NCBI RefSeq assembly: GCF_040183065.1
Contig: NW_027185566.1
Coordinates: 496,001 to 560,000, forward strand
DNA from: Periplaneta americana
Taxonomy: Eukaryota > Arthropoda > Insecta > Blattodea > Blattidae
Direction of reading: 5' to 3'
DNA length: 64,000 nucleotides
Shown: positions 1 to 64,000 of the stretch, one piece after another
How positions within the stretch are numbered: the stretch's first letter is position 1
How the letters are laid out: each line of letters starts with the position of its first letter
The notes under the pieces: model-generated
What the model was told of the DNA's origin: nothing
Databases searched by the model: none
What the model saw: the letters and a program-made list of their open reading frames with translations, nothing else
Translations under genes and position numbers: made by a program

Positions 1-436
1 CTGTTGCTTTGATTGATTGTTCTGTTAAAACGGGATCTCCTTGAAAATGAATAATTTTTTTGCTGTTCACTCCATCTCGAATAATCATTTTTTGTGATTC
101 CATATTTCTTTCATTTTTTTGGTCATGAACTAAAACTTTTCCTTTGGGCGTATGGACGGTAGTAATTTTTCCTTCTCGTTTCAAAAATTCTGCAGAGACA
201 TCAATATTATCCTGTTTTAAATTCAACTGGACATGCCCTTGGGCTTGAATATTTTTTTTTGTATACTCTAGTTGTTCTGCCGTAAGATGAAGATGGGGAG
301 AATCTAATTGAACATTTCCATTAAATATAAACCTTTGTTGACTATACTTAACATAAGTACTATCTGCGGTAATATGACTGGCTGAAAAAACTCTAATTAC
401 AAGAAATAAACAAACAATAAAAAAAGATTTTTTCAT
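1..436 (-). CDS. LptA/OstA-like periplasmic protein (3' end outside window)
   Basis: The minus strand is open from an ATG at 436 to the window edge, giving about 145 residues of an unfinished protein. It starts with a signal peptide (MKKSFFIVCLFLVIRVFSAS). After it come short beta-strand segments with repeated 'GNV', 'GHV' and 'GDP' turns, as in the OstA/LptA beta-jellyroll family that carries lipopolysaccharide-type lipids across the periplasm. The ATG overlaps the TGA of the upstream LptC-like gene (ATGA), so the two are translationally coupled. Family assignment rests on fold-like pattern and on the neighbour, not on a catalytic motif. The C-terminus is not visible, so a larger OstA-domain protein is possible. 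Confidence 0.6.
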   Translation of the reverse strand, partial: MKKSFFIVCLFLVIRVFSASHITADSTYVKYSQQRFIFNGNVQLDSPHLHLTAEQLEYTKKNIQAQGHVQLNLKQDNIDVSAEFLKREGKITTVHTPKGKVLVHDQKNERNMESQKMIIRDGVNSKKIIHFQGDPVLTEQSIKAT

Positions 437-1041
437 AAATCATCCTGTAAATCCAAAGTTACATGATTCATTGTAAAAAATTGAGATTTATAATCCAAAA
501 ATAACTGAGACCCCTTGAGAATATCTCCCGTTTTATTCTTCATAGTATGAGTAGAAGTTTCTGGAGAATTGAGAAGATTCTCTTTAGATCGCCAACGCAC
601 CACACTGGAAAATAGGATGAAATCCAAATTTTGCACAGTGAAAGTAGCTTGATTAAATAAAAAATCAGAAAAAATTTTATCTGCATAAGCCTCTTTAGAG
701 GTTAAGGCTAATAATTGCCGACCACTGTCAGTAATGATAGGGTTCTGAATCCAAAGCCCATCAAAATAAATACAGTACTTATCTTCTTTAACAAAATAGT
801 TATCCCCATTGCAAACAAACATTTTGCTACTTTTCAAACCCATTTGCTTTTCAGCCCGTTCAAAATTAGCTATCCCTATTCCAGTTGCTTGAATAAACAA
901 TTCTTGATTATTAAAAGTTGGAAATTCCAAATTTTCAGCGATAATAATATCTTTTTTCTTAACTTTTACTTCTTGTTCCGTAGTACAAGACGTCACAAGA
1001 AAAATATAAAAAAAAAAATACAAAAATTTTTTTTTAATCAT
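433..1041 (-). CDS. LptC-like lipoprotein
   Basis: A 202-residue protein with a short basic start, a phenylalanine-rich hydrophobic core and a lipobox ending in Cys19 (FLVTSC), so it should be lipidated. The body is predicted beta-rich and carries no enzyme motif. Size, an N-terminal membrane anchor and direct coupling (ATGA overlap) to an OstA/LptA-like gene fit LptC, the periplasmic partner that hands lipid from the LptBFG transporter to LptA. Canonical LptC has a transmembrane anchor rather than a lipid, so this is a variant or a functional analogue. The coding strand opens with a run of nine A after ATGATT. Confidence 0.5.
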   Translation of the reverse strand: MIKKKFLYFFFYIFLVTSCTTEQEVKVKKKDIIIAENLEFPTFNNQELFIQATGIGIANFERAEKQMGLKSSKMFVCNGDNYFVKEDKYCIYFDGLWIQNPIITDSGRQLLALTSKEAYADKIFSDFLFNQATFTVQNLDFILFSSVVRWRSKENLLNSPETSTHTMKNKTGDILKGSQLFLDYKSQFFTMNHVTLDLQDDL

Positions 1042-1056
1042 TCCACCTAAATAGAC

Positions 1057-1425
1057 CTAGTTATTATGGTTTTGATTAGATATTTTTTTTATCTTTGAAG
1101 ACAAATTCCTTACAAGTAAGCACAAAATAACAGTCAAAATTAAATTGAATAATACAAACAAAGATAGAACTGTAAAAAGAAATGTTCCTGTCTTAAAACT
1201 ATGAGAAATTGCACCAACTTGCGTTTCTATATTAGCTAAACTATTGTTAACACCAACAACTAGAGTGTCTAAGTACTCTTTACTGATCTCTTCATGTCGA
1301 GCTATATTATCTACCACAAGCTCCTGTCCATGTTGGTTGAAATACCAATAAAGTCCATAACCCACACCACATAGTATAACTATCAACACAACCAACCAAA
1401 AAATTCGCTTTAATACTTTCAGCAT
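1057..1425 (-). CDS. small two-helix membrane protein, unknown function
   Basis: A 122-residue protein with two hydrophobic helices, about residues 8-28 and 82-106. They are separated by a polar, probably periplasmic segment with coiled-coil character (residues 35-75), and a short basic tail follows. The start ATG at 1425 has an AGGAG site six bases upstream. It sits between the RNase gene and the Lpt-like pair on the same strand, 15 bp before the LptC-like start, so it may be co-transcribed with them. I do not recognise the family; methyl-accepting-like sensors share this two-helix layout but there is no signalling domain. Confidence 0.6.
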   Translation of the reverse strand: MLKVLKRIFWLVVLIVILCGVGYGLYWYFNQHGQELVVDNIARHEEISKEYLDTLVVGVNNSLANIETQVGAISHSFKTGTFLFTVLSLFVLFNLILTVILCLLVRNLSSKIKKISNQNHNN

Positions 1426-1493
1426 GAAAGTCTCCTTATCTTATCTAGTCATAAATTAATAATAATAAACTTAAAGACAAAAGTATAATTTCT

Positions 1494-3527
1494 TTACAGA
1501 ATATTTCCAAGAGCTAAACTCAATCTTGGATAAACAGTATGAATTTGTACCGTTACAGTATCCCAAAGATTAGGTTTTTTACTTGTATACCTCACTTTGC
1601 AAACAATTTGAGTTTCTTTGAGTTCTACTAAAAAATCTGAATCAGATAAACATTTAATGACAATACCTAAAAGGTCTTTTTCTTTTTGATATAAAGCTAG
1701 ATATTTTAATAAATAATACTTGTTTCTTTCATTTTCCAATATGTTTCCTACCTGTTTTTTAGATTCCTGAATAAGAATTTGTTCCGATAATTCTTCGACA
1801 GAGTAGAGTGAATCCAAGTGATTTAATGTCTGTTTAAGTTGTCTTTGATTAATAATATCGATATATCTCCTGATAGGAGACGTAATTTGAGTATAGTAAG
1901 GAAGACCTAAAGCAAAATGCCCTATATTTTCTGTATCCATATAAGATTTTGTCATAAACCGTCCTAGTTTCAAAAATTCAACTTTATCTTGAATATACCT
2001 ATTTTCCAGTTTCAATTCTTCGGCAGGTGGTTCTTGACAAAGGTAGATAAAAGGAAATCCTAATTGTTCTACCCAATGACCAGAAATAGAATTAGTTAAA
2101 ATCATCAACTCACGAATAATAAAAGCACTATTTTTTTGTGGATTATACTCTTTAATAGTCAATTTGTCTTGTTTAAAATAAGGACTAATATTAGGTAATA
2201 AAATATCAATGCCATAATGTTTTTCAATCCTCTCTTTTTGTAAAGATTGGGAGAGAAACAAAAGTTCCTTTAAAAAAAAGAGCTTGGAATTGGGCTTCTT
2301 TTCTAAAAATTCATCTATCTCTCTATAAGAATAATTCTTATCCACACAAACCAAAGATTCATAAATACTATAGTCTTCAAGTTGATAGTGAGAAGAAAAA
2401 GAAAACTTATAGGTAATAGCCAAAGAGTCTTTACCTTCTTTTAGGGCAAGAATATTTTTAGAAAATTCTTCAGGAAATAAAAAAATATTTTGATCCACAA
2501 GATATAAAGTTCTGTGTCTTTCCTGAGCCTCTATGTCCAAAACAGATGATTTTACAATGTAGTGGGCAACATCTGAAATATGGACATAAATGTTAAATCC
2601 ATCCTCTTTTTTTTCAAAAGAAAGAGCATCATCAAAATCCTGAGTTTCTTCTCCATCAATAGTAAAAGTAAATAAATCTCTCAAATCTTTTCTATGACTC
2701 ACTTTAAGTTCTTGTTCTTCTACACGAAAAATCTCATCTTTCTGTTCTTGTGTAAAATCTGTCTCAATATGATAGCGTAGAAGGTAAAGATTCTCATCCT
2801 CCTTAAAAACCCCTACCAAAACCAAAAACTTGAATGCTTCATAATAAATATTACCTCGTAATGTGAAAGAGTTTGGAAAATGTTGTGCTAAAAATTGTAA
2901 GATTTTTTCTGCCTGTTTTTTATGTACAGATTGGTCTTCTAGAACAACAAAATCTTTGAGTATTTTAATATTATTTTCTATAACGGCAGGATAGGGAGTG
3001 AGGATTTCTCCTTGTAGGGCGGATTTTACATACTTTAAAAAAATATCTTGAACTTCTTGTTCTAAAGCCTGTTTTTGATGTAAAATAGCTTGTTCTTGTA
3101 ACGACTTTTGAACATCTTCTAAAGATCTTAAAGTCAGTATATGAGTATTCCAGTTCATATGAAAATAAACAGGATAGCTTAAGAAAAACTGCTTGAGAGC
3201 CAGTCTATCTATTTCCTGTGGGTTGGTTAATAGTAATTCTTCTACCTCGGCAAAATTAACTTGCACATATTGATCTACCAATAGATCATAAATCAGTTCA
3301 ATATCAAATTCTTTTTTTTTGGCATTAAAAAACTGTTCCAAGTTAGCAAGTTCTTCTAAGGCTTTTTCTTCGTTACTATATATTTGAGGAAATGTGTGTA
3401 TCAGATCCGAAACTAAAAAAGACTTTTCTTTTTTTGAAAAATCTTTACCAATGATCTTCTCTTTGTGTTCTTTAGTTTTTACAAGAAAAATAATTTCCCT
3501 TTTATGTAGTCCTGCAACAATAGTCAA
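1494..3527 (-). CDS. RNB-family 3'-5' exoribonuclease (RNase II/R type)
   Basis: 677 residues. The RNB catalytic domain is clear: the Asp-rich motif TIDGEETQDFDDALSF near residue 292 supplies the metal-binding aspartates, followed by 'VHISDVAHYI'. Further on is the 'QITSPIRRYIDIINQRQL' motif typical of RNB enzymes. The enzyme degrades RNA processively from the 3' end in the cytoplasm. The N-terminal third looks like the degenerate winged-helix and cold-shock part, and the C-terminus has a small S1-like stretch. The start is a TTG at 3527 with AGGAG seven bases upstream, just after the alaS stop, so it is probably co-transcribed with alaS. RNase II versus RNase R cannot be separated by eye; the length is between the two. 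Confidence 0.88.
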   Translation of the reverse strand: MTIVAGLHKREIIFLVKTKEHKEKIIGKDFSKKEKSFLVSDLIHTFPQIYSNEEKALEELANLEQFFNAKKKEFDIELIYDLLVDQYVQVNFAEVEELLLTNPQEIDRLALKQFFLSYPVYFHMNWNTHILTLRSLEDVQKSLQEQAILHQKQALEQEVQDIFLKYVKSALQGEILTPYPAVIENNIKILKDFVVLEDQSVHKKQAEKILQFLAQHFPNSFTLRGNIYYEAFKFLVLVGVFKEDENLYLLRYHIETDFTQEQKDEIFRVEEQELKVSHRKDLRDLFTFTIDGEETQDFDDALSFEKKEDGFNIYVHISDVAHYIVKSSVLDIEAQERHRTLYLVDQNIFLFPEEFSKNILALKEGKDSLAITYKFSFSSHYQLEDYSIYESLVCVDKNYSYREIDEFLEKKPNSKLFFLKELLFLSQSLQKERIEKHYGIDILLPNISPYFKQDKLTIKEYNPQKNSAFIIRELMILTNSISGHWVEQLGFPFIYLCQEPPAEELKLENRYIQDKVEFLKLGRFMTKSYMDTENIGHFALGLPYYTQITSPIRRYIDIINQRQLKQTLNHLDSLYSVEELSEQILIQESKKQVGNILENERNKYYLLKYLALYQKEKDLLGIVIKCLSDSDFLVELKETQIVCKVRYTSKKPNLWDTVTVQIHTVYPRLSLALGNIL

Positions 3528-3537
3528 CCTATAGCTC

Positions 3538-6159
3538 CTAAAGATGACTTAAGTGAGAAACTAATTCTTTTTGCAAAGAGGCCTCCATTTTACTAGGAAA
3601 ACTTCCATTAAACACAGTCCCTTTACCTCCTCCTTTGGCATTTAAACTACTCAAAACCTGCTTATGAAGTTGAACCATATCCAAACCAGTATTTAAAACA
3701 CCTTCAGAACAGGCTAATACATAATAGGATTGATCTGACTGTGCTATGAGCAATACAATGGCTTCCTTATTTTGATTTGTAAATTCCTGTGCCAACCTTT
3801 TTATGTCTGACATAACAGCATCTTCATACACAGCCATAAAAAACGGTGTTGAAAATACAGTCCCTACTTGTTTTATATGATCCGTGGTAAATTTATACTG
3901 AGCCAATTGTATTTGGTATTGTTTTAAATCCTTTTTGAGTTGCTTATTTTCCTCGAGTAGTTCCAAACTTCTTCTGGGAACTTCCCTGACAGAACTTTTA
4001 ACTTCATAAGAAATCTCCCGGGACTCCTCAAATATTTCATGAAAAACTTCCCAAGCCTTTAACCCACAAACACATTCCAAGTGTCGCAAATTAGAACCTG
4101 CAGAAACATCAGCCAAAATCTTAAATAACCCCAACTCTCCTGTGTTAGAGGCATGAGTTCCTCCACAAAAATCTGTGGTAACATTTTGAACTTCTACAAC
4201 ACGAGTCACATCTTTATCTACTAATCTATCTTTAAAACGGCTGTTAATCTCTGAAGGATCCTCTATTTGATCTATAGAAGAATGAAGATGAGTAACAATA
4301 GGGTAACATTTTTCTATGGCTCGATTCATTTCCATTTCTACAAGTTTCAGTTCTTCTGGGGATAACTTATTGGACATAATAACGTCTGCATAAAAATAAT
4401 CTTCTGTCACATAAGTACTGTTAAATTCTACGGTACGCCCCAAAACCTTCTCCAACATGGGGCGAAGCATATGTACTCCTGTATGATGTTTTTTAAGTTG
4501 TGCTCGTCTTTCTGGATTTACTTTTGTAGAAATTTTATCCGTAGGCGTAAAAACCCCTTCTACATGCCCATAATGAATATACTCTTTGGGAGTTTTTTGG
4601 ACATCTTCCACATAAAGGACAAAGTTATTAGAATAAAGAACTCCTATATCAGAAACTTGCCCACCACCTTCTGCATAGAAGGGTGTTTTATCTAAAACGA
4701 CTTGAATTTCATCTCCATTTTGAAGATATTTAACGACTTTTGAATCGTGAAAATCTAAATGTTCATAACCCACAAAATCTGTGGAATTAATACTATTATC
4801 TAATACAGTAAAAGTATCTGTACTTTTTTTGTCTTTAAATTTCTGATTTTCTTGAGAAAGTTTTTTTTGTTTTTCTAGTTCTAATTCAAAAGCATTCAAA
4901 TCCACAGTATACCCCTTTTCTTTGGCGAGTAAAGATGTTAAATCCACAGGAAATCCATAAGTATCAAAAAGTAAAAAAGCCAAAGTTCCTGGAATAATTT
5001 TTCCTTGCACTTTCCCGAGTTCTTTTTCAAAAATACTCAAACCCGCTTCTAATGTTTGTGCAAATCGTTCTTCTTCTTCTTTAACAACTCTGGTAATTTC
5101 TGCTTGTCCTACTTTCAGTTCAACAAACTGCTCTCCCATAATGTCTACCACGGTAGAAACAAGATGACTCAAAAATACAGTGGGCATCCCAAGAATTTTT
5201 CCGTATCTGTAGGCTCTTCTGAGAATTCTCCTAATAACATAACCTCTCCCCGTATTAGAAGGGAAAACTCCATCTGCCAGAGCGACACATAAAGTACGAA
5301 TATGATCAGCAACTACACGAAAGGCGATTTGTTCTTTATTTTTACTCTCAGAATAGATTTTTCCACAAAGATCCTGAATTTTTTCTAAAATCGGAGTAAA
5401 AATATCTGTATCATAATTACTTTGTTTATTCTGTAATACACGAGTAATTCTTTCTAGACCCATACCTGTATCTACATATTTTTTGGGGAGAGGAACTTCG
5501 GAACCATTCTCCAATTTTTCAAATTCCATAAAAACTAAATTCCAAAGTTCTATATAGCGTCCACAATCCCCATTGACGGTGCACTGATGTTCTTGCCCTT
5601 TTTTATCGCAATTTTCCTCGCCTAAGTCATAATGAATTTCGCTGCAAGGTCCACACGGTCCTGTATCTCCCATACTCCAAAAATTGTTTTTTTTACCGAA
5701 AAAAAGAATTTGATGAGACGAAATATCAGTTTGAGTTCTCCAAATTTCCTCTGACTCAGTATCAGTTTCATAAACAGTTGCCCAAAGCTTAGTTTTGTCC
5801 AACTGATAAATCTGTGTTATGAGTTCCCAAGCCCAAGAAATAGCCTCTTTTTTATAGTAATCCGCAAAAGACCAACTCCCTAACATTTCAAAAAAAGTGT
5901 GATGATAATGATCTACTCCCACATCATCTAAATCATTATGCTTCCCACTCACTCGTAAACATTTTTGTGAATTTGTTGCTCTTTTGTAAAGGGGAGATTG
6001 GATTCCCATAAAAACATCTCTAAATTGATTCATTCCCGCATTGACAAAAAGCAATGTAGGATCCTCTTGGAGAAAAATTTTACTACTAGGAATAACTTGA
6101 TGACCCCTCTCCTTAAAAAAATTTAAGAAAGCCTCTCTGATTTCTTTATGAGTTTGCAT
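3538..6159 (-). CDS. alaS: alanyl-tRNA synthetase
   Basis: 873 residues, normal for bacterial AlaRS. The class II aminoacylation domain is at the N-terminus (FVNAGMNQFRDVFMG, then RATNSQKCLRVSGKHNDL). A tRNA-recognition region follows. The editing domain carries the zinc ligands HHTGVH and, further on, CGGTH, which clear mischarged Ser- and Gly-tRNAAla. The C-terminal DHHA1-like part contains GGGKG. I place the start at the ATG at 6159, not the GTG two codons earlier, because AGGGGG then lies seven bases upstream. It is followed 10 bp later by the RNB exonuclease gene. Confidence 0.97.
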   Translation of the reverse strand: MQTHKEIREAFLNFFKERGHQVIPSSKIFLQEDPTLLFVNAGMNQFRDVFMGIQSPLYKRATNSQKCLRVSGKHNDLDDVGVDHYHHTFFEMLGSWSFADYYKKEAISWAWELITQIYQLDKTKLWATVYETDTESEEIWRTQTDISSHQILFFGKKNNFWSMGDTGPCGPCSEIHYDLGEENCDKKGQEHQCTVNGDCGRYIELWNLVFMEFEKLENGSEVPLPKKYVDTGMGLERITRVLQNKQSNYDTDIFTPILEKIQDLCGKIYSESKNKEQIAFRVVADHIRTLCVALADGVFPSNTGRGYVIRRILRRAYRYGKILGMPTVFLSHLVSTVVDIMGEQFVELKVGQAEITRVVKEEEERFAQTLEAGLSIFEKELGKVQGKIIPGTLAFLLFDTYGFPVDLTSLLAKEKGYTVDLNAFELELEKQKKLSQENQKFKDKKSTDTFTVLDNSINSTDFVGYEHLDFHDSKVVKYLQNGDEIQVVLDKTPFYAEGGGQVSDIGVLYSNNFVLYVEDVQKTPKEYIHYGHVEGVFTPTDKISTKVNPERRAQLKKHHTGVHMLRPMLEKVLGRTVEFNSTYVTEDYFYADVIMSNKLSPEELKLVEMEMNRAIEKCYPIVTHLHSSIDQIEDPSEINSRFKDRLVDKDVTRVVEVQNVTTDFCGGTHASNTGELGLFKILADVSAGSNLRHLECVCGLKAWEVFHEIFEESREISYEVKSSVREVPRRSLELLEENKQLKKDLKQYQIQLAQYKFTTDHIKQVGTVFSTPFFMAVYEDAVMSDIKRLAQEFTNQNKEAIVLLIAQSDQSYYVLACSEGVLNTGLDMVQLHKQVLSSLNAKGGGKGTVFNGSFPSKMEASLQKELVSHLSHL

Positions 6160-6226
6160 AGACACACCCCCTTGATTTTGTCCTGTTTTTTTTAACCCTC
6201 ACCCATTGAGAAAAATCTAACTTTCT

Positions 6227-7105
6227 CTATTTTTTAGGAGAAAAAAGGTTTTTGAAGAAATCTCCTACCCCACTATAATTTTTATGACGTATGTTAATTT
6301 CATCCTGTTTTTCTAGCTTAGCAATAACAGCCTTAAGATTCTGCGTTGTTTTCCCATTTGGAATGGAAACAACAACTGGTTTTTGTTCTAAAATAGAACG
6401 TTTAACTTCCTGACTATCCTGCACACTCCCTAAATAATCTAAACCAAAAGATAAAAATCTGTGAGATATAGATTGTAATTTTTGATATACATGAAATCCC
6501 TGCTGCTCCGTTTGAGCTATATTAACAACTAAATGAGCATGATCTTTATTAGATTTGGAAGCAATAACCTTAATCATACCGTAAGCATCTGTTAATGCAG
6601 TAGGTTCTGGTGTAGAGACTAAAATAATGTCGGTAGCAATATCTATAAAGGAAATCACGCTACTAGAAATCCCAGCACCTGCATCAATAATAATAATATC
6701 GTAGACACCGAGGTTCATAAAACCTTCTATAACAGAATCCTGTTTTTCTCTAGAAATATCTGCCAACTGATAAAACCCAGTGGCACCTGGGAGCAAATCC
6801 ACTTGTGAATTAAATGGAATAATAACTTCTGAAACAGTCTTAGTACCTTTAACCACATCCAAAATCGTATAACGAGGGATGATCCCCATTAACACATTAA
6901 TGTTGGCTAGTCCTAAGTCTCCGTCCATAACAAGAACTCTCTTCCCTAACATACCGTACAGTATGGCTAAATTGGTGCTAATACTACTCTTTCCAACTCC
7001 ACCTTTACCACTGACCACAGTAATTACCTTGAGTCCTGGTCTACCTATAAAATTACTATCCATCATCTTTTGTAACCCATCAATTTGGGAAATATTACTT
7101 TCCAT
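6227..7105 (-). CDS. flhG: FlhG (MinD-like ATPase, flagellar number control)
   Basis: About 292 residues of a MinD/ParA-type ATPase. The deviant Walker A (SGKGGVGKSS) is near residue 37, the 'MDGDLGLANINVLMG' switch region follows, and the 'IIIDAGAGISSSV' Walker B is near residue 140. The N-terminal segment before the P-loop (DGLQKMM) resembles the FlhG activation helix that stimulates the FlhF GTPase. It lies directly behind flhF, the usual pairing for control of flagellar place and number. I prefer the ATG at 7105, just after the flhF stop. An upstream TTG at 7123 would overlap flhF and has no ribosome site. Confidence 0.92.
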   Translation of the reverse strand: MESNISQIDGLQKMMDSNFIGRPGLKVITVVSGKGGVGKSSISTNLAILYGMLGKRVLVMDGDLGLANINVLMGIIPRYTILDVVKGTKTVSEVIIPFNSQVDLLPGATGFYQLADISREKQDSVIEGFMNLGVYDIIIIDAGAGISSSVISFIDIATDIILVSTPEPTALTDAYGMIKVIASKSNKDHAHLVVNIAQTEQQGFHVYQKLQSISHRFLSFGLDYLGSVQDSQEVKRSILEQKPVVVSIPNGKTTQNLKAVIAKLEKQDEINIRHKNYSGVGDFFKNLFSPKK

Positions 7106-7109
7106 ACAT

Positions 7110-8288
7110 TTAAATATACTCAAAAAATTTTTCTAAAAGTACTACTTTTATATCATTTGGCACAGCTTGTCCATCTGTGTAAAAAGCGACTTTTGTGTCT
7201 TGAGAAGACAAAAATTCTAATATACTCCCCAGTGTTTTCGTTTCGTCTAACTTTGTAATAATATAAGCATTTATATCAAATTTCTTAAACTGTTCTTTAA
7301 TAGCATCCAGATCATCCAGTTTACTATGGGCACTCAGTACTAAAAATACTTTTACAGGATCTTTTATTAGGTTTAGGTACTTGAGAACTTCTGGAATCTT
7401 GATTTCTTGCTGAATACTTTCTCCTGCTGTGTCCAAAAAAAGAATTTCGTTCTTCTTTTTTTTCTTGAGTAATCCTTTCATTTCTTCTTCGTTTTGAATG
7501 AGTGTAAACGGTTTTTCAAAAATATCGGCAAACCGTTTTAATTGTTCATCTGCCCCCAGTCTATAGGAGTCAAAACTCACAAATTGAAACTGACTCAACC
7601 CTTGTCTGTAGCAAATAGCCGCCATTTTTGCCAAAGTTGTTGTTTTTCCTACCCCTGTAGACCCTAAAAATAGATAATTTTCTCCTGGTTGAAACTGAAA
7701 TTGCTCCAATATCGGTATTTTCATTCGCAATTTTTCTCTCAAAATAAGCTTCAACATAGCTTCATCCGAAATATGAGTCTGCAAAGAATCTAAAAACTGA
7801 TGAGAAAAATTATAAGAAAAGCCCTTAGAGAGCAAAAATGGTAAAAATTTTTCCTCCAACTGACTCTCCTGAGACTGATGATAAAGGTGTCCTACAACTT
7901 CTTTAAGATGTGAAATATCTGCCTGCATCTGTAAGTCATAATGATAGTTTTTTTCCTCTTCTTGAGGAGGTTTTAATTCCAACCTTTCTTGTACTGGAGT
8001 CGTTTCTTTGGAGAATTCAATACCTTCTTCTTTTACTGCAGGTGGTGCTTGTAGATCTTGAATCACATGAACATCTTCTGGATTTTCAGGTAAGGAACAA
8101 TAAGCTCTATAAAAAAAATGAGTAGACTTTTTGGGTTTTAAAGGTCCAATATGAAACCATTTTTTAGTTTCCTGAACTTCCTTGGTTTCTTTAGAGAGTT
8201 TAATAATATAGGCACGACCATTGTACTCTTTTAAGATTTTATTCGCCACTTCGGCTGTAGAATTACCAATCACTTGAAAATATTTCAT
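7110..8288 (-). CDS. flhF: FlhF, flagellar SRP-type GTPase
   Basis: 392 residues. The C-terminal half is an SRP-family NG domain: P-loop LGSTGVGKTTTLAKMAA near residue 210, 'SFDSYRLGADEQLK' (G2), 'ILFLDTAGES' (G3) and 'ITKLDETKTLG' (G4, TKxD). The N-terminal part (residues 1-130) is the variable basic/acidic B domain seen in FlhF. Together with FlhG it recruits early flagellar parts to the cell pole. The start ATG at 8288 follows a long AT-rich stretch shared with the divergent outer-membrane gene at 8455. Distinguished from FtsY and Ffh by the N-terminus and by the adjacent flhG. Confidence 0.94.
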   Translation of the reverse strand: MKYFQVIGNSTAEVANKILKEYNGRAYIIKLSKETKEVQETKKWFHIGPLKPKKSTHFFYRAYCSLPENPEDVHVIQDLQAPPAVKEEGIEFSKETTPVQERLELKPPQEEEKNYHYDLQMQADISHLKEVVGHLYHQSQESQLEEKFLPFLLSKGFSYNFSHQFLDSLQTHISDEAMLKLILREKLRMKIPILEQFQFQPGENYLFLGSTGVGKTTTLAKMAAICYRQGLSQFQFVSFDSYRLGADEQLKRFADIFEKPFTLIQNEEEMKGLLKKKKKNEILFLDTAGESIQQEIKIPEVLKYLNLIKDPVKVFLVLSAHSKLDDLDAIKEQFKKFDINAYIITKLDETKTLGSILEFLSSQDTKVAFYTDGQAVPNDIKVVLLEKFFEYI

Positions 8289-8393
8289 ATTTTTTAATGT
8301 CTTTACCTCTTAGTAGAGTATTAAAAATAAGGATTTTTTTCACTTTTTTTTAATTTTTTTTGCGAGAAAATTTTTAAAAATATTGAATATTTC

Positions 8394-8422
8394 TTGACTT
8401 TTTGTTGCGTTAATATTATACT
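8394..8422 (+). promoter_or_regulatory. promoter of the 8455 outer-membrane protein gene
   Basis: TTGACT (8394-8399), a 17-base spacer, then TATACT (8417-8422), a near-consensus sigma-70 promoter about 32 bp before the start codon. A second TATAAT lies at 8429-8434 but has no matching -35. AAGGGGG at 8441-8447 is the ribosome site. The strength of all three elements fits an abundant surface protein. Confidence 0.75.
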
Positions 8423-8454
8423 TGAACTTATAATATTAATAAGGGGGAATGTCA

Positions 8455-9873
8455 ATGAAAAAGACATTAAGTTTACTTGTAACTTTTTTCACACTGTCAT
8501 CTAGCAGCTTGTTTGCTCTAGGTGCAGATGCTTTTTCAACACCAGCTGGTAAAGATGACTGGAAACTAGCGTTTTCACTTTACTCTCGTGTAACTGCTTC
8601 TACAGGACAAGGGATCGACAAAGATCAATTAGCCGGTAAAAAAGCAGGGTACGGTGCCGCTTTTAGGATTAGACCTGGTATGGTAGCTACTAACGGTAAC
8701 TTTGTATTTGGTGCCCTTTTAGGGACTGATCTCTACATGGGGAAAGGTACAAAGGGTACGATGGGTGGTAGCAACCAGTTAGGTCTTGGTGTAGGAGACT
8801 ATAACACCGCTATTCTTCAGCTCAGACAACTCTACATGGGGTACCAGTGGGATAACGGAGTTTATACTTCTTGGGGAGTTCAAGATGCTTCATTACCATA
8901 CCTTAATGCGGATTCTGCTACTGGAATAGTAACAGGTTGGAAAAATGATGCTTATGATGTCAATGTTTTCTATTTCCAGCTCATGGAAGGGAGCATTTAC
9001 AAAGCAAGAGATGATGGTGGACTTTTTGGAATAAAAGCCGATATAGCTCCAGCTGCTGGATTTCATATTACTCCATTTGTTGCAGGGCTGTGGCAAGGTG
9101 CCGATGTCGGCATGGAAATTAACACTGGATGGAGCGGTTCTCAGTCCATAGATTCTATCAACTATACTAGTGGGGCTAAGTTTGTCGACGGTGTAGGATT
9201 ATATGCTGGATTTGATTTAGGGTATACTGCTCCTTTTGGGCTTTATGTCAATGCAACCGCTATTTACCTCTACGGAAAAAATAAAGCTCACATTGGTGGT
9301 GCTAGTACTCCTAGATATAACCAAACTAGAAATGGTTTTGCCGCTTTAGTTGCTGTGGGTTATGCTATTGAAGAAGTTATGAAAGCAGAGCTTTTTGTGG
9401 ACTTTAGAAGTGGTTCTAAAAACATTAATAAAAACGGTACTAACGCCTCTGTTAATGGTGGACTTATTGAATACGATGCTAATACACCTCCATTACTCAT
9501 TATGTATAATGCAGGAAGTAGTAGACAAGGTTACCAATACAGCGAAACCTTTGGTGATGGTTATGCTTACACAGATAGAGGAGCTCTCTCTGTAGGTGCA
9601 GATGCTAACTTCAACTTAGCTATGTTCAATGTAGGAGTTGCATTAGGATACGGATGGTATTCTGCTCCTAGAAGTGGAAACTCTTCTAGTATTGGTTTTG
9701 AGTTTGACTTAACTGCTTCTTACAATATTATGAGTGGTCTTTCTATGTTCTTAGAAGCTGGACTTTTAGCACCAGGAAAAGGTGTAAAACAAGAGCTAGA
9801 AGATATGAAAGGAACTGCACTCAGAGCTCAAATGCCTTGGTTAGTAAACCTTGGTTTCAAATACGCTCTCTAA
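8455..9873 (+). CDS. major beta-barrel outer-membrane protein, porin-like
   Basis: 472 residues with a signal peptide (MKKTLSLLVTFFTLSSSSLF, cleavage near residue 22). The body is rich in Gly, Tyr, Asn and Ser and made of alternating amphipathic strands, for example 'GAAFRIRPGM', 'AALVAVGYAI' and 'FNVGVALGYGWY'. It ends in 'WLVNLGFKYAL', close to the C-terminal strand pattern read by the Bam machinery. Codon use is cleaner and GC higher than in its neighbours, as in highly expressed genes. I choose the ATG at 8455, seven bases after GGGGG; the ATG at 8449 is too close to it. The exact family is not recognised; a spirochaete surface porin or antigen is likely. Confidence 0.8.
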   Translation: MKKTLSLLVTFFTLSSSSLFALGADAFSTPAGKDDWKLAFSLYSRVTASTGQGIDKDQLAGKKAGYGAAFRIRPGMVATNGNFVFGALLGTDLYMGKGTKGTMGGSNQLGLGVGDYNTAILQLRQLYMGYQWDNGVYTSWGVQDASLPYLNADSATGIVTGWKNDAYDVNVFYFQLMEGSIYKARDDGGLFGIKADIAPAAGFHITPFVAGLWQGADVGMEINTGWSGSQSIDSINYTSGAKFVDGVGLYAGFDLGYTAPFGLYVNATAIYLYGKNKAHIGGASTPRYNQTRNGFAALVAVGYAIEEVMKAELFVDFRSGSKNINKNGTNASVNGGLIEYDANTPPLLIMYNAGSSRQGYQYSETFGDGYAYTDRGALSVGADANFNLAMFNVGVALGYGWYSAPRSGNSSSIGFEFDLTASYNIMSGLSMFLEAGLLAPGKGVKQELEDMKGTALRAQMPWLVNLGFKYAL

Positions 9874-9894
9874 AAAATCTTTTTGGAAGTTTGT

Positions 9895-9917
9895 TCCCTC
9901 TCCTTCTTGGAGAGGGA
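9895..9917 (+). terminator. hairpin terminator after the outer-membrane gene
   Basis: TCCCTCTCC and GGAGAGGGA form a perfect 9-bp stem around a TTCTT loop, 22 bp after the stop codon. Only a short T-rich tail (CTTTC) follows. It lies between this gene and the convergent gyrA. Confidence 0.65.
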
Positions 9918-10055
9918 CTTTCATAAAACAAAAATAAATATCTATCTTACAAGTTTTAACTAAGTTTATTTTATACAGGAAATCGTTAGTAGATAAACGA
10001 TCTATCTCCCCTAGAGCCTGGAGAAGATAGATATAACTTGAAATAACTGTTTTGT

Positions 10056-12521
10056 TTATAACAGATTTTCTTGAATAGAAGTATCTTGTGCAAGAACTGT
10101 ACAGTCTACAACAATGTCGTTATTTTTAGGGCGAACAACAATAACACCCTGAGTATTTTTACCATCAATCAAGCTAATTTCTTTAGCTGCAATCCTTGTA
10201 GCAATTCCGTTCCGAGTAACAATGAGAGCTTCACTTTCAGGATTAGCTATTTGAGAAACCGCCACTACCTTACCTGTTTTAGCGGTCACTTTTTGGTAAA
10301 ACTGCCCCTGAGTTCCCCTTCCGTGAGGGGTAAAATCGGTATAAGGCATTCTTTTGCCAAATCCATTTTGAGTTATTACCAATAAAGTAGCCTGAGGATT
10401 GATAATTTCTACTCCTACAATCTCGTCATCTTTACGGAGTTTCATACCAATCACACCCAAAGCGGAGCGTCCAAGAGATCTAATATTTCCAGAATCCGTT
10501 CGTAGTGCCTTTCCTTGAGCGGTAGCTAAAAAGATTTCATCGTTTTCAGCAATACGAGTGGTGTGTAAAAGTTCATCTCCTTCTCTGAGAGAAATTGCAA
10601 TAATTCCTCGTTTTTTTGCATTCACAAATTCTGAAAGAGCTGTCTTTTTCACCATTCCTTTTTTTGTAGTAAATAATACAAAATCCTTGTTAGTCAAACT
10701 GTCTGTGTGTAAAACAGAAGCAATTTTTTCTCCTGGTTTCATAGGGATAAGAGCTTGAATGCTTTTACCACGAGAAGTCGGACTAGATTCTGGAATTTCA
10801 TAAGTCTTAATATAATAAGCCAATCCAAAATTAGTAAAGACCAAGATAATATCATGAGCATTAGCTTCAAAAACATCTCGAAGTTGCTCCTCACCTCTAA
10901 TTTGAGCTCCTATTTTGCCTTGCCCTCCTCTTCTTTGAGTACGGTAAGAATCTGGAGAAGTTCTCTTTAAAATTCCTTCTGTGCTAATCATAATCAGCCA
11001 TTTATGGTTTGGAATTACATCCTCCATAACTATATCTTTATAGATTCCTTCTTGGATCTCTGTTTTTCTAACTGTTTTGATCGTTTTTACAACTTCTTCT
11101 AATTCTTCTTGAATCAGAGCATATTGCTCTGGTTCCGATGCCAAAAGCTGCATCAGTTTTCCAATAGTATCCAATAGGTCTTTCTTTTCATTCTCTAAAG
11201 AAAGTTTTTCTAAAGCTACCAATTTTTGGAGTCTCAAATCTAAAATGGCTTGAACTTGAATGTCGGTCAAATCAAAGCGATCCTTCAAGACAACTTTAGC
11301 TTCTTGTGCCGTTGCAGATGCCCTAATCATTTTAATAACTTCATCTAAATTATCAATCGCCGTTAACAAACCCTCTACAACATGGAGTCTTGCATTGGCT
11401 TTGTCAAGTCGATATTCTGCACGCCGAATTACTACCTCTTTACGGTGAGCAATAAAGTGATTGAGTACTTCTTTAATTCCCATTAAACGAGGTTCTCTAT
11501 CCACAATTGCTAAGAGATTCATAGAAATAGAAATTTGTAACTGCGTCTTTTGATAAATTTGATTTAAAAGAACATCAGGATCTACGGCTTTTTTAAGCTC
11601 TAAAACAACTCTCATTCCATCTTTGTTGGATTCATCACGAATTTCTGAAATTCCTTTTAGCACATCCTCTTTTACATATGCTGCAATATCCGTAATGAGC
11701 GCAGCTTTTTTTATTCCGTAAGGGATTTCATCGATAATAATAGCGGTTCGTCCACTTTTTTTAAGAGTTTCTACATCCGCACGACCCCTTAAAATAAAAG
11801 AACCTTTCCCCGTCTCATAGGCTTTTTTTACCCCTTCTGTCCCCATGATAATTCCACCTGTTGGAAAATCTGGTGCTTTCAAATGCTTCATTAAATCAGC
11901 TGTGGTAGATTCTGGATGATTAATTAGTTCAATGGTAGCAGCTATGACTTCATGAATATTATGAGGGGGGATATTAGTAGACATAGCAACAGCAATACCA
12001 ATACTTCCATTAACCAGTAAGTTAGGATACCTAGTAGGTAGTACCACAGGTTCGGTATTAGTATTATCATAGTTTGGGATAAATTCCACCGTATCTTCTT
12101 TAATATCTTCCAGTAAAAGTTCGGATAACTTAGCTAATCGAGATTCTGTATAACGCATAGCTGCTGGAGGATCCCCATCAATAGAACCAAAGTTTCCTTG
12201 ACCAACAATCAAAGGATAACGCATTGCAAAATCTTGTGCCATACGAACCAATGCATCATAAACGGCAATATCTCCATGAGGATGATAATTACCCAAAACT
12301 TCTCCAACCACCTTGGCTGATTTTCTTGGTTTACTAGAAAAAGTCAGATTATTTTCAAACATAGAGTAAAGAATTCTTCTGTGAACTGGTTTTAACCCAT
12401 CTCGAACATCAGGAATATAACGTCCAATAATAACACTCATAGCATAAGTTAAATAATGCTTTTTCAAACCCTCTTCTATGGGTTGGTGTATAATTTCACT
12501 TTTCAGTCTGTCATTACTCAT
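10056..12521 (-). CDS. gyrA: DNA gyrase subunit A
   Basis: 821 residues. The breakage-reunion domain has the catalytic Tyr124 in [10 protein letters not shown], the winged-helix QRDR around residues 70-110, a coiled coil, and a C-terminal beta-pinwheel. The GyrA box QRRGGQGK (about residue 532) marks it as gyrase and not topoisomerase IV. At the position of E. coli Ser83 this protein has Ile85 ([10 protein letters not shown], codon 12267-12269), while the acidic Asp89 is kept. Ile in that place is linked to quinolone resistance in other bacteria. gyrB is not in the window. The gene stands alone between a convergent neighbour and gpsA. Confidence 0.97.
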
Positions 12522-12623
12522 ATAGTACCTTTCGTTCCTTATTTAATCCTATTAAATATACTCACAAATCCCAATCAATGCAAGATATTCAAAGGAAATT
12601 CAACATTGTAGCCCAGTAAAATA

Positions 12624-13625
12624 TCAATAGTATCCGTCTTCTTTTTGAGTTCTAGACATAAGTAATTTTACAGATTCCGCTGGACTTACACCATCATATA
12701 AAATGGAATAGACTTGTTCTGTAATAGGCATTTCTATATTGAGTTTTTTTGCCAGTTCATGAGTAGCTTTTGTAGCGGTGATTCCTTCCACAACCATTGA
12801 CATTTCTGAAAAGGCTTCTTCTTTAGTTTTTCCCTTTCCAATTTTATTCCCAAAATTCCAATTTCTACTATGAACACTCGTTGCCGTAACTACCAAATCT
12901 CCTAACCCCGCTAATCCTTGAAAAGTTTCTTTATTTCCACCTAAAGCCTGACCAATCCGAGCCATTTCCACCAAACCGCGGGTAATAAGAAGAGCTTTGG
13001 TATTGTCTCCGTATCCTAACCCATCACTAATTCCTGCAGAAAGAGCAATAATATTCTTTATTACTCCAGACATCTCCACCCCTATAATATCAGAACTTCT
13101 GTAAATCCTAAAAAAAGGATTAGATAAGGTCTTCTGAATATATTCTGCATCCGCTATATTGTCTGATGCCACAACGACACTCGTAGGAAATTTTTTTGCC
13201 ACCTCCTCAGCATGAGAAGGTCCAGAAACAATAGCAATAGGGTTTTCTTTAATTTCTTCCCGCATAACCTGACTCAAACGCAAATATGTATTTAACTCCA
13301 GTCCTTTTGCAAAATTAAGGACATGTGCTCCTTGTTTTAAAAAGGGAGCAACTCGGCGAGCAAGATCTCGAATAGATTGAGAGGGAACGATAAGTAAAAC
13401 CATATCCGCCTGTTTGACAGCTTCCTCTAAATGAGAAGTTAAGTGAACACTCTCCGGAATTTTTATTCCTTTCAAATATCTGAGATTTGTTCTATGTGCT
13501 TTCATTTCTTCTAAGATACTAGCATTATGCCCCCACAATGTAATATCCACTTGATGTGATGTCTCCAAACAAACGGCCATCGCTGTTCCAAAACTTCCTG
13601 TTCCTAAAATTGCAATTTTTGTCAT
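12624..13625 (-). CDS. gpsA: NAD(P)-dependent glycerol-3-phosphate dehydrogenase
   Basis: 333 residues, normal length. The N-terminal Rossmann loop is GTGSFGTAMA. The catalytic region has 'IVSGPSHAEEVA' and 'GVEMSGVIKNIIALSAGI' with the conserved Lys, and 'FQGLAGLGDLVVT' follows. It reduces dihydroxyacetone phosphate to sn-glycerol-3-phosphate for phospholipid synthesis, and so supplies the acyltransferase encoded at 36814. It lies 8 bp after the FAD-oxidase-like gene, in an apparent polA-oxidase-gpsA operon. Confidence 0.96.
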   Translation of the reverse strand: MTKIAILGTGSFGTAMAVCLETSHQVDITLWGHNASILEEMKAHRTNLRYLKGIKIPESVHLTSHLEEAVKQADMVLLIVPSQSIRDLARRVAPFLKQGAHVLNFAKGLELNTYLRLSQVMREEIKENPIAIVSGPSHAEEVAKKFPTSVVVASDNIADAEYIQKTLSNPFFRIYRSSDIIGVEMSGVIKNIIALSAGISDGLGYGDNTKALLITRGLVEMARIGQALGGNKETFQGLAGLGDLVVTATSVHSRNWNFGNKIGKGKTKEEAFSEMSMVVEGITATKATHELAKKLNIEMPITEQVYSILYDGVSPAESVKLLMSRTQKEDGYY

Positions 13626-13633
13626 ATGTACTC

Positions 13634-14986
13634 CTAACTCTTATTAGCAGGGATCAATATACGCTCTGGATCACATAACGATTGGATCTTTTGTGTCAAT
13701 GCCAACGCACCGTTCCCCATAAAAAAACTTTCAATAGAAGTTTGTTCTTGCTGTTCATATGTCATCGGACGCCCCCCATGAACATAAAGAATATCCAGTA
13801 CTTTAGCCCTAATTTCGTGCTGAAAGGTACTCCAAACTAGCCCTGTTTCGTCTTGAATATTCATAAAGATGACCTCTATTGTTCCATCTTGTATAGAACC
13901 AGAAAAAAGAAAATCTACTCCAAAATCCCTTTTGATATACTCTAAATCTGAAACAAAATACTGAAACTTAGAAGGAGCTAAAAGAAGTTTTTCTGTTCTT
14001 TGTTGATAGCTCCCCAATGCAGCCGCTAGTTCCAACTCATTTTTCCAAGCTAATCTTTTTTCTATTTCTTCGGATAATTGCAACTGATGAATAGAAATAA
14101 TCCCCTCTAGTACATCTGCTAAAGATAACTGAATTTTATCCATATTTTTTTCTACCTCTTCTAACGATGAACCTTGAATTTGAAGTAAAAAAACATAAGG
14201 TGTTTCCCCCTTGGAAAGGGATAATTTCTTATATTCAGAAAGTTTTTTAATACTATGACTATCAAAAAAATAAAGATCTTCTATTGGAAGAGCCAATCTC
14301 ACCGTTTTTTGCAAAATCTTGATCCCTGTATCTAGGTTATGTGCTTCAATGGTCAGCAAACCCCGAACTGGAATTAGAGGCAAAAGTTTGAGCTTAAGTT
14401 TTGTAATAATACCATACTGTCCGTAAGTATTGAGCATCATCTGCTTTAAAAATTCGCTAAAAACTCCTTGATAGGTTTGAGAACCAAATTTGACCAGTTC
14501 TCCATTACCCAGCACTCCTTCTACACCTAAAACAAAAGAAGATAAAGAACCATAAGCATAAGTTGTCTGCTGATTCAAAGAAAAATCATTAAGAACATCT
14601 AATAGAATGTGTCTCTTAACTTTTGACAAACAAGGTAAAGTTAATTTTTTATACTCAATTAACCCCAACAAATCACTCGTTTCTACTCCTGCATCAACAA
14701 AAACAACCCGATCTTCTTCTAGAACTTCTATACCTGTCATTTTGATCATAGAAATAAAAATAAAATCTGTGGATAGTCTATACTCTGCATCTTGGTGCTT
14801 TTGGACTATCTTTATTTTATTTTTATTACAGTACTTTACAATTAACTGCACTTCCTCCGTATTTTTTGGGTAGAAAGTCCCCATATAGTGTTTTCCGTAA
14901 AGTTTTAAAGAATCAAATTTTGGAGAAACAACCCTCTCCCTAAAAGTGGCCGCAAAATGATATTCCAATTTTTTAGCTTTACTCAT
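13634..14986 (-). CDS. FAD-linked oxidase-like protein with a degenerate FAD loop
   Basis: 450 residues with the outline of the GlcD/alkyl-DHAP-synthase group. 'GTFYPKNTEEVQLIVKYCNKN' marks the start of the FAD_binding_4 domain. The mid-region has 'SSFVLGVEGVLGNGELVKFG' and 'GQYGIITKLKLKLLPL', and the C-terminal oxidase cap ends in 'CDPERILIPANKS'. The Gly-rich pyrophosphate loop normally found around residues 65-85 is replaced by polar residues without GGGT, so FAD binding may be altered or lost. Its ATG overlaps the polA stop (ATGA), and gpsA follows 8 bp later. Substrate unknown; adjacency to gpsA would suit a glycerophosphate or ether-lipid role, but that is inference. Confidence 0.7.
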   Translation of the reverse strand: MSKAKKLEYHFAATFRERVVSPKFDSLKLYGKHYMGTFYPKNTEEVQLIVKYCNKNKIKIVQKHQDAEYRLSTDFIFISMIKMTGIEVLEEDRVVFVDAGVETSDLLGLIEYKKLTLPCLSKVKRHILLDVLNDFSLNQQTTYAYGSLSSFVLGVEGVLGNGELVKFGSQTYQGVFSEFLKQMMLNTYGQYGIITKLKLKLLPLIPVRGLLTIEAHNLDTGIKILQKTVRLALPIEDLYFFDSHSIKKLSEYKKLSLSKGETPYVFLLQIQGSSLEEVEKNMDKIQLSLADVLEGIISIHQLQLSEEIEKRLAWKNELELAAALGSYQQRTEKLLLAPSKFQYFVSDLEYIKRDFGVDFLFSGSIQDGTIEVIFMNIQDETGLVWSTFQHEIRAKVLDILYVHGGRPMTYEQQEQTSIESFFMGNGALALTQKIQSLCDPERILIPANKS

Positions 14987-17769
14987 GATTTTAAACTCCC
15001 CCAGTCCGATCCAATATTTAATGAAGCTCTCAGTGGAACTTTTAAAATATAAACATTTTCCATAAAATCACGGAGTTTTTTTCCAACTTTTTCTGCCTGC
15101 GTTGCTAATACCTCAAAAACTAACTCATCATGTATCTGTAAAATCATACGAGCGCTTTCCAAATCCTCTTGACGAGCAATATCTATCATAGCTTTCTTCA
15201 TAAGGTCAGCATTACTACCTTGAATCACAGTATTTACTGCCATTCGTTCATTCATTCCAATAATCATAGGATTAGTACTGTTAATTTCTGGTAAGAGACG
15301 TTTTCTGCCCAAAATAGTAGAAACATAGGCTTGCTGATGAGCCTGAATTTTGGTATCATCAATAAAATCTTTGACACCCTTAAAAAGTTCAAAATATTTT
15401 TGAATAAATTCTTTTGCCTCTTGATTACTGATACTCAAATCTCTGGCTAACTTCATATAACCCATCCCATAAATGATTCCAAAATTGATAGTTTTGGCTA
15501 TATCCCTTTCTCTAGGATTAATCTCCTGTGTGCTCTTTCCAAAAATCTGACTAGCTGTAGCAATATGAATATCCTCATCACTTTGAAAAGCCTGAATTAG
15601 GTAAGGATCACTAGAAAAATGAGCCATGAGTCTGAGTTCTATCTGGGAATAGTCCAAACTGATAAAAACATAATCTGGTCTAGCTACAAATCCTTTTCTA
15701 ATTAAAATCCCTGCTTCATCTCGAATGGGAATATTTTGTAGATTGGGTTCTGTTGAAGAAAGCCGACCTGTTGCCGTACCCGTTTGTTGAAAACTGGTAT
15801 GAATTCTAGGAAGTTTTTCCAAAGGATTTTTGTAGGCTTTATTAACCAAAGGAATAGCATAGGTAGTAAGTAGTTTATTATATTTCCTGTATTCCAAAAT
15901 ATTTTTTACTATGGCAAATTCTCCCAACTTTTGCAAACTTTCTTCATCTGTAGCAAATACAGACTTAGACCGACCTGCAGACCTAGGTTTAGGAAGTTTC
16001 ATTTTTTCATAAAGCAAACCAGAGACTTGTTTTGGAGAGTTGAGATTAATTTCTTCTCCTGCAATAGAAAAAATACTCTGGGATAAAGCTTCCAGTTTTT
16101 GTTTGAAAACCCCTTGTAAATTTTCAAAATAATTAATATCTACTCCTATTCCTTCCAATTCCATATTGGCTAAAATTTCCACTAAAGGCATTTCAACGGA
16201 ATAAAAAATAGATTGTAGATTTTGTCTTTCTATTTCTTCTTTTAATTTCAGATATAAACGATAGGTTAAATCGGCATCTTCACAGGCATAGTCTTTAACT
16301 TTATCTATATCCACAGACATTAATGTATAATGTTCTCTACCATCTACAAGATCTTTATAAGCAATTTTTTTATACCCACAAACCTCTATACTCAAGTCAT
16401 CTAGGTTATATCTTTTTGAATCTGGCTTGAGCAAATAGGCCGCTATCATTGTATCAAATTCCATTCCACAAATGTTTGGAAATACTTTTTTTAAAACCTT
16501 ATAGTCATACTTAACATTGTGTCCTATTTTTTTGATTTGAGAAGAATGAAAAATTTCCGAGAAGATTTCTTGAAAATCTTTCAAAGGAACTTGCTGTTCC
16601 AATCTTTTATGTCCTAAAGGAATATAAAACGCCTGTTTTTCTTTCCAACATAAAGAAATACCCAACAAAATATCTTCTTGAATATCTAGCCCCGTCGTTT
16701 CCGTATCAAAACAAACAAAACCCATTTGTTGGATCTGATTTTTTATATCTAACATTTCTTTTACAGTGGTAATCATTTTATAATGTGCACCAGAACTGTC
16801 TATCATCTCAAAACTATAAGAAACTGCCTGATCGTCTACCTGCCCTTCTAGAGAAAAAAGTTCAAAAGATTCTGAATCCACATCTTTAACTATACGGTAC
16901 AAAAGTGGAAGTTCTTTAAATGGAGAAAATTCAAGATCTAAAAAACTTTTTTTCAATTTATCAATCTGAGCTTTCTTCAACTCTCCAATATGAGGATCTT
17001 GTAAAAAAGAATAGTCTTGATGGAGTGCAACCAAAGATCGACCTAATTTTAAAACTTCGGTAGATTTTTGGAATTTTTCCTGAACCCCTTTACTTAACTC
17101 TTCTATATGCTCAAAAATTCCTTCTAAAGTCCCATATTCTTGTAAAAGTTTACTGGCGGTTTTTATACCTACTCCATCCACTCCCCTCACATTATCTGAT
17201 GCATCCCCTACAATAGCCAGATAATCCATCATTTGATAAGGCTTAACTCCAAATTTATCAATGACTCCTTTTTCATCCAATAGTTCTAAAGGTTGAGCTA
17301 CTGTTTTGGCAGGTTGTACTAAAAAAACTCTTTCACTTACCAGTTGTGCAAGATCTTTATCTGACGTATAGATATAAATTTCAGTATTTTTTTGTTCTTT
17401 GTAAAAAGCTGTGAGAGTACTCAAAACATCATCCGCCTCATAGCCCTCCAGTCGTACACTGGGCAGACCAGTCTCCTCCAAAAGCTCATGAAATAGCCCA
17501 ATTTGATCCAAAAGTGATTGGGGCTGTTCCTTGCGGTTAGCTTTATAGTTAGGGTCTAACTCTTTGCGCAAAGAAGTTTTACTTTCTAAAGCAAAAACGA
17601 TATCAGTGGGGTTTATCTCCTGTAAAGCTTTGAAAAATGCTCTGAAAAACCCATAAATAGCAAAAGTCTGTCTACCATCTCGAGTTGATAAACCTGTTTT
17701 TTCTAGGGCAAAATAAGACCGGAACAGTAAACCAAAAGAGTCTATTAATAAAACCTTTTTTCGACTCAT
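14983..17769 (-). CDS. polA: DNA polymerase I
   Basis: 928 residues with all three domains. The 5'-3' exonuclease (LLIDSFGLLFRSYFAL, then EGYEADDVLSTL) is first. The 3'-5' proofreading domain is intact, with FDTETTGLD near residue 355 and a downstream 'IGHNVKYDYK'. The polymerase domain has motif A DYSQIELRLMAH, motif B RDIAKTINFGIIYGMG and motif C QIHDELVFE. I take the ATG at 17769 because AAGGGG lies six bases upstream; the ATG at 17793 has no site. It is first in a run with the FAD-oxidase-like gene and gpsA, and divergent from the TAXI-like gene. Confidence 0.97.
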   Translation of the reverse strand: MSRKKVLLIDSFGLLFRSYFALEKTGLSTRDGRQTFAIYGFFRAFFKALQEINPTDIVFALESKTSLRKELDPNYKANRKEQPQSLLDQIGLFHELLEETGLPSVRLEGYEADDVLSTLTAFYKEQKNTEIYIYTSDKDLAQLVSERVFLVQPAKTVAQPLELLDEKGVIDKFGVKPYQMMDYLAIVGDASDNVRGVDGVGIKTASKLLQEYGTLEGIFEHIEELSKGVQEKFQKSTEVLKLGRSLVALHQDYSFLQDPHIGELKKAQIDKLKKSFLDLEFSPFKELPLLYRIVKDVDSESFELFSLEGQVDDQAVSYSFEMIDSSGAHYKMITTVKEMLDIKNQIQQMGFVCFDTETTGLDIQEDILLGISLCWKEKQAFYIPLGHKRLEQQVPLKDFQEIFSEIFHSSQIKKIGHNVKYDYKVLKKVFPNICGMEFDTMIAAYLLKPDSKRYNLDDLSIEVCGYKKIAYKDLVDGREHYTLMSVDIDKVKDYACEDADLTYRLYLKLKEEIERQNLQSIFYSVEMPLVEILANMELEGIGVDINYFENLQGVFKQKLEALSQSIFSIAGEEINLNSPKQVSGLLYEKMKLPKPRSAGRSKSVFATDEESLQKLGEFAIVKNILEYRKYNKLLTTYAIPLVNKAYKNPLEKLPRIHTSFQQTGTATGRLSSTEPNLQNIPIRDEAGILIRKGFVARPDYVFISLDYSQIELRLMAHFSSDPYLIQAFQSDEDIHIATASQIFGKSTQEINPRERDIAKTINFGIIYGMGYMKLARDLSISNQEAKEFIQKYFELFKGVKDFIDDTKIQAHQQAYVSTILGRKRLLPEINSTNPMIIGMNERMAVNTVIQGSNADLMKKAMIDIARQEDLESARMILQIHDELVFEVLATQAEKVGKKLRDFMENVYILKVPLRASLNIGSDWGSLKS

Positions 17770-17825
17770 AAAAACCCCTTTATTTGTATACAATTTTTTA
17801 ATATCTTTAATATCAGAGGAATGCT

Positions 17826-18683
17826 ATGATAAAATATACAAAAAAAACTCTTATTCTCTTGATTTTATTTTTCTCTAGCCTATTTTTACTAGGCTGTGCA
17901 TCTTCTAATCGTATTACTGTAAGAAATTGTTATGCTATTACAAGTCATTCTGACTGTTCTCTTTTATTGTCTGATATGATTTCAGCAAACAAAGAACTTA
18001 GAACTAATGTTTCTCTTGCGTATAATGCCAATTTTAAAAATAGTTTCTCTAGTCTAGTTGGATTGAGTAGAAAAAAAGTGGATTTTGCGTTTCTACCTTA
18101 TGATTTATTTCAACATGAAGAATTTAAACCCTATACAAAAGATCTACAGGTAATTAAAAAAGTATTTTTTATCCCATTACTAGCCGTAGTAAAATCAGAT
18201 AGCCCTTACAAATCTTTAAAAGATTTAGAAAATAAAAATATTGGGCTAGGTTTAAAACATGACGAGACAAACACTCCTGAAGTACTCAATATTTTTAAAA
18301 ATCTTAATATGAGCTATCAAAAAGTTGAAGCAAAAGAAATAGACTTTCCAGCATTGCTCGATGATGGAGGAATTGACATGTTTTTATGTTTTACTGTAGA
18401 TTGTGCTAAAGTCATCCAAAAAGTCAGTCAAGTACAAGGACAACTGAGGTTTTTACCCATAGAACTGGATGGGTATAAGTCCACTTTAGAAAACATAAAC
18501 CTCGATATATCCACATATTTAGGGGTTTCGAATCCAGACAAACACTTAAAAACAGTGGGTATTTGGCAAGACTTAGTAACAAGAAAAGGTACAAATCCAA
18601 AACAAATAGAAGCAGTTTCTCAGGCTCTTAAAAGAGCCATAGATAAAAATCACTATCCTGAACTGTTACTAACTCATCCTTAA
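17826..18683 (+). CDS. TAXI-type solute-binding lipoprotein (orphan)
   Basis: 285 residues with a lipoprotein signal (LFLLGC, lipid on Cys23). The body looks like TAXI/TRAP or PhnD-type binding proteins: 'LSRKKVDFAFLPYDLF' early, 'SPYKSLKDLENKNIGLG' near residue 125, and a C-terminal helix 'NPKQIEAVSQALKRAIDK'. Such proteins capture small anions or carboxylates for a membrane permease. No permease lies next to it: polA is divergent and flgF converges with a 15-bp overlap at the 3' end. AGAGGA is the ribosome site. Ligand unknown. Confidence 0.6.
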   Translation: MIKYTKKTLILLILFFSSLFLLGCASSNRITVRNCYAITSHSDCSLLLSDMISANKELRTNVSLAYNANFKNSFSSLVGLSRKKVDFAFLPYDLFQHEEFKPYTKDLQVIKKVFFIPLLAVVKSDSPYKSLKDLENKNIGLGLKHDETNTPEVLNIFKNLNMSYQKVEAKEIDFPALLDDGGIDMFLCFTVDCAKVIQKVSQVQGQLRFLPIELDGYKSTLENINLDISTYLGVSNPDKHLKTVGIWQDLVTRKGTNPKQIEAVSQALKRAIDKNHYPELLLTHP

Positions 18684-19481
18684 AATATCATTAGCTTCTT
18701 TACCCAAGATTCCATCGGATGTTTGAATACTTTTTTGACAAGCTTCATAGAGCCTTTGTACCTCAATCATACTGGTCATTTCCTGCACAGCATTAACATT
18801 GGAACCTTCCAAAAAACCTTGTAAAGTCTCTATATTGGTGGTTTGCTGAGCCTCTCCTGAATCTTCTGTAGCCGCATAATAATTTGAACCTTTCTTAAAA
18901 AGCCCCTGCTTATCATAAAAATCAACTAACTGAAATTGATCTACCGCTATCGATTCTGTAGCAAGTGGAGGTTTAACTAAAATATGACCTTCCTGATCTA
19001 CCTTCACTTCCCCTTCGCCCAACTGAATTCGTCCTTTTTTTCCTAAGACATAATTTCCATTCATATCTACCATAAAACCATCTTGGTTTCTAGAAAATGC
19101 CCCCGCTCGTGTATACTGTTCTCCATCAGGAGTTTCTACAGTAAAAAAACCTTCTCCGTTAAGCGCCACATCCAAAGGATTATCAGTTTTACGGATAGGA
19201 ATAATATTATCCCCATCTTTCTTTTCAAAGCGAGTAAAGATATCATTCAACTCTACCCCAGTACCCAATTTACCCACAATAGGGGCATTATCGTAGGAAC
19301 CGAGAGGAAATTTTTGTATATTATCATTTATACGAGCCATCAGCCTTTCTGGAAAAGACTTAAGAAGAACAGTATCCTTCTTAAAGGCCGTTGTATTGAC
19401 ATTAGCAAGATTATTAGAGATCACATCCATAGTTGTCCACTGGGAAATCATCCCAGAAGCAGCAGTATAAAGTCCTAACAT
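18669..19481 (-). CDS. flgF: flagellar basal-body rod protein, FlgF/FlgG family
   Basis: 270 residues. The start, MLGLYTAASGMISQ followed by ISNNLANVNTTAFK, is the signature of flagellar rod and hook proteins. The centre has 'NPLDVALNGEGFFTVETPDG' and the end has 'EGSNVNAVQEMTSMIEVQRL', both conserved in FlgF and FlgG. It builds the proximal or distal rod across the periplasm. FlgF fits slightly better because of the start and because no second rod gene follows, but FlgG is possible. It lies 8 bp after murA on the same strand. Confidence 0.85.
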   Translation of the reverse strand: MLGLYTAASGMISQWTTMDVISNNLANVNTTAFKKDTVLLKSFPERLMARINDNIQKFPLGSYDNAPIVGKLGTGVELNDIFTRFEKKDGDNIIPIRKTDNPLDVALNGEGFFTVETPDGEQYTRAGAFSRNQDGFMVDMNGNYVLGKKGRIQLGEGEVKVDQEGHILVKPPLATESIAVDQFQLVDFYDKQGLFKKGSNYYAATEDSGEAQQTTNIETLQGFLEGSNVNAVQEMTSMIEVQRLYEACQKSIQTSDGILGKEANDILRMS

Positions 19482-19489
19482 AAAAACTC

Positions 19490-20761
19490 CTAAATACGAA
19501 TTCGTTCTATCTGCCCTCCTAAAGCTCCAATTTTAGCTTCAAAATCCTCATAACCACGATCAATATGATAAATTCGATCCACAAAAGTAGTTCCTTGAGA
19601 AGCAAGACCAGCAATAACCAATGCTGCACCCGCTCTCAAATCTGATGCCATCACGGGAGCTCCCTTAAGCTGGGAAACACCGTGGATAAGAACAAAATTA
19701 TTTTTCTGTTCACTAATTTTAGCACCCATACGTACCAGCTCTGCTACATGATGTAAGCGATCTTCAAAAATATTTTCGTTAAGCTTTGACTCTCCTTCTG
19801 CCAAGGTCAGCATCACCATATATTGTGGTTGCAAATCCGTTGGAAAATCAGGATAAGGCTTTGTAATAATATCGGTAGCTTTTAACTTTCCATGAGAACG
19901 AACCGTAATACTATGTTTATGGGAAATAACCTCAACACCCATTTCTTTAGCAATAAAAATAGGTAATCTTAAAAACTCTGGATTGGTATTTTCTAAAACC
20001 AACTCTCCACCAGTACAAGATACCATTGCAAGAAAAGTTCCTGTCTCAATCCTATCTGGTATAATAGAATGTTCTACACCCCGTAAAAATTCCACTCCAT
20101 AAATAGTTAAAGTTCCTGTACCCTTTCCTTCAATACGGGCTCCCATGCTTTGGAGCATATCTATTAAATCTCCTATTTCTGGTTCTGTTGCTGCGGGATC
20201 TATTACTGTCTTCCCTCGTGCCAAGGTTGCTGCCATAAGGGCGTTGGCTGTTCCTAAAACGGTAACTCCACTCGCACTCACCAAATAAAGATCCGCCCCG
20301 ATTAAAGTAGCTTCCTTTGTTTTAGCGTAAATGTACCCCTCATCCAGTTCTATTTCTGCACCTAGCAACTCCATAGCTTTTAAATGAAGATCCACAGGTC
20401 TATTCCCTATAGAACACCCTCCAGGTAAAGAAACTACTGCACTATGATACTTGGCAAGTAGTGGACCCAAAACAGCAATAGAGGCTCTCATCGTTCTAAC
20501 TGTTTCATAAGGGGCTTTTAATGAGGAAACTTCTTTTTGCTCAATGACCATTGTATGGTCTATAAAAGAAACACTCTTACCTAGATCTTCTAATAACTGC
20601 TTCATTGTTAAAACATCTGCTAAATTAGGAATATTGTGTAACACCACTTTTTCTTCCGTTAACAAAGAAGCCGCCATCAGTGGGAGTGCAGCATTTTTAG
20701 CTCCACTTATTTTAACCCTACCATAAAGTGGTCTCCCACCAATAATCTTATACTGCTCCAT
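19490..20761 (-). CDS. murA: UDP-N-acetylglucosamine enolpyruvyl transferase
   Basis: 423 residues, normal MurA length. The first motif SGAKNAALPLMAASLL carries the active-site Lys-Asn pair. The catalytic loop has Cys near residue 115 (GGCSIGNRPVDLH), the residue attacked by fosfomycin. 'YPDFPTDLQPQYMVML' and 'DLRAGAALVIAGL' follow. It makes the first committed step of peptidoglycan synthesis. The start is set at the second ATG of a tandem pair (20761), five bases after an AGGA site; the ATG at 20764 is also possible. Confidence 0.96.
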   Translation of the reverse strand: MEQYKIIGGRPLYGRVKISGAKNAALPLMAASLLTEEKVVLHNIPNLADVLTMKQLLEDLGKSVSFIDHTMVIEQKEVSSLKAPYETVRTMRASIAVLGPLLAKYHSAVVSLPGGCSIGNRPVDLHLKAMELLGAEIELDEGYIYAKTKEATLIGADLYLVSASGVTVLGTANALMAATLARGKTVIDPAATEPEIGDLIDMLQSMGARIEGKGTGTLTIYGVEFLRGVEHSIIPDRIETGTFLAMVSCTGGELVLENTNPEFLRLPIFIAKEMGVEVISHKHSITVRSHGKLKATDIITKPYPDFPTDLQPQYMVMLTLAEGESKLNENIFEDRLHHVAELVRMGAKISEQKNNFVLIHGVSQLKGAPVMASDLRAGAALVIAGLASQGTTFVDRIYHIDRGYEDFEAKIGALGGQIERIRI

Positions 20762-20784
20762 CATCTTCCTCTCAATACAATAAA

Positions 20785-21279
20785 TCATCGTATTACTTGA
20801 TAATCGTACCAAGAAGGATGAATATTATTAGCATTTTGTCTATCTTGTTTAATTTCTTTTACAATTTCATTGGTGTTCTCTCCAACTACTATCATATACG
20901 GCTCTGAACCACGAAGTTCAAAAGCACACATAATTTTAGATTTCAAAATGGATTTAATCTGTTTTGCAGCTTGACTTAAAGTGCTACAGGGATCCATACT
21001 ACTCAGCTTATAAGAAGCGTCATTCAAAGTAATAACTAATCCATAAAATTTTTCTTCTTTCACCGCTATAGAGCCGCCATCAGATTCATCTACAGAACGC
21101 AAACTCTTATAACCTTTTTCATCTTCTGCATACTTTCCAATCTTCCAGAGAAAAACCTTCTCGTTTTCGATCATACGGGTAAAATATTCTTTGGATAAAT
21201 CAGGAACAACAGGTTCTTCCGCCCAGATCCAAGAAGACGTAAAAAGACAAAATAGCAATGCAAAAACTTTGTATTTCAT
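20785..21279 (-). CDS. secreted protein of unknown function
   Basis: 164 residues with a signal peptide ending in 'SSWIWAEE' (cleavage about residue 20), so periplasmic or surface exposed. The mature part has two cysteines (near residues 97 and 118, from 'DPCSTLSQ' and 'KIMCAFELRG') that could form a disulphide. It belongs to no family I recognise. It lies between the GtrA-like gene and murA, with short gaps on both sides, so it is probably part of the same transcript. Confidence 0.6.
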   Translation of the reverse strand: MKYKVFALLFCLFTSSWIWAEEPVVPDLSKEYFTRMIENEKVFLWKIGKYAEDEKGYKSLRSVDESDGGSIAVKEEKFYGLVITLNDASYKLSSMDPCSTLSQAAKQIKSILKSKIMCAFELRGSEPYMIVVGENTNEIVKEIKQDRQNANNIHPSWYDYQVIR

Positions 21280-21288
21280 AAAAAACTC

Positions 21289-21708
21289 CTAAGGTTTTTT
21301 ATTGCGAAAAACCACATAACGGTTCATAAAAAAGACATAAAGTCCACCAACTCCATAAACACAATATTGTGTGATCACAATTAGAGTATCACTAACACCA
21401 CGGTTTTCCAAAAATGGAACAACCTCATGAGTCACAAATAACTCCAATGCTACTGATGAAATATAAACTAAAGCGTTTTTTATAAAGTACGACCAAAAAT
21501 TTCCATTTTTACTTAAAGAGCGAAAAACATAAAAAATATTGCCTATTGCTCCCACAAACAATACAGCAAGATACCCCATAGCTCCAGACCAAAAATGTCC
21601 CAGTCCAATTTTTCGCCCAATAAACAACATCAATGAAAATGTTAAAATATGGACAATACCCATAATATTAAATCTAATAAATTGTACCAGACCTGTAGTT
21701 CCTTTCAA
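21289..21708 (-). CDS. GtrA-like four-helix membrane protein
   Basis: 139 residues with four hydrophobic helices, at about residues 10-30, 40-62, 78-97 and 112-130. The end, 'FFMNRYVVFRNKKP', matches the Asn-Arg-x-x-V-F motif of the GtrA/DPMS-associated family. These proteins help move lipid-linked sugars across the membrane or modify cell-surface glycans. No glycosyltransferase is adjacent, so the role is inferred from the family only. It follows the ankyrin genes on the same strand. Confidence 0.65.
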   Translation of the reverse strand: MKGTTGLVQFIRFNIMGIVHILTFSLMLFIGRKIGLGHFWSGAMGYLAVLFVGAIGNIFYVFRSLSKNGNFWSYFIKNALVYISSVALELFVTHEVVPFLENRGVSDTLIVITQYCVYGVGGLYVFFMNRYVVFRNKKP

Positions 21709-21751
21709 TAGAGCCTCCTATTTAAACTTGATAGAAAAATATACTTCTTTT

Positions 21752-23200
21752 CTATCGTCTTTCCAAAATGGTTTTTCTAGATTTTTTTTGTTTTTTCTTG
21801 GGATACTTTCGGACTTTTTTCTTTATTTTTTTAGAATGTTTTTTTTGAGGATGAATATTTAAGAAACTCTGTAATCGTTTGGCTAAAATATATTTTTTCC
21901 CTTGTCTGAGAGAAAAAATAACAGATTTTAAATTGATTCTTGACAAAATTTCTTTGGAAAAATTTTTCAAATAGTACTGAATCATAAATAAATTGTTATA
22001 CTGCAATGCTAAATCCCAAGGAGTTTGTTTATGGATATTTACAGAAAAAAAGACATATTTTTTTAGTATAGTCTTATCTAAGACAAATAATGAAACCTTA
22101 TATTTTGCAAAATAATGTAATAAATTATTTCTATCCTTATCCACTTGAGTATAATTATGAGGTAGAGAAAAATAAGCGTCATACAAATTTTTTCTATTCA
22201 ACTCTAGTAACTGCATCAAAGGAGTCTGCTTTTTTTTGTTAAGAATGTTAAAATTTGTATGACTGGCAAGAATTTTGACCATACTATCATCTAAACGTTC
22301 TTGAGCCAAAGCCAAAGGTGTTTTTCCGTGTGCATCTTTCTGATTGACAAGGTGGTGATAACTGAGTAAAGATTTGATTAAACCATTATTACCAGAAAGA
22401 ACAGCTGCATGCAATATATTTCTGCCATCCAAACCCACAATATTGGATAAAGCCCCTTGATGAAGCAAATATGTTACAATTTTTTGATGCCCTTGTAATA
22501 CCGCATTATACAGAGGGGTATGACCAATATGATCTTGCAAATTTAAATTTATCTTATGTTTAACCAAAAATTCTACTACTTGAAAATGTCCATTTCCAGC
22601 TGCATAATGTAAAGCTGATAAACCATCTTGATCAGTAGCATTTTTATTGATTTTTTGGTTAAAATGGTTAAAAATACTGGATAAATAGAAATTTAAACCC
22701 ATATAACTGATTATATGTAAAGGAGTTAATCCAGTAAAATTACTCAAATTAATATCTACCTCCCTTTGAGAAAGTAAAAACGAAATAACTTTGAAAGATT
22801 TATGATAAAAAGCCAAGAGTAACGGCGTATCTCCCTGTTTATTTTGAACGTTTATTTGGGCATTTTTCGATATAAGTTGTTGAACTATTTCTAACATCCC
22901 TTGTTTACTGGCTATATGGAGAGGCGTATCTCCGGAATTATTTACTCGGTTGAGTAAAACAATATTTTGGTTTAAAATATACTTTACAAATTCTATATCC
23001 TTACTTTTCACAGCCAAATGTAAAAGAGAATTTCCATTTTCATCTAGAGCATTTAGATTGACTAAAGAAGATGATTCACTGCAGTAAGAAACACGATACT
23101 GGGCACAAAAGTGAGTTAAAGTATCTGGCACCCTTGTTTGAGTAAAAAGAACCAAAGGAACAGACATTAAAAAAAATATTTGTCCAATATATACTTTCAT
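21752..23200 (-). CDS. secreted ankyrin-repeat protein (482 aa)
   Basis: An N-terminal signal peptide (residues 1-20) is followed by about ten ankyrin repeats. They are well kept between residues 48 and 320 ('GNSLLHLAVKSKDIEFVKYI', 'GDTPLHIASKQGMLEIVQQL') and weaker afterwards. The last 40 residues are extremely basic, almost all Lys and Arg. Ankyrin repeats bind other proteins; the basic tail could contact envelope polymers or nucleic acid. It is the second of two adjacent ankyrin genes, 2 bp after the first, in the division and cell-wall run. A host-interaction role is possible but not shown. Confidence 0.8.
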   Translation of the reverse strand: MKVYIGQIFFLMSVPLVLFTQTRVPDTLTHFCAQYRVSYCSESSSLVNLNALDENGNSLLHLAVKSKDIEFVKYILNQNIVLLNRVNNSGDTPLHIASKQGMLEIVQQLISKNAQINVQNKQGDTPLLLAFYHKSFKVISFLLSQREVDINLSNFTGLTPLHIISYMGLNFYLSSIFNHFNQKINKNATDQDGLSALHYAAGNGHFQVVEFLVKHKINLNLQDHIGHTPLYNAVLQGHQKIVTYLLHQGALSNIVGLDGRNILHAAVLSGNNGLIKSLLSYHHLVNQKDAHGKTPLALAQERLDDSMVKILASHTNFNILNKKKQTPLMQLLELNRKNLYDAYFSLPHNYTQVDKDRNNLLHYFAKYKVSLFVLDKTILKKYVFFSVNIHKQTPWDLALQYNNLFMIQYYLKNFSKEILSRINLKSVIFSLRQGKKYILAKRLQSFLNIHPQKKHSKKIKKKVRKYPKKKQKKSRKTILERR

Positions 23201-23202
23201 AT

Positions 23203-24345
23203 TTATGGCTGCAAAGACTGAATAATACGAAGATTTTTTAGTTTTTTTGCTAAATTAATGGGAGTTTCTCCATCATTATTAGCAATATTTGTTTGAGCTC
23301 CCGCTTGTAAAAGTAATCTGACCGCACTCACTTTATTGTTACTCACCGCATAATGAAGTGGTGTCTGCCCATAAATATCTCGTATATTAATATCGCTCGT
23401 CACCGGTATAAGTACTCTCATAGCGTCAATATGTCCATATAAAGCCGCATAATGTAACGCTACAGAACCAGACCCACTGACTTCATTACCTGTAAAAATT
23501 TTATTTTTTAAAAAATACTCTATCAACCTATATTTACCCCGAATACTTGCCGTATGCAAAGCATTATACTTAAATCTATGAGTAATAATACTTTTATCTG
23601 CTCCTGCTTTGAGTAAAATTTGGGCAGTTTGTACATTTCCAATATATCCATTCCAAACCAAAGGGCTGTCTCCTGTATCATTAGTCGCGTTCACTTTTGC
23701 TCCATGTTCTAGTAGAATGGATACCGTATCTGAATGATCCCCATGTATAGCAAAATGCAATGCCCTTCCATGACTTCCTTCCGCCGAAAAATTAGGATCT
23801 GCTCCTAGAGATAAAAGATATAAAACAATATCATTATGCCCATTTTGAGCTGCTAACTGCAAAGGTGTAACGCTGTGAATTCCTTTTTTATCCACTATAC
23901 CAGAATTTTCCGTAAGGAGCTTAACAACATCTAGCCGTCCAAAAGAAGCTGCTAAATGCACTGGCATAAAACCATCTTGATTTTGGACTGTTTGACTTGC
24001 CTTATATTGGAGTAGTAAATTGACAATATCAGTATAACCCTGCTGAGCTGCCAAATGAAGTGCCGTATAATTTTGTGGCGTAGTGGCGTCCACATTAACA
24101 CCTGCATCAATAAGAATACGAACAGCGGTAATATCACCTAAAAAAGCGGCATAATGCAAGGGCGTCTCATGATTTTCCGTAAAAACTTTTGTAATATTGA
24201 CTCGATTTGTCTGGATAAGACGCATTAAACCGTCATAGTCTTGATCATCAATACTAGAAAAAACCAAGCTATCCATCAAACTTTGTGGATAGACAGAAGA
24301 AAAACAAAATAGCATAAAAAACGGTAAAACCCATCTTAACTTCAT
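23203..24345 (-). CDS. secreted ankyrin-repeat protein (380 aa)
   Basis: A signal peptide (MKLRWVLPFFMLFCFSSVYP) precedes ten ankyrin repeats that fill the protein, for example 'ETPLHYAAFLGDITAVRILI' and 'YTALHLAAQQGYTDIVNLLL'. The repeats are nearer consensus than those of the next gene and there is no basic tail. It should act in the periplasm or at the surface as a binding scaffold. Its ATG overlaps the stop of the FtsL-like gene (ATGA), and the second ankyrin gene starts 2 bp after its stop. The pair may be an old duplication. Confidence 0.82.
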   Translation of the reverse strand: MKLRWVLPFFMLFCFSSVYPQSLMDSLVFSSIDDQDYDGLMRLIQTNRVNITKVFTENHETPLHYAAFLGDITAVRILIDAGVNVDATTPQNYTALHLAAQQGYTDIVNLLLQYKASQTVQNQDGFMPVHLAASFGRLDVVKLLTENSGIVDKKGIHSVTPLQLAAQNGHNDIVLYLLSLGADPNFSAEGSHGRALHFAIHGDHSDTVSILLEHGAKVNATNDTGDSPLVWNGYIGNVQTAQILLKAGADKSIITHRFKYNALHTASIRGKYRLIEYFLKNKIFTGNEVSGSGSVALHYAALYGHIDAMRVLIPVTSDINIRDIYGQTPLHYAVSNNKVSAVRLLLQAGAQTNIANNDGETPINLAKKLKNLRIIQSLQP

Positions 24346-24638
24346 AATTTCTCAATTTGTTTTTGTATATCTTGAATATCTTCCTGCTGTTTATCTAGAT
24401 AAATTGTTCCTATCTCTAATTTTTGTTTGGAGGATGTTTGGCCTAGTTCTGATTTCATCTTTTCTATTTTGTACAAATTTTCTTTATAAGAAATTAATTC
24501 CATTTCTATCTGTTTGTTCAGCTTCGTTTCCAAACGTCTAATTTCTTGATAATCTTTATTTTGCCCTGCAATAAAAAATAAACTAAAAAAAATAGCTCCT
24601 AACAAGATGATATATACTAAAACTTTTTTTACTAACAT
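24342..24638 (-). CDS. FtsL-like division protein candidate
   Basis: 98 residues: a short cytoplasmic start, one membrane helix (residues 5-25), then a 65-residue Lys/Glu/Gln-rich coiled coil. FtsL has exactly this form and is usually encoded directly after rsmH (mraW), as here, with one base between them. FtsL with FtsB and FtsQ activates septal wall synthesis. Sequence similarity in FtsL is always low, so the call rests on position, size and topology. FtsI and the mur genes that normally follow are replaced here by ankyrin genes. Confidence 0.55.
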   Translation of the reverse strand: MLVKKVLVYIILLGAIFFSLFFIAGQNKDYQEIRRLETKLNKQIEMELISYKENLYKIEKMKSELGQTSSKQKLEIGTIYLDKQQEDIQDIQKQIEKL

Positions 24639-24639
24639 A

Positions 24640-25521
24640 TTATATCTTAAAAAACCTCAATTTTGCACTTCTAGCAGCTTTATTATTTTTTATTTCCTCT
24701 TTTGAAGGTATCATCGGCTTTTTAGTAAAATCACTAAATTTTTCTTTATGTTTTATAATAAACTCTTTCACTATTCTATCTTCTAAAGAGTGATAAGTTA
24801 AAAAGACCATACTCCCCTTTGGTTTCAAAAGCTTTAAAGATTCTTCCAACAAAATACAGAGAGAATCCAACTCTTGGTTCACCGCAATGCGAATAGCCTG
24901 AAATGTTTTAGTAGCAGGATGTATCTTGGTTGCTTTGTAATAGGGTAAAGAATTCAATGCTTTGTAAACAATATCCGCAAGTTCTCGGGTAGTTTGTATC
25001 GACCTGACATTTTCTCTATAGTACACAATAAAATGAGCAATTCTTCTAGCATGAGATTCTTCTCCGTAAGTCCAAAGAAGACTCTGTATTTCTTCTGCGG
25101 AGTAAGTATTCACAATCACACTCGCATTAAGATGGGATGAAGCTAGGGACATATCCAAAGGGTCATCTTTAGCAAAGCTAAAACCTTTATCCGAAACCTT
25201 ATAATGAAACATGGACAAACCTAAATCCGCTAAAATTCCATCCACTTGATCTATTTTTAAATGTTTTAAGGTAAGGTGAATATCTCGAAAATTAGAATGA
25301 ATACATCTCCAATTCTTCCAACTAGAAAACCTGATTTTTGCCTTTTCTATCATCTGAATATCTTGATCTAAAGAAATGAGAGAACCCATTGGGGAAATCT
25401 TATTAAGAATACCTAAGGTGTGTCCACCTTCTCCCATAGTACAGTCCACATAAACACCTTCTTTATCTGAAACTAAAAAATCCAAAACAGAATTCAACAA
25501 AACAGGCGTATGATATATCAT
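24640..25521 (-). CDS. rsmH: 16S rRNA m4C1402 methyltransferase
   Basis: 293 residues. The N-terminus 'YHTPVLLNSVLDFL' and the SAM-binding loop 'DCTMGEGGHT' are diagnostic of RsmH (MraW). Later motifs 'GILADLGLSMFHY', 'DPLDMSL' and 'TYHSLEDRIVKEF' agree. It methylates N4 of C1402 in the ribosomal P site. It is first in the mra-type order with the FtsL-like gene, and its ATG overlaps the end of accB, so the whole run is likely one operon. Confidence 0.95.
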   Translation of the reverse strand: MIYHTPVLLNSVLDFLVSDKEGVYVDCTMGEGGHTLGILNKISPMGSLISLDQDIQMIEKAKIRFSSWKNWRCIHSNFRDIHLTLKHLKIDQVDGILADLGLSMFHYKVSDKGFSFAKDDPLDMSLASSHLNASVIVNTYSAEEIQSLLWTYGEESHARRIAHFIVYYRENVRSIQTTRELADIVYKALNSLPYYKATKIHPATKTFQAIRIAVNQELDSLCILLEESLKLLKPKGSMVFLTYHSLEDRIVKEFIIKHKEKFSDFTKKPMIPSKEEIKNNKAARSAKLRFFKI

Positions 25522-26087
25522 TAAAGAATTTCAAACAAAGCATCACCTTCTTGGACAATGTCTCCATGTTCCACAAAAATTTTGGCAATACTACCCACCT
25601 TAGAGGCTTTTACTTCTGAAAATAATTTCATCGCCTCTAAAAGACAAAGAACATCTCCTACTTGCACATTTTGTCCAACAGAAACAAAATTAGGATCAGC
25701 AGGAGCCGGTTTTAAAAATACAGAACCAGCCATATGTGCCTTGATAATAGCTCCTTGAGATTCCGTCGTTTCATTTTTTGACATAACAAATGAGGAGTCT
25801 TCATCCGTTTCTTCCAATAAAGGAGCCACAGAATCCGTAATAATAATAGGTTGATGCTCTACTGCAGAATCCCTTTGTACATAGGTTTCTTTTGGAACTC
25901 CAGTTTGAATAGAAATATGGAGAGCACTAGAACTTTGATCATACAAAAGAGCTCCTAGTTTATTTTTATCATACTCCTCTATTAAAGAAATAATAGTCTC
26001 CACATCCGCAGATGTAATTTCTTTTTTATGATCATTATTTCCTTTTGGAATAGGTAGTAGGTTTTGGTTAAGAAATTTATTTAGCAT
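25521..26087 (-). CDS. accB: biotin carboxyl carrier protein of acetyl-CoA carboxylase
   Basis: 188 residues. The C-terminal biotinyl domain holds the EAMKLF motif with the biotinylated Lys near residue 154, followed by 'VEHGDIVQEGDALFEIL'. The N-terminal third is a short helical and Ser/Thr/Glu-rich linker, as in AccB. It carries CO2 between AccC and the AccAD transferase in fatty-acid synthesis. I place the start at the ATG at 26087 with GAGG seven bases upstream, not the TTG at 26093. accC is not in the window. A decarboxylase biotin subunit is a less likely alternative. Confidence 0.9.
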   Translation of the reverse strand: MLNKFLNQNLLPIPKGNNDHKKEITSADVETIISLIEEYDKNKLGALLYDQSSSALHISIQTGVPKETYVQRDSAVEHQPIIITDSVAPLLEETDEDSSFVMSKNETTESQGAIIKAHMAGSVFLKPAPADPNFVSVGQNVQVGDVLCLLEAMKLFSEVKASKVGSIAKIFVEHGDIVQEGDALFEIL

Positions 26088-26135
26088 TCTCAATCCTCAT
26101 ATTCTCATTTCTATTTGCTAAAAGATACTCATTTT

Positions 26136-27005
26136 TTAAGAATTGACTAAATGAAACTCAAAATTTGCTGAAATAGATAAAGTATCTTTATAAATTTTGA
26201 ACTCCACTCCAATATTTTTAATCTTAACCGTTTTATGGACTGGCATGCGGTAATAAGAAAAAGCCTCCAATGTAGACTGATTTAGACTGTTAGAATTAAA
26301 AGGTTTTAAAAAATATATACGGTAGTCATTTTGAGCCTTTAAAGAAAAAACAAGAATGGACTGCATAGTACCCACATTATCCGTTTTAATAAAACCTAAA
26401 GCTATCATATTGGCTGGGATAAAATCTACCCAATAACGAAAAATACTCTGTGCCACGTGAATTAAATATTCCGCCCCTTCAAATTCCATAGCATTCACCG
26501 AAAGTTTACCACTTTGAGTCATTTGAAGATGAAGTTTTTTAACTGATTGACCTTTAAAATAATGACTGTGCGGATCTTTAAGAATTTTACTCTCTTGATC
26601 TATCGAATTATTTTTAGATGTATGCACTATAAACTGTTTAGATTTTTCTAATTCTTCTAAAAAGTTTCCAGCCATAGAACTTTCTTCTAAGGGTCTTTGT
26701 TTTTGCAAATGAGCCATTTGATAAGAAGAATTAGCACTTAAAGATTCATTTTTACCACGACTATTTCGAGTCCCTACAAAAAAGTTACGAGAAAGATCTG
26801 GCGTATCATTGGGATCCAAAACTTCTACTAGCTGTAATATGGGTTTATTTTGTTCCAAATTTTTAGTCGTTTTATCTCTCACACTATCCTGACTGTGTAA
26901 GTTAGAGTGCAACAAAGATTCAGTGGGATAAGAATGAACTTGGATAAAAAAGAGGCTACAAATAAAAACAGCAACAAGGTAATAAAAAAAGAAAGCCCTA
27001 TACAT
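26136..27005 (-). CDS. secreted protein of unknown function next to SRP RNA
   Basis: 289 residues with a signal or anchor segment (FFFYYLVAVFICSLFF) and a polar middle, then a C-terminal domain (about 165-289) with alternating beta-strands such as 'GKLSVNAMEFEGAEYLIH'. No motif is recognised; Lpt- or DUF3108-like beta domains look similar. I set the start at the ATG at 27005. The longer reading frame that begins at 27041 would run inside the SRP RNA gene. No strong ribosome site is visible. Confidence 0.55.
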   Translation of the reverse strand: MYRAFFFYYLVAVFICSLFFIQVHSYPTESLLHSNLHSQDSVRDKTTKNLEQNKPILQLVEVLDPNDTPDLSRNFFVGTRNSRGKNESLSANSSYQMAHLQKQRPLEESSMAGNFLEELEKSKQFIVHTSKNNSIDQESKILKDPHSHYFKGQSVKKLHLQMTQSGKLSVNAMEFEGAEYLIHVAQSIFRYWVDFIPANMIALGFIKTDNVGTMQSILVFSLKAQNDYRIYFLKPFNSNSLNQSTLEAFSYYRMPVHKTVKIKNIGVEFKIYKDTLSISANFEFHLVNS

Positions 27006-27018
27006 AAAATCACTCGGT

Positions 27019-27113
27019 GGGCAAGCACCTCTGCAATGCACCCATTGACCCTACCGTTGCTTCCTTCCAGACCTAGCGGGGTTCAGATCAACCAAGCCAT
27101 ACAGAACCTGCCC
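27019..27113 (-). ncRNA. ffs: signal recognition particle RNA, small bacterial (4.5S) type
   Basis: About 95 nt on the minus strand. The ends GGGCAG and CTTGCCC pair. The apical domain has the diagnostic GGTCTGGAAGGAAGCA, with the GGAA tetraloop and the asymmetric Ffh-binding loop. It pairs with the Ffh protein for co-translational membrane targeting. It lies 7 bp after tRNA-Ser and seems to share its promoter. Confidence 0.95.
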
Positions 27114-27120
27114 ATAAAAA

Positions 27121-27208
27121 CGGAGAAGGAGGGATTTGAACCCTCGATAGCGGTTAACTATACACGAGTTCCAGTCGTGCTCCTTAAGCCAGACTCGGAC
27201 ACTTCTCC
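27121..27208 (-). tRNA. tRNA-Ser (GGA)
   Basis: 88 nt on the minus strand with a long variable arm, as in class II tRNAs. The acceptor stem pairs GGAGAAG with CTTCTCC, with G at the discriminator position. The anticodon loop CTGGAAC gives anticodon GGA, which reads UCC and UCU. The T loop GTTCAAATC is typical. CCA is not encoded. Confidence 0.95.
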
Positions 27209-27218
27209 TAGCCTATAA

Positions 27219-27247
27219 AATGTAATCATTTTTTCCATAAAATACAA
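27219..27247 (-). promoter_or_regulatory. promoter of tRNA-Ser and SRP RNA
   Basis: Read on the minus strand: TTGTAT (27247-27242), 17 bases, TACATT (27224-27219), about 10 bp before the tRNA 5' end. Confidence 0.55.
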
Positions 27248-27289
27248 AAAACTCTTTTTTTTTATCGCACAAATTCCGATGGTTTTAAC

Positions 27290-27772
27290 ATGATTAATTT
27301 TGAAATTTTTACAAATATGGTCAGCCAGACTTTACAAATTTTTGGTTTCGCTGACATTAATATCTCAAAACTAACAAAAAATAAGGACAGAGCTATAATT
27401 TATAACTCTTTAAGCACCATTTCTTTGGAAATTAATCACTCTTGTATTATTTTGATGTTGGAACTCCCCCATACAACTCTCGATTTTATGTACCAACAAA
27501 TGTATAAAAAAACTCGTATTAATAAAAAACAGGTAGAAGATTTAGGTAAAGAATTGGCTAATATCATAGCTGGTAAATTTTTGGAAGGGATAAAAGATCC
27601 TAAAATTCAAGCCCATATCTTTTTTCCAAAAATCTACTATAAAACTACTCTTCCCTCAATAAATATAGATTCTTACACAAAAAAACTATCTTTTAGTTTT
27701 TCTTCTCAAGAAAAACCTATTATGGATTTATCTCTATTTTTCACACCTGTGTCTTGTAAGTCACATCTTTAA
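27290..27772 (+). CDS. CheX/CheC-like protein (probable CheY phosphatase family)
   Basis: 160 residues without a signal peptide. The middle helix 'VEDLGKELANIIAGKFLEGI' matches the E-x-x-N signature of CheX, CheC and FliY helices that dephosphorylate CheY-P. The strands on either side ('LMLELPHTTLDFMY', 'AHIFFPKIYY') fit the fold. CheX usually has two such helices in a dimer. No che genes are near; the gene is divergent from tRNA-Ser and its 3' end overlaps the convergent MATE gene by 32 bp. Assignment is from one motif and therefore tentative. Confidence 0.5.
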   Translation: MINFEIFTNMVSQTLQIFGFADINISKLTKNKDRAIIYNSLSTISLEINHSCIILMLELPHTTLDFMYQQMYKKTRINKKQVEDLGKELANIIAGKFLEGIKDPKIQAHIFFPKIYYKTTLPSINIDSYTKKLSFSFSSQEKPIMDLSLFFTPVSCKSHL

Positions 27773-29142
27773 TCCATTTGTCTTTTCTTACTCTTATGAG
27801 TACTAAAATTAAAGCAGCAATATCATAAAAAATAGCAGAAAGTTCCACAAAAGGTAAAGACCATTTCAGTACAACTGCCGTAAAATACACCATAGGAACC
27901 ATAATCAACCACATTCCTACTAAATCTACCATCATGGCGTAAAAAGTATCCCCCGCTCCTCGTAAAACCCCTATCAACCCTATCATTTGTGTCCCCCGTA
28001 AAACTAAAAGAACTCCAAAAGCCCAGAGTCCATAACGAGCTAATTCTATTGCCTCTAAATCCACTGGATAAAAGATAGGAATCAAATAGTAAGGAATCGT
28101 ACCAACCAAAATAATCATGACTAAACTGACTATGAAACCTAATGTTAAACAACGTTTTGCCGTCCAACGAATTTCATCTTTAGACTTTTTTTCTCCTACC
28201 ATATTACCCATAATAATACTCGTTGCTTGGGATATTGCAAAAAGAGCTACAAAAGACAAATCCAAAAATGGGCTAATCATTCCTACCGCCGCCAATGTTG
28301 TTCTCCCTATTGTTCCATAAATAATATAAACTGCAGTGGCTCCTAAACCCCAGAGTCCTTCCTGTAAAATAACAGGCAGTGAGGTTTTTAAAAACTGGGT
28401 AATATCGTTCCAATCAAAAGCAAAAATCTCTTTAAAAGATGCTTTGAGTGGATTTTCTTTACGAGTATAAATAAATGTAATTAAAATCCCAAATTCAACC
28501 AAACGAGAAAGAGACGTCCCCAACCCCGCCCCCATAACACCTAGAGCTGGAATAGGTCCAAATCCATAAATTAAAAAATAATTTAACACAGCATTGACTA
28601 CTAGTGCTGCAATACTGGAAAACATATAAATTTTGGGAAATCCAATACTTCTCAAAGCAAAGCCATACACCCAAGTTAATATATATACAGGATAACTCCA
28701 GCCCATAATATGTAAAAATTGAGCTCCCAGTTCTATAACTTCCGTATCATGGGTAGTAACAAAAAGGCTCATAAGTTCGTGAGAAAAGAAAATACTTCCA
28801 ATAAATGGGATCAAAGATACTATTAATCCAATAGAAATTGCCACTCCCAATATTTTTCTGAGTCCTACGTAATCCTTTTTCCCATAAAACTGAGAAAAAA
28901 AAATAGAAGCTCCTGCAGCAATCCCAAAAAAAAAAGAGCATCACGGCAAAGAAAACACGGTTCGCTTGACTCACCGCCGCCATATTGATAGTTGCCTGTG
29001 CGGTATCACCATGATGGGCGATCATAATTCCATCTAGCATACCCAAAGAAGAAGTTAAAAAATTTTGTATGATGATGGGAATAGCCAAAGGGGCAACTGT
29101 TTTTAAAAAGTGTTTATATTTTTGCCAAAAAGATAATTGCAT
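27741..29142 (-). pseudogene. MATE-family efflux pump, reading frame interrupted at a T10 run
   Basis: Two overlapping frames give one MATE exporter of about 466 residues. The N-terminal part (29142-28935) has 'LAIPIIIQNFLTSSLGMLDG'. The rest (to 27741) has 'LGMMGAGLGTSLSRL'-like repeats and about ten further membrane helices. The frames meet at a run of ten T on the coding strand (28935-28926). With ten T the first frame runs off into unrelated residues and stops at 28747. With nine T the two parts would be read as one. MATE pumps export drugs and toxic cations in exchange for Na+ or H+. The remainder shows no further decay, so either slippage switches the gene on and off or the run was misread. 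Confidence 0.8.
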
Positions 29143-29298
29143 AAAACCTCAAGTCAATAAATCTAGTATTTAATAATGAACGATATACGATAGATAAAAT
29201 TTCAACAGAGATTCGTCAGAATAAAAAAACTTTATACTGTTTCCAAAGAGACCACATAAATCCTCAACTTTATCTTATCTATTGCTTATTATTACTCG

Positions 29299-29685
29299 TC
29301 AAAAAGAGGCATTCTGATAGCTCTTATTATCCATAATTTTTTTTCTTAAATTTTCTGCCAGAATTCTCGGCTCTTTAGAAGACACAACCTGAGAAAGTAA
29401 AATTTCTATATTTTCTAAAGCACTCTTCTTATTTCCAGACAAACTATATGTAAAAGCCAGTTCAAAGTAACTCATAGATAGATAATACTCATCCGCAACA
29501 GGATCGGCAATACTAATGGCTTTACGGAACATCTTGATAGCTTGAGGATAGTTTTTGTCATTAACCAAATTTAAACCACTCTCATAAAAATCTCTAGCAG
29601 TTCTGGGGCGAATTGTATCAACATCAATACAACCCACCATAAAATATGCAAAAAAACACACAAAACACAGTTTTTTTAGCAACAT
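29299..29685 (-). CDS. small TPR lipoprotein
   Basis: 128 residues with a lipobox ending at Cys19 (FMVGC), then two or three tetratricopeptide repeats ('ARDFYESGLNLVNDKNYPQA', 'YLSMSYFELAFTYSLSGNKK'). TPRs bind partner proteins; the lipid anchor places it at a membrane facing the periplasm. It follows nfu by 10 bp on the same strand. No enzyme motif is seen. Confidence 0.7.
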   Translation of the reverse strand: MLLKKLCFVCFFAYFMVGCIDVDTIRPRTARDFYESGLNLVNDKNYPQAIKMFRKAISIADPVADEYYLSMSYFELAFTYSLSGNKKSALENIEILLSQVVSSKEPRILAENLRKKIMDNKSYQNASF

Positions 29686-29695
29686 AAGTATAATT

Positions 29696-29929
29696 TTACT
29701 CCATTGTAACCACTTGGCGAACTTCTGGAAATTTAGTTTTCAAGTATCTTTCAATCCCATATTTTAAGGTCATTCCAGCAGACATACACCCCACACAAGC
29801 ACCTTTAAGTTCTACTATAACAACAAAATCATCTGTTAATTCAACAAACTCTACATCCCCACCATCCATTTGAATGCGGGGTTTTATATCATTATAGAGG
29901 ACTTCTTTTATCTCTTCTTCCAAAGACAT
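29696..29929 (-). CDS. NifU-like (NFU-domain) iron-sulphur scaffold
   Basis: 77 residues, only the NFU domain. The sequence opens with 'LEEEIKEVLYNDIKPRIQMD' and has the CxxC cluster site in 'LKGACVGCMSAGMTLKYGIE'. It assembles or carries 4Fe-4S clusters to target proteins. I set the start at the ATG at 29929, five bases after GTAGGAG; an in-frame ATG at 29944 lies within that ribosome site. It is divergent from folD. Confidence 0.9.
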   Translation of the reverse strand: MSLEEEIKEVLYNDIKPRIQMDGGDVEFVELTDDFVVIVELKGACVGCMSAGMTLKYGIERYLKTKFPEVRQVVTME

Positions 29930-30012
29930 AAAATCTCCTACCATTTCTTATGAAATGTGATTATATTTTCGACTATAATAATAACTCTTTTTAAGGGAAG
30001 ACTCAAACATTT

Positions 30013-30945
30013 ATGCAAGAAAAACAAACCTCTCACTCTTTAGTTCTTATGGAAGGCAAAACATTAAAATCTAAAATACTTTCATCTATTCAAAAAAATC
30101 TGATTCAGCTCCCTCCTGAAAAGCTCATTCGCCCTCCTTGTTTGGTGATTGTTCTTGTTGGAGATGATCCTTCTTCTTTAGTCTACGTAAAACAAAAGAT
30201 ATTGGCAGGAGAGAATATTGGTATTCAAATTCAACTTTTGCACCTTCCTAAAAGCATCACAGAGCAAGAAGTAAAAATAAAGTTATATGCTCTAAATAAG
30301 AATCCATATATCCATGGTATAATATTACAACTTCCCGTTCCCACACATATTCACGCTCCTAACCTCATAGAGTCTATTGACCCTAAAAAAGATGTAGATG
30401 GTTTTCATCCCTTAAACATTGGTAAACTTTCTATGGGCGAAAAACCTTATTTTTATTCTGCGACTCCATTAGCCACACTCAAACTTTTACAGCATTATAA
30501 TATCACTATATCTGGCAAAAATATTGTTATTTTGAACCGCAGCAATATTGTAGGTAAACCTTTAGCCAGTCTATTAGGCTCAAAAAATTCATACGGCAAC
30601 GGAACTGTGACCATCTGTCATACCTACACAAAAAATATCAAAGAGTATACTTTGAATGCAGATATATTGATAACAGCCACTTCGTTACCTAGATCTATTA
30701 AGGCAGATATCATTAAGCCCGATGCTGTGCTTGTAGATCTAGGACAAGCTGTGGAAGAACGAAATGGAACACGTTATATTATTGGCGATATTGACCATTT
30801 GTCAGTTCAAAATAAAGCTTCTGCACTCACCCCAGTACCTGGTGGAGTTGGTCCAATGACTGTAGCAACTTTAATGGAGAATATTTTTAAAGCATTTATC
30901 ATACAAAATCACTTAGAAAAAGAAGTGCAGTATGATTTTTTTTAA
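30013..30945 (+). CDS. folD: methylene-THF dehydrogenase/cyclohydrolase
   Basis: 310 residues. The catalytic 'SLVYVKQKILAGENIGI' has the Tyr and Lys of the active site. 'GIILQLPVP' and 'IDPKKDVDGFHPLNIGKL' follow, then the NADP loop 'ILNRSNIVGKPLASLL' and the C-terminal 'TPVPGGVGPMTVATLMENI'. It interconverts one-carbon tetrahydrofolates. The usual 'PCTPxG' is changed to 'SATPLA', so the substrate side is a little divergent. The next gene starts inside its end, so the two are coupled. Confidence 0.95.
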   Translation: MQEKQTSHSLVLMEGKTLKSKILSSIQKNLIQLPPEKLIRPPCLVIVLVGDDPSSLVYVKQKILAGENIGIQIQLLHLPKSITEQEVKIKLYALNKNPYIHGIILQLPVPTHIHAPNLIESIDPKKDVDGFHPLNIGKLSMGEKPYFYSATPLATLKLLQHYNITISGKNIVILNRSNIVGKPLASLLGSKNSYGNGTVTICHTYTKNIKEYTLNADILITATSLPRSIKADIIKPDAVLVDLGQAVEERNGTRYIIGDIDHLSVQNKASALTPVPGGVGPMTVATLMENIFKAFIIQNHLEKEVQYDFF

Positions 30946-31627
30946 AGTATTTCCTTTAGCCAATAATAATGAATTTGTTTGGGGATTTTACGTAGATCCA
31001 TCCTCTCATCCAGATAGAAAAAAGTTTGAAACAACCTTGAATTCTTATTTTCCTAAAATTCGTCTTAGTTATGCCTATACACAACAAATACACTCTCATT
31101 TCGTCAAAAAAGTGGAAAAACCTGGTATCTATGAAAAAACTGATGCCTTAGGTTCATCTGTACCTAATTTGGTATTGAGTGTTTATACGGCTGATTGTTT
31201 ACCTATCATAATGTTTTTGCCTCAGCAAAAGCATTTTGGAATTGCCCATGCTGGATGGAAAGGAACAAAAGAAAAAATTATTATCCAGCTCTACAAAACC
31301 CTAACAACAGAAAAATATCCCGTATTTATCGATTTCCTCCCTCATATCTGCAGTGAATGCTACATAGTAGGTTCTGAATTTCAGGATTATTTTTCACCAC
31401 CTTCATTGAGCCATCAAGAGGGGCAGTTTTATTTTTCTTTAACAAAAGAAAATGAAATTCAACTCAAAACAGAATCCATTCACTATTCCTACTTAATGCA
31501 AGCTACACAAAATCCAAAATATAAAAATATTTGTACATTCACTCACAAAGAACTCCCCTCTTATAGAAGGGACAAATCCAGTGGAAGAATTTTTAGCTTT
31601 TGCTTTCTATTATCACCTGAGCCATAG
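30932..31627 (+). CDS. pgeF: PgeF/YfiH-family purine nucleoside phosphorylase (laccase domain)
   Basis: 231 residues. Family marks are 'YTADCLPIIMFLP' with the metal-ligand Cys, 'IAHAGWKGTK' with the His, and the third ligand region 'DFLPHICSECYIVG'. Proteins of this family cleave purine nucleosides (adenosine, inosine, MTA), and the E. coli member also edits peptidoglycan precursors. It overlaps folD by 14 bp at the start and acpS by 35 bp at the end (opposite strand). Confidence 0.88.
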   Translation: MIFFKVFPLANNNEFVWGFYVDPSSHPDRKKFETTLNSYFPKIRLSYAYTQQIHSHFVKKVEKPGIYEKTDALGSSVPNLVLSVYTADCLPIIMFLPQQKHFGIAHAGWKGTKEKIIIQLYKTLTTEKYPVFIDFLPHICSECYIVGSEFQDYFSPPSLSHQEGQFYFSLTKENEIQLKTESIHYSYLMQATQNPKYKNICTFTHKELPSYRRDKSSGRIFSFCFLLSPEP

Positions 31628-31958
31628 CCTGATGCTCATCATGAGTAATAGTAACATGGACAATATGTTGATCTGGATGATGGTGTGGAGCTTTTATAAA
31701 AGGTTTACCCGAGAATTCATTAAGTACAGCAATACTAGGAAACCCTGCTTTCATTCCTAATCCCGTAGCTTTCATATAGGCCTCTTTTGCCGCAAAACGA
31801 CCTGCAAGAAATTCTATTTTTCTTCTGTCTACTCTTTTTTCAAACAAAGGAAGTTCTAGAGGATTGAGGATATGCCTCAAAAAGGCTTCAGGATACTTGT
31901 TATAAACACGAGTTATACGAGATTTCTCAACAATATCTATTCCAATACCTATAATCAT
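31593..31958 (-). CDS. acpS: holo-acyl-carrier-protein synthase
   Basis: 121 residues. 'GIGIDIVEKSRI' with the Mg-binding Asp8 and 'FAAKEAYMKATGLG' with the conserved Glu are diagnostic of AcpS. It transfers 4'-phosphopantetheine from CoA to acyl carrier protein. It follows coaD with an ATGA overlap, which joins CoA synthesis and CoA use in one transcript. Confidence 0.95.
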   Translation of the reverse strand: MIIGIGIDIVEKSRITRVYNKYPEAFLRHILNPLELPLFEKRVDRRKIEFLAGRFAAKEAYMKATGLGMKAGFPSIAVLNEFSGKPFIKAPHHHPDQHIVHVTITHDEHQAMAQVIIESKS

Positions 31959-32443
31959 TTTTTTCCCTTGTGGAGCATTTCTAAAACATTACTAGGAACA
32001 TATTGAGATACATCTCCACCAAGTGTATGAATTTCTTTAACAGTAGAAGAACTAATATGCCCATAAATAGGGTTAGTAAATAAAAAAAACGTTTCCATTT
32101 CTGGATATAAATCTTTATTGTTAAAAGCCAGTCTCATTTCATTTTCAAAATCGGAAATGACTCGAATCCCTCGTATCATAATTTTGATTTTATGTTGCTG
32201 CATAAAAGAAACAGCAAGACCTTTATAAGCTACCACTTCCACATTTTCAATGTTCTGAGATAACAAAATCTCCGTGATCATATGGTACCGTTCGTCCAAA
32301 GAAAACATAGGCGTCTTATAAATATTTTCTAAAATACCAATAATAACCTTGTCAAATGACTGAGCCGTTCGTTTTAAAATATCCAAATGACCATAGGTGA
32401 GAGGATCAAAACTCCCTGGATAAAAGACAGTACTACAGAGCAT
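31955..32443 (-). CDS. coaD: phosphopantetheine adenylyltransferase
   Basis: 162 residues. The nucleotidyltransferase motif is FYPGSFDPLTYGHLDI, with T/HxGH-type binding residues; 'IRGIRVISDFENEMRLA' and 'ISSSTVKEI' complete the active site. It makes dephospho-CoA from pantetheine phosphate and ATP. It lies between a small zinc-finger gene and acpS on the same strand. Confidence 0.96.
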   Translation of the reverse strand: MLCSTVFYPGSFDPLTYGHLDILKRTAQSFDKVIIGILENIYKTPMFSLDERYHMITEILLSQNIENVEVVAYKGLAVSFMQQHKIKIMIRGIRVISDFENEMRLAFNNKDLYPEMETFFLFTNPIYGHISSSTVKEIHTLGGDVSQYVPSNVLEMLHKGKK

Positions 32444-32453
32444 ATGATCTTCT

Positions 32454-32711
32454 TTACTCCGCCTTTTTATGAATAGATGATTGCTTTTTACTAGAAACTG
32501 CCGGAGAGTAATAATCTCTCAACCCTTCTAAACTATACCCTTGATCCTCTTTCTTGATAGGAAGATCTAGATTATTAATACATTTATGACAAAATTTGGA
32601 GTCTTTACGAACCTTATGAATCCAATATTTACAACTAAAACAGGTATTTTGATAATAGTGAAAGGTATCTATCTGTTGGCTTTCTAATTTTATTCTTTCA
32701 AAAAGTGACAT
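32454..32711 (-). CDS. small zinc-ribbon protein, unknown function
   Basis: 85 residues. Two CxxC pairs, 'CFSC' near residue 24 and 'CHKC' near residue 42, should bind one zinc ion. The ends are polar and the last 20 residues are basic. No known domain beyond the ribbon. The stop lies 10 bp before coaD on the same strand, so it is likely in that operon. The CDS boundaries are supported by an in-frame ATG at 32711 preceded by GGAGA. Confidence 0.6.
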   Translation of the reverse strand: MSLFERIKLESQQIDTFHYYQNTCFSCKYWIHKVRKDSKFCHKCINNLDLPIKKEDQGYSLEGLRDYYSPAVSSKKQSSIHKKAE

Positions 32712-32791
32712 GTGTTCTCCCGAATATGACTGTGAGATAGGTCAGTCAAGATAAAATATAATGGAATTTTTTTTTAATTCCCAATAATTTT

Positions 32792-33889
32792 TTAAATTAA
32801 ATGAAAATTTTGGCTGATTTTATCCTTTAATTCCTGAATACCCATTTTTTGTTGAGTAGAAATAAAGAGTGCTTTTGGGTACTCATTTTTGAGTATAATT
32901 AATTCCGTATCCGAAACTAAATCTATTTTGTTAAACACCAAAAATAGTGGTATTTCCTGTGCCCCTAAATCTTCCAAAATTCCTTTAACTACCTGTAAGT
33001 GCTCTCTTATGTAGGGGCTACTTGCGTCTTCTAATAAAATTAGTCCTTGACTGTAAACAACTTGTTTTAAAGTAGATTTGAAAGATGCCACTAAAAAATG
33101 GGGTAAATGAGAAATAAAACCAACGGTATCAGAAATTAAAACAAATTGTCCCTCTTTTAAGTAGACTCTTCTCGTAACAGGTGAAAGAGTAGCAAACACT
33201 TTATTTGCGGAATAGAGATCTTCTTTGGACAAAAGGCTCAGCAAGGATGTTTTACCCACATTAGTATAGCCTACCAATGAAATTTGAGGCAAATCAGAAT
33301 GATGTCTTTTCTTGTTTTGATTATCTAAATTTTTTTCTATATCCTTAAGCCGTTTTTTTAAAAAAGCCAACCTTTTTTTCAAAAGTCTCCTATCTATCTC
33401 AATCTGTTTTTCACCTGGTCCTTTACTAAAACCAATCCCTCCCTCTATTCTAGAAAAATGTGTCCACATTCGTTTGAGTCTTGGAGCAAGGTACTCTAGT
33501 TCTGCAATTTCAATCTGAATTTGAGCTTCTTTGGTTTGAGCATGGAGTTCAAAGATTCTCAAAATCATATTGACACGGTCAATTACCATACAACCAAAAA
33601 ATTTTTCCAAATGTGCATTTTGTGAACCACTCAATTCATCACTAAAATAGATACAGTTAATTTTTATCTTTTGTTCTTCTTCTATCGTCCGTATTTGTTC
33701 TAGAATTTCTTGAGCCATAATAGCACTCATATACGTTCCAGCAACAATCTCTCGAGTTCTTGCCTCCAACTTGGCAATCACACCAAAACCCGCTGTTTTT
33801 ACTAGAGCCTCTAACTCTTCATAAGAAAGTTTTTCCAAATTTGGATCACGCCCATAAACATGAGCATTCAATATTATTCCGTTTAACAA
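32792..33889 (-). CDS. hflX: ribosome-associated GTPase HflX
   Basis: 365 residues. The N-terminal domain has 'LEKLSYEELEALVKTAGF' and the middle has 'GIGFSKGPGEKQIEIDRRLL', both typical of HflX. The GTPase domain carries 'LVGYTNVGKTSLLSLL' (P-loop, about residue 205), 'DTVGFISHLPH' (G3) and 'FNKID' (G4). HflX splits stalled ribosomes under stress. The start is a TTG at 33889 with GAGG four bases upstream, divergent from the RNase Z-like gene. Confidence 0.93.
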   Translation of the reverse strand: MLNGIILNAHVYGRDPNLEKLSYEELEALVKTAGFGVIAKLEARTREIVAGTYMSAIMAQEILEQIRTIEEEQKIKINCIYFSDELSGSQNAHLEKFFGCMVIDRVNMILRIFELHAQTKEAQIQIEIAELEYLAPRLKRMWTHFSRIEGGIGFSKGPGEKQIEIDRRLLKKRLAFLKKRLKDIEKNLDNQNKKRHHSDLPQISLVGYTNVGKTSLLSLLSKEDLYSANKVFATLSPVTRRVYLKEGQFVLISDTVGFISHLPHFLVASFKSTLKQVVYSQGLILLEDASSPYIREHLQVVKGILEDLGAQEIPLFLVFNKIDLVSDTELIILKNEYPKALFISTQQKMGIQELKDKISQNFHLI

Positions 33890-33940
33890 GTTACCTCACA
33901 CACTTGGTTTCTTTGTAAATTTTTACGATAATTAAAGCAT

Positions 33941-34915
33941 ATGTTAGAGAAAGAAACCAAATACTTAGATTTTATTCAGTATAATTCCCCCTTTGAAGAT
34001 ATACATCTTTTGGTCAAAGAAAAAAGAAATAGCCAAAATATGCTGTTTGATTTGGGAGAAATTTCTAAAATTCCTAATAGAGAACTTCTAAAAATTCGTC
34101 ATATTTTTATTACTCACTACCACATGGATCACTTTATTGGATTAGCCCATTTTATTCGAGTGTTTCTAACCAATACTTCACAAATAACGGTTTGTTTATA
34201 CGGGCCCCCGGAACTCATTCAAAAAGTATCACACACGATCAGTAGCTTTTCTTGGAATCTACTGGGAAACGAAAGTTTTAAAATATCCTTGATAGAAATT
34301 ACATCAAAAACCTTGAATATTTTGCCACCAACAGTCTTTCACAAAGTACCTGACAACCTGAAGGCAGTACAACAAAAACCTATACAGGACTATATTTATG
34401 AAACAGAAAATTTGTTTATAGAATACCTTTTTTTAGAACATAAAATTCCTGTTTTGGGTTATAAAATAGTACAAAAACCAGAAATTCATTTTTTGGCAAA
34501 GCAATGTCCCTACCCAGCTGGGGTTTGGATTAAAAAAGCAAAAAAGCTTCTATCCTCCCCTCATCGCTTGGATGATATATTTGAAATTCTTCCTTCCCAC
34601 CAAATAACACTCAAAAAACTAACCTCTTTTTTTAAAATCACTCCTATTAAATCTTTTGTGTATCTCACTGACTTTCTCTACAAAAAAAAAAGAGAGATTA
34701 TACAATTTGCTCGTTATGCGGATATTTTATACATTGAAAATCACTTTTTGGAAGAAGATAGTCACTTAGCCAAAGCCACATACCATCTTTCTAGTAAAGA
34801 TGTAAGGGATATTATCAAGCACACCCAACCTCACGAATTTGTATTGTGTCATTTTTCAAGAAGGTACATGGGTAAATATCAATATCGTGATTTTTTAAAC
34901 TTGCTTATAGACTGA
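33941..34915 (+). CDS. RNase Z-like metallo-beta-lactamase protein
   Basis: 324 residues. The zinc motif 'FITHYHMDHFIGL' (HxHxDH) is near residue 60. Further ligands appear late: 'IENHFLEED' and 'VLCHFSRRYMG', the latter close to the RNase Z end. RNase Z trims tRNA 3' ends, which is needed where CCA is not encoded, as in all four tRNAs of this window. The N-terminus lacks the usual 'FLGTxG' opening, so this could be a divergent RNase Z or a related hydrolase. A run of ten A at 34682-34691 lies in frame. Confidence 0.7.
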   Translation: MLEKETKYLDFIQYNSPFEDIHLLVKEKRNSQNMLFDLGEISKIPNRELLKIRHIFITHYHMDHFIGLAHFIRVFLTNTSQITVCLYGPPELIQKVSHTISSFSWNLLGNESFKISLIEITSKTLNILPPTVFHKVPDNLKAVQQKPIQDYIYETENLFIEYLFLEHKIPVLGYKIVQKPEIHFLAKQCPYPAGVWIKKAKKLLSSPHRLDDIFEILPSHQITLKKLTSFFKITPIKSFVYLTDFLYKKKREIIQFARYADILYIENHFLEEDSHLAKATYHLSSKDVRDIIKHTQPHEFVLCHFSRRYMGKYQYRDFLNLLID

Positions 34916-34953
34916 AAATTCATTATATTTTCTAATCAGTTAAAGAGGTATTT

Positions 34954-35793
34954 ATGAAAGCAGTCATTATGGCAGCTGGTTATGGAACAAGATTTCTCCC
35001 TATTACAAAAACAATTGCAAAAGAGATGCTTCCTATTGTTGACAAGCCTGCAATCCATTTTATTGTAGAAGAACTAATACAAGCTGGTATTACAGATATT
35101 TTGATTATTTCTCATAGAAAGAAAAAATCCTTAGAAGATTATTTTGATAAAGATCCAGAATTGGAAGGATATTTTAAAGCACATCATAAATTAGAGCAGT
35201 TAGAGTTCATCCAGCCTCCTCAAGCAAATATAGTTTTTGTTAGACAACAGGAGATGAGAGGAAGTGGAGATGCACTCTTGTTGGCAGAGTCTTTTGTTGG
35301 TAGTGAGCCATTTATACTTGCCTATCCTGATGATGTTGTTCTTGGGGATGTTAGTTTATCTAAGCAATTGTTGGATATCTATCAAGCTCAAAAGAAAAGT
35401 ATTTTAGCCTGTGAAAATATCGATGGTGATGTTTCTCGATTTGGAGTCATTAAACCTGGAGAAAAACTTGATGAAAATCTAGTAAAAACCCAGTGCATTA
35501 TTGAAAAACCTCCTATTGGAAAAGAACCAAGTAGGACTATTTCTATTGGACGATACTTACTGACACCAGAAATTTTTTCTGTTCTTAAAGAATGTTATAA
35601 GTCTCATAAATCCGGAGAATTTATCCTGACAGATGGACTACAAATTTTGGCTCAGAATGGAAATTTATTATCTTATGTATACCAAGGGAAACGCTTAGAT
35701 ATTGGAGAACCTATCTCTTATATCCGTTCACTTTTATATGTTATTGGCAAAAGTGAAAAGTATAGTTATCTTTTGGATGAGGTACAAAAATAG
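34954..35793 (+). CDS. galU: UTP-glucose-1-phosphate uridylyltransferase
   Basis: 279 residues. The nucleotide-binding start is MAAGYGTRFLPITKTIAKEM; 'FVRQQEMRGSGDALLLAE' and 'ILAYPDDVVLGD' carry the substrate and metal residues. It makes UDP-glucose for envelope glycans. AAAGAGG is the ribosome site. The next gene starts 2 bp after its stop. GalF-type paralogues look alike, but only one copy is seen here. Confidence 0.95.
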   Translation: MKAVIMAAGYGTRFLPITKTIAKEMLPIVDKPAIHFIVEELIQAGITDILIISHRKKKSLEDYFDKDPELEGYFKAHHKLEQLEFIQPPQANIVFVRQQEMRGSGDALLLAESFVGSEPFILAYPDDVVLGDVSLSKQLLDIYQAQKKSILACENIDGDVSRFGVIKPGEKLDENLVKTQCIIEKPPIGKEPSRTISIGRYLLTPEIFSVLKECYKSHKSGEFILTDGLQILAQNGNLLSYVYQGKRLDIGEPISYIRSLLYVIGKSEKYSYLLDEVQK

Positions 35794-35795
35794 CT

Positions 35796-36821
35796 ATGCT
35801 TACAAAAGAAAATTCATTGGAAATTTCACCTAAAATTATCACTCAAGGAGGACAGCTCCATATTGAGTTTTCTTTTGTTAAAGATCCTTTTCTTTATAAA
35901 GAATCAGATTTTCTTCTCAACAATATTCCTTTGAAGTTGATTTGTATGAGCGACCGTAGCTTCAGAGGTGAAATTAACCAACCTTTAGAATCTAGAGAAA
36001 ATGAATTAGTTGTTAGAGTGAATAGAAGAACCAAAACTCATTCTAGTGTTTTTGTACCTGAAGTTGTGGTCGGGCAGTTTTATCAATTGGAAAATAATGT
36101 TTTCTTCAACACAAATCATGAAATGCTGTTTTTAGACATAAAAAAAATAGGCGATCAATATTCTCCCATTCTATGTTGCTATAATCTTTTGAGTTTACAC
36201 ACGGACAGAGCTACTCTCTCAAATGCAAGTATCAATGCAATTCATATAGATCAAAAGGATCAAATTTTTGCCACCAGTGTAAAAGAAAAAGCTATTTACA
36301 AAGTAGAAGAAAATTTGGAACTGACTTTATATGCTCAAGGTTTAGGAGCTCCATTTGGAATGGTGAGCAATCATAAAAATGAGCTTTTTGTAGCCGACCA
36401 AAAAGGGAGTTTATTTCTTGTAGAGGATAAAAAAGCTACTTTTCTAACAGATATACCCCCCTCTATAAAAGGTTATTATTTGGCTGTACATCCAAAATCA
36501 GGCGATATTTACATTAGTACTCCTAACTATGCTGGACAAAATACACTTATTAGATATAATATTCAAAATCAAAAACTCGAGAACATATATACCTCTTATA
36601 ATCTCTTAGGTGCTATTGCTTTTGATACATTCTCCAATTTTTATTGGGTAGAACATACAAGGGAAGAATCTGTTGTATATAGGAGAACTCCTAATCATTC
36701 TGTAAAAAAATTGGTCAGTGGTCAATTTTTTATGGGATTAACTTTTGACCAAGATGGCGATCTTTATATCAACGATTTGCATAGAATCTATAAAATAGAA
36801 AAAGGATTAATACATGTCTAA
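35796..36821 (+). CDS. beta-propeller (SMP-30/NHL-like) protein
   Basis: 341 residues without a signal peptide. Residues 120-340 show repeated blades such as 'INAIHIDQKDQIFATSVKEK' and 'MGLTFDQDGDLYINDLHRIY', as in SMP-30/gluconolactonase or NHL propellers. The first 110 residues form a separate beta domain. It sits between galU and the acyltransferase and overlaps the latter by 8 bp, so all three are one operon. No catalytic residues can be named. Confidence 0.6.
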   Translation: MLTKENSLEISPKIITQGGQLHIEFSFVKDPFLYKESDFLLNNIPLKLICMSDRSFRGEINQPLESRENELVVRVNRRTKTHSSVFVPEVVVGQFYQLENNVFFNTNHEMLFLDIKKIGDQYSPILCCYNLLSLHTDRATLSNASINAIHIDQKDQIFATSVKEKAIYKVEENLELTLYAQGLGAPFGMVSNHKNELFVADQKGSLFLVEDKKATFLTDIPPSIKGYYLAVHPKSGDIYISTPNYAGQNTLIRYNIQNQKLENIYTSYNLLGAIAFDTFSNFYWVEHTREESVVYRRTPNHSVKKLVSGQFFMGLTFDQDGDLYINDLHRIYKIEKGLIHV

Positions 36822-37764
36822 AAAACCTGAACAATATTTTGATCCAGAATTAGCTGCTGCTTTGAAACACGTTTTTAAAGAAATGATGACCAGAGACGCT
36901 CAAAGGTTGAGTATTAACGAAATTATCAACGAAAAAAATGTTTTTCAACCTGCCGTAAAACACAATAGAGAAGTTATTTATTCCTTCGTACAAGCCTGCC
37001 TTTTGGAAGGATCCTCTATTTTGGGTTTAGAAAACTGGGATTTATTCTATAAAAATTTTAAAGCAGGAAAATCCTCTCTTATTCTAGCGGAACATAAAAG
37101 TAATTTGGATGTCGTTATGTTCTATTACCTTATGAATGAAGTACAACGCTTAAGAGAATTTGATGATATTGTTTTTATTGCTGGAAGGAAACTCAATGAA
37201 GAATCTGTAACTGTAAGATTATTTGCAGAAATGTTCAATAGGCTAGTCGTTGTTCCTAAAAGTGAAACTCAAGATGCCAGTGAAGAAGAATTACGCGAAA
37301 TCTATAAAATTAACTATGCTGCACAACTTTTTTTAAAAGATAACATTCAAAATTACATTTATTTAATTTATCCTACGGGAACTCGGTCTCGCATATGGGA
37401 ACCTTCTTCTTACGAGGGAATTACTGAAACCGTAAATTACCTTGAAAAATTCGATCAAGTTATTTTTATGAGTATGGATGGTAACTGTATGTTCCCTATC
37501 CCTGGTAGAGCTATGGATGCAGAGCCATTAATCCAAGATAAAATAGTAATTCGTTTTTCAAAACCTACCAGTGTTAATGAATTTGTGAGTACTCAAAAAA
37601 CCTTATTTTATCAGAAAAATCCTAACGGAACAAGACAAAATTTAAAAACTCATATCACTAAAGCTATTACTCATACTATATACTCTCAAAAACCTGTCCC
37701 ACCTACACAGGAACCTTGGACAGAAATTATAAAATTGTTTTTGGACTCCCATAAAAAAGACTAA
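36814..37764 (+). CDS. glycerophosphate acyltransferase (PlsC/PlsB superfamily)
   Basis: 316 residues, no membrane helix. The H(x)4D catalytic motif is 'EHKSNLDVV' (about residue 93) and the substrate motif is 'YPTGTRSR' (about 190), as in the PF01553 acyltransferases. Soluble members of this size include the plant-plastid and chlamydial glycerol-3-phosphate acyltransferases, so this may acylate sn-1 of glycerol-3-phosphate made by GpsA. PlsC activity is the alternative. Confidence 0.8.
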   Translation: MSKKPEQYFDPELAAALKHVFKEMMTRDAQRLSINEIINEKNVFQPAVKHNREVIYSFVQACLLEGSSILGLENWDLFYKNFKAGKSSLILAEHKSNLDVVMFYYLMNEVQRLREFDDIVFIAGRKLNEESVTVRLFAEMFNRLVVVPKSETQDASEEELREIYKINYAAQLFLKDNIQNYIYLIYPTGTRSRIWEPSSYEGITETVNYLEKFDQVIFMSMDGNCMFPIPGRAMDAEPLIQDKIVIRFSKPTSVNEFVSTQKTLFYQKNPNGTRQNLKTHITKAITHTIYSQKPVPPTQEPWTEIIKLFLDSHKKD

Positions 37765-37823
37765 AGATTCTCGCTTGCCTGTTCCGATACTTGCAGTAGT
37801 AACTTTTTAGAGGTTGTGAATTT

Positions 37824-39590
37824 ATGGCAAATGTTCCAAAAAATGTTCTTGCTTCGCTTACTTTGTCGCTTAATAATGCAATTCGATTTGCTCGTCAATT
37901 TGAACCCTTATATCAAGGAGAATTGGGGCGTAGTTTGGTAATTTTGGACAATTGTTACCTTATTCCCACCGAACTTCAATCAGCCACAAAATTTCAAGTA
38001 GATACATTACGTCAGGTTTTAGATAGTAGTTTCTCCATTAAACAAACTACTGGTTTTAACAAAGAAATTGACGACACAGAAAACCAAGTTTATAACATAT
38101 TTAGAGAATTTGAGCGTTATAAAAAAATGTATTCTGAAATATCCACGAATATTTTGGAAAAACTTTCCTCCATACAAGAGATCCATGAAATCATTGAAAA
38201 AATGAAAGATATTTCCAGAGAAATTAAATTATTCTCCATCAATTCCGTCATTGTTGCTTCTCAAGCAGGAAGTCAAGGTATTGCCTTTAAATCTATTTCT
38301 AGGTTTATTATTGAGCTATCCGACTCCATTCAAAAAGCAGCTTCTCAATTGGAGATATACAGGGATAAAATTCTTTCTACACATAAAAAAGTAGAAGAGT
38401 TGTTTGAAAAATTGATTAACAATATTTATGAAGGAAAAGCTATAGAACTAAAAAAAGAAGTCTTGGAATCCATAAAAAAAACAAAATCACAGTTTTCTTT
38501 CCTTGCCATTGTAACTGACGATATTGATAAAAGAATTGTACAATCTATACAGGACGGTCAAGTTTTGGAAAGACAATATAGACCTGGTGTACGTTATCTA
38601 CCTATTTTGGGGTATTGGATGGGAGCTATTGGTGCTTTAGCTGCTATTCCAGAAAAAGATATTAATGAGGATTCTCCAGAAGATATCCTCAACGCTATTA
38701 GCTACGCTTTTCATATTATTAACTCTCTTTCCAAAAAAATGAACGGACATGAAGAAATTTTGAATGGATTTATTAACAGACTCAAAAATATGTACGAAGC
38801 ATTAATTGTTAAATTTGGTGCTGCACAACAAGATTCTATGTACATTTTTAACTATATTTCTATCCCCAGTGCTAAAAATGCCTCTTTATTAGAAAGAATT
38901 TTTGCAGAGTTTAAAGCCAGTCTAAAACAATTACGTTCTCTACTAAAAGAGGAAGCAAGTGTGAAATCCGAATTATCCGAAGTTTTTGTGGATATGCAAA
39001 AAATTCATAACGAAGGATTAAGCTTTTTTGCCAGTTTTGAAAAATTCTTTGTTATCATGAACAATATTAATATTCTGGCACAAATTGAAATGAGTAAAAA
39101 AGATTTTGACGGTGGGAATAATACTGGGCTCAAGCAAAAATTCTTGAATATGTTGGATCAATTAAAATTTTTTAATGAGGATGTTAAAAATCGTATTCAA
39201 AAAATGCTTATTGCCTTGATGACCCAAATGAATAGCTTTACAGATACTCAATTAGAACAATCTTCCTTTTTATTGGATACAAATTCCTTTTTGGATACTC
39301 AAGAAGTAAGGTTAGAATACCTACAAAGACAAACTCATGATATTGTAGATAGTATTAGAGATGAAAATAGTAAAATTTTTTCCACAGAAACTAGTGCTAA
39401 AAAATTATTAGAAACTTTTGGAAATCAAGCCATCAGCTTTACTCGTCTTAACAATGAAGTTTTTAGTGAACTTTTAACCCACCAAGGTAAGTTCAATGGA
39501 CTTTTGAACTACTATAATGTTAACTTGAGAGAATATAGTGTTAATAATCTTTTTATTCAAAATTATGAAAAAAGTGTAGGTCAATCATGA
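37824..39590 (+). CDS. soluble protein with a degenerate MCP-like signalling helix
   Basis: 588 residues, mainly helical, no signal peptide or membrane helix. Residues 110-175 include 'MKDISREIKLFSINSVIVAS' followed by 'AGSQGIAFKSISRFIIELSD'. This parallels the hairpin tip of methyl-accepting proteins (I..I..I..L.LNA.I.AA.AG..G.GF..VA), with several key residues changed. The rest is long coiled coil. The next gene, a STAS-like protein, starts inside its stop (TGA/ATG overlap). A cytoplasmic sensor or scaffold role is possible; no ligand domain is seen. Confidence 0.55.
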   Translation: MANVPKNVLASLTLSLNNAIRFARQFEPLYQGELGRSLVILDNCYLIPTELQSATKFQVDTLRQVLDSSFSIKQTTGFNKEIDDTENQVYNIFREFERYKKMYSEISTNILEKLSSIQEIHEIIEKMKDISREIKLFSINSVIVASQAGSQGIAFKSISRFIIELSDSIQKAASQLEIYRDKILSTHKKVEELFEKLINNIYEGKAIELKKEVLESIKKTKSQFSFLAIVTDDIDKRIVQSIQDGQVLERQYRPGVRYLPILGYWMGAIGALAAIPEKDINEDSPEDILNAISYAFHIINSLSKKMNGHEEILNGFINRLKNMYEALIVKFGAAQQDSMYIFNYISIPSAKNASLLERIFAEFKASLKQLRSLLKEEASVKSELSEVFVDMQKIHNEGLSFFASFEKFFVIMNNINILAQIEMSKKDFDGGNNTGLKQKFLNMLDQLKFFNEDVKNRIQKMLIALMTQMNSFTDTQLEQSSFLLDTNSFLDTQEVRLEYLQRQTHDIVDSIRDENSKIFSTETSAKKLLETFGNQAISFTRLNNEVFSELLTHQGKFNGLLNYYNVNLREYSVNNLFIQNYEKSVGQS

Positions 39591-40198
39591 GTAAAAATAT
39601 CAATATTATACCTAGAAATAATCCTCTTATCTTAGAAATAAAAATAGAACCCGATTCCGTAATAAATGGGTTTCAAGCAGTCTCTCCTCAGAGTCTTTCG
39701 GCAATTAGAGCCATTATCAATAAGACTTTATTAGTAAGACACTATAAAAAATTAATTTTGGATGTAGATAAAATAGAACTCGGGGGATCTGCTCTTCTTG
39801 CAAAAATCCTAATGTGTTATGAAAAAGCAATAAGTGTAAAATGTGAAGTTTATAGTTTTAATGCAACTCCAAGACTTTACATGCAACACACTATGGCCAG
39901 GTTAGAAGATCTTGTTCCTGTTTTTACAGTAGAACAAACTCCAAAACCAGAAGAATATGATAAATTTTTCGGATTTGATTATGAACCTGTTGATATACTG
40001 CTTAACAGTGGTACAGAAGAATCTAGTCTAGAACTTAATGAAGCTGAAGAAAACAAGGAATCTTCAGATGAGGGTGATCTTTTAGAAAAAATGGACAATG
40101 ACCACACACAAGAAATTCAAGAGACCCTTGCCAAAAGTGAAAATGAAGAAAATAAATCCGAAAGCCAAGATGAGTCAACCTACCAGCTATCAACATAG
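39587..40198 (+). CDS. STAS-like domain protein with acidic tail
   Basis: 203 residues. Residues 1-110 look like a STAS domain: a beta start, 'YKKLILDVDKIELGGSALLA' in the place of the phospho-switch loop, then a helix. STAS domains work as anti-anti-sigma factors or MCP/sensor partners. The last 70 residues are very acidic and low in complexity. Its ATG overlaps the stop of the MCP-like gene, so the two are a translational unit. Assignment is from pattern only. Confidence 0.5.
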   Translation: MSKNINIIPRNNPLILEIKIEPDSVINGFQAVSPQSLSAIRAIINKTLLVRHYKKLILDVDKIELGGSALLAKILMCYEKAISVKCEVYSFNATPRLYMQHTMARLEDLVPVFTVEQTPKPEEYDKFFGFDYEPVDILLNSGTEESSLELNEAEENKESSDEGDLLEKMDNDHTQEIQETLAKSENEENKSESQDESTYQLST

Positions 40199-40201
40199 TT
40201 T

Positions 40202-40234
40202 AAAAAAAAATATCCTCTCCCATAAAGGGAGAAG
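40202..40234 (-). terminator. terminator of typA
   Basis: On the minus strand CTTCTCCC and GGGAGAGG pair (8 bp, one G-U) around TTTAT, then ATA and nine T. It lies 20 bp after the typA stop, between convergent genes. Confidence 0.7.
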
Positions 40235-40254
40235 AACAATATATATCTCTCTTT

Positions 40255-42057
40255 TTATTTTGAATATCGCTTTCTATCCGTTGGATTTAGGTATCTTTTT
40301 CTCAATCTAATGGTAAGAGGTGTAACTTCAATCATTTCGTCTTCTTCAATGTAAGAAATAGCCTCTTCTAAAGTCATTCTTTTAGGAGGAGCTAAAAGGA
40401 TATTGTCATCTTTACCTGATGCTCTCACATTGGTAAGTTGTTTCGCTTTCATTGGGTTAACATCTAAATCATTTTCTTTGGAATGCTCCCCCACTACCAT
40501 TCCCATATAAACATCATCCCCTGGTCCTATAAATAAGATTCCTCTAGGTTCTAAGCCTTCTAAAGCGTAGGCAGTCGCCTTACCCTGCTCTAAAGAGACA
40601 AGACTCCCTTTGGTTCTTCCTTCAATATCTCCTTTCCAAGGCTCATAGTCTGCAAAAGAACGAGACATTGTCCCTGTACCACGAGTATCAGTTAGAAATT
40701 TACTATAATACCCTACTAAACCTCTTGTAGGGACAGCCAATACTAATCTTTGTTTTCCATCAGAAGTTTCTGACATTTCCATAAGAACTCCCTTACGTTT
40801 TTGCAAGGTTTCTAAAACCACTCCAGAATACTCCTTATCCACATCAATCTGCACCATCTCCACTGGCTCTTTCTTTCCTTCAGGGGTATCTTTTACTAAA
40901 ACTTTCGGTCTTTCTAAAGAAAGCTCAAACCCCTCTCTTCTCATAGTTTCAACTAAAATGGCCAATTGTAATTCTCCTCGGGCGGCTACCTCAAAGATCT
41001 CCGCACTATCTGTTTCGTAAACACGAATGGAAACATTTCCTTCTTGTTCTTTAAATAAACGATCTCGGATCACACGAGAGGTAAGTTTTTTCCCTTCCTT
41101 TCCTGCTAAAGGAGAAGTATTCACGGCAAAATTCATAGACAAAACAGGAGGATCAATGGGTTTGGAAGGGAGAGCCTGTGAAAGTTCTTGACTACAAACG
41201 GTATCCGAAACGGTTGCCTCGCTAAAACCTGCCAAAGCAATAATATCCCCACATTGAGCTTCTTCTACAACAATTTTTTCCAGTCCTTCAAAAACCATTA
41301 ATTTAGTCACTCTAGCTTTTTCAATAACCTCACTACGACTGTTCATCGCTTTGAGAAAATCTCCTACTTTAACATTTCCTTGAGCAATTTTACCCGTTAA
41401 GATTCTTCCCACAAAACTATCATTTTCTAACATAGTTCCTACCATGGCAAATTCTTTGCCCTCTTCACAAATGGGAGCATTAATTTGCTCAATGATAGTT
41501 TCAAAAAGAGCGTTAGCATTTTCAGCAGACTGATCTTTTTCTTTACTCACCCAACCATCTCGACCAGAAGCATATAGAAGTGGAAAATCTAATTGTTCAT
41601 TAGTGGCATCCAAGTTCATAAACAATTCTAAAATTTCATCGTGAACGGCATCTGGACGTCTAGCATCTTTGTCCATTTTATTAATGACAACAATAGGTTT
41701 GAGACCTAAGCTCAAAGCTTTACTGGTAACAAAACGAGTTTGCGGCATCGCTCCTTCTTGGGAATCTACAAGAAGGATCACCCCTTCCACCATACCTAAA
41801 ATTCGTTCTACTTCACCTCCAAAATCAGCATGACCTGGGGTATCCACAATATTAATTTTATAATCTTTATAAAAAATAGAAGTACACTTAGAAAGGATTG
41901 TTATCCCTCTCTCTTTTTCTAAATCATTACTATCCATCACCCGTTCAGTGATCTTTTCTACTTGTCTATTATTGACAGTTTGTTTTAATAATGCATCGAC
42001 TAAGGTAGTTTTTCCGTGGTCAACGTGCGCTATAATTGCAACATTTCTTATTTTCAT
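40255..42057 (-). CDS. typA: ribosome-binding GTPase TypA/BipA
   Basis: 600 residues. The translational-GTPase G domain has '[16 protein letters not shown]' (G1), '[14 protein letters not shown]' (G3) and 'INKMD' (G4). The later EF-G-like domains and the C-terminal '[11 protein letters not shown]' match BipA. It helps late 50S assembly and stress or cold growth. It stands alone on its strand and is divergent from the secreted protein at 42253. Confidence 0.96.
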
Positions 42058-42252
42058 ACAGCATACTCTCTTTGAAAAATTTGATCTTTTACTGGAGATT
42101 AAATATACTCAAAATATACCTCGTTCCGAAGTTTTTTAATAATCCATTCTATCTTTATCCAAAGGCATACAAAAATATCTTAAATAGAATATTGATTTTA
42201 CTTTGGATTTTAATAAAAAAAAAGTTAACTTTTAGCCCTTATGGAGGGCTTA

Positions 42253-43659
42253 ATGAAAAAATTACTCTTAATAGCATTGTTATTGTTCTATGGGAATATT
42301 GCTTTTCCACTCACCTTACAAAAAACAATACCAGCTAATGCTACTTATGGCGGTATAAATATTCAAGATAATCTCAACGATCTTATTTACAAGGTTTTAT
42401 CCCCCAATCTAAGATCTTCTCTCTACCCTAATGGTTTAAATGCTTCTGGAATTCAAGCTATTATAACAGGTCTTAAGAGATTGGATGTTAAGGATATAGA
42501 ATTTTTTACAAGTGATGATTGGAATATGCTTGTTAAAGTCAACACTCCTCGTTTTGAAGAAATAGTCCAACTCTTTGCGGCACTTTTAGATGGAGAAGGG
42601 TTTATGACAAAAACCCAAAGAATAGACGCCAGAAACATAACCATCACAAGTAAAAATCCTGATTTAGCTGGCAATACTTTTTTCGTAAAAAAAGAAAAAC
42701 AATATGTTTTAATTGCCAGCAATAAAATGGCTATCTCCGCATGGGATACAAAAAATACTCCCGTTACCCTTTATAGTCAAGGGCTACAGGCAATAAAAAA
42801 AAATAATGTCTTTGGCTTTTTATACGGCATAGATAATTTTTATTCTAACAATAAACCTGTTTTTGTAACCACGAGTTCCAATGACAGGGCAGATTTTTTG
42901 AACATTTCTCAAATTCAAAAAACAGAAAAACCACAAATCATATTCCCAACTTTTTTAAAAGATAATCCGTTGTTTTTTCTTACCTCTACAAAAGATTTGG
43001 ATGCGGAAAAAATGACAAAAATTAAAGCTTTTTTAGCTCCGAGTTTTGTATTTTTACCAGGTTTAAGAGTCCCTTTGAATATTTTGCTTTCTCCTGGATC
43101 TGGAGCAAAAAGAATGGCTATGGAGTTTAAAGATGGTAATTTGGTCAGTATTAATGAAAAAAAATACAATGAACTGGATATGGCATTCACATTTCAATTT
43201 GCTAGTTCCCAAAAAATGGAAAATATTCTCACCTCTCAATTAAAATCTAATAAAGCCTTCAATTTTAAGGTAGATGGCTCCAAGAACCAAAGAATGTTCA
43301 CTTTAACCCCAAAAGTTCCTGCGGCAACGGCAAAAGCTATGGGACTTTTCCCCGTTTACTTTGTTTTAAACTCAGATGGTTTTTTAGGTATCTCTATGAA
43401 CAAAAAGACTATACTAGAATTAGCAAATAACATGACAAATGCCAAAAAAGTTTTTGAAATTGACCATAAGGATCAATCCGCTATCCTTTTTGCAGATGTT
43501 GCCAATTTAGTAGATCGATTTCCTATTTTGAATTCTCTTATCTCTCAGTTTGGAATAGATTTTAAAGCTCTCAAAACTATCTATGCTCCAAACCATTTTG
43601 AACAAATAGATCCTACTCACATAGAGACAAAAGTTCAAATTACATTCAATAAAAACTAG
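42253..43659 (+). CDS. secreted protein of unknown function (468 aa)
   Basis: About 468 residues after setting the start at the ATG at 42253, with GGAGGGC six bases upstream; an ATG at 42241 lies before that site. Signal peptide MKKLLLIALLLFYGNIAFP. The mature part has repeated beta/alpha segments, with 'SGIQAIITGLKRLDVKDIEF' early and 'IDFKALKTIYAPNHFEQIDP' late, and no metal or catalytic motif. The overall form recalls DUF3352-type periplasmic proteins, but I do not claim that. It is followed by a hairpin and then by the duplicated cassette. Confidence 0.65.
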   Translation: MKKLLLIALLLFYGNIAFPLTLQKTIPANATYGGINIQDNLNDLIYKVLSPNLRSSLYPNGLNASGIQAIITGLKRLDVKDIEFFTSDDWNMLVKVNTPRFEEIVQLFAALLDGEGFMTKTQRIDARNITITSKNPDLAGNTFFVKKEKQYVLIASNKMAISAWDTKNTPVTLYSQGLQAIKKNNVFGFLYGIDNFYSNNKPVFVTTSSNDRADFLNISQIQKTEKPQIIFPTFLKDNPLFFLTSTKDLDAEKMTKIKAFLAPSFVFLPGLRVPLNILLSPGSGAKRMAMEFKDGNLVSINEKKYNELDMAFTFQFASSQKMENILTSQLKSNKAFNFKVDGSKNQRMFTLTPKVPAATAKAMGLFPVYFVLNSDGFLGISMNKKTILELANNMTNAKKVFEIDHKDQSAILFADVANLVDRFPILNSLISQFGIDFKALKTIYAPNHFEQIDPTHIETKVQITFNKN

Positions 43660-43676
43660 CTTTATAGCATCCTGTT

Positions 43677-43700
43677 CCCACCTTTTTAATAAGAGGTGGG
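43677..43700 (+). terminator. hairpin after the 42253 gene
   Basis: CCCACCT and AGGTGGG form a 7-bp stem around TTTTAATAAG, 17 bp after the stop codon. No T run follows, so it may only end transcription weakly. It marks the last base pairs of unique sequence before the cassette at 43772. Confidence 0.5.
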
Positions 43701-43907
43701 AGGTACATCTATTAACATGAATAATCCCCCATACTTGTCAGCTTAGGTTCAAGGTAGAATATTATACTTCAATAAAATCCCCCAGAGAGAGACACCCGTT
43801 ACAAGCTCCCAAAACAAGAACTAGCCCCAAATAATATACAGCCCAAACCTCCACATCAGGCTACAACTACTCCCAACAGGGGTGACAAAATTTCTTTGCG
43901 CACCTCA

Positions 43908-43950
43908 GGGGGCAGTCAAGCTTTTTCTGAGAAAAAGCTTGACTGCCCCC
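43908..43950 (+). repeat. perfect 20-bp inverted repeat overlapping the -35 box (copy 1)
   Basis: Left arm 43908-43927 (GGGGGCAGTCAAGC, then T5C) and right arm 43931-43950 are exact reverse complements with a 3-nt loop (TGA). The right arm includes the TTGACT box and runs into the C run. It could fold as a cruciform, bind a dimeric regulator, or act as a terminator-like hairpin for transcription coming from upstream. Confidence 0.9.
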
Positions 43951-43975
43951 CCCCCCCCCCCCCCCCCCTTATATT
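43939..43975 (+). promoter_or_regulatory. candidate phase-variable promoter, 23-C spacer (copy 1)
   Basis: TTGACT at 43939-43944 and TATATT at 43970-43975 are separated by G, 23 C (43946-43968) and T, 25 bases in all. Other promoters in this window use TTGACT or TTGTCT with 17 bases. A run of 15 C would give that spacing. Slippage in the run would therefore change promoter strength, as for Neisseria porA and opc. Transcription would start about 40 bp before the ATG at 44022. Confidence 0.65.
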
Positions 43976-44021
43976 TAATATTACGTTTTTTTACGTTATT
44001 TCTTTTTTAGGAGGAGGGCTT

Positions 44022-44711
44022 ATGAAAAAATCTCTCTGGCTTCTTGCGGTACTTTGTTTTACGCTCTGGAAACCACATACTTCTTTTGCTGCAAACAAAA
44101 ACAGCGTCTTTTTAGGGGGAGAATACCACTACAACATGAACCTGTTACAAACTTTCCAAGGTCCTCTCAGCAGTCTGGTTGACTTTAAGGACACCGACAA
44201 CGATGTTTTCAAATACACTGGGAAACATCTCAACGGAGGACATTCCGGAGGATTCTATGTCGGTTTTGAAACCAGAAAAGACGGCTCTTGGATCGCCATG
44301 CTCAACACTTTTACATTTGGAAATGTGCCTGGATTCTCTGGACAACACAAAGATGGGAGCAAATCCACTTCTGTGGACTTCCAGTACTTCCAACTCACCT
44401 ATGAAATCGCCATGAGGGCTTACTTAGGTTTGGAATATCTTTTCTTCGACTTCGGGTTTAGACTCGGCGTACAGTTCAATACTGGGGATGGAATCTCCTC
44501 TAACGAGGATTTTAACAACCCTCTGGACAGCATACCAGGTCAAGCCAACATCTTACCCGCTCTACACTTTACTTTTGCATTAGGGGCTAAATACCCTGTG
44601 CTAGAATGGCTCAGTCTTCAAGCCATCTTCCATACTGCCTTCGGGGTCGGGTTGTTCAACGCTACCGAAATCGGTTTCAGGTTGGGACTCTCCTTTGACA
44701 ATATCTGGTAG
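44022..44711 (+). CDS. outer-membrane beta-barrel protein, cassette gene A (copy 1)
   Basis: 229 residues. A signal peptide (MKKSLWLLAVLCFTLWKPHT, then SFA) is followed by a small beta-barrel of about eight strands, rich in Gly, Phe and aromatic strand ends, closing with 'ATEIGFRLGLSFDNIW', a C-terminal strand for outer-membrane insertion. AGGAGGAGGGC is a very strong ribosome site. A longer frame that begins at a TTG at 43896 and reads through the C run is in frame only because 23 C are present; I reject it. Copy 2 differs by a single residue (Glu195 to Asp). Function unknown; a surface antigen is likely. Confidence 0.8.
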   Translation: MKKSLWLLAVLCFTLWKPHTSFAANKNSVFLGGEYHYNMNLLQTFQGPLSSLVDFKDTDNDVFKYTGKHLNGGHSGGFYVGFETRKDGSWIAMLNTFTFGNVPGFSGQHKDGSKSTSVDFQYFQLTYEIAMRAYLGLEYLFFDFGFRLGVQFNTGDGISSNEDFNNPLDSIPGQANILPALHFTFALGAKYPVLEWLSLQAIFHTAFGVGLFNATEIGFRLGLSFDNIW

Positions 44712-44716
44712 ACCAT

Positions 44717-44890
44717 ATGGATAACTACGAGCTAACGATAATTTTTTTACTAGTAGTTTTACTCATTGCTGGTATCTATAATATCGCTCTCTATCGTCAA
44801 GTAAAGCAGTACAAAATACTCTACAGAGCAGAACAAAAAATTGCAACAAAGTACCAACTGCTTTACAAACAAAAACTTAACAAACAATAA
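44717..44890 (+). CDS. small membrane protein, cassette gene B (copy 1)
   Basis: 57 residues starting 5 bp after gene A. One hydrophobic helix (about residues 7-24) is followed by a basic, Lys/Gln/Tyr-rich tail with coiled-coil spacing. The copy at 55080 keeps the tail almost unchanged and alters the helix (VVLLIAG to VLLAITG). No ribosome site is seen apart from the end of gene A, so translation may be coupled. Its conservation in both copies supports a real gene. No family recognised. Confidence 0.6.
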   Translation: MDNYELTIIFLLVVLLIAGIYNIALYRQVKQYKILYRAEQKIATKYQLLYKQKLNKQ

Positions 44891-44901
44891 AGGAACACAT
44901 T

Positions 44902-45504
44902 ATGAACAAAACTATAACTTTGGCTGTCTTTCTGGCTGCAACTCTCTTTTTAGGCGCTTGTAGCTCCTCTACTCCCGTGGGAAACACCAATCCTTTCCCG
45001 ACTTCTATTAAGGTAGATATAAACTCTCTCCCTGAAATCAAAAACGAAACCGCCTCTGGGATGGTCAACTGGATACCTACACCTAGCCCCTCTAGTAAGG
45101 TGGATTATAGCGGCTTATTTATTAACTATGACAATGGAGTGCGTATCTATTTTGACAACGGCATTTATATTTCTAGTGGTGGGCATACAGATGCTATTGG
45201 CTCTCCGGACCCAGATGCCCAAAAGTATTTGGAACAGCCCATTCCATTTGAAGTAAAAGGTCTCACTGGAGTACCTAATACCCAATTTAATAACAAAACC
45301 TGTGCCTATAGAGCTTGGGCTGTTAGGAAAAATGACAAAGAAAGAACGGCCTATTTCTCCTATTACAAACTCCAAGGAAGCGCTCTCTCTCGGATTGGTA
45401 TGATCATTTTCAATGAAGTTGGTAACAAAGAAACTATTGTCTCCGCCGATGGTATAAATTGTGATGGTAAACCTGTGGAGGATTTCATTAATAACCCCTA
45501 TTAG
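44902..45504 (+). CDS. lipoprotein, cassette gene C (copy 1)
   Basis: 200 residues with lipobox 'LFLGAC' and lipid on Cys20. The mature body opens 'SSSTPVGNTN', has a central region with no repeat, and ends 'VSADGINCDGKPVEDFINNPY'. A pair of cysteines (in 'NKTCAYRAW' and 'INCDG') may form a disulphide. AGGAAC is the ribosome site. Copy 2 keeps both ends and the 'KLQGxALSRIGM' segment but differs strongly in the middle, with insertions. A surface lipoprotein under diversifying change fits. Confidence 0.72.
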   Translation: MNKTITLAVFLAATLFLGACSSSTPVGNTNPFPTSIKVDINSLPEIKNETASGMVNWIPTPSPSSKVDYSGLFINYDNGVRIYFDNGIYISSGGHTDAIGSPDPDAQKYLEQPIPFEVKGLTGVPNTQFNNKTCAYRAWAVRKNDKERTAYFSYYKLQGSALSRIGMIIFNEVGNKETIVSADGINCDGKPVEDFINNPY

Positions 45505-45523
45505 TCGCAACTCTCCACAACTC

Positions 45524-45543
45524 TCAGGGCGGAAACGCCCTGA
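45524..45543 (+). terminator. hairpin at the end of cassette copy 1
   Basis: TCAGGGCG and CGCCCTGA form a perfect 8-bp stem with a GAAA tetraloop, 19 bp after gene C. A-rich sequence follows instead of T, so it may be an RNA-stabilising end or a weak terminator. The same hairpin ends copy 2 (55911-55930). Confidence 0.6.
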
Positions 45544-45563
45544 AATAAATACAAGAACACATA

Positions 45564-45601
45564 TTACTATAAAAAAGCTCATGATAGTTGCTTTATAGTA
45601 A
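45564..45601. repeat. 10-bp inverted repeat just outside cassette copy 1
   Basis: TTACTATAAA (45564-45573) and TTTATAGTAA (45592-45601) are perfect reverse complements around an 18-base loop; GC pairs can extend it inside. It lies 9 bp after the copy-1 boundary and is absent after copy 2. Confidence 0.6.
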
Positions 45602-45639
45602 ACTCATACAGCCCTTTCCTAAGTTCAAAGAGTGAATAA

Positions 45640-45667
45640 AGAGCAGTCTTTTACTAAAGACTGCTCT
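45640..45667 (-). terminator. terminator of the TolC-like gene
   Basis: AGAGCAGTCTTT and AAAGACTGCTCT form a perfect 12-bp stem with a TACT loop, 35 bp after the TolC-like stop. On the minus strand TTTATTC follows. It may stop both converging transcripts. Confidence 0.75.
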
Positions 45668-45702
45668 ACAAAAAATTGCAAGATTTTTAATTGATGGATA
45701 TA

Positions 45703-47145
45703 TTAATTATCCTCTAAAACCAAATTGTCCGGTAGAGAATCTCCATATTGGTCTTGGAGTTTATCTATCAGCTCCAAATACTGGTTGTAAAGCTGAGAAG
45801 CTTGTATCTGTAAAACATTCTGATTGAGCATAGCATTAGATAAACTGTTTCGCCCATTAATCAAATTCTCAAGATCCAATGTTCCTCTTCTAAATTGACG
45901 AGTTTGACTGGCTACCTGTCTTTTAAGAGCGCCTATAAGAGTTTGTTGTTGTTGGAGCTGTTCGTTCATTAAATTCAGCTGATTTTGTAAATCTTTAGAA
46001 GATCTAATAATATCTCTAATAGCCTGATCCCTCTGCAAGAGTACTTGTTCGTACTGAGCAATTGCTTGAATTTCCTTTCCTCTAGCCTCCATAAAAAATA
46101 AAGGCATAGAAAACTGAAGACCCACATAAAAGTTCTTTCTTGTACTAGAACCCGCATAAGAACCTAAAAACTGGCTCTCTCCGTTGTTTTGTCCATAACT
46201 AGCCACCACATCTAAACTAGGTAGATACATATTCCGAGCATAATCCACAGACATTTGTCCTGAATCTAAAAGATAATTGAGAGAACGGATACTTCGGATA
46301 AAATTAGGGTTAATCTCAATGTTTGGAATATCCAAAAAATTGGTAACTACTTTGGTGTCCGGTTTATCATTATCAGAAACAGGAAGGTAGTCGTTCAAAG
46401 CATAAATAATAGAAGCATAGTCGGCCTTATTAGCAGAAAGCTGTTGCTGGTACTGTATTACCGCTACTCTAGAAATCTCTAAATCGGATACTTCAGAAAT
46501 ACCTGCTCTTAGCTGTGCTCTAGTTTGGTTAAAAACAACTTGGTTGTTAGAAACAATCTCCTTGAGCATATCTCTTTCTTTGTAATAAGAAATCCACTGC
46601 AAATAAGTTTTTACAGCTTCAGAAATACCCGCCTCCACAGATTCCTGATAATCTAACTCCGCTGCTCTTACCGCCAGAGCCGCTTGTGCAATAGGCATAC
46701 GGCTCATATACCCAAAAAAGTTCTGTAAAACCGGTTGAATAATAGAAAGTGTAATATTGTTAGCACTCCCTTTTACCCCTAAGCCTTTTCCTGTACCAAA
46801 GGAATCTTGGATTTGAATAATGGTCCCAGAAGCAGAAAACTGTTTAGACAAACCCACCTGTCCTGTAAATAAATTAGCACTTGTACCTGCAATATTATTA
46901 TAGTCCTGACCATAAGAATATCCCATTTCTGTGGTTAAAGTAAGCTCATCAGCCGCCTCTGCCAATAACTTTTGACCTCTAGCATTTCGTAAATCTTCAT
47001 ATTTACTTTTAAGAGAATAGGAATGCTCCAAGTAAGCTTTGATAAACTCGTTTAAAGTAATGACTCTCCCTTTTTCTTGGGAGTAAGAAATTTCTTTTGA
47101 CAAAAGAGAAATAACCAGAACAAACAAAATCGATACTTTTTTCAT
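45703..47145 (-). CDS. TolC-family outer-membrane efflux protein
   Basis: 480 residues. Signal peptide (residues 1-22), then the two-fold repeated helical-barrel pattern of the outer-membrane factor family: 'SLKSKYEDLRNARGQKLLAE' near the start and 'RQFRRGTLDLENLINGRNSL' in the second half. It forms the exit duct of a type I or RND export system across the outer membrane. No membrane-fusion protein or pump is adjacent; the MATE gene does not use TolC. AGAGGAAT is the ribosome site. Confidence 0.85.
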   Translation of the reverse strand: MKKVSILFVLVISLLSKEISYSQEKGRVITLNEFIKAYLEHSYSLKSKYEDLRNARGQKLLAEAADELTLTTEMGYSYGQDYNNIAGTSANLFTGQVGLSKQFSASGTIIQIQDSFGTGKGLGVKGSANNITLSIIQPVLQNFFGYMSRMPIAQAALAVRAAELDYQESVEAGISEAVKTYLQWISYYKERDMLKEIVSNNQVVFNQTRAQLRAGISEVSDLEISRVAVIQYQQQLSANKADYASIIYALNDYLPVSDNDKPDTKVVTNFLDIPNIEINPNFIRSIRSLNYLLDSGQMSVDYARNMYLPSLDVVASYGQNNGESQFLGSYAGSSTRKNFYVGLQFSMPLFFMEARGKEIQAIAQYEQVLLQRDQAIRDIIRSSKDLQNQLNLMNEQLQQQQTLIGALKRQVASQTRQFRRGTLDLENLINGRNSLSNAMLNQNVLQIQASQLYNQYLELIDKLQDQYGDSLPDNLVLEDN

Positions 47146-47254
47146 AATTCCTCTATAGATTTTTCTTTATACAAAAGATTGCGGTTTTTTTTTCTGCAAT
47201 TATTGTTATCTTTAATATTCGACAAAATTTAACAAACTAGGAATTAAAAAACAA

Positions 47255-47548
47255 ATGAAAAAAAATGTTTCTTTTATGCGAACCATCTATACTCCCGAAG
47301 AAATGGCTTTTATTCAATCTTATTTAGAACCAATTTTTGATAATGACAATCATCTTTTCAAAGAGATGATCAAAAATAATCTTGCCTACATTCAAGGGAA
47401 AAGATTTACTTATATTCTTCACCCTGAAGCCAAAAAAAAATACCGGATTATGGGTAACTGTATTGGTCCTATTTTATATGTAAGAGATGTACTCAATTTA
47501 GAAGATCCTGATACTCTTTTTTTAGATGAAGACGCATCTCAACATTAA
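47255..47548 (+). CDS. small soluble protein of unknown function
   Basis: 97 residues, cytoplasmic, mixed charge, with no signal or membrane segment. It contains 'TPEEMAFIQSYLEPIFDNDN' and 'KKKYRIMGNCIGPILYVRDV'; I recognise no family. It is divergent from the TolC-like gene, and its end overlaps the next frame by 23 bp. Codon use is like that of its neighbours. Confidence 0.55.
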   Translation: MKKNVSFMRTIYTPEEMAFIQSYLEPIFDNDNHLFKEMIKNNLAYIQGKRFTYILHPEAKKKYRIMGNCIGPILYVRDVLNLEDPDTLFLDEDASQH

Positions 47549-47915
47549 TACTATTTCTCCTATTTCTTGTCTTTATGTTATATGTACAGCAATACAAGCG
47601 GATAATTCCCCTATTTTTAGATTAGTTCAAAACTTACAATCCCAGCCCTATGTTCATTTGTACCATCTTCGTTCCGTTTATAAAAGTATAAATTCTATCC
47701 AAGTAGTAAGGGATCGAGAATATCTCGCCTTTTTCTCCAAAATTATCTTCATTATTGCTAAAGGTGATACAACAGGAACAGAGTGGAAGAATTTTTTTAT
47801 CAAAAGAGTAATAGAGGAAGACGAATGCTACTCCCTATTTAACAACCAGCAAATGGAAACAAGAGAAGTAGAAATGGGTAGTACAGGGCTCGAACCTGTG
47901 ACCTTCTGTGTGTAA
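47526..47915 (+). CDS. hypothetical protein ending inside tRNA-Val (antisense)
   Basis: 129 residues overlapping the previous gene by 23 bp and ending in antisense tRNA-Val sequence, so the last 13 residues come from tRNA sequence. Residues 1-110 are ordinary in composition and may be coding. The start lacks a clear ribosome site but could be coupled to the upstream gene. It may be real but truncated, or a false frame. Confidence 0.35.
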   Translation: MKTHLNINTISPISCLYVICTAIQADNSPIFRLVQNLQSQPYVHLYHLRSVYKSINSIQVVRDREYLAFFSKIIFIIAKGDTTGTEWKNFFIKRVIEEDECYSLFNNQQMETREVEMGSTGLEPVTFCV

Positions 47916-47947
47916 AACAGATGCTCTCCCAACTGAGCTAACCACCC
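47875..47947 (-). tRNA. tRNA-Val (TAC)
   Basis: 73 nt on the minus strand. The acceptor GGGTGGT pairs with ACTACCC (one G-U), discriminator A. The anticodon loop TTTACAC gives TAC. The T arm is ACAGG/CCTGT around TTCGAGC. CCA is not encoded. Confidence 0.95.
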
Positions 47948-47961
47948 AAAACAACCTAGTA

Positions 47962-47990
47962 AATTTATTCATTTTTTATTTGAAAGTCAA
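47962..47990 (-). promoter_or_regulatory. promoter of tRNA-Val
   Basis: Minus strand: TTGACT (47990-47985), 17 bases, TAAATT (47967-47962), 14 bp before the tRNA. Confidence 0.65.
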
Positions 47991-48081
47991 GTTTTTTTAT
48001 ATCATTCGTTTAGATTTTTTATTTATTGCTCAATATGACTCTACAAAATAACGACACTACCACTTACATAAGGAGGACTTT

Positions 48082-48522
48082 ATGTCTATTCAATTTGATT
48101 TACCATCTACCACAGGTAAAAATATTAGTTCAGAGGATCTGAAAGATCAACAATATATCCTATTTTTTTATCCAAAAGACAATACCCCCGGTTGAAATAT
48201 GGAAATAAAAGCTTTTCAAGCACTCATTGGTGAATTGAAACAGGCTCACACTCAAGTTTTGGGTGTCAATACGGATAGTATCTCCAGTCATATCAAAATA
48301 AAAGACAAATTTAAAATTACCTATCCACTTCTTTCCGATATAGATTCTACATTGGCAAAACAACTAGGCATAGCCAAACCAACAATATTAAAAAACAATC
48401 TAAAGCAATCAGGAAGACACACTTTCATTATAAAAAATGGAAAAATTATTAAAGAATTTAAAAAAATCAAACTCCCTTGGAAACATCCAGCAGAAGTACT
48501 AGAGTATATCAAGAGAATTTAA
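48082..48522 (+). CDS. Bcp/PrxQ-type peroxiredoxin with UGA (candidate selenocysteine) at the catalytic position
   Basis: 146 residues if codon 38 (TGA, 48193-48195) is read as an amino acid. The frame is open on both sides and starts at an ATG five bases after a perfect AGGAGG. The context is 'FFYPKDNTPG' then UGA then 'NMEIKAFQ', the place where Bcp has its peroxidatic Cys (TPGCTxEA..F); the Glu at +3 and the Phe at +7 are kept. The usual resolving Cys five residues later is Lys. No other cysteine exists in the protein. A stem-loop follows at 48214-48240. It would reduce hydroperoxides with a selenol in place of a thiol. A plain nonsense mutation is the alternative; selA, selB and selC are not in the window. 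Confidence 0.7.
48214..48240 (+). promoter_or_regulatory. candidate bacterial SECIS stem-loop
   Basis: TTTCAA pairs with TTGAAA (6 bp), then a small internal loop (G / AA), then CACT pairs with GGTG (4 bp, one U-G) around CATT. The apical loop is about 30 nt after the UGA, within the spacing range known for bacterial SECIS elements. The loop does not carry the G often found in its first positions, so the fit is partial. Confidence 0.4.
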
Positions 48523-48524
48523 AA

Positions 48525-48607
48525 TGGGCAGGAGTGGATTCGAACCACTGTAGGCGTACGCCGGCAGATTTACAGTCTGCTCCCTTTGGCCGCTCGGGCA
48601 CCTACCC
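48525..48607 (-). tRNA. tRNA-Tyr (GTA)
   Basis: 83 nt on the minus strand with a long variable arm. Acceptor GGGTAGG pairs with CCTGCCC (one U-G); anticodon GTA in the loop CTGTAAA. The T loop is TTCGAAT. It is 2 bp after the peroxiredoxin stop, converging. CCA is not encoded. Confidence 0.95.
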
Positions 48608-48623
48608 ATGAAACAACATATAA

Positions 48624-48652
48624 AGTATACTAACACATAACAAAAAAGTCAA
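48624..48652 (-). promoter_or_regulatory. promoter of tRNA-Tyr
   Basis: Minus strand: TTGACT (48652-48647), 17 bases, TATACT (48629-48624). The same boxes and spacing as the 8394 promoter. Confidence 0.75.
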
Positions 48653-48668
48653 ACTTATCTTTCGGGTT

Positions 48669-49085
48669 TTAACAGTCTCTCCCAAAATGGTGGCAAGTGA
48701 TATCCATATTATTTTTTAAATAGAGTCTATGGGCTGGATGTCTTTGGACACCACTATCCAAATGAAATGAATTACATCCATTCTTTTTAGCTTCTTGATA
48801 CAAAAACCTCATCAGTTTATCACCATATCCTCTCTTTCTGTAATCAGAATGCACTACCAAATCATCACAATACAGAAAATCTCCCCAAGCTAAATTTAAA
48901 GAATAACGATACCCAGCCAAAGCCACATATTTTCCATCTTCAAAAATACCTACAAAATGATATCCTTGAGAAACTTCTTTTTTTAAGCGAGAAAGAAAAG
49001 TTGACTCGTCCAAGTGAGTTCTGAGTTGTTGAATGGTTTCAAACGTTTTAGGATAGTCTACTTCTTGCACTAAAACAACACTCAA
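48669..49085 (-). CDS. GNAT-family N-acetyltransferase
   Basis: 138 residues. The acetyl-CoA loop is 'VHSDYRKRGYGDKLMRFL' (Q/RxxGxG/A type, near residue 85), after 'YVALAGYRYSL' and before 'NSFHLDSG'. It transfers an acetyl group to an amine; the substrate is unknown. I set the start at a TTG at 49085 with GGAGG five bases upstream; the longer frame from a TTG at 49103 has no ribosome site. It follows tRNA-Thr on the same strand by 21 bp and may share its promoter. Confidence 0.82.
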   Translation of the reverse strand: MSVVLVQEVDYPKTFETIQQLRTHLDESTFLSRLKKEVSQGYHFVGIFEDGKYVALAGYRYSLNLAWGDFLYCDDLVVHSDYRKRGYGDKLMRFLYQEAKKNGCNSFHLDSGVQRHPAHRLYLKNNMDITCHHFGRDC

Positions 49086-49106
49086 AATATCCTCCAAAAA
49101 CAAAAA

Positions 49107-49179
49107 AGCTGGCTAAAGGACTTGAACCTTCAACCTGCTGATTACAAATCAGCTGCTCTACCAATTGAGCCAAGCCAGC
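49107..49179 (-). tRNA. tRNA-Thr (TGT)
   Basis: 73 nt on the minus strand. Acceptor GCTGGCT pairs with AGCCAGC; the anticodon loop TTTGTAA gives TGT. The T loop is GTTCAAGTC. Discriminator T, CCA not encoded. Confidence 0.94.
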
Positions 49180-49193
49180 AAAACCGTTGTGTA

Positions 49194-49222
49194 AATTTAT
49201 TATATTTTTTTTTTAAAGACAA
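49194..49222 (-). promoter_or_regulatory. promoter of tRNA-Thr
   Basis: Minus strand: TTGTCT (49222-49217), 17 bases rich in A, TAAATT (49199-49194), 14 bp before the tRNA. The layout is the same as for tRNA-Val. Confidence 0.6.
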
Positions 49223-49270
49223 GTTTTTTATATATTTTTTCATCAATACCAGTAAATTAAGGACAAAATT

Positions 49271-49531
49271 ATGGCAAAAAAAGCAGTTTCCAATTCTTTA
49301 GAAAACTACCTTCAAGAACTAGAAGAAATACTCTCTCAAATTTCTGACTCTTCCGTTCCTTTAGAAACTTCTTTAAAATTGTACCAAAAAGGTATTTCCT
49401 TGTACGAAAAATGTTATCAAGAACTAGAGACTTACAAAGAGAAGATTTATGTGCTACAAAATGCAAAAGAAGTTGTGGAAGATAACATAAAACCAAACTT
49501 AGAAAAAATAACTCAAGAAGAACTCAGTTAA
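49271..49531 (+). CDS. xseB: exonuclease VII small subunit
   Basis: 86 residues, two helices. 'SLENYLQELEEILSQISDSS' and 'PLETSLKLYQKGISLYEKC' match the XseB family. Several copies bind XseA to make exonuclease VII, which degrades single-stranded DNA from both ends. xseA is not in the window. It ends over the stop of a convergent gene by 4 bp. Confidence 0.9.
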   Translation: MAKKAVSNSLENYLQELEEILSQISDSSVPLETSLKLYQKGISLYEKCYQELETYKEKIYVLQNAKEVVEDNIKPNLEKITQEELS

Positions 49532-50211
49532 AATAGTTTTGGTTTTTTAAGCTTATAAATGGCTTCTCTTATCTCCAAAACATGTTCATATTCTTCTTCC
49601 AAAATAGCCAAAAACTCTTGTAGATAAAGAGACATAATTTTGTATCTCTTACGGCTCTTAGAATCTAGAAAATAAATAAAATCATCTAAATCTTTTTGAG
49701 GAATACCATTTTCTGCTAAATCTAGTAACAAATGTTTGATCTGCATTTTAATGGACGAGGTATTGGCAACTTTATTAGATTTTTTATCTTGTACTTGAAG
49801 ATGATTCAGCCAAGTTCTTGTTAGCTCCACTTTTTCTAAAGGAGAAAGATTACTTACTTTATCCGCAATTTTTGTTCTATACACACTCAAATAATATTCT
49901 ATAGCTTTATTGAGTTGTTTATGTTGCACTTTTGTTAAAAGATAATCCTCTTCTTCTGGTATTTCCATTTCTCCTAAAGAAATCAAATCCACAGAAGATC
50001 TTTGTATATAAAACATAAACTCCTCTCTAGAATAAAAATAGCATAAAGGAAAAGTGGTAGCTATTAAATTTCCGTCAAAGGGGAAAACACTCACACAAAA
50101 ATTAACCGCTAAAATAGCAATAGGCTCATTTTCTTTAGATTCCCAATAAACAACAGCATGCCCCTTAAGATTTGTCCAAGAACCAATTTCTAGCTGAAAT
50201 ATTTTGTCCAT
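49528..50211 (-). CDS. hypothetical cytoplasmic protein
   Basis: 227 residues if started at the ATG at 50211, seven bases after AGGA. A longer frame to 50400 would run inside ackA and is rejected. The first half is beta-rich ('KGHAVVYWESKENEPIAILA'), the second half helical and charged. I recognise no family. It is divergent from ackA. Confidence 0.55.
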   Translation of the reverse strand: MDKIFQLEIGSWTNLKGHAVVYWESKENEPIAILAVNFCVSVFPFDGNLIATTFPLCYFYSREEFMFYIQRSSVDLISLGEMEIPEEEDYLLTKVQHKQLNKAIEYYLSVYRTKIADKVSNLSPLEKVELTRTWLNHLQVQDKKSNKVANTSSIKMQIKHLLLDLAENGIPQKDLDDFIYFLDSKSRKRYKIMSLYLQEFLAILEEEYEHVLEIREAIYKLKKPKLF

Positions 50212-50293
50212 TTTTTTCCTATTTAAAGTATATTTAATATAAAGTTTAGATACAAAAACTGTATTTGCCAAATTAAATATCCAAGGAGACCAT

Positions 50294-51487
50294 ATGAAAA
50301 TTTTTGTCTTAAATTGTGGAAGCACAACATTCAAGTACCAGCTCATTGATATGGACACAAAAAACGTTCTAGCCATAGGATTAGTAGAAAGAATCGGCAT
50401 GGATAATGTTTTACTATCTTACAAAGGAAACGGTGAAAAACTCACAGAAGACTTAGGAAAAGTAACCCACAAAGAAGGTGTAGAAAGAGTATTAACCTTA
50501 ATTACTGGCAAAGATACTGGTGTTATTTCTTCTCTCTCTGAAATTAATGCAGTAGGACACAGAGTCGTTCATGGGGGAGATAGGTTTACCGAATCTGCCG
50601 TTATTACAGATGAAGTACTCAAAGATATTGAAGCTTGTGTTCCATTAGCACCTCTACATAATCCTGCTAATATTATTGGAATTCAATCCATAAAAGCGGT
50701 TATGCCCAATGTTCCTAATGTAGCCGTTTTTGATACAGCTTACCATCAGACTATGCCTCCTGAGTCTTATAGATACGCTATTCCTAGTCATTTTTATCAC
50801 AAAAATAAAATTAGAAAATATGGTTTTCATGGAACTTCACATCAATATGTTTCTCAAGAAACAGCTCAGTTATTGGGTATTCCTTATGAAAAATTTAATG
50901 CCATTACATGTCATCTAGGAGGGGGCTGTAGTTTATCTGCAATTCAAAATGGAAAGTCTTACGACACTTCTATGGGTTTAACTCCATTACAGGGGCTTAT
51001 TATGGCAAGTCGCTCTGGAGATATTGACCCTGCCATCCCTTACTTTATGACACAAAACTGCAATATGTCCATTCAAGAAGTAGATGAGACTCTCAACAAA
51101 AAAAGTGGGCTTTTAGCATTATCCGAACTTTCTATGGACTTAAGAGATATAGAAAGTGCTGCTGAAGAAGGGGATAAAAATGCTCAACTCGCTATTGATG
51201 CTTTTGTCCATAGAGTAGTACACTATATTGGTGGGTATGCCGCCCTGCTAGGACGTGTAGATGCTATTATTTTTACCGCTGGTATTGGAGAAAATGGAAA
51301 AGAAATGAGAAAATGGATCGCTTCTAGACTTTCTATCTTTGGTGTTAAACTCAGCGATGCAAAAAATGATGTACGAGGTAAAGCTACCGTTATCAGCGAA
51401 GACAATTCCGCTATAAAAGTAGTTCTTATGCCTACTAATGAAGAGTTGATGATTGCTCAGGACACCCAAAAACTCACAGCGAAATAA
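50294..51487 (+). CDS. ackA: acetate kinase
   Basis: 397 residues, normal length. The ASKHA-fold marks are 'NCGSTTFKYQLI', 'GHRVVHGGDRF', 'DTAYHQTMP', 'GFHGTSHQYVS' and 'CHLGGGCSLSAI'. It makes ATP from acetyl phosphate at the end of fermentation, so the organism probably ferments sugars to acetate. AAGGAGA is the ribosome site. pta is not adjacent. Confidence 0.97.
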   Translation: MKIFVLNCGSTTFKYQLIDMDTKNVLAIGLVERIGMDNVLLSYKGNGEKLTEDLGKVTHKEGVERVLTLITGKDTGVISSLSEINAVGHRVVHGGDRFTESAVITDEVLKDIEACVPLAPLHNPANIIGIQSIKAVMPNVPNVAVFDTAYHQTMPPESYRYAIPSHFYHKNKIRKYGFHGTSHQYVSQETAQLLGIPYEKFNAITCHLGGGCSLSAIQNGKSYDTSMGLTPLQGLIMASRSGDIDPAIPYFMTQNCNMSIQEVDETLNKKSGLLALSELSMDLRDIESAAEEGDKNAQLAIDAFVHRVVHYIGGYAALLGRVDAIIFTAGIGENGKEMRKWIASRLSIFGVKLSDAKNDVRGKATVISEDNSAIKVVLMPTNEELMIAQDTQKLTAK

Positions 51488-51506
51488 CCACCTAAAAAAA
51501 TTTCTC

Positions 51507-52748
51507 CTATTGTAAGGGACTCTCTTTTTTCTCAAGAAAATATTCTTTGGCTAGTGATCTAGCCAAAGAGAGTGCCTGCTGTTGTTTAGAGAGCTTACCA
51601 GAAGGGACATCCATTTTATCTTCTGCCATAAACCAAGCGATAATCAGTTGTTTTTTAGGAGAGATATATAGTCCCTGTCCTCCATATCCAGATTTAAGAA
51701 AATCTCCATCTTCAAAAATATAGTCCCATTGAAAATGAGCACGAATTTTTTCTTTTGGAAAAAGCTCCTCCCATCTCTTTTGGGTTTTTGGACTGAACTG
51801 TAAATGATAATCTTGGTTCTGTATGAGGCTAATCCATTCAGACGGTACAACCGAAAAAGAAGAATGAGGCACATAAACTAACCCATAACGAACCATATCT
51901 CTAAGAGAAGAAATAAATCCTCCAGAAGCCGTAGAATAGGGCAGTTTTTGGGAGATCATTCTCACCTGAGCATCGTGTTCAGCTCCTATTTTTTGCCAAA
52001 TGTAATTTTGAATAAAATCGCCATATCTCTCCCCTGATACTCTTTCAATAATTAAACCCAATAAAAAAGCATTGGCATTAGAATAAGCCCAAAATCGCCC
52101 CGATGGTTTACTTGGCTTGAGTGTTTTAAAAAATTGAAACATTGCTTTTGGAGAGACAAACTCAAAGTCCATACCACTTTCTCCACCTATACCAGAAGCC
52201 ATATTCATTGCATCCTCTAAGCTGACTTTATCCCAAAAAGATCCTTTGAGTTCTGGAAGGTATTGAGTTATGGTATCTGTAAACTGGAGCTGACCCGCCT
52301 GAGAAAGAAGATAGATACCCAAAGAATTGAGAGTTTTTGTGAGCGAAAACCAAATATGTGTTTGATTTTCATCCATTTTCGGATACTCTTCTAGAATTAA
52401 CTTACCTTGATACCAAATAGCATAACCTTCCACAGGAGCTGACTGAATTAAGGAGCCTAATGTATAGTGTCCAAAGTGGGGGTTAAAAACTGGAAATTGA
52501 AGTACTTGGTTATCTTTGGCTACTGGTAGAGCTTTAATATGACCTTTCCTGTATACTGGAGTGGTATAAAAAATTTCTCCCATGCGAGTATTAAAAAATA
52601 GTTTGGCTTCCTGTGTCCAAATGTAATTCCCAGTTTTGTCTTCTCTGTACTTTTCATAAATATTTTCTGTTTCTTGTAGAGTAGCCCCCCACAACTTGGA
52701 ACAAACTACAACAAAAAGTATCCACAGTAAAGCACCCCTATAAGCCAT
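51507..52748 (-). CDS. secreted serine hydrolase (class C beta-lactamase fold)
   Basis: 413 residues with a signal peptide (about 22 residues, ending 'SKLWGA'). The Ser-x-x-Lys motif is 'SLTK' near residue 134, the Tyr-x-Asn motif is 'YSN' near 222, and a Gly-rich third element 'SGYGGQGLYI' is near 370. This is the layout of class C beta-lactamase, EstB and 6-aminohexanoate-dimer hydrolases. The substrate may be an ester, amide or peptide; antibiotic hydrolysis is not implied. It follows the M20 peptidase gene on the same strand by 9 bp. Confidence 0.82.
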   Translation of the reverse strand: MAYRGALLWILFVVVCSKLWGATLQETENIYEKYREDKTGNYIWTQEAKLFFNTRMGEIFYTTPVYRKGHIKALPVAKDNQVLQFPVFNPHFGHYTLGSLIQSAPVEGYAIWYQGKLILEEYPKMDENQTHIWFSLTKTLNSLGIYLLSQAGQLQFTDTITQYLPELKGSFWDKVSLEDAMNMASGIGGESGMDFEFVSPKAMFQFFKTLKPSKPSGRFWAYSNANAFLLGLIIERVSGERYGDFIQNYIWQKIGAEHDAQVRMISQKLPYSTASGGFISSLRDMVRYGLVYVPHSSFSVVPSEWISLIQNQDYHLQFSPKTQKRWEELFPKEKIRAHFQWDYIFEDGDFLKSGYGGQGLYISPKKQLIIAWFMAEDKMDVPSGKLSKQQQALSLARSLAKEYFLEKKESPLQ

Positions 52749-52757
52749 ATCATACCC

Positions 52758-54017
52758 CTACAAGTTATCTGCGGCTTTAATAAACTCAATCATTAAAATA
52801 CTTCTTGGAACATAAGAATCCACATAAAGCTCTTCATAAATAGAATGCTCTAACGCTGGGTTGGCATCTACTCCTACGCTATCTAAAATGGGAGTGTGTA
52901 AAGCCATAACATTTCCAGGAGTGACTCCTCCTGCCTGCCAATGTGTGATTTCTTTATCTAAAAGCTCTTTACCTAACAGAGAATAAAGATCCGCCAAACC
53001 TTTTTGTTCGCCTTTGGCTTCTACAGCTTCGTACTCTTGCTGACCAGTAACGGTAATGTGTATTCCTTGCCGTTGTGGGTGTTTTGCGAGGGCATAAATT
53101 TCTTGGACTATCCTTTCGTGTTCTGACTGTTCAAAACATCGAACATCCAACTCCAAAACCACCTGACCACAAATAATATTCGTTTTGGCTCCATCGGGTT
53201 GCTTTAAAACCCCCACATTAATAGTATTCTCCGGTACAAATTGCCCATAATCCTTAATCCCTTTTTCTTTAAGAGCTTGGAGGGTATATTCGGACGGATT
53301 TTTAGGAAGTGGAGACGCTATGTTTTCTAAAGCTACAATAATATGTCCTGCTTCTGTCATGGCGTTAGATGAAGATTGAGCTCCGTTTCCTGCGTGTCCT
53401 GCTGTGCCTTGTATGGTAATGGTGTAATGCCCTACTGTTTTACGTTTTGTTACTATTCCTAAATCGGGTCTTCCTCCGTCGGCTACAAAGGCGTAATCGG
53501 CTTGTTTTGCCAAAGATTCCACCAACTGTTTGCTCAAGTCGGATCCTGTTTCTTCTTCGGCATCTAGGTACAAAATCAGTTCTTTATAGGGAGTGAGTTT
53601 TAAATTGTGCATAATTTTGAGGTTTTGCACCAAAAAAGCCACCGAACCTTTGGAGTCGGAAGTACCTGGTCCGTAGGCAATTTGTGTAGTTTTGTCATAC
53701 CGAAAGTGAAAATCCTCTTTATTAGGGATAACGGTGTCGGTATGGTCATAAAGAAACGCCACTTTTTTACCACTCCCTTGGAGCCGAGCCACCAAATGCA
53801 CTCCTTTTTCTGAGTGGAATAATTCCACTTGAGCCCCTATGGATTCTAATTCCTTTTTTAAAAGTGTGGTAATTTTAATGGAACCATCCATATTTCCTGT
53901 ATCGGTATCTATATTCACCAAGTCTTCTAACAACTTAAGATAAGCGGCTTCACTTTCTTGAACCGCTGTTTTAACTTTTAAAAAATCCTCAGATGAACGA
54001 TCCACTTCTAACTTCAT
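52758..54017 (-). CDS. M20-family metallopeptidase
   Basis: 419 residues. Metal-ligand motifs are 'FLYDHTDTV' (His, about residue 95), 'GPGTSDSKGS' (bridging Asp) and 'DAEEETGSD' (catalytic Glu pair). 'TIQGTAGHAGNGAQSS' is the dimerisation domain. It resembles the carboxypeptidase G2/ArgE/DapE group; the substrate is probably a peptide or acyl-amino acid. I set the start at the ATG at 54017, after an AAGGGG site. It is in a likely operon with the serine hydrolase. Confidence 0.88.
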   Translation of the reverse strand: MKLEVDRSSEDFLKVKTAVQESEAAYLKLLEDLVNIDTDTGNMDGSIKITTLLKKELESIGAQVELFHSEKGVHLVARLQGSGKKVAFLYDHTDTVIPNKEDFHFRYDKTTQIAYGPGTSDSKGSVAFLVQNLKIMHNLKLTPYKELILYLDAEEETGSDLSKQLVESLAKQADYAFVADGGRPDLGIVTKRKTVGHYTITIQGTAGHAGNGAQSSSNAMTEAGHIIVALENIASPLPKNPSEYTLQALKEKGIKDYGQFVPENTINVGVLKQPDGAKTNIICGQVVLELDVRCFEQSEHERIVQEIYALAKHPQRQGIHITVTGQQEYEAVEAKGEQKGLADLYSLLGKELLDKEITHWQAGGVTPGNVMALHTPILDSVGVDANPALEHSIYEELYVDSYVPRSILMIEFIKAADNL

Positions 54018-54268
54018 ACCAATCCCCTTACCCAATATCTATGGGTTTTCTGCTTATTAACTGAAAATCTAGTTTTTTCTTGTTTCAAAATATACTCCTC
54101 TTCAGGTAAAAAATTCAAACTTTTTTTAGCAGATAAAATCCCCCAGAAAGAGACACCCGTTATAAGCTCCCAAAACAAGAACTAGCCCCAAATAATATAT
54201 AGCCCAAACCTCCACATCAGGCTACAACTACTCCCAACAGAGGTGACAAAATTTCTTTGCGCACCTCA

Positions 54269-54311
54269 GGGGGCAGTCAAGCTTTTTCTGAGAAAAAGCT
54301 TGACTGCCCCC
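54269..54311 (+). repeat. perfect 20-bp inverted repeat overlapping the -35 box (copy 2)
   Basis: Arms 54269-54288 and 54292-54311, identical to those of copy 1, with a TGA loop. The right arm contains TTGACT and the first C residues of the run. Confidence 0.9.
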
Positions 54312-54338
54312 CCCCCCCCCCCCCCCCCCCCTTATATT
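54300..54338 (+). promoter_or_regulatory. candidate phase-variable promoter, 25-C spacer (copy 2)
   Basis: TTGACT (54300-54305), then G, 25 C (54307-54331) and T, then TATATT (54333-54338): a 27-base spacer. All elements equal copy 1 except the number of C. Ten C fewer would give a 17-base spacer. Confidence 0.65.
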
Positions 54339-54384
54339 TAATATTACGTTTTTTTACGTTATTTCTTTTTTAGGAGGAGGGCTT

Positions 54385-55074
54385 ATGAAAAAATCTCTCT
54401 GGCTTCTTGCGGTACTTTGTTTTACGCTCTGGAAACCACATACTTCTTTTGCTGCAAACAAAAACAGCGTCTTTTTAGGGGGAGAATACCACTACAATAT
54501 GAACCTGTTACAAACTTTCCAAGGTCCTCTCAGCAGTCTGGTCGACTTTAAGGACACCGACAACGATGTTTTCAAATACACTGGGAAACATCTCAACGGA
54601 GGACATTCCGGAGGATTCTATGTCGGTTTTGAAACCAGAAAAGACGGCTCTTGGATCGCCATGCTCAACACTTTTACATTTGGAAATGTGCCTGGATTCT
54701 CTGGACAACACAAAGATGGGAGCAAATCCACTTCTGTGGACTTCCAGTACTTCCAACTCACCTATGAAATCGCCATGAGGGCTTACTTAGGTTTGGAATA
54801 TCTTTTCTTCGACTTCGGGTTTAGACTCGGCGTACAGTTCAATACTGGGGATGGAATCTCCTCTAACGAGGATTTTAACAACCCTCTGGACAGCATACCA
54901 GGTCAAGCCAACATCTTACCCGCTCTACACTTTACTTTTGCATTGGGGGCTAAATACCCTGTGCTCGACTGGCTCAGTCTTCAAGCCATCTTCCATACTG
55001 CCTTCGGTGTCGGGTTGTTCAACGCTACCGAAATCGGTTTCAGGTTGGGACTCTCTTTTGACAATATCTGGTAA
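54385..55074 (+). CDS. outer-membrane beta-barrel protein, cassette gene A (copy 2)
   Basis: 229 residues, the same protein as the one encoded at 44022 except Asp for Glu at 195; only a handful of silent base changes are seen. Signal peptide, small barrel and terminal 'GLSFDNIW' as in copy 1. AGGAGGAGGGC before the ATG. With 25 C in the leader, the upstream TTG-initiated frame is no longer joined to the gene, which argues that the true start is this ATG in both copies. Near-identity against a diverged gene C suggests gene conversion or strong selection on gene A. Confidence 0.8.
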   Translation: MKKSLWLLAVLCFTLWKPHTSFAANKNSVFLGGEYHYNMNLLQTFQGPLSSLVDFKDTDNDVFKYTGKHLNGGHSGGFYVGFETRKDGSWIAMLNTFTFGNVPGFSGQHKDGSKSTSVDFQYFQLTYEIAMRAYLGLEYLFFDFGFRLGVQFNTGDGISSNEDFNNPLDSIPGQANILPALHFTFALGAKYPVLDWLSLQAIFHTAFGVGLFNATEIGFRLGLSFDNIW

Positions 55075-55079
55075 ACCAT

Positions 55080-55256
55080 ATGGATAACTACGAGCTAACG
55101 ATGATTTTTTTACTAGTGCTTCTCGCTATCACTGGTATCTATAATATCGCTCTCTATCGTCAAGTAAAGCAGTACAAAATACTCTACAGAGCAGAACAAA
55201 AAATTGCAACAAAGTACCAACTGCTTTACAAACAACAAAAACTTAACAAACAATAA
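55080..55256 (+). CDS. small membrane protein, cassette gene B (copy 2)
   Basis: 58 residues; compared with copy 1 it has changes in the membrane helix (residues 8-18) and one extra Gln near the end. Topology and basic tail are the same. It starts 5 bp after gene A and ends 11 bp before gene C. Confidence 0.6.
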   Translation: MDNYELTMIFLLVLLAITGIYNIALYRQVKQYKILYRAEQKIATKYQLLYKQQKLNKQ

Positions 55257-55267
55257 AGGAACACATT

Positions 55268-55891
55268 ATGAACGAAACTATAACTTCGGCTGTCTTTTTG
55301 GCTGTCTTTTTGGCTGCAACTCTCTTTTTAGGCGCTTGTAGCTCCTCTACTCCTGTGGGAAACACCAATCTTATCCCGCCCACTTCTATTCAGGTAGATA
55401 TAAACTCTTTCCCTAAAATCGAAAACGAAACCGCCTCTGGGATGATCAACTGGATGCCTACACCTAGTCAGGCGGATTATAGCGGCTTAGATATTATTTA
55501 TGACAACGGAGTAGAGTTCGAAATTCATGACAAAGGTATGTATATTCTTTATGGGCATGATGTATATAACAACCCACAAGAAGATTCCCGAAAGTATTTT
55601 GACCAGCCCATTTCATTTTCAGTACCAGTAAAAGATCCCGCAGGAGGAAAAGTACCTGACACCCACTTTAATGACAAAACCTGTGTCCGTAGATCTTGGG
55701 GTGTTATAAAGAATGCCAATGCCAAAGAACAAACGCTCTATAGCTTCTATTACAAACTCCAAGGAAACGCTCTCTCTCGGATTGGTATGCTCGTTTACAA
55801 TAGCGTTGGTAACAACAACACCATTGTCTCTGCCGATGGTGTAGATTGTCAGGGTGATCCTGTAGGGGATTGGATTAATAACCCTTATTAG
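55268..55891 (+). CDS. lipoprotein, cassette gene C (copy 2)
   Basis: 207 residues. The lipobox 'LFLGAC' is preceded by a duplicated 'AVFL', from a 12-bp tandem repeat at 55288-55311. The N-terminus, the 'KLQGNALSRIGM' segment and the 'INNPY' end match copy 1. Residues about 70-150 differ strongly, with insertions such as 'VKDPAGGKVP'. The cysteine pair is kept. Probably a surface lipoprotein; conserved ends with a variable centre fit antigenic variation. Confidence 0.72.
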   Translation: MNETITSAVFLAVFLAATLFLGACSSSTPVGNTNLIPPTSIQVDINSFPKIENETASGMINWMPTPSQADYSGLDIIYDNGVEFEIHDKGMYILYGHDVYNNPQEDSRKYFDQPISFSVPVKDPAGGKVPDTHFNDKTCVRRSWGVIKNANAKEQTLYSFYYKLQGNALSRIGMLVYNSVGNNNTIVSADGVDCQGDPVGDWINNPY

Positions 55892-55910
55892 TCGCAACTC
55901 TCCACAACTC

Positions 55911-55930
55911 TCAGGGCGGAAACGCCCTGA
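55911..55930 (+). terminator. hairpin at the end of cassette copy 2
   Basis: The same 8-bp TCAGGGCG/CGCCCTGA stem and GAAA loop as in copy 1. The next plus-strand gene starts 27 bp later, so read-through into it is possible. Confidence 0.55.
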
Positions 55931-55957
55931 AATAAATACAAGGATATAAAATTTAAT

Positions 55958-56596
55958 ATGAAAAAATGGATTTTAGTATGGTTTATAACCATAGGGGTGG
56001 GGCAAACCAGTTTTGCTCAAGTTCCACTCTCTTTGAGTGAACTTAAGTATCAATATCAGCAGTTGGTATACCGTTTGAGCCATTATTATTTGGAGTACAC
56101 CAACCAAGCCAAGTATCTTGCCGAAGTTTGCTTTAAAGAGGACTATTACCAAAAGTACCACCAACCCCCAGAAAAGCTCAGCAAAAAGGAACTGCAAAAG
56201 CAGTTTAAAAGCTATATAAACTCTTACCTCTCCGACTATGCAGATATTAAAAATCCATTTTTACTGGCAGCAGAAAACGCTCCACATATAAGTACATACG
56301 GTGCCACAGGACTAGCCTGTTTAGACAAAAATACAGATGCCTTTTTAAGCCATTTTATGGATCTGACCTTTACCGAACTGACCTCTCCTTTTGAAAATAT
56401 TGCAGACAAAAAATACAAAAACCAGTACACCCCAGATATTAAGAGTATCAAATTGTTACAAGCGTACCTCCAAAAGCACGAAAAATTGATTTTATTCCAG
56501 CTCAACCACCTAGATTTTAGACTGGCTCAAGTTTTAAAAATCAATTTAGACATATTCCATCAGCTCCTCCCCATACTCCAACAACTCCAATGGTAA
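55958..56596 (+). CDS. secreted helical protein upstream of the EptA-like gene
   Basis: 212 residues. Signal peptide ending 'GQTSFAQ' (cleavage near residue 20). The rest is helical and rich in Tyr, Gln, Leu and Lys, with two cysteines ('AEVCFKEDYY' and 'GLACLDKN') that could be joined. No family recognised. Its end overlaps the start of the sulfatase-fold gene by 7 bp, so the two are translated together and may work together in envelope modification. Confidence 0.6.
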   Translation: MKKWILVWFITIGVGQTSFAQVPLSLSELKYQYQQLVYRLSHYYLEYTNQAKYLAEVCFKEDYYQKYHQPPEKLSKKELQKQFKSYINSYLSDYADIKNPFLLAAENAPHISTYGATGLACLDKNTDAFLSHFMDLTFTELTSPFENIADKKYKNQYTPDIKSIKLLQAYLQKHEKLILFQLNHLDFRLAQVLKINLDIFHQLLPILQQLQW

Positions 56597-58290
56597 AAGA
56601 ATTATATAAACTTCTGCTAGTATTTCAATATTGGGCAATTGGGTTTACCTTACAATTCTCTTTGATTTTTACAATAATTTTATTAAAATTTGACATGCGT
56701 ATTTTAAAAACTCAGCTCCAAAAAATTCTTTTCTCTAAAACTCCCTTAGTTTACGGTTCTGTTATCAACATAATTACACTATTAGACTGGTGCTTTAGAG
56801 AAATTAATACGGCTTCTCTTTTGGTATCTATTGTTTTTACCTATTTGACAGCTTATATTTTTTACGCCATCAGCCCTGTTTTTTCTAAAATTGCTGGGAG
56901 CCTTGTGATTATTATAGAATTTGTGATGATATACCTCTACTATATAGCTCACTTTGACATTGTCCCCAATACCATTTGGATTTTTCTTATCCAGACCAAC
57001 ACTACAGAGATTTCTCGCTTTTTAACTTGGAAATTTTTTGCATTATTTTTCGTCGCCCTCGTCCTTTTAGTTGGATTGTGGAGGTTCACTCGTAATAAAA
57101 CGCCCCAATACTATTCTCGGTTCCAAGTGGTTTTATCACTCGTTATTGCTTTTGTGTTTATTAAATTTCTTTTGATAGGGCTTTACAATAAAATTTTTTA
57201 TTACAGTTCCAATGTTAATTATATCCCCATCCCTTACTCTACCACCTTCCATATGAGGCATAGAGTTCTTGCGGCTTGGAGTTCTCTCTCCCAAGAAAAA
57301 AAAGACTATTCTTTACAACTGGAATACCATAACAAACCGCTCAATATTTACGCCATGATAGGAGAAAGTGCCAATGGTAAACATTTTGGCATTAATGGCT
57401 ACCATAGACAGACAACTCCTTTATTGGCAAAAGAAAAACTGATTAACTTTGGTCTCAACCGCTCTTGTGCCAGTATCACTTATCTTTCTTGGAAATATAT
57501 GTTTTACAATATAGAGTGTTCCCAAGATGTTTTAAACGCTCCTCAACAGGTTTTTCCTTACTATTTTACCAAGGTAGGGTACCCTACCTTCATCGTCAGT
57601 CAGGACGATGAAGACTCTATGCTTGCCGTAGTGAAATCCGTTCAGCGGTCCTCTGGTATCCATTCTTACAAGGACAATATGTACAGTGCCTTTAAACAAA
57701 TGGATACCCCCAGCCCAAACAAACTGTTTATTCTTAACTCTTTTGGATCCCATCCACCTTATATGACACCTCCCATTGATTTAACCGGAGAATTTCAGCC
57801 AAAAATGTTTAATCCTGACCTATATTACGATGTTCTCAAGCCAGAAAACCATACAAAACTTCTCAATACTTATGACAATACTATCTTATTTTTGGATTGG
57901 CAAATTGCTCATATCATCCAAGACTTAAAAAAATCTAAAGAACCTACTCTACTTTTCTACACATCTGATCACGGAGAACGCCTCAATGAAGATGGTAAAG
58001 GGTATGGACACGGTGGTTCCCAAGTGAACGATATGGTCGTGCCGTTTTTTGTCTGGGTGAATGACCCCTTTAAAACAACTTACCCAAATGAATACAAAAA
58101 CTTGTTACTCAACGCTCAGAGGTATAAAAACCAACTCACTCACGAAGTTATCTGGCATAGTATTATGTCCTTAGGTGGTTTTAAAAATAAACCACAATCA
58201 AAAGTAATAGACTCCAAACGGAATATCTTTAGTGAAGATTTAAAACCAAGAATCCCCAAAGACTGGTTTTTACGCACAAACAACCCATAA
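56590..58290 (+). CDS. EptA-like phosphoethanolamine transferase (sulfatase fold)
   Basis: 566 residues. About five membrane helices fill residues 10-205, then a periplasmic sulfatase-type domain. The nucleophile region reads 'MIGESANGKHFGINGYHRQT', where Ser stands for the usual Thr of the G-E-T motif. Metal ligands are in 'SDHGERLNEDG' and 'YGHGGSQ'. It should move phosphoethanolamine (or a similar group) to a lipid A, glycan or protein acceptor at the outer face of the inner membrane. Such changes lower the negative charge and affect resistance to cationic peptides. LTA-synthase-like activity is the alternative. Confidence 0.82.
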   Translation: MVKELYKLLLVFQYWAIGFTLQFSLIFTIILLKFDMRILKTQLQKILFSKTPLVYGSVINIITLLDWCFREINTASLLVSIVFTYLTAYIFYAISPVFSKIAGSLVIIIEFVMIYLYYIAHFDIVPNTIWIFLIQTNTTEISRFLTWKFFALFFVALVLLVGLWRFTRNKTPQYYSRFQVVLSLVIAFVFIKFLLIGLYNKIFYYSSNVNYIPIPYSTTFHMRHRVLAAWSSLSQEKKDYSLQLEYHNKPLNIYAMIGESANGKHFGINGYHRQTTPLLAKEKLINFGLNRSCASITYLSWKYMFYNIECSQDVLNAPQQVFPYYFTKVGYPTFIVSQDDEDSMLAVVKSVQRSSGIHSYKDNMYSAFKQMDTPSPNKLFILNSFGSHPPYMTPPIDLTGEFQPKMFNPDLYYDVLKPENHTKLLNTYDNTILFLDWQIAHIIQDLKKSKEPTLLFYTSDHGERLNEDGKGYGHGGSQVNDMVVPFFVWVNDPFKTTYPNEYKNLLLNAQRYKNQLTHEVIWHSIMSLGGFKNKPQSKVIDSKRNIFSEDLKPRIPKDWFLRTNNP

Positions 58291-58299
58291 ACCCACAGG

Positions 58300-58863
58300 T
58301 CATTTCTCAATAGTTCTAAAAGCCACTTCTCTCAGGTAAGCTCTCAAGTTGACAGGGGTTTCATAATCTTTATCCACAATATTTTTGGGAATCAAATTCA
58401 AATATCGTTCATCCAAACTTAAAGACACAACCGCGCCTATTTGGGCTTCTTGATACTTGTAGATCTTTGGAGTTTTTTTAACTAGGTTCACTTCCTTTTG
58501 ATTTTTGAGTAGCATAACAGGGAGCGGATATCGTTTACCTAAATACTGTGGCATAAACCTACTGCTGGAACCAAGACCCTCCGTTGGAGTTAAATAATAC
58601 TCCTGTTTTAGAGCCTGAGCCTTAATTAAAAAAAGCTCCCCATTTTGAAGTCTCAATCCTGCTCCTAGTGTGGCATAATCAAAGTCCACAATTCTCTTGG
58701 TTTTAAGCACTTGGTCCAAACGGCTCTGAGTTTGAATCACCTCAATAGGAATCGGTTTTTTTACTAAAACCGCATTAGGAACAAAAATAAACTCCTGACG
58801 AAAAAAAACAACCAAAACGAACAAAATAACCACGATAAATGCAATTTTCACCATACCTTTCAT
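58300..58863 (-). CDS. membrane-anchored protein of unknown function
   Basis: 187 residues: one N-terminal membrane helix (residues 4-24), then a periplasmic or external domain with beta-strands and charged loops. No motif recognised. Its ATG overlaps the tsaD stop (ATGA), so it is last in the serS-TPR-tsaE-tsaB-tsaD run. Converges closely with the EptA-like gene. Confidence 0.6.
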   Translation of the reverse strand: MKGMVKIAFIVVILFVLVVFFRQEFIFVPNAVLVKKPIPIEVIQTQSRLDQVLKTKRIVDFDYATLGAGLRLQNGELFLIKAQALKQEYYLTPTEGLGSSSRFMPQYLGKRYPLPVMLLKNQKEVNLVKKTPKIYKYQEAQIGAVVSLSLDERYLNLIPKNIVDKDYETPVNLRAYLREVAFRTIEK

Positions 58864-59888
58864 TTAGGGGTACTCCTGAGAATTTGTTTATCTCTAAAAG
58901 ACAAAATTTTATCTTTCACATCCAGCTCTTTATACTCTACTGGGGTTAAAGGTGTTAAAAAATTAGCAAGTCCTGCCACCATAGCGGCATTATCCGTACA
59001 AAATAGTGGCTTAGGAATATGAATTTGGCAACCTGAAATCTCCAAAACCCTCGCTCTTAATGCCGAGTTAGAAGCTACCCCTCCTGCAATCACAAAATCT
59101 TTAAACTGAAAATCCTCTATTACCCGAGTGATTCTACTCAAAAGTTGTTCTATAGCTCTATTTTGAAAAACAAAACATAACTCTTCCACTCTAATGGAGT
59201 CTTTTTCTTGCTCAACAAGTCTTCTCACCGCCGTTTTTAAACCGCTATAACTAAAGGTATAACGATCGTCTACCCCATCTAAATGAATATGAGGAAGCAT
59301 ATAGGTGGCTTTTCCAGAAAATTTTTGAGCACTTTGATCTACCAAAGGACCACCAGGGTAACCTAATTGAAGCATTTTTGCCACTTTATCATAACATTCT
59401 CCAATAGAATCGTCTATAGTAGAACCTATAATCTGTACACTTTGGTAAGATTTTATTACAGCTAAAAGCGTATGCCCCCCGCTGACAATCAGCCCCCCAT
59501 AAGGAAATACTGGAGTTTCTTTCTCCAAAAAAGGGGCATACAGATGTGCCCAAAGGTGATTGACAGGAATCAGAGGCTTATGCAATAAATACGCCAGTGT
59601 TTTGGCTACGGTAAAACCTAAAAGTAAAGACCCTAAAAGACCTGGCTCTTTAGTTACAGCAATAGCATCTATTTCTGTCCAGGACAATTTTGCCTCTTGG
59701 AGAGCTTGTTCTATCATAGGAAATAATACTTCAAAGTGGACACGAGAAGCCAGTTCTGGCACCACACCCATAAATTGACTATGTTCTTTAATTTGGCTAT
59801 AAATCAAATGAGAGTCTATCTCTTTTCCATCTTTAACTATGGCTACTGATGTTTCGTCACAAGAGGTTTCTATTCCTAAAATTCTCAT
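58860..59888 (-). CDS. tsaD: tRNA t6A threonylcarbamoyltransferase TsaD
   Basis: 342 residues. 'GIETSCDETSVAIV' opens the ASKHA fold. The metal-binding His pair is in 'PVNHLWAHLYAPF', 'GGLIVSGGHTLL' follows, and 'IAGGVASNSALR' is near the end. It moves the threonylcarbamoyl group to A37 of ANN-reading tRNAs. It is coded with TsaB and TsaE in the same direction; only TsaC is missing from the window. Confidence 0.97.
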   Translation of the reverse strand: MRILGIETSCDETSVAIVKDGKEIDSHLIYSQIKEHSQFMGVVPELASRVHFEVLFPMIEQALQEAKLSWTEIDAIAVTKEPGLLGSLLLGFTVAKTLAYLLHKPLIPVNHLWAHLYAPFLEKETPVFPYGGLIVSGGHTLLAVIKSYQSVQIIGSTIDDSIGECYDKVAKMLQLGYPGGPLVDQSAQKFSGKATYMLPHIHLDGVDDRYTFSYSGLKTAVRRLVEQEKDSIRVEELCFVFQNRAIEQLLSRITRVIEDFQFKDFVIAGGVASNSALRARVLEISGCQIHIPKPLFCTDNAAMVAGLANFLTPLTPVEYKELDVKDKILSFRDKQILRSTPK

Positions 59889-59889
59889 C

Positions 59890-60561
59890 TTATATCCCCT
59901 CTTCCGCTTGGGTTTTCCTGTAATAATGAGGACTTAAATCTCTCCATAAAATCTGTTTTCTCATTCGTGAAAAATGGATATGAGGTACATAAATAGGAAC
60001 TGTTTGTACATATTTTTGTAGTTTAAAATCCAAATGCTGTAATACAGTACCCATCACCACAATATTCGATTGAGAATGTTCTAAAAATCCTTGTAATTCC
60101 TCTATAGGCATATCCGAAACATCTCCCAAACTCTCCCCACCAGCAAATAACTCCGTATAAACTCTTTTTTGAAAACCAAAATAGCCCACCAGTACTTTTT
60201 TCTCCAGTTCCTCTGGATAAAGAGCCTGCCATTCTTCATAAAGTAAGAGAGTAGAACGAGTTTGATATATGGTTAAATGCTGGAGCATTGCCCAAGATTT
60301 TATCATTGCCAAAGATAATCTTAAACCAGTAAAACTACTCGCTGGTCCTGTATCCACCACCACAAAAGAAATATCCAGAAATGTCTTTTGATATTGTCCT
60401 AGAAGCTCTTCTATTTTAGAAAGAAGAATCGTATGCATCCCATGAGAAGGGAATTCCAAACTCCCCAAATATTTTTCCTGTTCCCAAAGACATAAACTGA
60501 CCAAATTAAATGTTGCCGAAAGACCCATTCCATACATATAACTAAATTTTTTTCCCTTCAA
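59890..60561 (-). CDS. tsaB: divergent TsaB
   Basis: 223 residues, or fewer if it starts at an internal ATG near 60537. 'VVDTGPASSFTGLRLSLAMI' is the conserved TsaB motif near residue 70, and position between tsaE and tsaD agrees. TsaB bridges TsaD and TsaE. The N-terminal 'DTS' of the ASKHA fold is replaced by 'GLSATF', but TsaB has no catalytic need for it. The start is uncertain: the TTG at 60561 lies inside the end of tsaE and no ribosome site is clear. Confidence 0.85.
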   Translation of the reverse strand: MKGKKFSYMYGMGLSATFNLVSLCLWEQEKYLGSLEFPSHGMHTILLSKIEELLGQYQKTFLDISFVVVDTGPASSFTGLRLSLAMIKSWAMLQHLTIYQTRSTLLLYEEWQALYPEELEKKVLVGYFGFQKRVYTELFAGGESLGDVSDMPIEELQGFLEHSQSNIVVMGTVLQHLDFKLQKYVQTVPIYVPHIHFSRMRKQILWRDLSPHYYRKTQAEEGI

Positions 60562-60994
60562 TCCAGATTTTTCTTTTATCTACAGCCACTTCTTCAAAAT
60601 AAATCACAAGATAATCATTTAACAACATACCTTTTTGAGGATTATAGTTTTCAATAAAAATAATACTATTGAGTAATTGAAGATCCTCAAATTCCGTTTG
60701 AAAAGTTTGATCATCAACAGGAAGACGATACATATCCACATGAATGAGTACGCGTTCTTTTTGAATATGAGAAAGAGGATAAAGATTATAGTAATGATAT
60801 GTTGGACTTCCTTCAAATTCAGAAACCCCACAACATTTTAAATACTCTTTCACAAAAGTTGTCTTTCCTGAACCTACAGCACCTGACAGTAAAAATATCT
60901 GACACTGTCTTAGATTTTCAAAAACCCATTGAGCCACATAACGCAAATCAAAAAGCCCCACGGCTCTCCACTCTTGAATCAGATTCATCCCCAT
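60542..60994 (-). CDS. tsaE: tRNA t6A ATPase TsaE
   Basis: 150 residues. P-loop 'LLSGAVGSGKTTFVKEYL' near residue 40, 'GSPTYHYYNLY' (switch) and 'LIHVDMYRL' as in TsaE. It drives the TsaBD complex by ATP hydrolysis. It lies 1 bp after the TPR gene stop and overlaps tsaB by 20 bp. Confidence 0.93.
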   Translation of the reverse strand: MGMNLIQEWRAVGLFDLRYVAQWVFENLRQCQIFLLSGAVGSGKTTFVKEYLKCCGVSEFEGSPTYHYYNLYPLSHIQKERVLIHVDMYRLPVDDQTFQTEFEDLQLLNSIIFIENYNPQKGMLLNDYLVIYFEEVAVDKRKIWIEGKKI

Positions 60995-60995
60995 T

Positions 60996-61838
60996 CTAAT
61001 CTTGCCCTTCTTGAGGCTCCTCTTTTATCGCCATATTTTTATTGAGTTTTGAGGAATCACTGGTATTTTCTTCCGATTTTGGTTTTTGAGTAGACGATGG
61101 AGAGGTTACTACTGGGGCTAAAACTTCGGAAGAGTCTTGACTAGTAGGCACAGCAGTCGCTTCTGAATGAGATACCGATGGAACTGCAGATTTTTCTGTA
61201 GAAACCGTATTGACTGGTTTCACTTCTGTAACAGGAGGAATTCTAAGTTTTTCTAACTCTAATTGAGCTCTCTCAAACTCTGGTTGAATTGCCAACGCTC
61301 TTCGATAATACATCCGTGCTTTTGGTCTATCTCCCAAAGCAACAAAATTCCGTGCCGTATTAGCAAGGTAAAGATAATTATTCGGTTCCAAAGCTAATAA
61401 CAAAAGAAATGTGGCTGCGGCGGTTGTATAGTCTCTCAAATAATAAAGTGCTAAACCCATAAAATTAAGATTTTCCGCATCATCTCTATCTTGGGAGTTG
61501 ATCCACCTAGTAAATCGTAACATTCGTAAATAATCTTTATTTGCTAAAGCATCTTGAACCCCTTGCTTTAAAAAAGCTTGTGGCGCCTCATATCCTTGAG
61601 TTATAAATCGATCCAAAGACAAAATATAGCTTTTTTGTCTCCCCATTTTTATATAGGTAGAAAGAATGAGCTCCATCACCTCCTGATCTTTAGGGTTTTG
61701 ATTGAGAAGTTGTTTCAGCTCCGTTATTGCAGCAACATAATTTTGCTTTTCAATCAGCAATTTGGCTTGAGTTATATCTGCAAACAAAGAAAAAGGGGAA
61801 AAACTGGCAAAAATCACAATTATCCAATAGCGTTTCAT
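60996..61838 (-). CDS. periplasmic TPR protein with Ser/Thr/Pro-rich tail
   Basis: 280 residues if started at the ATG at 61838, with AGGAG upstream. A longer frame into serS (to 62090) is rejected. Signal peptide ending 'FSLFA', then four or more TPRs ('NYVAAITELKQLLNQNPKDQ', 'DRPKARMYYRRALAIQPEFE'). The last 80 residues are low-complexity Ser, Thr, Val, Pro and Lys. Probably a protein-binding envelope scaffold. It starts inside the end of serS and is followed 1 bp later by tsaE. Confidence 0.75.
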   Translation of the reverse strand: MKRYWIIVIFASFSPFSLFADITQAKLLIEKQNYVAAITELKQLLNQNPKDQEVMELILSTYIKMGRQKSYILSLDRFITQGYEAPQAFLKQGVQDALANKDYLRMLRFTRWINSQDRDDAENLNFMGLALYYLRDYTTAAATFLLLLALEPNNYLYLANTARNFVALGDRPKARMYYRRALAIQPEFERAQLELEKLRIPPVTEVKPVNTVSTEKSAVPSVSHSEATAVPTSQDSSEVLAPVVTSPSSTQKPKSEENTSDSSKLNKNMAIKEEPQEGQD

Positions 61839-61839
61839 T

Positions 61840-63102
61840 TTATACTCCTGAAATAGTTTGTAAACCATACATATATTTTTGAAGAACGGTTGGAACGGTA
61901 ATACTACCATCTTCATTTTGATAATTCTCCAAAATAGCAACCCATGTTCTCCCCACCGCCAAACCAGAACCATTGAGAGTGTGTAGGAGTATATTTTTTC
62001 CTTCAGAATTTTTGTATTTAATATTAGCCCTTCTCGCTTGAAAATCTCCACAATTGCTACAAGAAGATATTTCTCTATAACGGTTCTCAAACGGCAAAAA
62101 AACCTCTAAATCATAAGTTTTCATAGAATTAAACCCAGTATCCCCAGAACAAAGTAAAACTTTACGATAGGGTAATTCTAACGCTTGTAAAAGAGACTCC
62201 GAGTGAGCCACCATTTTTTCTAGCTCTTGCATAGAATCTTCTGGTAAAGAATAATGCACCAACTCCACTTTTTGGAACTGGTGGACTCGGAAGATCCCTT
62301 TAGTATCTTTTCCATAAGAACCTGCCTCTTTTCTAAAGCAAGATGTATGGGCACAAAAATGTAGCGGTAATTCCTGTTCTTTGAGTATCTCATTTTGGTA
62401 AAATGCGGTGAGAGGAACTTCGGCAGTCGGAATGAGATAAAGCTCCTCTCCCTCTATTTTAAAAACCTCATCCTTAAATTTAGGAAGCTGTCCTGTTCCA
62501 AACATAGTTTTGTCTTTTACCAAAAACGGAGTAAACATTTCTGTATACCCAGCTTGAATAGCTCGTTCTAAAAAAAACTGTGCAATAGCTCGTTCTAAAA
62601 GTGCTCCTTCTTTTTTAAGCACATAAAAACGGCTACCAGAAAGTTTAACCCCCCTTTCTATATCCAAAATATCCAGTGCTTTACCTAGCTCATCGTGTGG
62701 TTTGGGCGTAAAAGAAAATTGTTTAGGAATTCCCCATCGAAAAACTTCTTGATTTTCTTCTTCTGAAACACCAAATGGAACGCTTTCATCCAAAATATTG
62801 GGGATTTCAAATAAAATTTCTTCCAATTCCTTCTCTTTTTTATTTAAATCTTCTTCTTTCAGGGTAATAGCTTGTTTTAAGTCTTTCATTTCTGTTAAAA
62901 GCGTTTCATCCTCAATTTTACCTTTATGCAAAGAACTCTTTTGATTTCTTTTTGCTCTGAGTTCATCTAGCTCTGTAATCATCTGATTTTTTTGCATAAT
63001 AAACTCTCGGAGTTTTTCTAGATCCTGAGTGGTTCTTCCTCTTTTTTTCATACTATCAGCAATAGTCTCAAAAGAATTTTCGATATCTTTAAGTCCTAAC
63101 AT
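61840..63102 (-). CDS. serS: seryl-tRNA synthetase
   Basis: 420 residues. The N-terminal coiled-coil arm (residues 25-100) recognises the long arm of tRNA-Ser. The class II motifs are 'LIPTAEVPLTAFYQ', 'SCFRKEAGSYGKDTKG' and 'FRVHQFQKVEL', with 'NGSGLAVGRTWVAILENYQN' for motif 3. Its normal partner, tRNA-Ser (GGA), is at 27121. A short TPR gene starts at its end. Confidence 0.97.
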   Translation of the reverse strand: MLGLKDIENSFETIADSMKKRGRTTQDLEKLREFIMQKNQMITELDELRAKRNQKSSLHKGKIEDETLLTEMKDLKQAITLKEEDLNKKEKELEEILFEIPNILDESVPFGVSEEENQEVFRWGIPKQFSFTPKPHDELGKALDILDIERGVKLSGSRFYVLKKEGALLERAIAQFFLERAIQAGYTEMFTPFLVKDKTMFGTGQLPKFKDEVFKIEGEELYLIPTAEVPLTAFYQNEILKEQELPLHFCAHTSCFRKEAGSYGKDTKGIFRVHQFQKVELVHYSLPEDSMQELEKMVAHSESLLQALELPYRKVLLCSGDTGFNSMKTYDLEVFLPFENRYREISSCSNCGDFQARRANIKYKNSEGKNILLHTLNGSGLAVGRTWVAILENYQNEDGSITVPTVLQKYMYGLQTISGV

Positions 63103-63114
63103 AGCTCCTCCCCG

Positions 63115-64000
63115 CTAATTTTCTACCCTACTGGATAAAAAATACATAATAAATTGATAATCTAAAAATAACTTTCCTTCTGGAACAAAATGCATTCCAT
63201 AATAATAAGATGGAACCTGAAATACAGTTCCCATAAATAAAGTATTAGGGACAATATCCGTTAGCACATTATAGTGTGCCGTTAATTGTGGAGATACCTT
63301 TTGAGAATACGCCTTCTTATAAGAAGATTGTAAAAGAGGATAGTACTGCTGAGTTTTGAGCTGATTATGAATACTATAAGATGGTTGATAATGAGAAAGA
63401 TTGAACGTATAAGCATTATTCTCACGAGTATTTGACGGAATGGCGAACATTTTTTCTTTAACAAAAGTGTAAAAAGCAGACCGGAAAAGTTGTTGGTTTT
63501 CGCCTAAACTATTGGCTTTAAAAAATAATTGAACACGCCTAGAAGTTGTTTTTAATTCCGTCAACTGAATATGTTCAAGCTCTATTGGCTTACCGTCTTC
63601 TCCTGTAAATACAAAACTTTTTGGAAAATTCCTCAAAAATTTCATCAATGTCAAAAAGGTCTGATTTCTAGAATAACTCAAATTGATATTAGGGTGAGGT
63701 TCATCCATAAGATGGACAAAAAATGACCCAATCTTCTGAATATTCTGAGTGATTTCCAAATCGGGGTCATGAGCAAAACCTTCCAGCGTTGGACTTAACA
63801 CAAAAGATTCCGTTTTTTCTGTTCTTTTATTCTCCTCCACCAAGTGATATTTAAGATGAACCACTTTTTTATCATCCAAAACCGAAGTTGTTAAATCAAC
63901 AAGCCAGTCCGTGTCTTGAGGTAAATCTAAGCTCCACTCCACCTCTCCAGTCATAGCAGACACACCAGGATACTCTAAAACAGGCAAGATAAGTAACTCT
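63115..64000 (-). CDS. hypothetical protein, 5' end outside window
   Basis: At least 295 residues, open to the window edge at 64000; the true start is not visible. It contains many Tyr, Phe, Gln and Asn residues and beta-like segments, for example 'HYQPSYSIHNQLKTQQYY', and ends 'LFLDYQFIMYFLSSRVEN'. I recognise no motif. It lies 12 bp before serS on the same strand. Confidence 0.6.
   Translation of the reverse strand, partial: ELLILPVLEYPGVSAMTGEVEWSLDLPQDTDWLVDLTTSVLDDKKVVHLKYHLVEENKRTEKTESFVLSPTLEGFAHDPDLEITQNIQKIGSFFVHLMDEPHPNINLSYSRNQTFLTLMKFLRNFPKSFVFTGEDGKPIELEHIQLTELKTTSRRVQLFFKANSLGENQQLFRSAFYTFVKEKMFAIPSNTRENNAYTFNLSHYQPSYSIHNQLKTQQYYPLLQSSYKKAYSQKVSPQLTAHYNVLTDIVPNTLFMGTVFQVPSYYYGMHFVPEGKLFLDYQFIMYFLSSRVEN

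Follow-up and report, generated by a model that had tools for sequence, protein, structure and literature searches.

A candidate selenocysteine peroxiredoxin gene, with UGA at the peroxidatic position, in a spirochaete-like contig of the Periplaneta americana assembly

The window analyzed here, a stretch of 64,000 nucleotides, corresponds to positions 496001-560000 of C85, a contig of 1,057,713 bases in an assembly of 3,231,669,367 bases and 91 contigs. Flanked by two tRNA genes of the opposite strand, the downstream one starting 2 nt past the stop codon, a peroxiredoxin gene of the Bcp/PrxQ type is preceded by a consensus ribosome-binding site and remains open up to a TAA (48520-48522), with a single internal stop, a TGA, within the sequence YPKDNTPG-U-NMEIKAF (Table 1). 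The frame and the position of the UGA are thus established, with the coordinates that the original prediction had given for them, and further stops, which would have spoken against that prediction, are absent from the gene. As it had also stated, the gene contains no Cys codon, so that residue 38 would be the sole Cys or Sec of the protein. A mechanical list of open reading frames gives 48199-48522 only, placing the start after the UGA; a gene that a standard ORF finder begins 3' of its UGA is easily overlooked. An assembly-wide search with the peroxiredoxin protein (8 candidates scored) returned its own locus as the sole match, marked as having "1 TGA" inside.

Table 1. Coordinates of the peroxiredoxin locus, its surroundings in the window, and the related features of contig C44
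Feature	Location	Strand	Remarks
tRNA-Val(tac)	window 47874..47948	-	upstream neighbor of the peroxiredoxin gene
AGGAGG ribosome-binding site	window 48071..48076	+	5-nt spacer to ATG at 48082; from sequence
Bcp/PrxQ-type peroxiredoxin gene	window 48082..48522	+	146 codons + TAA, read through one TGA
In-frame TGA, codon 38	window 48193..48195	+	peroxidatic position; PxxxTxxU = P31..T35..U38
Stretch expected to hold a bacterial SECIS hairpin	window 48196..48255	+	only weak hairpins; not a supported element
tRNA-Tyr(gta)	window 48524..48608	-	downstream neighbor of the peroxiredoxin gene
serS, seryl-tRNA synthetase	window 61840..63102	-	TIGR00414, 537 bits
Second cysS-like gene, shorter, divergent	C44 16286-17572 (L013 6286-7572)		match crosses TAA
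selD	C44 104472-105515		in-frame TGA at 104514
tRNA-Sec	C44 105535-105625		
selA	C44, ends 107020		mechanical ORF overlaps tRNA; true start not fixed
selB	C44 107024-108805		family match 107030-108097

The homology of the read-through protein to peroxiredoxins is clear: residues 4-124 of 146, a span that includes the UGA codon, match the Pfam family AhpC-TSA (PF00578) with 100.3 bits (E 9.2e-29, cut-off 26 bits). In an alignment with 29 database homologues, collected with a query that carried Cys at codon 38 and hence with a mild bias, the corresponding column holds Cys in 28 and Gly in one (P0022), and a scan of genome contigs added three loci of 30-33% identity that all have Cys there, which confirms that the TGA occupies the peroxidatic position. 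No UGA was seen at codon 38 in these relatives, among which the three genome loci have Cys and the entries of the protein database cannot show a UGA. That both sides of the codon are fully conserved, as had been claimed, is too strong a statement, as the query is 26-39% identical to the 29 homologues; the active-site residues P31, T35 and R112 are nevertheless retained. An AlphaFold model with Cys placed at position 38 adopts the peroxiredoxin fold (mean pLDDT 91.7, with a lower value of 57 for block 101-110), and the solved structures that best match it are of Bcp/PrxQ proteins, 5enu and 5iiz. Three of the homologues (P0008, P0019, P0021) have Trp at positions where their relatives keep Gly, for instance TPWC for TPGC in P0008, and judging from these sequences they look like products of organisms with TGA as a glycine codon that were translated with TGA as Trp. 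A peroxiredoxin frame in a Campbellbacteria MAG (L003 5001-5294) has one in-frame stop (SHLA*H), located away from the catalytic Cys.

Within the superfamily, the protein stays below the cut-off of the Bcp equivalog for thioredoxin-dependent thiol peroxidases (NF006960, 76.6 bits against 140) and differs in subfamily from PrxU, also a peroxiredoxin and presumably the Eubacterium acidaminophilum type (NF040737, 28.3 bits against 270). Nor does it have the makeup of a 2-Cys PrxQ: at what we take to be the two resolving positions, in helices alpha2 (i+5) and alpha3, it carries K43 and A92, and there is no other Cys. The i+5 column contains Cys in 14 of the 29 homologues and the alpha3 column in three. 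The absence of a resolving Cys from a Bcp, which the original prediction regarded as unusual, is not so in itself, given that P0003 and P0008 have Cys at neither resolving position and P0019 contains a single Cys, so that a one-residue form exists among the Cys proteins.

TGA ends 10 of 52 ORFs of the window, a hand-picked set from which 43896-44711, 45115-45582 and 49528-50400 were left out, and is therefore a normal stop codon here. An altered genetic code, with TGA read as Trp or another amino acid, was rejected on this ground and because the relatives have Cys. Assuming a Cys codon at position 38, there are 61 single-base routes to any stop in the gene and 10 to TGA, one of each at codon 38; a random nonsense mutation would accordingly fall on this codon in ~1.6% of cases (any stop) or in 10% (given TGA), which is suggestive and by itself not decisive. 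A survey of same-frame ORF pairs split by one stop covered ~300 kb, made up of C44, the window and two further pieces of C85 of 40 kb each, so that more selenoprotein genes may lie in the remaining 914 or so of the 1058 kb of C85. It yielded 18 rows plus two plus five, that is, 25 rows; it concerned stop codons with at least 30-40 open codons behind them, frameshifts and breaks near gene ends being outside its scope. Two of the interruptions were judged by eye to lie within a recognized protein, the peroxiredoxin and selD, both of them TGA and both at redox-active positions. Nearly all other rows appear, again by eye, to be neighboring genes or antisense frames, and the unclassified ones include a TAG at 41615 and a TAA at 48150 of C44.

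The original prediction hinged on the presence of selA, selB, selD and tRNA-Sec, and all four are indeed found in the assembly, as consecutive genes on C44, a contig of 156,031 bp; the support for their belonging to the same organism as the peroxiredoxin gene is compositional. SelA scores 455.1 bits (cut-off 267.9), SelB 281.2 bits (cut-off 242.25) and SelD, of which the part after its own UGA was scanned, 319.7 bits (cut-off 125), while the tRNA-Sec match of 63.1 bits (E 3.9e-11, gathering score 47) is found by ARAGORN as the same tRNA. The UGA of selD, in the context ITSGG-U-AAKYDP, aligns with Cys17 of the SelD structure 3u0o, which we take to be that of E. coli, and with the Cys of 2yye; from this in-frame UGA at the catalytic Cys position, selenocysteine decoding is very probably in use by the owner of C44. 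Assembly-wide searches were run for selB, cysS and the peroxiredoxin. The first gave 23 selB-family matches, of which the C44 gene alone exceeds the curated cut-off; C85 has 5 of the weaker matches, and the remaining 17 come from other contigs. One of the C85 matches is the TypA of the window, and the sizes of the other four suggest EF-Tu, IF-2, LepA and EF-G; the two of the 17 that were read (L006, L010) look eukaryotic, and a retroelement ORF beside a host gene in L006 resembles those of cockroaches and termites. Seryl-tRNA synthetase, which would charge tRNA-Sec with serine, is encoded in the window itself.

The absence of a convincing SECIS element is the weakest point of the selenocysteine case. 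Four stretches 3' of the peroxiredoxin UGA were folded, with z-scores from -1.5 to +0.65 and none clearly beating its shuffles. The best overall fold after codon 38 (51 nt, the best of five lengths) was equalled by 11.5% of 2000 synonymous-codon shuffles, and the best hairpin with a loop G, at +0.8 kcal/mol, was equalled or bettered by 76% of them. The rule applied for the latter, a loop of 3-14 nt with G among its first two bases, is reportedly that of the bSECISearch model. For selD, a 6-bp hairpin of the expected type (TCCTAA-GGCT-TTAGGA, loop GGCU) lies 20 nt from the UGA, although its folding energy falls short of significance (z -0.5 and -1.1). Some known selenoprotein genes fail the consensus SECIS model, according to an excerpt of PMC9312934.

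Other features of the window include, at 27016-27208, a small SRP RNA that directly adjoins tRNA-Ser(gga) and, at 21752-24345, two adjacent ankyrin-repeat-like proteins with signal peptides, recognized by eye, that have relatives on C44. Two near-identical outer-membrane-like genes (43896-45504 and 54385-55891), both with a related lipoprotein gene behind them, are located ~10 kb apart, as judged by eye, and a third relative, of 51% identity, is encoded at C44 90338-91021. On C44, the region of ~63-88 kb (L018-L020) contains short lipoprotein genes with MTKH/MLKH signal peptides, related to one another and arranged in an array with interleaved ORFs on the opposite strand; with self-matches of about 85-98% identity among the matches listed, the array looks like a diversifying family of surface proteins. 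Positions 132799-142752 of the same contig (L025-L026) encode Cas9 (TIGR01865, 466 bits) along with genes that resemble Cas1 and Cas2 by eye, and self-matches reveal a CRISPR-like repeat array of ~4.3 kb.

By its sequence, C85 is bacterial and spirochaete-like, and belongs to a host-associated or contaminating bacterium within the host assembly. Its gyrA (8000 candidates scored) is 62-63% identical to the two best matches and 51% identical to that of a "Spirochaetia bacterium" MAG, and the flagellar genes of the window, which we take to be flhF/flhG-like and flgF/G-like, fit a spirochaete. A literature search on selenocysteine in Brevinema, a guess at the lineage, found nothing. With respect to C44, its G+C content matches that of C85, and its synonymous codon usage correlates with that of the window at r = 0.993, the mean difference of 0.024 being within split-half noise (0.026, 0.021). 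Tetranucleotide correlations between 10-kb pieces (14 of C85, 15 of C44) were 0.60 within C85, 0.51 within C44 and 0.54 between the two, compared to 0.29-0.42 for three unrelated loci, and the pooled correlation between the contigs was 0.92. A gene family is common to both at 51% identity. C44 contains one tRNA gene, tRNA-Sec, together with, by eye, ParA-like and initiator-like genes (no NCBIfam match at 1e-20), a gene content that suits an accessory replicon, but purA, pyk and sufB are found on it as well. An attempt to use cysS as proof that the contigs complement each other failed: C85 has a full copy (459 bits), and C44 has one that is 34% identical to it and reaches 304 bits where the cut-off is 340, so that C44 and C85 are not simple complements. 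The shortened copy may be a gene broken by a frameshift or near one end, and makes gene decay on C44 possible. On the basis of composition, we infer that C44 and C85 come from one cell.

Taken together, the Sec machinery of C44, the UGA of selD and the match in composition between the contigs make recoding the best explanation of the peroxiredoxin UGA, and we consider it highly likely, from these sequence features, that codon 38 is recoded to Sec with genes carried on C44 of the same spirochaete. Other explanations have to be weighed against this one. A recent nonsense mutation in an ordinary Cys-type Bcp, possibly in a reducing host-associated genome, would end translation at codon 37. Such an accident would have hit the catalytic residue by a single one of the 61 nonsense routes, in an assembly with the full Sec machinery and a selD that itself contains a UGA, and would have left the remaining frame, the ribosome-binding site and the catalytic residues intact; moreover, besides the peroxiredoxin and selD, the 25 ORF-pair rows read by eye in ~300 kb held no broken known gene, frameshifts and short tails being outside the scope of that survey. 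We therefore regard it as improbable, even though codon 38 is among the 10 single-base routes to TGA, a convincing SECIS is absent and the shortened cysS-like gene may be decaying. An error of sequencing or assembly in a codon that is really TGT or TGC appears more improbable still: one base would suffice, but the error would have had to strike the sole codon at which a UGA is biochemically meaningful, and this in an assembly that holds the Sec machinery, and the neighboring genes have open frames.

It is equally hard to credit that C44 comes from another bacterium of the same host and that the C85 organism cannot make Sec, UGA38 then being a stop or a leaky codon. The indistinguishable codon usage, the pooled tetranucleotide correlation and the common gene family all argue against two bacteria, with a single tRNA gene in 156 kb C44 looks more like an accessory replicon than like a genome of its own, and none of the selB-family matches on C85 or the other contigs exceeds the cut-off. 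What speaks for a second bacterium is that the two contigs have no physical join and that both contain cysS.

Assuming that the UGA is recoded to Sec, codon 38 would be decoded by the tRNA-Sec, SelA, SelB and SelD of the C44 cluster, with SelB recognizing the peroxiredoxin mRNA and delivering Sec-tRNA at the UGA. The selenolate of residue 38, held by P31, T35 and R112, would then attack hydrogen peroxide or organic peroxides and be converted to a selenenic acid. As the protein has no resolving Cys, the latter would be re-reduced by an external thiol, such as thioredoxin, glutaredoxin or a small thiol, in a 1-Sec mechanism. The gene would thereby point to a probable selenium-dependent peroxide defense in a little-known lineage of host-associated spirochaetes, with the Sec genes apparently carried apart from the main contig. 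Lacking a clear SECIS, it also offers a clean test of the minimal signal needed by bacterial SelB. More speculatively, and rather doubtfully, the spirochaete might keep the Sec cluster on an accessory replicon essentially to produce, apart from SelD, a single enzyme. This would be a minimal 1-Sec peroxiredoxin in which the selenol is the sole Cys or Sec residue and the UGA is decoded by means of a reduced or non-standard SECIS.

Among known systems, the protein with the best sequence match is an AhpC/TSA protein of Burkholderia ambifaria (5enu), which has the catalytic Cys and an additional Cys in the alpha3 region where the query has Ala. PrxQ of Xanthomonas (5iiz) is, along with 5enu, among the best fold matches, and the Xanthomonas entries include the mutants C48S and C84S. 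The occurrence of Sec-peroxiredoxins in other bacteria, invoked by the original prediction, is borne out by excerpts of three publications: proteins with TxxU are classified under COG1225 (Bcp) (PMC9312934), the motif is given as PxxxTxxU with citation of the Sec-peroxiredoxin of Eubacterium acidaminophilum (PMC13188914), and 91 such proteins were counted in 78 organisms in 2016 (PMC5029168). In the same phylum, Sec decoding is known from Treponema denticola, for which the excerpted list comprises SelD, GPx, GrdA, GrdB and Trx, with Prx absent from that list (PMC1794560), and from Brachyspira, with redox-active disulfide protein 2 as a selenoprotein (excerpt of PMC5330540). Judged by its sequence, the product of the present gene is very likely a selenium-containing enzyme from a family already described: it shares with the Sec-peroxiredoxins of COG1225/PF00578, as excerpted (PMC13188914, PMC9312934), the domain, the PxxxTxxU motif and U at the peroxidatic position. 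It stands apart in its occurrence in a spirochaete-like bacterium, in its score below the NCBIfam cut-off for the thioredoxin-dependent Bcp equivalog and perhaps also in having no other Cys. The gene very probably belongs to the known Sec-peroxiredoxin family, and its interest is in the setting, that is, a spirochaete, a separate Sec contig, a single Cys or Sec and a weak SECIS, rather than in a new principle.
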